Shown here piece by piece: positions 1 to 11,746 of a stretch of 11,746 bases of DNA. The DNA lies in assembly GCA_030616465.1 (NCBI GenBank), contig JAUWXH010000016.1, positions 1 through 11,746 of the forward strand, read 5' to 3'. The stretch is from Planctomycetota bacterium (GTDB taxonomy: Bacteria > Planctomycetota > Phycisphaerae > UBA1845 > Fen-1342). Within the stretch, counting starts at the first letter, position 1, and each line of letters begins with the position of its first letter. Position numbers and translations under genes: made by a program. The notes below the pieces were generated by a model. It saw only the letters and a program-made list of their open reading frames with translations. It made no database searches and had not been told where the DNA came from.

Positions 1-886
1 GGATCGAGGTTGCCCGCGGGGCCCAGTTGAAGTTGTCGTCCACCCGAATCCCCAGCCACAGCGCCAACCCGTTGGCCAGTTCGTTATACGACCACAAGAA
101 CAGGTAGATCTGAATCGGCAGCAGGTAGAAAACGCGTACCAGCTCGCCGGTGGAGTAATCCTGCGGCGAAGCGAAGAAGTCCGCCGCATGCCCAGCCACG
201 GAAGGAGTGTTCTTGAGGGCCACCGCCAGTGCACCGAGGCCGATCAGGGCTGAGCCCAGGCGCAGCACGACCGCTTTGAGGGGCACCTTCGAGCGCGGGT
301 CCCAGGTGTCCAGACGTTCGAGGAATGCCTCGCGCAACAGAATCGGGCCGTTGCGCATGCACGGCGGATAGAGCAGCCAACAGGCCGTATCCGTTGGCCG
401 CCCGGTCGCCGCCGACTGTCGTGCCAGATCGACTCCCCAGGCCACCAGCCGCAGAAGCAGGTACGCCAATCCGAAGGCATGTAGTGGCGGTAGGTTGGTG
501 GGCAGCCAGCCATACCACAGTTGCTGCGGGAACCACCACAGCGGCAGGATCAGCAGGTGCAGCCCGGCCCAAACCAACCCGATCATCGCGCCCGTGCCCA
601 GCCACCCGCGACGCCGAAGCCGATTGAGCAGCCAGATCCACCCGCACGCCAGCGCCAGGAACAACAACAGGACGATGGTGGAAGGCGGGCCGGCGGTGCC
701 AACCACCCACACCAGCCCGCCGACGATCAGCGCCGTGCGTCGCCGCACGCGGGCCAGCACCCGAATCAGCGGCACCAGCAGCACAAACGCGATCAGCCCC
801 AGCGGACCGGCGTAGACCTCCCAGAGCGCCAGTGGTTCACTGGCAATGGCAGGATTGAACGGCAGTTGTGGTGCGCAGCCGGTCAA
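1..886 (-). CDS. MBOAT-family membrane acyltransferase, partial (AlgI/DltB-like)
   Basis: Reading the minus strand from a TTG at 886 gives 295 residues without a stop up to the window edge, so the C-terminus is missing. The product is strongly hydrophobic with about seven membrane segments. Motifs resembling MBOAT O-acyltransferases (AlgI, DltB, PatA) are YPPCMRNGPI (173-182, like the family's FFP..xxGPI), SYNELANGLALWLG (266-279, like GYSDIAIGLGRLLG) and NFNWAPRATSI (285-295, like NFxxPYLATS). The catalytic His normally follows shortly after the last motif, so it should lie just outside the window. MBOAT proteins of this type move acyl groups across or onto envelope polymers; the substrate here cannot be told. 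The TTG overlaps the stop of the L,D-transpeptidase gene (TTGA, 883-886), suggesting translational coupling. No good ribosome site precedes the TTG; the next in-frame ATG is near codon 101, which would lose two membrane segments. The family call rests on motif resemblance. Confidence 0.75.
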   Translation of the reverse strand, partial: MTGCAPQLPFNPAIASEPLALWEVYAGPLGLIAFVLLVPLIRVLARVRRRTALIVGGLVWVVGTAGPPSTIVLLLFLALACGWIWLLNRLRRRGWLGTGAMIGLVWAGLHLLILPLWWFPQQLWYGWLPTNLPPLHAFGLAYLLLRLVAWGVDLARQSAATGRPTDTACWLLYPPCMRNGPILLREAFLERLDTWDPRSKVPLKAVVLRLGSALIGLGALAVALKNTPSVAGHAADFFASPQDYSTGELVRVFYLLPIQIYLFLWSYNELANGLALWLGIRVDDNFNWAPRATSI

Positions 887-2055
887 GGCAGAATGGTTAC
901 CGTTGAGCGCCCCGGCTGCATCAGATCAAAGAGCAGCCCTACGTCCTCGTTGAGCAGGCGAATACAGCCGAGCGAGACAGCCTTGCCGATCGAATCCGGC
1001 TCGATCGTCCCGTGGATACCGTAGCCCTCGCGGCCGACGGCGTCACCCTCGATCCCCTCCAGCCCGATCCAGTGCTCACCCAGCGGGTTCTTGGGATCGT
1101 CGGCGGCGATGACCCGCTTGTACTCGGCCGAGGCCGGCGGAAAGTACGTCGGGTTCGCAAGCCGGTTCTTGACCCGCCACACTCCTTCCGGCGTCTCACG
1201 CTCCGCTCCCAACGCGACGGGGAAACTGCGCAGGTAGAGCTCTCCCAGATATACGTCCAGGCGGAATTGCGACTTATGGATCCTGGCGTGAAACGGGCCG
1301 CGCGGCACCTTGATCTTCTGCTCGGCATGAACGCGCGTCGCGTCGCTGATGCCGTTGATCCTCATGATGACTCCCGCCGGCACGTCGTACCTCTTCCCGA
1401 TGTTGATCAACACTTCGCCGGGCTGGACCGTGTACGTTTCGACCAGTGGATCGTCCGGGAAACAGCGCTTGGAGAGGACAGTTTCGGTGCTGATGCGTGT
1501 CAGCAGCCGGCGGACTTCAGCCCGCGCGGCGTTGTCCAGCTTGCTCTCGAGCAAGGCGTTCAGCTCTTGTCGCGCCTGGATGAGCTTGCCAGCCTGGTAG
1601 AGCCGCCGGGCGGCCGCGACGGCGGCATTCCCGCTCGGCTTGTCGGGCCTGGAATCGTCGTCCTCCCCGGTCGCCTTCGGCCGGCTCTCGGACGATTGTG
1701 GTGGGACTGACACGGGCTCCGCGGGCGGTGCGCCTGCCGGTTGCGGCTCCAGGACTTCGTCCGGGTGCTCGTCGGTGGTCGCGCCGGGCGAATCCGCCAG
1801 CGGCGGCTTCGCATCGGGCGCCAGCTTGTCGTCGACACGCCCCGCCTCCGTCGATGAAGCCCACAACGGGGATTCGCCGGCCGGTGGCAGCCGCGCTTGG
1901 TCAGCGCCAGGCGCCTCAGCCTCGGTCACCCTCACCGGACGTGGCGGTCCCCAATACCACCAGCCCAGCACCACTCCCACCACGGCCAGTACGCCGACGG
2001 TGGGTATCCACGGGAACCGGCGTTGCCGGCGCGGCTGTGCGCGATAGTATGCCAT
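883..2055 (-). CDS. LysM-containing L,D-transpeptidase (YkuD domain)
   Basis: A 390-aa envelope enzyme expected to form 3-3 peptidoglycan cross-links or attach proteins to the wall. Order: basic cytoplasmic N-terminus, one membrane anchor (about 17-36), acidic Pro-rich linker (about 41-140), helical TPR-like stretch (about 142-198), LysM peptidoglycan-binding domain (about 205-252) and YkuD catalytic domain (about 256-390). The catalytic signature is complete: H348 in GIHGT and C364 in SLGCIRL, with the usual spacing. The start is well fixed by a strong GGGAGGA ribosome site six bases before the ATG. The stop overlaps the proposed start of the downstream MBOAT gene, suggesting an envelope operon. 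LDTs are widespread, and LysM plus YkuD after a TM anchor fits a periplasmic, wall-bound enzyme. Whether it cross-links or anchors a protein is unknown. Confidence 0.93.
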   Translation of the reverse strand: MAYYRAQPRRQRRFPWIPTVGVLAVVGVVLGWWYWGPPRPVRVTEAEAPGADQARLPPAGESPLWASSTEAGRVDDKLAPDAKPPLADSPGATTDEHPDEVLEPQPAGAPPAEPVSVPPQSSESRPKATGEDDDSRPDKPSGNAAVAAARRLYQAGKLIQARQELNALLESKLDNAARAEVRRLLTRISTETVLSKRCFPDDPLVETYTVQPGEVLINIGKRYDVPAGVIMRINGISDATRVHAEQKIKVPRGPFHARIHKSQFRLDVYLGELYLRSFPVALGAERETPEGVWRVKNRLANPTYFPPASAEYKRVIAADDPKNPLGEHWIGLEGIEGDAVGREGYGIHGTIEPDSIGKAVSLGCIRLLNEDVGLLFDLMQPGRSTVTILP

Positions 2056-2179
2056 ACTCGGTCCTCCCTGACGGTTCTCTCGGTTGCCGTTCCTCCCAGG
2101 CGGTCAAGATACCGGCTCTCCGCGGCCGCTGGAAGCCGGAATCCGCGGACCCACCGCGGCGGGCGATCCCGTACGGCGG

Positions 2180-2208
2180 TGGCCCGGCCCCTCGACTTGG
2201 GCTATCAT
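2180..2208 (+). promoter_or_regulatory. Possible promoter of the xerD-like gene
   Basis: TGGCCC at 2180-2185 lies 17 bases before TATCAT (2203-2208), 26 bases upstream of the chosen ATG. The -10 match is fair and the -35 match poor. The same TGGCCCG-N14-GCTAYCAT arrangement occurs before the small lipoprotein gene at 3708-3736. Inferred from spacing only. Confidence 0.3.
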
Positions 2209-2233
2209 CCATACAGCGCAGGGACGCCACGGC

Positions 2234-3343
2234 ATGGCAGGGACGTCGCAGCAAACCGAGATACGCCGAGCGCCACGCGAGCGGCACCTCCCCAATAGTC
2301 AGTACCCACACAGCCCGACGGATGCGCATGGGCGTAAGACGTATGCCGACTGCCGCTGCACCCCCGACTTCGAGCGCTCGCTCGAGGCCTTTCGCGTCTT
2401 CCAGAACGTCGAGTGCGGGCTGGCCGCGAACACGATCGAGGCCTATCGGCGCGACCTGTGCCGCTTCGGCGACTTCCTCCGCCGCCGCTCGATCGAGACG
2501 TGGGAGCACATCACGCCGCAAATCATTCAAGACCATCTGGTCGCAATGACGGATTGCGGCTATCGCGAGACGACGCTGGCGCGGCACGTGGTGGCGGTGC
2601 GCATGTGGCTCAGGTGGCTCTATTGGACCAAGCAGATCACCCACGACGCCGGCAGTCTGGTCGACCTGCCCAAGGGTTGGCAGCGGCTGCCGCACACCCT
2701 CAGCCTCGACCGAACCGTCGAGCTGGTGACCGCTCCGGACCTGAACCACCCGCTCGGTCTGCGTGATCGGGCGATTCTGGAGCTGTTCTACGCCTCCGGC
2801 CTGCGGGTCAGCGAGCTCTGTGGGCTCACGGCCGGGGACGTCAACCTGAACATCGGCTATGTCCGCTGCCTGGGCAAGGGACGCCGCGAGCGCGTCGTGC
2901 CGGTCGGCCGGAAAGCCCAGGATGCCCTGGAAGCGTATCTCGATCACCTGCGCCCCAAGTTGCTGGAACGAAGCCTGCGCACCGGCCGCTACAAGGCCCC
3001 GCTGACCAGGTTGGTCGCGGCATCGCTGCCGCTGTTTCTCAGCCGCACCGGCGGTCCGCTCGATCGGACGGCCGTCTGGCGCGTCGTCCGCCGCGAGGCG
3101 AAACGCGTGGGGATTGTCGGCAAGGTCAGCCCGCACACGCTACGCCACAGTTTCGCCACCCACCTGCTCGAGGGTGGCGCGGACCTGCGGGTGGTGCAGG
3201 AGCTGCTCGGGCACGTCAACATCAATACGACGCAGATTTACACGCACGTGCAGACCAAACGCCTTCGGGAGATCCACGACCGCTGCCACCCGCTCGGTGC
3301 CGAGCAAATCGAAGCCCGCCGCCAAAGGCGACTGCGCGAATGA
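2234..3343 (+). CDS. xerD: XerC/XerD-type tyrosine recombinase
   Basis: A 369-aa site-specific recombinase, most like XerD, which resolves chromosome dimers at dif sites with a partner Xer protein. All catalytic residues are visible: R191 (ASGLRVSEL), K215 (LGKGRRER), H301 and R304 (HTLRHSFATHLL), H327 (LLGHVNINTTQ) and the nucleophile Y336 (TQIYTHV). An N-terminal SAM-like core-binding domain (about 47-135) precedes the catalytic domain. The reading frame is open back to 2084, but ATG 2234 has an AGGGA site and starts just after a promoter-like TATCAT. The protein exceeds the usual ~300 aa because of a ~40-residue N-terminal tail and an insert of about 20 residues after the K215 strand (around 245-265). 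It is divergent from the L,D-transpeptidase gene, with 178 bp between them. No integron, phage or att context is seen, so a housekeeping role is more likely than a mobile integrase. Confidence 0.93.
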   Translation: MAGTSQQTEIRRAPRERHLPNSQYPHSPTDAHGRKTYADCRCTPDFERSLEAFRVFQNVECGLAANTIEAYRRDLCRFGDFLRRRSIETWEHITPQIIQDHLVAMTDCGYRETTLARHVVAVRMWLRWLYWTKQITHDAGSLVDLPKGWQRLPHTLSLDRTVELVTAPDLNHPLGLRDRAILELFYASGLRVSELCGLTAGDVNLNIGYVRCLGKGRRERVVPVGRKAQDALEAYLDHLRPKLLERSLRTGRYKAPLTRLVAASLPLFLSRTGGPLDRTAVWRVVRREAKRVGIVGKVSPHTLRHSFATHLLEGGADLRVVQELLGHVNINTTQIYTHVQTKRLREIHDRCHPLGAEQIEARRQRRLRE

Positions 3344-3360
3344 TCTCAGGCCCGGGAACC

Positions 3361-3369
3361 GGTCAAGCT
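3361..3369 (+). repeat. Left 9-bp direct repeat (putative target-site duplication)
   Basis: GGTCAAGCT immediately precedes the left terminal inverted repeat of the 3370-3522 element and is identical to 3523-3531. Confidence 0.75.
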
Positions 3370-3522
3370 TGCTCGGTAGAAAAGGCCGCGCCGCATGTCA
3401 TTCCGAGGAGCGCAGCGACGAGGAATCTAGCCGCAAATGCGGAATTCGTCGAAACTCCCGGCCAGATCCCTCCTCCCTATGGTCGTCGGGATGACAGTGA
3501 ATTCGCCCTTTTCTACAAAGCA
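3370..3522. mobile_element. Non-autonomous MITE-like palindromic element, 153 bp
   Basis: The two ends are imperfect inverted repeats of roughly 65 bp. The left begins TGCTCGGTAGAAAAGG and the reverse complement of the right begins TGCTTTGTAGAAAAGG. After an equal 10-base spacer both continue with TGTCATYCCGA, then after an equal 14-base spacer with AGGRATCT and RGCCG. Identical 9-bp direct repeats abut both outer ends, as expected of a target-site duplication. There is no transposase gene, so movement would need an enzyme acting in trans; a 9-bp duplication is seen with IS4/Tn5-, IS1- and IS903-like transposases. Translations of the left arm give the HSEERSDEESS-type peptide that I recall recurring as spurious protein in many genomes, suggesting a widely scattered repeat type. 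Insertion just after xerD appears harmless to flanking genes. Confidence 0.8.
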
Positions 3523-3531
3523 GGTCAAGCT
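3523..3531 (+). repeat. Right 9-bp direct repeat (putative target-site duplication)
   Basis: GGTCAAGCT directly follows the right terminal inverted repeat and matches 3361-3369 exactly. Confidence 0.75.
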
Positions 3532-3588
3532 GGAATCACCGCACGGCGCAGACAAGCGACGGCCACGCGCGCGGACGGTACGCGCTCC

Positions 3589-3636
3589 CCATTTTACCAT
3601 TTGCCCATTTAACCATTTGACCACTCCACCATCTGA
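3589..3636. repeat. Six tandem 8-bp units (CCATTTNN type)
   Basis: The units are CCATTTTA, CCATTTGC, CCATTTAA, CCATTTGA and then two diverged ones, CCACTCCA and CCATCTGA. The AT-rich run contrasts with GC-rich surroundings. On the minus strand it reads NNAAATGG repeats, giving VKWxNGQ-like spurious peptides. No function is evident. Confidence 0.75.
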
Positions 3637-3707
3637 CACCCCTCACATTGCCACCGCCGGCAAGCGAGCGGGTAGAACACTCTGGAGCCGCACCGGCAAG
3701 CCTTCGC

Positions 3708-3736
3708 TGGCCCGAAGCGCTTGTTGGTGCTACCAT
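3708..3736 (+). promoter_or_regulatory. Possible promoter of the small lipoprotein gene
   Basis: TGGCCC (3708-3713) and TACCAT (3731-3736) are 17 bases apart, in the same TGGCCCG-N14-GCTAYCAT pattern as upstream of xerD. The leader to the ATG would be about 80 bases. Weak consensus match. Confidence 0.25.
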
Positions 3737-3817
3737 GCTGGTTGAGCTGCTGCCTGGCTTCGGAATGCCCGGGCGGTCGGGTACGGTGCGAAGCGCGAGT
3801 TGGACGAGGAGCCTGCG

Positions 3818-4018
3818 ATGCGTGTAACGCGACAGAAGGTCCGCTGGTTGCGTCTGGCAACCCTGGCAATGGGCACGACCTTTTTCCTCAACGGCTGCGA
3901 CCCCTCCATCAAGGCCACCATCGAGGACGGGGTCATCACCCTTGCCAACAGTTTCCTGGCCGCGCTGTTCCAGGCCCTCGTTCAGGTTGGCGCGGAAGCC
4001 GCCCAGACCACCGTCTGA
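3818..4018 (+). CDS. Small putative lipoprotein, unknown function
   Basis: A 66-aa product. The ATG at 3818 is preferred over 3800 because GAGGAG sits six bases before it and because the protein then starts with a clean signal: basic MRVTRQKVRW, a short hydrophobic core (about 11-24) and the lipobox-like LNGC with C27 as the would-be lipidated residue. The mature part is only about 40 residues, with a hydrophobic helix-forming stretch (VITLANSFLAALFQALVQV) ending in a Thr-rich tail. No domain is recognised. It lies convergent to another tiny membrane protein gene, 75 bp apart. Small lipoproteins with this layout (signal, Cys, one amphipathic helix) seem familiar from planctomycete genomes, but this is recollection and gives no function. 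The coding call is supported by the ribosome site and signal peptide. Confidence 0.7.
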   Translation: MRVTRQKVRWLRLATLAMGTTFFLNGCDPSIKATIEDGVITLANSFLAALFQALVQVGAEAAQTTV

Positions 4019-4042
4019 GCCGCCGAGTCGCTGGCACGCGAA

Positions 4043-4069
4043 GCGCGGCGGCCGCGACAGAGCCCCGCC
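4043..4069. terminator. GC-rich hairpin between convergent genes, possible terminator
   Basis: GCGGCGG (4043-4049) and CCGCCGC (4063-4069) form a perfect 7-bp stem with a 13-base loop. It sits between two convergent stop codons, where a shared terminator would be expected, but no T tract follows on either strand. Confidence 0.25.
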
Positions 4070-4093
4070 GCTGCACGCCCACGGTAGCCCGGC

Positions 4094-4312
4094 CTAATCC
4101 TCGTCGATGCGCCGATAGGAAACGCGGGCACGAGTTTGCCAGGCCAGCCCCAGCAACGTCATGCCCACTGCGATGAAGACCACCGCCACGACATATGCCA
4201 ACAGGTTCGGCTTATAGAAGATGAGGATGCCGAGCAGGATCAGCGCGACGCCGAATATCGCCGGCGTCAGCCAGAATCCCTGGGTAGCTTCGCGGTTCCA
4301 GATGATCCGCAT
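4094..4312 (-). CDS. Small two-helix membrane protein (DUF3096-like)
   Basis: A 72-aa protein with two membrane helices (about 14-33 and 37-57) joined by a tight YKPN turn, and a charged C-terminal tail (ARVSYRRIDED). The ATG is preceded by GGAGGA at a six-base gap, so the start is secure. The pattern GVALILLGILIFYKPNLLAYVVAVVFIAVG resembles DUF3096-type proteins (helix, F/Y-x-P, LL-x-Y-x-VA, helix), a family of unknown function; this rests on pattern resemblance. It is divergent from the ABC transporter operon (116 bp apart) and convergent with the small lipoprotein gene. It could be an inner-membrane accessory protein, but no partner is evident. Confidence 0.75.
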   Translation of the reverse strand: MRIIWNREATQGFWLTPAIFGVALILLGILIFYKPNLLAYVVAVVFIAVGMTLLGLAWQTRARVSYRRIDED

Positions 4313-4428
4313 CGTCGTTCCTCCGCAGCGCGTAGATCACCGCGACACCGGGCGCTTGTGCCGCGCTGGTTGCCGGTGGATGATAACGCCACGTGGAGGT
4401 GCCAGCGAACAGAGACGGGGAACCGGAG

Positions 4429-5373
4429 ATGAGTACCGACGCGCTGCTGGCCGTCCGCCACTTGCGTGTGCAATTCGGTCGGCTGCTGGCGGTGAACGAC
4501 ATTTCGTTCGATCTGCACGCCGGTCATCTGCTGGGGTTGATCGGCCCCAACGGGGCGGGCAAGACGACCACGCTGCGCGCGGCTTCCGGCCTGCAACCGG
4601 TCAGCACCGGCACCGTCCACGTGATGGACCACGACGTGTTCAGGCACCCCACCGTGGTCGGCCATCATCTCGGGCTCACGCCCGACACCCCGGCACTGTA
4701 CGACGCGATCAGTGTCGAGGACTACCTGGCATTCATTGGGAAGTGCTACGGTTTGTCCGCCGCCACGACGCAGGAACGCATCGATCACTGGCTCGAAGCC
4801 CTGTGGCTGCAAGAGAAGCGCGCGGCCCGCGCCTCGACGCTCTCGCGCGGGATGCGCCAGCGCCTGGCCGTGGCGCGCACGCTGCTGCCGGACCCGAGCG
4901 TGGTGCTGATGGATGAGCCGGCCGCGGGCTTGGACCCGGCCGGGCGCGTGCAGTTCCGCCAATTGCTCGCCGACCTACGTGACCAGGGCAAAGCGATCAT
5001 CGTCTCGTCGCACATCCTGGCGGACCTGGCCGAGTACTGCACGCACATCGCGATCATGGAGCACGGGCGGTTCCTCAGCTACGGCACCGTCGCCGAGGTC
5101 ACCGGTGCTGCCGGTCGCGAACGCGGCAACTACCGGGTTGTGCTGGCCCAGCGGGTCGGCGACGCGGCCACGCGGATCGCAGGAGTCGAGGGCCTCCAGC
5201 GGCTGCAAATCGACGGCGACGTGCTGACGTTCGAATACGACCGCGATCGCCGGGCTGCCGCCGCTTTGCTGGCCCAGCTCATCTCCGCCGGTCTGCCGGT
5301 CGCCGAATTCCACGCGCTGGAACCGGACCTGGAGCAAGCGTATCTGCGCAGCGGCATCGGACAGGTGGACTAG
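4429..5373 (+). CDS. ABC transporter ATP-binding protein (ABC-2 exporter type)
   Basis: A 314-aa ATPase that would power the membrane protein encoded next. Visible motifs: Walker A GPNGAGKTT (39-47), ABC signature LSRGM (138-142) followed by RQRLAVAR, Walker B VVLMDEP (about 158-164) with the AAGLDP D-loop, and the H-switch His195 in IIVSSHIL. The Q-loop position has Asp (LGLTPDTPALYD, D86) instead of Gln. A C-terminal extension (about 230-314) ending in LEPDLEQAYLRS resembles the DUF4162-type tail of NatA/CcmA-like drug, antibiotic or sodium exporters. The frame is open from GTG 4393, but ATG 4429 starts at the usual distance from the first beta strand and follows GGGGAACCGGAG. The stop lies three bases before the permease ATG, so the two are translationally coupled. 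The substrate cannot be predicted. Confidence 0.93.
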   Translation: MSTDALLAVRHLRVQFGRLLAVNDISFDLHAGHLLGLIGPNGAGKTTTLRAASGLQPVSTGTVHVMDHDVFRHPTVVGHHLGLTPDTPALYDAISVEDYLAFIGKCYGLSAATTQERIDHWLEALWLQEKRAARASTLSRGMRQRLAVARTLLPDPSVVLMDEPAAGLDPAGRVQFRQLLADLRDQGKAIIVSSHILADLAEYCTHIAIMEHGRFLSYGTVAEVTGAAGRERGNYRVVLAQRVGDAATRIAGVEGLQRLQIDGDVLTFEYDRDRRAAAALLAQLISAGLPVAEFHALEPDLEQAYLRSGIGQVD

Positions 5374-5376
5374 GCC

Positions 5377-6942
5377 ATGACGCTCAATCCCCTCCTCTGG
5401 CTTCACCTGCGACTGGGCAGCAACCGGCGTAACATCGTGGTTGTCCCGGCCGCTTTCGCGGTGCTCGTCATCGGCTTCGCCTCGTTCAGCTACTACATGG
5501 TCGAGCCCGCCGATTACGGCGCGGTGGCCTCCGTTTGGCTCGCCATCCTCTCCGCCGCACAAGCTGCATTTCTACTGGTGGTCGGGCCGTCGGCAATTCG
5601 CCGTGCCGTCTTGACCGATTTCCAAACCGGCATGATCGAGTCCCACCGCCTCTCGCCCATGAGCAGCTTCAAGATCATTGCCGGCTACCTGACCGGTCCG
5701 CCCACGCAGGCCGCCATTCTGTACGCCACCAGTCTCGTGCTCGGCACCTATTTCGTCGGGCAATACGCCAGGTCGCTCAACCTGGCCGGAATGCTCAGCG
5801 TGCCCGTCGGCGGATGGTACTTCCTGCAAGTGTCCCTGCTGTTCGTGGCCTTCATGGTTGCCGCGCTCGTGCTGCTCGGGGCGCTGGCTACGGCCGGCAA
5901 GACCAGTTTCATCGCCGTCGCGGTGGTCATCGGCATCTTCGGCGGCTGGGCGGCGGTCAGCTTCGTCCCGGGACTGGCACTGCTGACGGGGATTCTCAGC
6001 GGCGGCGTCCTGCTGGAGTTCATTCAGAGCGGCCGGTTTACCGGCGATCCGGCGGTCATTGTCCTGGCGCTCATCGTCCAGTTCGCACTGGGGGCGACGT
6101 TCATCCGGGCGGCCTGTCGCAAGATCCGTGCGCCCGAAAAGTCACTCTTCGGTATCCCCCTCAGCCTGGTGCTGCTGGTCATTTGGGGTTTCACGCTGGT
6201 CGGTGGGTTCGCCTGTGTGCCGCAAAACCAATGGCTGTTCTCCGAGTTTCGCGATCTGGGCTTCGCCCAGCTCATCTGCTCCACCGTCGCCTTCCTCGCC
6301 GTCGGCCTGTTCGTGCTCGTCGCTGCCGCATCCGAAGGCTTCTACCTCGATCGCGCCGCGGTGTTGGGCGCGGCGCGTTCGCCGCGCCGGCAGCGTGTTC
6401 TGACGCTTGTGCCCGTGCTGCTCGGGGTGCTCACGCTGCTGGCCATGTCGTTGATGTGCAACTGGATGATGCCGGATCAGAAAGCGGCGGTGCTCGGAGC
6501 GTTCCGCCGTCCGGCGATCGTCGTGGCCATGCTCGCGGCGCTGGTGTTGAGTTGTTGGCTGGACTACTGCCTGGTGTATGCCGCCGTCGCGAGGGGAAAA
6601 CGAATCCTGTTCGTCCTGATCGCGTCGGTCGCTGTCCTTAAGATTCTGCCGCTCGCCGCGGACGCGCTGATCGAATCGATCGTATGGGAAGCGGCGCATC
6701 AAAGGTGGGGTGGCCAGGGCTACCTCACCGGCCTCTCGCCGATCGGGACGTTGATCCTCTGCCGCAGCGGCGGCACACCCATGTGGCTGGGGTTGTTCGT
6801 GCAGGCCCTATTGGCGGGAATCGCGACTGGGCTGGCCCGGCGTGCCCGGCGCGGCCTCGCAGCCGGGACGACAGACGCGTGCAACTCTGGCACCGCGGAA
6901 GCCGGAAAGGAAGTCAACGGACATGTCGTCGGCAGGCGCTAA
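5377..6942 (+). CDS. ABC-2-like transporter permease, polytopic membrane protein
   Basis: A 521-aa very hydrophobic protein with about 11-13 predicted membrane helices spread through residues 20-490, making it about twice the size of a single six-helix ABC-2 domain; it may be a fused double permease half. An early cytoplasmic stretch, RRAVLTDFQTGMIESHRLSP (about residues 71-90), matches the ABC-2 pattern in which a helix-breaking segment before the second or third helix contacts the ATPase; the wording 'E..RLSP(M)S' is typical of ABC-2 exporters. It begins three bases after the ATPase stop and its last 20 bases overlap the mqnE start. The C-terminal tail beyond the last helix is Arg- and Ala-rich (about 490-521) and of low complexity. 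Assignment as the partner of the ATPase rests on position and topology; substrate unknown. Confidence 0.85.
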   Translation: MTLNPLLWLHLRLGSNRRNIVVVPAAFAVLVIGFASFSYYMVEPADYGAVASVWLAILSAAQAAFLLVVGPSAIRRAVLTDFQTGMIESHRLSPMSSFKIIAGYLTGPPTQAAILYATSLVLGTYFVGQYARSLNLAGMLSVPVGGWYFLQVSLLFVAFMVAALVLLGALATAGKTSFIAVAVVIGIFGGWAAVSFVPGLALLTGILSGGVLLEFIQSGRFTGDPAVIVLALIVQFALGATFIRAACRKIRAPEKSLFGIPLSLVLLVIWGFTLVGGFACVPQNQWLFSEFRDLGFAQLICSTVAFLAVGLFVLVAAASEGFYLDRAAVLGAARSPRRQRVLTLVPVLLGVLTLLAMSLMCNWMMPDQKAAVLGAFRRPAIVVAMLAALVLSCWLDYCLVYAAVARGKRILFVLIASVAVLKILPLAADALIESIVWEAAHQRWGGQGYLTGLSPIGTLILCRSGGTPMWLGLFVQALLAGIATGLARRARRGLAAGTTDACNSGTAEAGKEVNGHVVGRR

Positions 6943-8200
6943 AATGCTCGACCGCGCGCTCGAGCCGATTCGCGCGAAGGTCGTCGCCGGGCAGCGCCTC
7001 AGCCACGCCGACGGCCTGACTCTCTGCCGCACGCGCGACATCTTCACGCTGGGCGAGTTGGCCGACCTGGTCCGCCGCCGGCGACACGGCCGCAAGACCT
7101 ACTATAATATCAACCGCCACATCAACTACACCAACTACTGCGTGCTGCGCTGCAAATTCTGCGCCTTCTACCGCCCTTATCCCCGTGCGGGAGAGCCCGC
7201 CGAGGGTGGCTACGAACTGAGTATCGACCAGATCGTCGGCCTGGCGGCGGAAGCCTGCGAGCACGGCGCGACCGAGGTCCACATTGTCGGCGGGCTGCAC
7301 CCCAAGCTGCCGTTCAGCTACTACACCGATATGTGCCGGGCTATCAAGCAACGCTGCCCCAACCTGCACATCAAGGCCTTTACCGCAATCGAGATCGTGC
7401 ACTTCGCGCGCATTGCCAAGCCGCGGCTGAGCATCGCCGAGGTCTTGACCGCCCTGCGCGCGGCCGGGCTTGACAGCCTGCCGGGCGGCGGGGCCGAAAT
7501 CTTCGACCAACGCGTCCACCACGAAGCCTTCCAGAGCAAAGTCGGCGAAAAGCACTGGTTCGACGCGCACCGCAGCGCCCACGAGCTCGGCATCCCCACC
7601 AACGCCACCATGCTCTACGACCACGTCGAGAGCCCCGAGGACCGCATCACCCACTTGCTCAAGCTCCGCGAGCACCAGGACGCATCGCTGGCGCGAATTC
7701 AGAATTGCGAATGCAGAATACAGGATGAGCAGAAGGAAGCGCCGCACGCCAGCGATGCGCGCGACGGCGGTCTTCATTCGACATTCTGCATTCACCATTC
7801 TGCATTCCAGTGCTGCGTCCCGCTCCCGTTCATTCCCGAAGGCAGCGCGCTGGCTCACCTGCCCGGACCGACCGGCCTCGACGACCTGCGCACGCTCGCG
7901 GTCGCCCGGCTGATGCTCGACAACTTCCCGCACATCAAGGCCTTCTGGCCGATGCAGTCGCCGAAGCTCGCGCAAGTGGCGCTGAACTGGGGCGTGGACG
8001 ACTTCGACGGCACCGTGGTGTGGTACGACATCACCAAGCGCGCGGGCCGCGGCACCAACCGCCAGGAACTCACCGTCGATCAGATCTGCCGCCTGATCCG
8101 CGAAGCCGGCTTTGACCCGGTCGAACGCGACACGCTCTACCGCTCGGTGCGGCGTGACGCCACCGGCCGCCTTGCCGTCTCCGGCGGGGATCGCGACTGA
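6923..8200 (+). CDS. mqnE: Aminofutalosine synthase MqnE, with an in-frame repeat-derived insertion
   Basis: A 425-aa radical SAM enzyme of the futalosine route to menaquinone; MqnE joins 3-[(1-carboxyvinyl)oxy]benzoate with SAM to give 6-amino-6-deoxyfutalosine. The signature is clear: NINRHINYTNYC followed by CVLRCKFCAF, the CX3CX2C [4Fe-4S] ligands at C73, C77 and C80. GGLHPKLPFSYYTDM, KAFTAIEI, LPGGGAEIFD and TNATMLYDHVE are family blocks. Start choice: ATG 6923 has GGAAAGGAAG upstream and overlaps the permease by 20 bp; ATG 6944 is an alternative. The odd part is residues ~258-295, between LREHQDASLA and VPLPFIPEGS: family members have about 9 residues there, this one has about 44, and the extra DNA is a palindromic repeat (7695-7807) read in frame. 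Length without it is about 387, the usual size. No other menaquinone gene lies in the window. Activity with the insert is unproven. Confidence 0.93.
   Translation: MSSAGAKMLDRALEPIRAKVVAGQRLSHADGLTLCRTRDIFTLGELADLVRRRRHGRKTYYNINRHINYTNYCVLRCKFCAFYRPYPRAGEPAEGGYELSIDQIVGLAAEACEHGATEVHIVGGLHPKLPFSYYTDMCRAIKQRCPNLHIKAFTAIEIVHFARIAKPRLSIAEVLTALRAAGLDSLPGGGAEIFDQRVHHEAFQSKVGEKHWFDAHRSAHELGIPTNATMLYDHVESPEDRITHLLKLREHQDASLARIQNCECRIQDEQKEAPHASDARDGGLHSTFCIHHSAFQCCVPLPFIPEGSALAHLPGPTGLDDLRTLAVARLMLDNFPHIKAFWPMQSPKLAQVALNWGVDDFDGTVVWYDITKRAGRGTNRQELTVDQICRLIREAGFDPVERDTLYRSVRRDATGRLAVSGGDRD
7695..7807. repeat. Palindromic repeat element inside mqnE
   Basis: The outer arms (7695-7719 and 7783-7807) are 25-bp inverted repeats with four mismatches. 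The right arm contains ATTCTGCATTC twice, and its complement GAATGCAGAAT occurs in the left arm, so a long hairpin can form. Inner segments GAAGCGCCGC (7736-7745) and GGCGGTCTTC (7766-7775) partly pair too. It is visibly AT-richer than the flanking coding DNA. It is read in frame without a stop and adds RIQNCECRIQDEQ...FCIHHSAFQ to the protein, a type of peptide I recall as repeat translation in other genomes. No clear target-site duplication was found. Confidence 0.75.
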
Positions 8201-8346
8201 CTTCCCACGTGATCAGCAGACGCAGGACAGGTGGCCTACGGCACCGCCCACTCCGACCGGCGTACGTGACGCACATGCCGAGTACCCATCCTCCAGGCGG
8301 CTTGGCTTGCAGGACTTCGAACCGGGGCGGGGAGGTCAAAAAGTGG

Positions 8347-8376
8347 TGGCTGTGCAGGGGGTCGGGGCAGTACAAT
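8347..8376 (+). promoter_or_regulatory. Possible promoter of the beta-helix protein gene
   Basis: TACAAT (8371-8376) is a reasonable -10 element, with TGGCTG (8347-8352) 18 bases before it; CATAAT at 8377-8382 is an alternative. It lies in the 230-bp gap after mqnE, about 50 bases before the gene's ribosome site. The -35 match is poor. Confidence 0.25.
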
Positions 8377-8430
8377 CATAATGGTTGGGGGTGGTACAGC
8401 GCCGGTCAAGCCGGCCAGGAGGAGTTTGAG

Positions 8431-9888
8431 ATGAAGCCGTTGCTACACATCGGAGTCTTGTTGGTACTGGTATTGTCTGCGTCGCCGGCGGTCGCCACGG
8501 ACGTATCCGGCGACCAGTCGGGGACTTGGACGTTGGATCAGAGCCCGTACTACCTGGTCGGTGACGTGCGCGTGCCGCCGGGCGAAGCGCTGACCATCGA
8601 GCCCGGCGTCGAGGTCATCGCGCTGGGGCACTACAAGCTGCTGGTGGACGCCGCGGCCACGCTGCTGGCGGTCGGCACGGCGGATCAGCCCATCCTGATG
8701 ACCGCCGAAGACCACGGGACCGGCTGGCGCGGCATTCGGATGGAGTCTGCCGATGACAGCTCGGTGATCAGCTACTGCACGATCGAGTACGCCAAGGGCA
8801 CGGGCGGATTCCCGGAGGTGCGCGGCGGGGCGATCTTCTGCAAGAACTGCTCGCCGACAATTTCCCACAACGTGCTCCGCTACAATTATTCGCACAACAG
8901 CAACTACAACGGGACCGGGGCCGGCGTCACCACCGAATCGTCGAACGCCTTGATTCTGAACAACCTCATCCACGACAACCAGGCCGACAGCGGCGGCGGG
9001 GTCTGCTGCATGGAATACGGCACACCGCTGGTGCTCGGCAACGTCATCATCGACAACACCGCGTACAACGGCGGCGGCGGTATCTACATGGGCGCCCGCT
9101 CGAGCCCGATCATCGAGCGCAACGTGATCAGCGGCAACTACGCCTCCGGCTGGGGCGGCGGCGGAATAAACTCCTGGACCTCATACATCTTCTACGGGAC
9201 CTTCGCGACCATCCGCGACAACCTCATCATCGACAACAGCACCAACAAGGCCGGTGGGGGACTCTATTGCCGCTACGACCGGGCCGTCATCACAGGCAAC
9301 ACCATCGCCGACAATCACGCGGGCGGCGGTGCATACGCCGGCGGCGGCGGGATCTACGCCCTCAACCAGGGCTACTCCGTTCCGCAGGTGTCCAACTGCG
9401 TCCTGTGGGGGAACACCTCCGTCCTGGGCGCACAGATTCATCTTGAAGCCGAAACCGGATCGGCCATCTTGGTCCGCTACAGTGACGTCCAAGACGGTTG
9501 GACGGGAACCGGTAACATCGACGAGGACCCCCTGTTCGAGGATCCCGATAACGACGACTACCATCTCTCGACGGACTCACCGTGTATCGACACCGGCGAC
9601 CCCTACTTCACCCCCCAGCCCGACGAACGCGACATCGACGGCCAGGAGCGTGTCTGGGACGGCGACGGCGACGACAACCGGGTGGTGGACATGGGCTGCG
9701 ACGAGTTCGGCTCGCGCATTCCCGGCGACCTCAACCGCGACGGGTGCGTGGATCAGGCGGACCTGGGCATCCTGCTCGCCGATTGGGGCTGCACGTCGGA
9801 TTGCGTCGGCGACCTCGACTTCGACGACGACACCGACCAGGCCGACCTGGGCATCCTGCTGGCCAACTGGGGCCAAGGCTGCCCGTAA
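8431..9888 (+). CDS. Secreted parallel beta-helix protein with C-terminal dockerin-like repeats
   Basis: A 485-aa exported protein. The ATG at 8431 follows a strong AGGAGG site and starts a signal peptide (MKPLLHIGVLLVLVLSASPA) with likely cleavage after VA22. Residues ~30-100 form the lead-in domain common to such proteins (WTLDQSPYYLVGD, LTIEPGVEVI). Residues ~105-350 are right-handed beta-helix rungs with repeating N-x-I-x-x-N and GGG turns (SGGGVCC, NGGGGIYMG, GWGGGGI, GGGLYC), as in pectate-lyase/NosD-like folds. Next comes the DEDPLFEDPDNDDYHLSTDSPCIDTGDP segment often seen in these proteins. Residues 432-485 are two dockerin-like EF-hand repeats (GDLNRDGCVDQADLGILLADWG and GDLDFDDDTDQADLGILLANWG). 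The first keeps the full calcium loop; the second has DDDTD. An internal DNA duplication underlies them. The role may be surface display or polysaccharide binding/degradation; no catalytic residues are evident and no cohesin is in the window. Confidence 0.9.
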   Translation: MKPLLHIGVLLVLVLSASPAVATDVSGDQSGTWTLDQSPYYLVGDVRVPPGEALTIEPGVEVIALGHYKLLVDAAATLLAVGTADQPILMTAEDHGTGWRGIRMESADDSSVISYCTIEYAKGTGGFPEVRGGAIFCKNCSPTISHNVLRYNYSHNSNYNGTGAGVTTESSNALILNNLIHDNQADSGGGVCCMEYGTPLVLGNVIIDNTAYNGGGGIYMGARSSPIIERNVISGNYASGWGGGGINSWTSYIFYGTFATIRDNLIIDNSTNKAGGGLYCRYDRAVITGNTIADNHAGGGAYAGGGGIYALNQGYSVPQVSNCVLWGNTSVLGAQIHLEAETGSAILVRYSDVQDGWTGTGNIDEDPLFEDPDNDDYHLSTDSPCIDTGDPYFTPQPDERDIDGQERVWDGDGDDNRVVDMGCDEFGSRIPGDLNRDGCVDQADLGILLADWGCTSDCVGDLDFDDDTDQADLGILLANWGQGCP

Positions 9889-9902
9889 ACGCAACGAGCT
9901 AG

Positions 9903-9924
9903 GGCGGGTCTGGACCCACCTTTT
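9903..9924 (+). terminator. Possible intrinsic terminator after the beta-helix gene
   Basis: GGCGGGT-CTGG-ACCCACC folds into a 6-pair stem with one mismatch and a 4-base loop, directly followed by TTTT (9921-9924), 15 bases after the stop codon. The stem is short and the T tract minimal. Confidence 0.4.
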
Positions 9925-9936
9925 CATCTCGCGACG

Positions 9937-9950
9937 CCCGCCCAGGCGGG
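9937..9950. other. Short GC hairpin upstream of the lyase promoter
   Basis: CCCGCC and GGCGGG flank a 2-base CA loop, a perfect but tight inverted repeat. It may be a fragment of a dispersed repeat or part of the terminator region. Confidence 0.35.
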
Positions 9951-9975
9951 ACCATGCAATCGCCGTGCGTTCCGC

Positions 9976-9981
9976 TATAAT
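9976..9981 (+). promoter_or_regulatory. -10 element (TATAAT) of the ammonia-lyase gene
   Basis: A perfect TATAAT preceded by CCGC sits in an otherwise GC-rich gap. The hexamer 17 bases upstream (CATGCA) is not a good -35. It would give a leader of about 90 bases before the ATG at 10077. Confidence 0.45.
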
Positions 9982-10002
9982 CCCCGCTTCCAACCAGACG
10001 TT

Positions 10003-10060
10003 CGCAGACCGGTCATCGATGGCGTCCGGCGGTCGCGTGCGGCATCGGCGCCGGTCTGTG
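10003..10060 (+). other. Potential structured 5' leader of the ammonia-lyase gene
   Basis: CAGACCGG (10005-10012) pairs with CCGGTCTG (10051-10058), extendable by two pairs outward. Inside, CGATG (10017-10021) pairs with CATCG (10043-10047), giving a nested hairpin. It ends just before the AAAGGA ribosome site (10065-10070). It matches no known riboswitch that I recognise. Confidence 0.35.
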
Positions 10061-10076
10061 CCAGAAAGGATCGACG

Positions 10077-11642
10077 ATGGACAAAGTCACGCTTGACGGG
10101 AACTCGCTCTCGATTGAGCAGATCGTCGCCGTCGCTCGCCAAGGGGCGAGTGTTTCGGTCTCGGACGACGCCCGCACCAAAGTGCAGCGCTGCCGGGACT
10201 TCCTCGAAAAATGCGTGAAAGACGGCATCGCCATCTACGGCGTCACGACCGGGATCGGCGAATTCGCGCGCATCCGCATCTCGCCCGAGCAGAGTGCCGA
10301 GCTGAGCCGGCGGATCATCTACAGCCATTCGGCCGGCACCGGCGACCCGCAACCGCCGGACGTCGTCCGGGCTGCCATGCTGCTGCGGGCCAACGTGCTG
10401 GCCAAGGGCTACTCCGGCGTACGGCAGTGCCTGCTCAACACGGTCATCGACATGATCAACAAGGGCGTGGTGCCGTACGTTCAGGAGAAGGGCTCGCTGG
10501 GCGTCAGCGGCGACCTGTCCCCGATGTCACAGTTCGCCGAGGTCGCGCTCGGCGAGGGCCGGGCTTTCTACAAGGGCGAATTGATGTCCGGCGGCGAGGC
10601 GATGAAACGCGCCGGCGTCAAGCCCACCGACCTGACTTTCAAGGAAGGCCTCGGCCTGATCAACGGTTCACAGATGATGACCGGCGGCGCCGCCCTGCTG
10701 GTCTACGACGCCGAACGCTTGCTCAAGAACGCCGTCATTGCCGCCGCCATGTCGGCAGACGCTTTGCGGGCCGTGGCGCGCGCGTTCAACCCCCACGTGC
10801 ACCGCGTTCGCCCCTTCCGCGGTCAAAACGCGGTCGCCGCCAACCTGCTGCGCCTGTTTGCCGATAGCGAGATCATGGCCCACCGCACGGGCCGCGTGCA
10901 GGACGGCTACAGCATCCGCTGCACGCCCCAGGTCCTCGGGCCCTCGCTCGACACGCTCGAACACGTGCGGCAGATCGTCAATACCGAAGTCAACTCCGCC
11001 GCCGACAACCCGCTCTTCTTCGGCGACGAACAGGAATACTTCGCCGCCGGCAACTTCCACGGCCAGGGCATCGGCATGGTGGTCGATTTCCTATGTATCG
11101 CGTTGTCGGAGGTGGCAAACCTCTCCGAGCGACATACCAATCGGCTGCTCAACCCGGTCTTGTCCGGGCTGCCCGATTTCCTGGTCGAGGGCAAGGGGCT
11201 CAACAGCGGGCTGATGGTCGCCCAGTACACCGCCGCCGCTCTGGTGTCGGAGAACAAGGTGTTGTCGCACCCGGCGTCGGTGGATTCGATTAGCGTCTCG
11301 GCCGACCAGGAGGACCACGTCAGCATGGGGCCGATCGCGGTCCGCAAGTGCACGGAGATTCTCAAGAACGTGCGCACCGTGCTGGCGATCGAGATGATGT
11401 CGGCCGCCCAGGCGTTCGAGTTCCACGACGGTCGGCGGCCCGGGCGCGGCACGGGAGTCGCTTACGACCTGATCCGCACCAAGGTCCCGCGTCTGGTCGA
11501 TGACCGGGTGCTGTGGCCCGACATCGAGGAGATCCGCAAGCTGGTCGAGTCGAACGCGATCGTGGACGCGGTCGAAAAGGAGCTCGGCCCGCTGACCCTG
11601 GCCCGCGACCTGACCGACCTCCCCCGCCCAAACGTCTCGTAG
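10077..11642 (+). CDS. hutH: MIO-type ammonia-lyase, HutH-like (histidine/aromatic amino acid ammonia-lyase family)
   Basis: A 521-aa member of the family that eliminates ammonia from histidine (to urocanate), phenylalanine or tyrosine, or isomerises them. Seen: GVTTGIGEFA (catalytic Tyr54 before it), SH at 83-84 in YSHSAGTGD, the MIO region GSLGVSGDLSPM (140-150), N196 in LINGSQ, VQDGYSIRCTPQV (274-286), NFHGQ (326-330), SERHTNRLLNP and QEDHVSMGP (411-419). SH at the selectivity site matches HAL rather than PAL (FL) or TAL (HL), but NFHGQ is closer to lyase/aminomutase relatives. The MIO triad is Val143-Ser144-Gly145 rather than Ala-Ser-Gly, which is unusual. The start follows AAAGGA by six bases. 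Gene symbol given for family membership; the substrate is not settled. No other hut gene (hutU, hutI) is nearby, so a role in histidine breakdown is not supported by context. Confidence 0.9.
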   Translation: MDKVTLDGNSLSIEQIVAVARQGASVSVSDDARTKVQRCRDFLEKCVKDGIAIYGVTTGIGEFARIRISPEQSAELSRRIIYSHSAGTGDPQPPDVVRAAMLLRANVLAKGYSGVRQCLLNTVIDMINKGVVPYVQEKGSLGVSGDLSPMSQFAEVALGEGRAFYKGELMSGGEAMKRAGVKPTDLTFKEGLGLINGSQMMTGGAALLVYDAERLLKNAVIAAAMSADALRAVARAFNPHVHRVRPFRGQNAVAANLLRLFADSEIMAHRTGRVQDGYSIRCTPQVLGPSLDTLEHVRQIVNTEVNSAADNPLFFGDEQEYFAAGNFHGQGIGMVVDFLCIALSEVANLSERHTNRLLNPVLSGLPDFLVEGKGLNSGLMVAQYTAAALVSENKVLSHPASVDSISVSADQEDHVSMGPIAVRKCTEILKNVRTVLAIEMMSAAQAFEFHDGRRPGRGTGVAYDLIRTKVPRLVDDRVLWPDIEEIRKLVESNAIVDAVEKELGPLTLARDLTDLPRPNVS

Positions 11643-11669
11643 CGCCCGGTCTCCGTGCCGGACGTCTTC

Positions 11670-11722
11670 TGTGGCACCGGCTTCCAGCCGGTGGATTCAC
11701 AGGCAGGATGCCTGTGCCACAC
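11670..11722. repeat. Double-hairpin dispersed repeat downstream of the lyase gene
   Basis: The arms TGTGGCAC...CCGGTG (11670-11693) and CACAGGCA...GCCACA (11699-11722) are 24-bp imperfect inverted repeats. Each arm is itself a perfect 8-bp stem with a 3-base loop: CACCGGCT-TCC-AGCCGGTG and CACAGGCA-GGA-TGCCTGTG. The sequence type (GTGGCAC..GGC..TCC..GCC) is one I recall as a common intergenic repeat in planctomycete and verrucomicrobial genomes. It starts 28 bases after the stop and could block read-through, though no T tract follows. Confidence 0.7.
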
Positions 11723-11746
11723 AAATGTAGCGGCCGGGCTCCGTCC

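Follow-up and report, generated by a model that had tools for sequence, protein, structure and literature searches.

A palindromic insert with tandem-heptamer arms in the mqnE gene of a Phycisphaerae planctomycete

The mqnE locus and its insert

The window analysed here is a stretch of 11,746 nucleotides from a planctomycete of the class Phycisphaerae (contig JAUWXH010000016.1). It carries mqnE, the gene for the radical SAM enzyme aminofutalosine synthase (Table 1). The encoded protein scores 438.5 bits against the NCBIfam model TIGR03700, passing the cut-off of 434.55, and its frame runs without a stop across the whole of a palindrome that lies inside the gene, as the initial annotation had described. 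Cysteines C73, C77 and C80 are invariant among 32 aligned sequences. The source genome assembly is fragmentary (575 contigs totalling 2.77 Mb, 62.7% complete) and contains one mqnE match above the cut-off. No second intact mqnE was thus found, and the suggestion that the element may have disabled a duplicate is not supported; as the assembly is 63% complete, a further copy may lie in the missing part.

The linker from LREHQD to VPLPF spans 46 residues in this MqnE, compared with 14 in 62 of 110 loci and 9 in 18 of 110. The short linker first attributed to family members is real for these loci, and other relatives have other inserts at the same position. Relative to the 14-residue linker of the nearest insert-free relatives, this one is longer by 32 residues (96 nt), not by the ~38 extra codons originally estimated. 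The stretch is indeed AT-richer (54% GC in 7694-7801 vs 66% in the window) and contains internal repeat copies. The motif ATTCTGCATTC occurs in the window as three exact copies and one with a single mismatch, where shuffles averaged 0.10 copies with a maximum of 2.

The insert forms a predicted hairpin of 113 bp (7695-7807), the size initially given. Each inverted arm (7695-7728 and 7774-7807) measures 34 nt, and the two are 79% complementary. The arms consist of tandem heptamers in convergent order, with (GAATNNN)n in the 5' arm and (NNNATTC)n in the 3' arm. The self-match of the arms was 0.75 at lag 7, compared with 0.29 at lag 6 and 0.26 at lag 8. RNA folding of positions 7675-7822 gave -68.4 kcal/mol (z = -5.7), and none of 200 dinucleotide shuffles was equally stable; two runs on the linker by itself (138 nt) returned z-scores of -3.3 and -4.0. 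A simple repeat without a palindrome was considered and is ruled out by the inverted arms together with the RNA fold.

The hairpin loop also repeats a piece of the host flank in inverted form. In 4000 shuffled loops the longest flank match arising by chance was 12 nt, against the 13 nt found here. Among 19 tested elements of another genome (G016, described below), the longest inverted or direct flank copy was 9 nt, so flank copies are no general mark of the mechanism. By eye, the heptamers merge with native codons; the boundaries of the insert are therefore blurred and no target-site duplication could be fixed.

Table 1. Coordinates of mqnE and of the features of its insert, given as positions in the window.
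Feature	Position	Strand	Description or basis
mqnE, aminofutalosine synthase (radical SAM), 425 aa, insert included	6923-8200	+	TIGR03700 and solved structures 6xig/6xi9
Extra stretch vs 14-aa linker	7694-7801	+	~36 codons replacing ~4 in insert-free relatives; net +96 nt; encodes RIQNCECRIQDEQKEAPHASDARDGGLHSTFCIHHS
5' arm	7695-7729	+	Five heptamers GAATTCA GAATTGC GAATGCA GAATACA GGATGAG; inverted-repeat arm 7695-7728
Hairpin loop	7730-7773	+	Inverted-repeat search, RNA fold
13-nt exact inverted copy of host flank 7681-7693 (directly upstream of insert), within hairpin loop	7747-7759	+	Inverted-repeat search
3' arm	7776-7807	+	Inverted heptamers ATTCGAC ATTCTGC ATTCACC ATTCTGC ATTC, the last run into native codons A-F; inverted-repeat arm 7774-7807

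An exact period of 7 passes through all codon phases, so that its three frames are rotations of one heptapeptide and either all are open or none is. As 7 is not a multiple of 3, stop-free heptamer units can be carried in frame. Four of the six frames are open through the window insert. All distinct MqnE loops longer than 57 nt (16 of 16, among 105 distinct loci) were multiples of three and stop-free, and the same was true of 27 of 27 readable linkers in UvrA. Translation needs the frame to be kept and stops to be avoided, while skipping does not, so the pattern among the long loops fits translation. From these sequence patterns, we infer that the insert is translated and retained in the protein.

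An AlphaFold model of MqnE was built on an alignment (A1) of 32 sequences. These were drawn from 36, of which L056 was dropped for a stop codon and L066, L075 and L123 were left out; L060 was shortened. The model had a mean pLDDT of 81.2 and a pTM of 0.83. Residues 265-288, all with pLDDT below 50, lie between a helix (238-261) and a strand (295-302), which makes the insert a predicted disordered loop ahead of a barrel strand and agrees with the loop placement proposed earlier. The best solved match to the model was 6xig, MqnE of Pedobacter heparinus (TM 0.84 on target), and at the insert the sequence alignment with 6xi9 is interrupted (query 254 to 294). In radical-SAM-type barrels, the loops leading from helix to strand point away from the active site. 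Given this usual layout, the modelled position fits a tolerated insert.

The same loop in related MqnE proteins

Five of the 18 MqnE loops of at least 57 nt contained heptamer palindromes with differing units (L016, which is this window, L018, L023, L038 and L092). Four lineages besides this window thus carry heptamer palindromes of other sequence in the same loop, L018 being the weakest of the five. Other fillings were also observed. The L019 loop has a period of 8, not 7, the L017 loop has a CCCCAAT array with no matching arm, and many filled loops of relatives lack a strong hairpin.

The distribution of these states was traced on two MqnE trees, both of which contain many weak branches. On a tree of 105 rows, built with both variable loops left out, the heptamer label needs four changes and a loop longer than 57 nt needs nine; starred branches alone force two changes for the heptamer label. 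On a tree of 121 rows, the filled or empty state needs 13 changes (two forced by starred branches), against a mean of 25.7 for shuffled labels. This clustering indicates that the state is partly inherited.

A search for MqnE proteins scored 8000 candidates, of which 4913 reached E 1e-100 or better and 120 were listed. Among these 120 listed of 4913 homologues, the loop was at least 24 aa long in 79 and exactly 14 aa in 29. As anticipated in the initial annotation, the insert residues are not conserved in distant relatives: they were found in none of the 110 loci or 120 listed proteins except P0001. The four closest among the homologues listed (P0001 to P0004), known from their protein sequences alone, cluster with the window in a five-member group (SH-aLRT 99). 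In P0001, 94% identical to this MqnE, the insert is almost identical. P0002 (96% and 95% identity in two conserved parts) carries a different heptamer-type insert, RIKNSELRVANDE ... GTRNSELATRYSER. Orthologues without the insert also exist, with P0003 (92% and 93% identity in the two conserved parts) and P0004 (90% and 92%) each having an empty 14-aa linker.

Peptide motifs for the arms of GA(A/G)T heptamers, composed for GAAT/GAGT units after examples had been inspected, occurred in the loops at 9.90 and 10.80 per 1000 aa, against 0.66 and 0.42 in the rest of the proteins (~15x and ~26x). Both motifs were present in 9 of the 120 listed homologues, the first only in 10 and the second only in 11. 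Since only 9 of 120 have both, many long loops are of other make-up.

MqnE has a second variable loop, after FYR (window 7175-7210), which ranges from 7 to 65 aa among relatives and is placed after the iron-sulphur cysteines. None of the folded examples of at least 75 nt combined a strong fold with period 7; L064 folds well without period 7. Loop 1 of the L109 MqnE carries PPLVKGG, which is reminiscent of another translated palindromic repeat.

Heptamer elements elsewhere in the genomes

Within the source genome, the exact arm ATTCTGCATTC had no match outside the mqnE locus (three matches in 2.77 Mb, all at the locus). Further arrays with GAAT or GAGT cores were present at other loci, most of them missing a clear inverted partner within 220 nt. 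The expectation of other repeat copies in this genome was therefore borne out for heptamer arrays, with one palindrome in frame in UvrA, and not for the exact arm. The GAATNNNGAATNNNGAAT pattern (GAATNNN arrays) was found 11 times in forward and 11 times in reverse orientation, vs 1 and 2 for a reversed control. Across the source genome and 60 others of its family and order, this pattern was present in 51 of 61 genomes and absent from 10; in G002 its counts (0+3) lay below those of the reversed control (9+2).

Searching the better assembled relative G016 (99% complete) with its own MqnE element returned 75 matching pieces, and searching G008 with its own element gave no strong second copy and three further weak matches, the best of them at E 0.045. 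In the largest of the G016 contigs retrieved, 351 inverted repeats were detected over a contiguous 1.6 Mb at the settings used, 23 of them with an arm lag-7 match of at least 0.65. The same threshold at lags 4, 5, 6, 8, 9, 10 and 11 gave 0, 0, 4, 14, 3, 1 and 0. The cores of the 23 elements were mostly GAATNNN, GAGTNNN and GAAGTNN, with a few GTGA-type and GC-rich. Among the elements listed for G016, those of GAAT, GAGT and GAAGT type have the convergent order of the window element. Near-identical arms (of GAGTTCAGAGTAGCGAGTAGCGAGTTGAA type) occur in unrelated genes and between genes, and the hairpin loops vary from copy to copy. By eye, the arms recur and the interiors differ, and the fixed terminal repeats with a conserved interior that define a MITE were not seen.

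A G016 element was counted as genic only if both flanks were coding by a codon model trained on the long ORFs of the same genome. On this basis, 18 of the 23 lie outside supported ORFs and 5 inside, two of these in CarB, two in UvrA and one in an ORF with PorA-like and PorB-like halves. The 1.9-2.3 Mb region of contig C1, chosen partly for earlier matches and excluded from the 1.6-Mb count, held eight elements with a lag-7 match of at least 0.6, three of them in coding-flanked ORFs. Two of these ORFs encode MutS and MetH, and the third encodes 317 aa with no family match.

Palindromes with a period of 8 (units ACACGGAG and AAGGGATC) account for the lag-8 count, at 14 places in 1.6 Mb of the same contig, and one of them lies inside an ORF with a protein-kinase match (L403:2600-6319). 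Together with the MqnE loop of L019, these look like a sister class.

In the source genome, one in-frame palindrome (ASSELRVAGSELG ... FELATLNSQLAT, arm match 0.76) lies in UvrA and spans residues 462-500 of that ORF piece. It sits where the alignment to solved UvrA stops (residue 466), in the linker to a C-terminal extension common to relatives. The double-length UvrA of G016 (1896 aa) has two in-frame palindromes, the second at this same place, and the UvrA elements common to G000 and G016 may be inherited. Thirty loci were fetched for the UvrA linker set, of which 27 were readable (both flanks) and three had no right flank. The readable linkers ranged from 33 to 198 nt. Inverted arms scoring at least 12 were present in 5 of the 19 scored linkers of at least 75 nt, the source genome included. 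Arms of that score arose once in 1360 plain shuffles, and 17 of 1000 windows of 130 nt drawn at random from G016 had them.

Further in-frame copies were found in G016. CarB has two (residues 694-721 and 808-835), both in alignment gaps relative to E. coli CarB 1bxr (690/729 and 801/835). MutS has a palindrome of GC-rich units at residues 650-680, just before the P-loop stretch as placed by profile matches only, and MetH has one at 347-373, in a between-domain region where 8g3h is shorter. A single ORF (L278:14827-17211) combines a PorA-like half (22-401) and a PorB-like half (496-786), each matching solved chains, and the linker that joins the halves includes a heptamer palindrome at 400-432. 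GAGT-subfamily peptides resemble one another across unrelated proteins, reading ELRVASSELK ... LATLNSEL or LATRYSEL. Elements located before the first domain of amidohydrolases, a response regulator, glutamate dehydrogenase and a PQQ repeat protein were not counted as in-frame, as they may be mere upstream sequence.

The CarB of L289 has a long insert at residues ~421-525 with a different repeated peptide, SRDREGV / TRDREGV, which is apparently another translated repeat. In the window itself, an intergenic stretch (3398-3510) reads CATTCCGAGGAGCG ... GTCGTCGGGATGACAG, which we take to resemble a dispersed bacterial repeat. The end of the window (11650-11746) reads HRHPACESTGWKPVPQ on the minus strand, reminiscent of a common planctomycete repeat; a search of 11600-11746 yielded no inverted repeat.

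Interpretation and comparison with known repeats

Taken together, it is likely that the insert belongs to a class of short palindromes with convergent tandem-heptamer arms, and that it represents a tolerated, disordered addition of 32 residues with turnover at permissive sites. Members of this class would share the architecture (GAATNNN)n ... (NNNATTC)n, built from tandem heptamers in convergent order. In MqnE, the element would occupy the linker from a barrel helix to the next strand and be translated as 32 disordered residues. Its presence would be tolerated and probably close to neutral, with class members coming and going at the MqnE site, and at others, within short evolutionary times. 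The elements would arrive by copying from elsewhere, a route favoured by the near-identical arms at unrelated G016 loci. Loops differ between copies and no target duplication could be fixed, observations that lend no support to transposition with fixed ends.

The palindrome might instead have grown in place in a permissive linker through replication slippage of short units and template switching (foldback copying), a process that yields inverted arrays, with no element moving in. The 13-nt inverted copy of the host flank is the trace that foldback copying would leave, and growth in place would also account for an exact arm motif confined to the mqnE locus of the source genome, for the G008 element without a strong second copy in G008, and for loops that differ among copies. 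However, GAGTTCAGAGTAGCGAGTAGCGAGTTGAA-type arms recur nearly unchanged in unrelated G016 genes and intergenically, the GAAT core is common to heptamer units across much of the order, and an inverted flank copy that long was present in 1 of 20 elements tested. We consider this origin unlikely. Less probable still is that the hairpin persists because it acts in RNA or DNA (by attenuation, pausing or an effect on mRNA stability), with the peptide as a by-product. The very stable fold, and arms of differing sequence that still pair in different lineages, speak for such a role. Against it, the insert is missing from two close homologues whose compared conserved parts are 90-93% identical, and a strong hairpin is lacking in many of the relatives' filled loops.

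Two further explanations deny the insert a place in a working protein. Hairpins skipped in the manner of mitochondrial byp elements are free of any triplet rule in length and may contain stops. Absence of the stretch from the protein, whether spliced out or skipped by the ribosome, has as its sole point in favour a hairpin within a conserved gene, and is very improbable, since the frame is kept in every long loop examined, in MqnE and UvrA alike, and Rfam gave no match in the window at gathering scores; introns, splicing and ribosome skipping were rejected on these grounds. An assembly artefact or dead gene copy is the least credible of all. The assembly is incomplete and a single mqnE was found in it, which would suit such an origin, yet a 94%-identical database protein has nearly the same insert, the three cysteines are invariant, and comparable inserts occur in relatives from separate assemblies.

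Our data thus favour a tolerated, translated member of a heptamer-palindrome class, and suggest a recurrent gain and loss of small repeats in dispensable loops of essential proteins. A broader reading is plausible but tentative. Phycisphaerae may carry genome-wide, frame-indifferent coding palindromes that repeatedly fill and vacate permissive linkers (MqnE, UvrA and probably CarB, MutS and MetH), a natural and fast-changing source of disordered segments that would include part of the PorA-PorB linker. The empty and differently filled sister proteins, 90-96% identical across the conserved parts compared, are natural before-and-after pairs. These allow direct tests of how a selfish insertion affects an enzyme, of the rule that makes a site permissive and of the insertion mechanism. 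They also carry a warning that translated repeat DNA may underlie lineage-specific inserts in the proteins of planctomycetes.

A literature search, with most subscription papers outside its scope, found no earlier report of heptamer palindromes in planctomycete proteins. The closest system in coding behaviour is that of the RPEs of Rickettsia, palindromes of 105-146 bp that are intergenic or fused in frame within conserved protein genes; protein-coding palindromes are also described from Wolbachia in the work of Ogata and colleagues (PMC2229807). For one tested enzyme, the product of an RPE-bearing gmk, activity was kept and substrate affinity changed (PMC2229807). Like RPEs, the MqnE palindrome (113 bp with 34-nt arms, within a long-stem criterion of ~100-150 bp) lies in frame in a conserved gene and is absent from some orthologues (P0003 and P0004). 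Unlike RPEs, its arms are heptamer arrays and its loops are not conserved, the likeness being one of description. The host also differs, being a Phycisphaerae-type planctomycete with a GC-rich genome, in which sister lineages carry different units at the same site. The resemblance to RPEs noted in the initial annotation can stand as an analogy, with an in-frame palindrome in an mqnE that looks functional; that account was right about a hairpin of this kind and overlooked the heptamer arms and their recurrence, both at the site and in other housekeeping genes.

In construction, the nearest parallels come from Xanthomonas (GGGAATC) and Nostoc (GGGGA(T/C)T), both of which have convergent heptamer repeats (PMC4692102). 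Arrays of GGGAATC mostly have four units with partly variable positions and often form convergent inverted pairs (70 in Xcc, 75 in Xac). Between 89% and 93% of the arrays are intergenic and 7-11% intragenic, and they are discussed as G-quadruplex formers (PMC4692102). GGGAATC is a rotation of GAATCGG and thus fits GAATNNN. The window element shares with these repeats tandem 7-nt units of fixed core in two convergent inverted arrays. Unlike most of those in Xanthomonas it is intragenic, and it is an in-frame protein insertion, a feature that we did not find described for GGGAATC in the text consulted. The STRR repeats of cyanobacteria, usually of 7 bp, can form hairpins (PMC2670836) and, by the title of one paper, are present in heterocyst formers within the gene for RNase P RNA (PMC4748335). 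Their locations in the accounts consulted are intergenic or in that RNA gene, whereas the MqnE element lies in a protein linker. A heptamer, TAACTGA, is also reported from Beggiatoaceae (PMC4853749).

Other small repeats within genes are less similar. Nematomorph mitochondria have long inverted repeats in protein genes that are gained and lost (PMC6649704), but these are perfect repeats of mitochondrial genes, with heptamer arrays unmentioned in the part of that source available, while the MqnE element is made of such arrays. Bacterial MITEs such as ERIC/RU-1 and Correia are small repeats with open frames and in-frame gene fusions (PMC2229807). MITEs have fixed terminal repeats, whereas in the heptamer class only the arms recur, unit number varies and interiors differ. 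By analogy, the MqnE palindrome is best read as RPE-like in coding behaviour and as the heptamer-repeat kind of Xanthomonas and Nostoc in build. In the literature covered, protein-coding palindromes are mainly known from Rickettsiales, and heptamer repeats from intergenic regions of Xanthomonas and cyanobacteria; planctomycete housekeeping enzymes appear to combine both.
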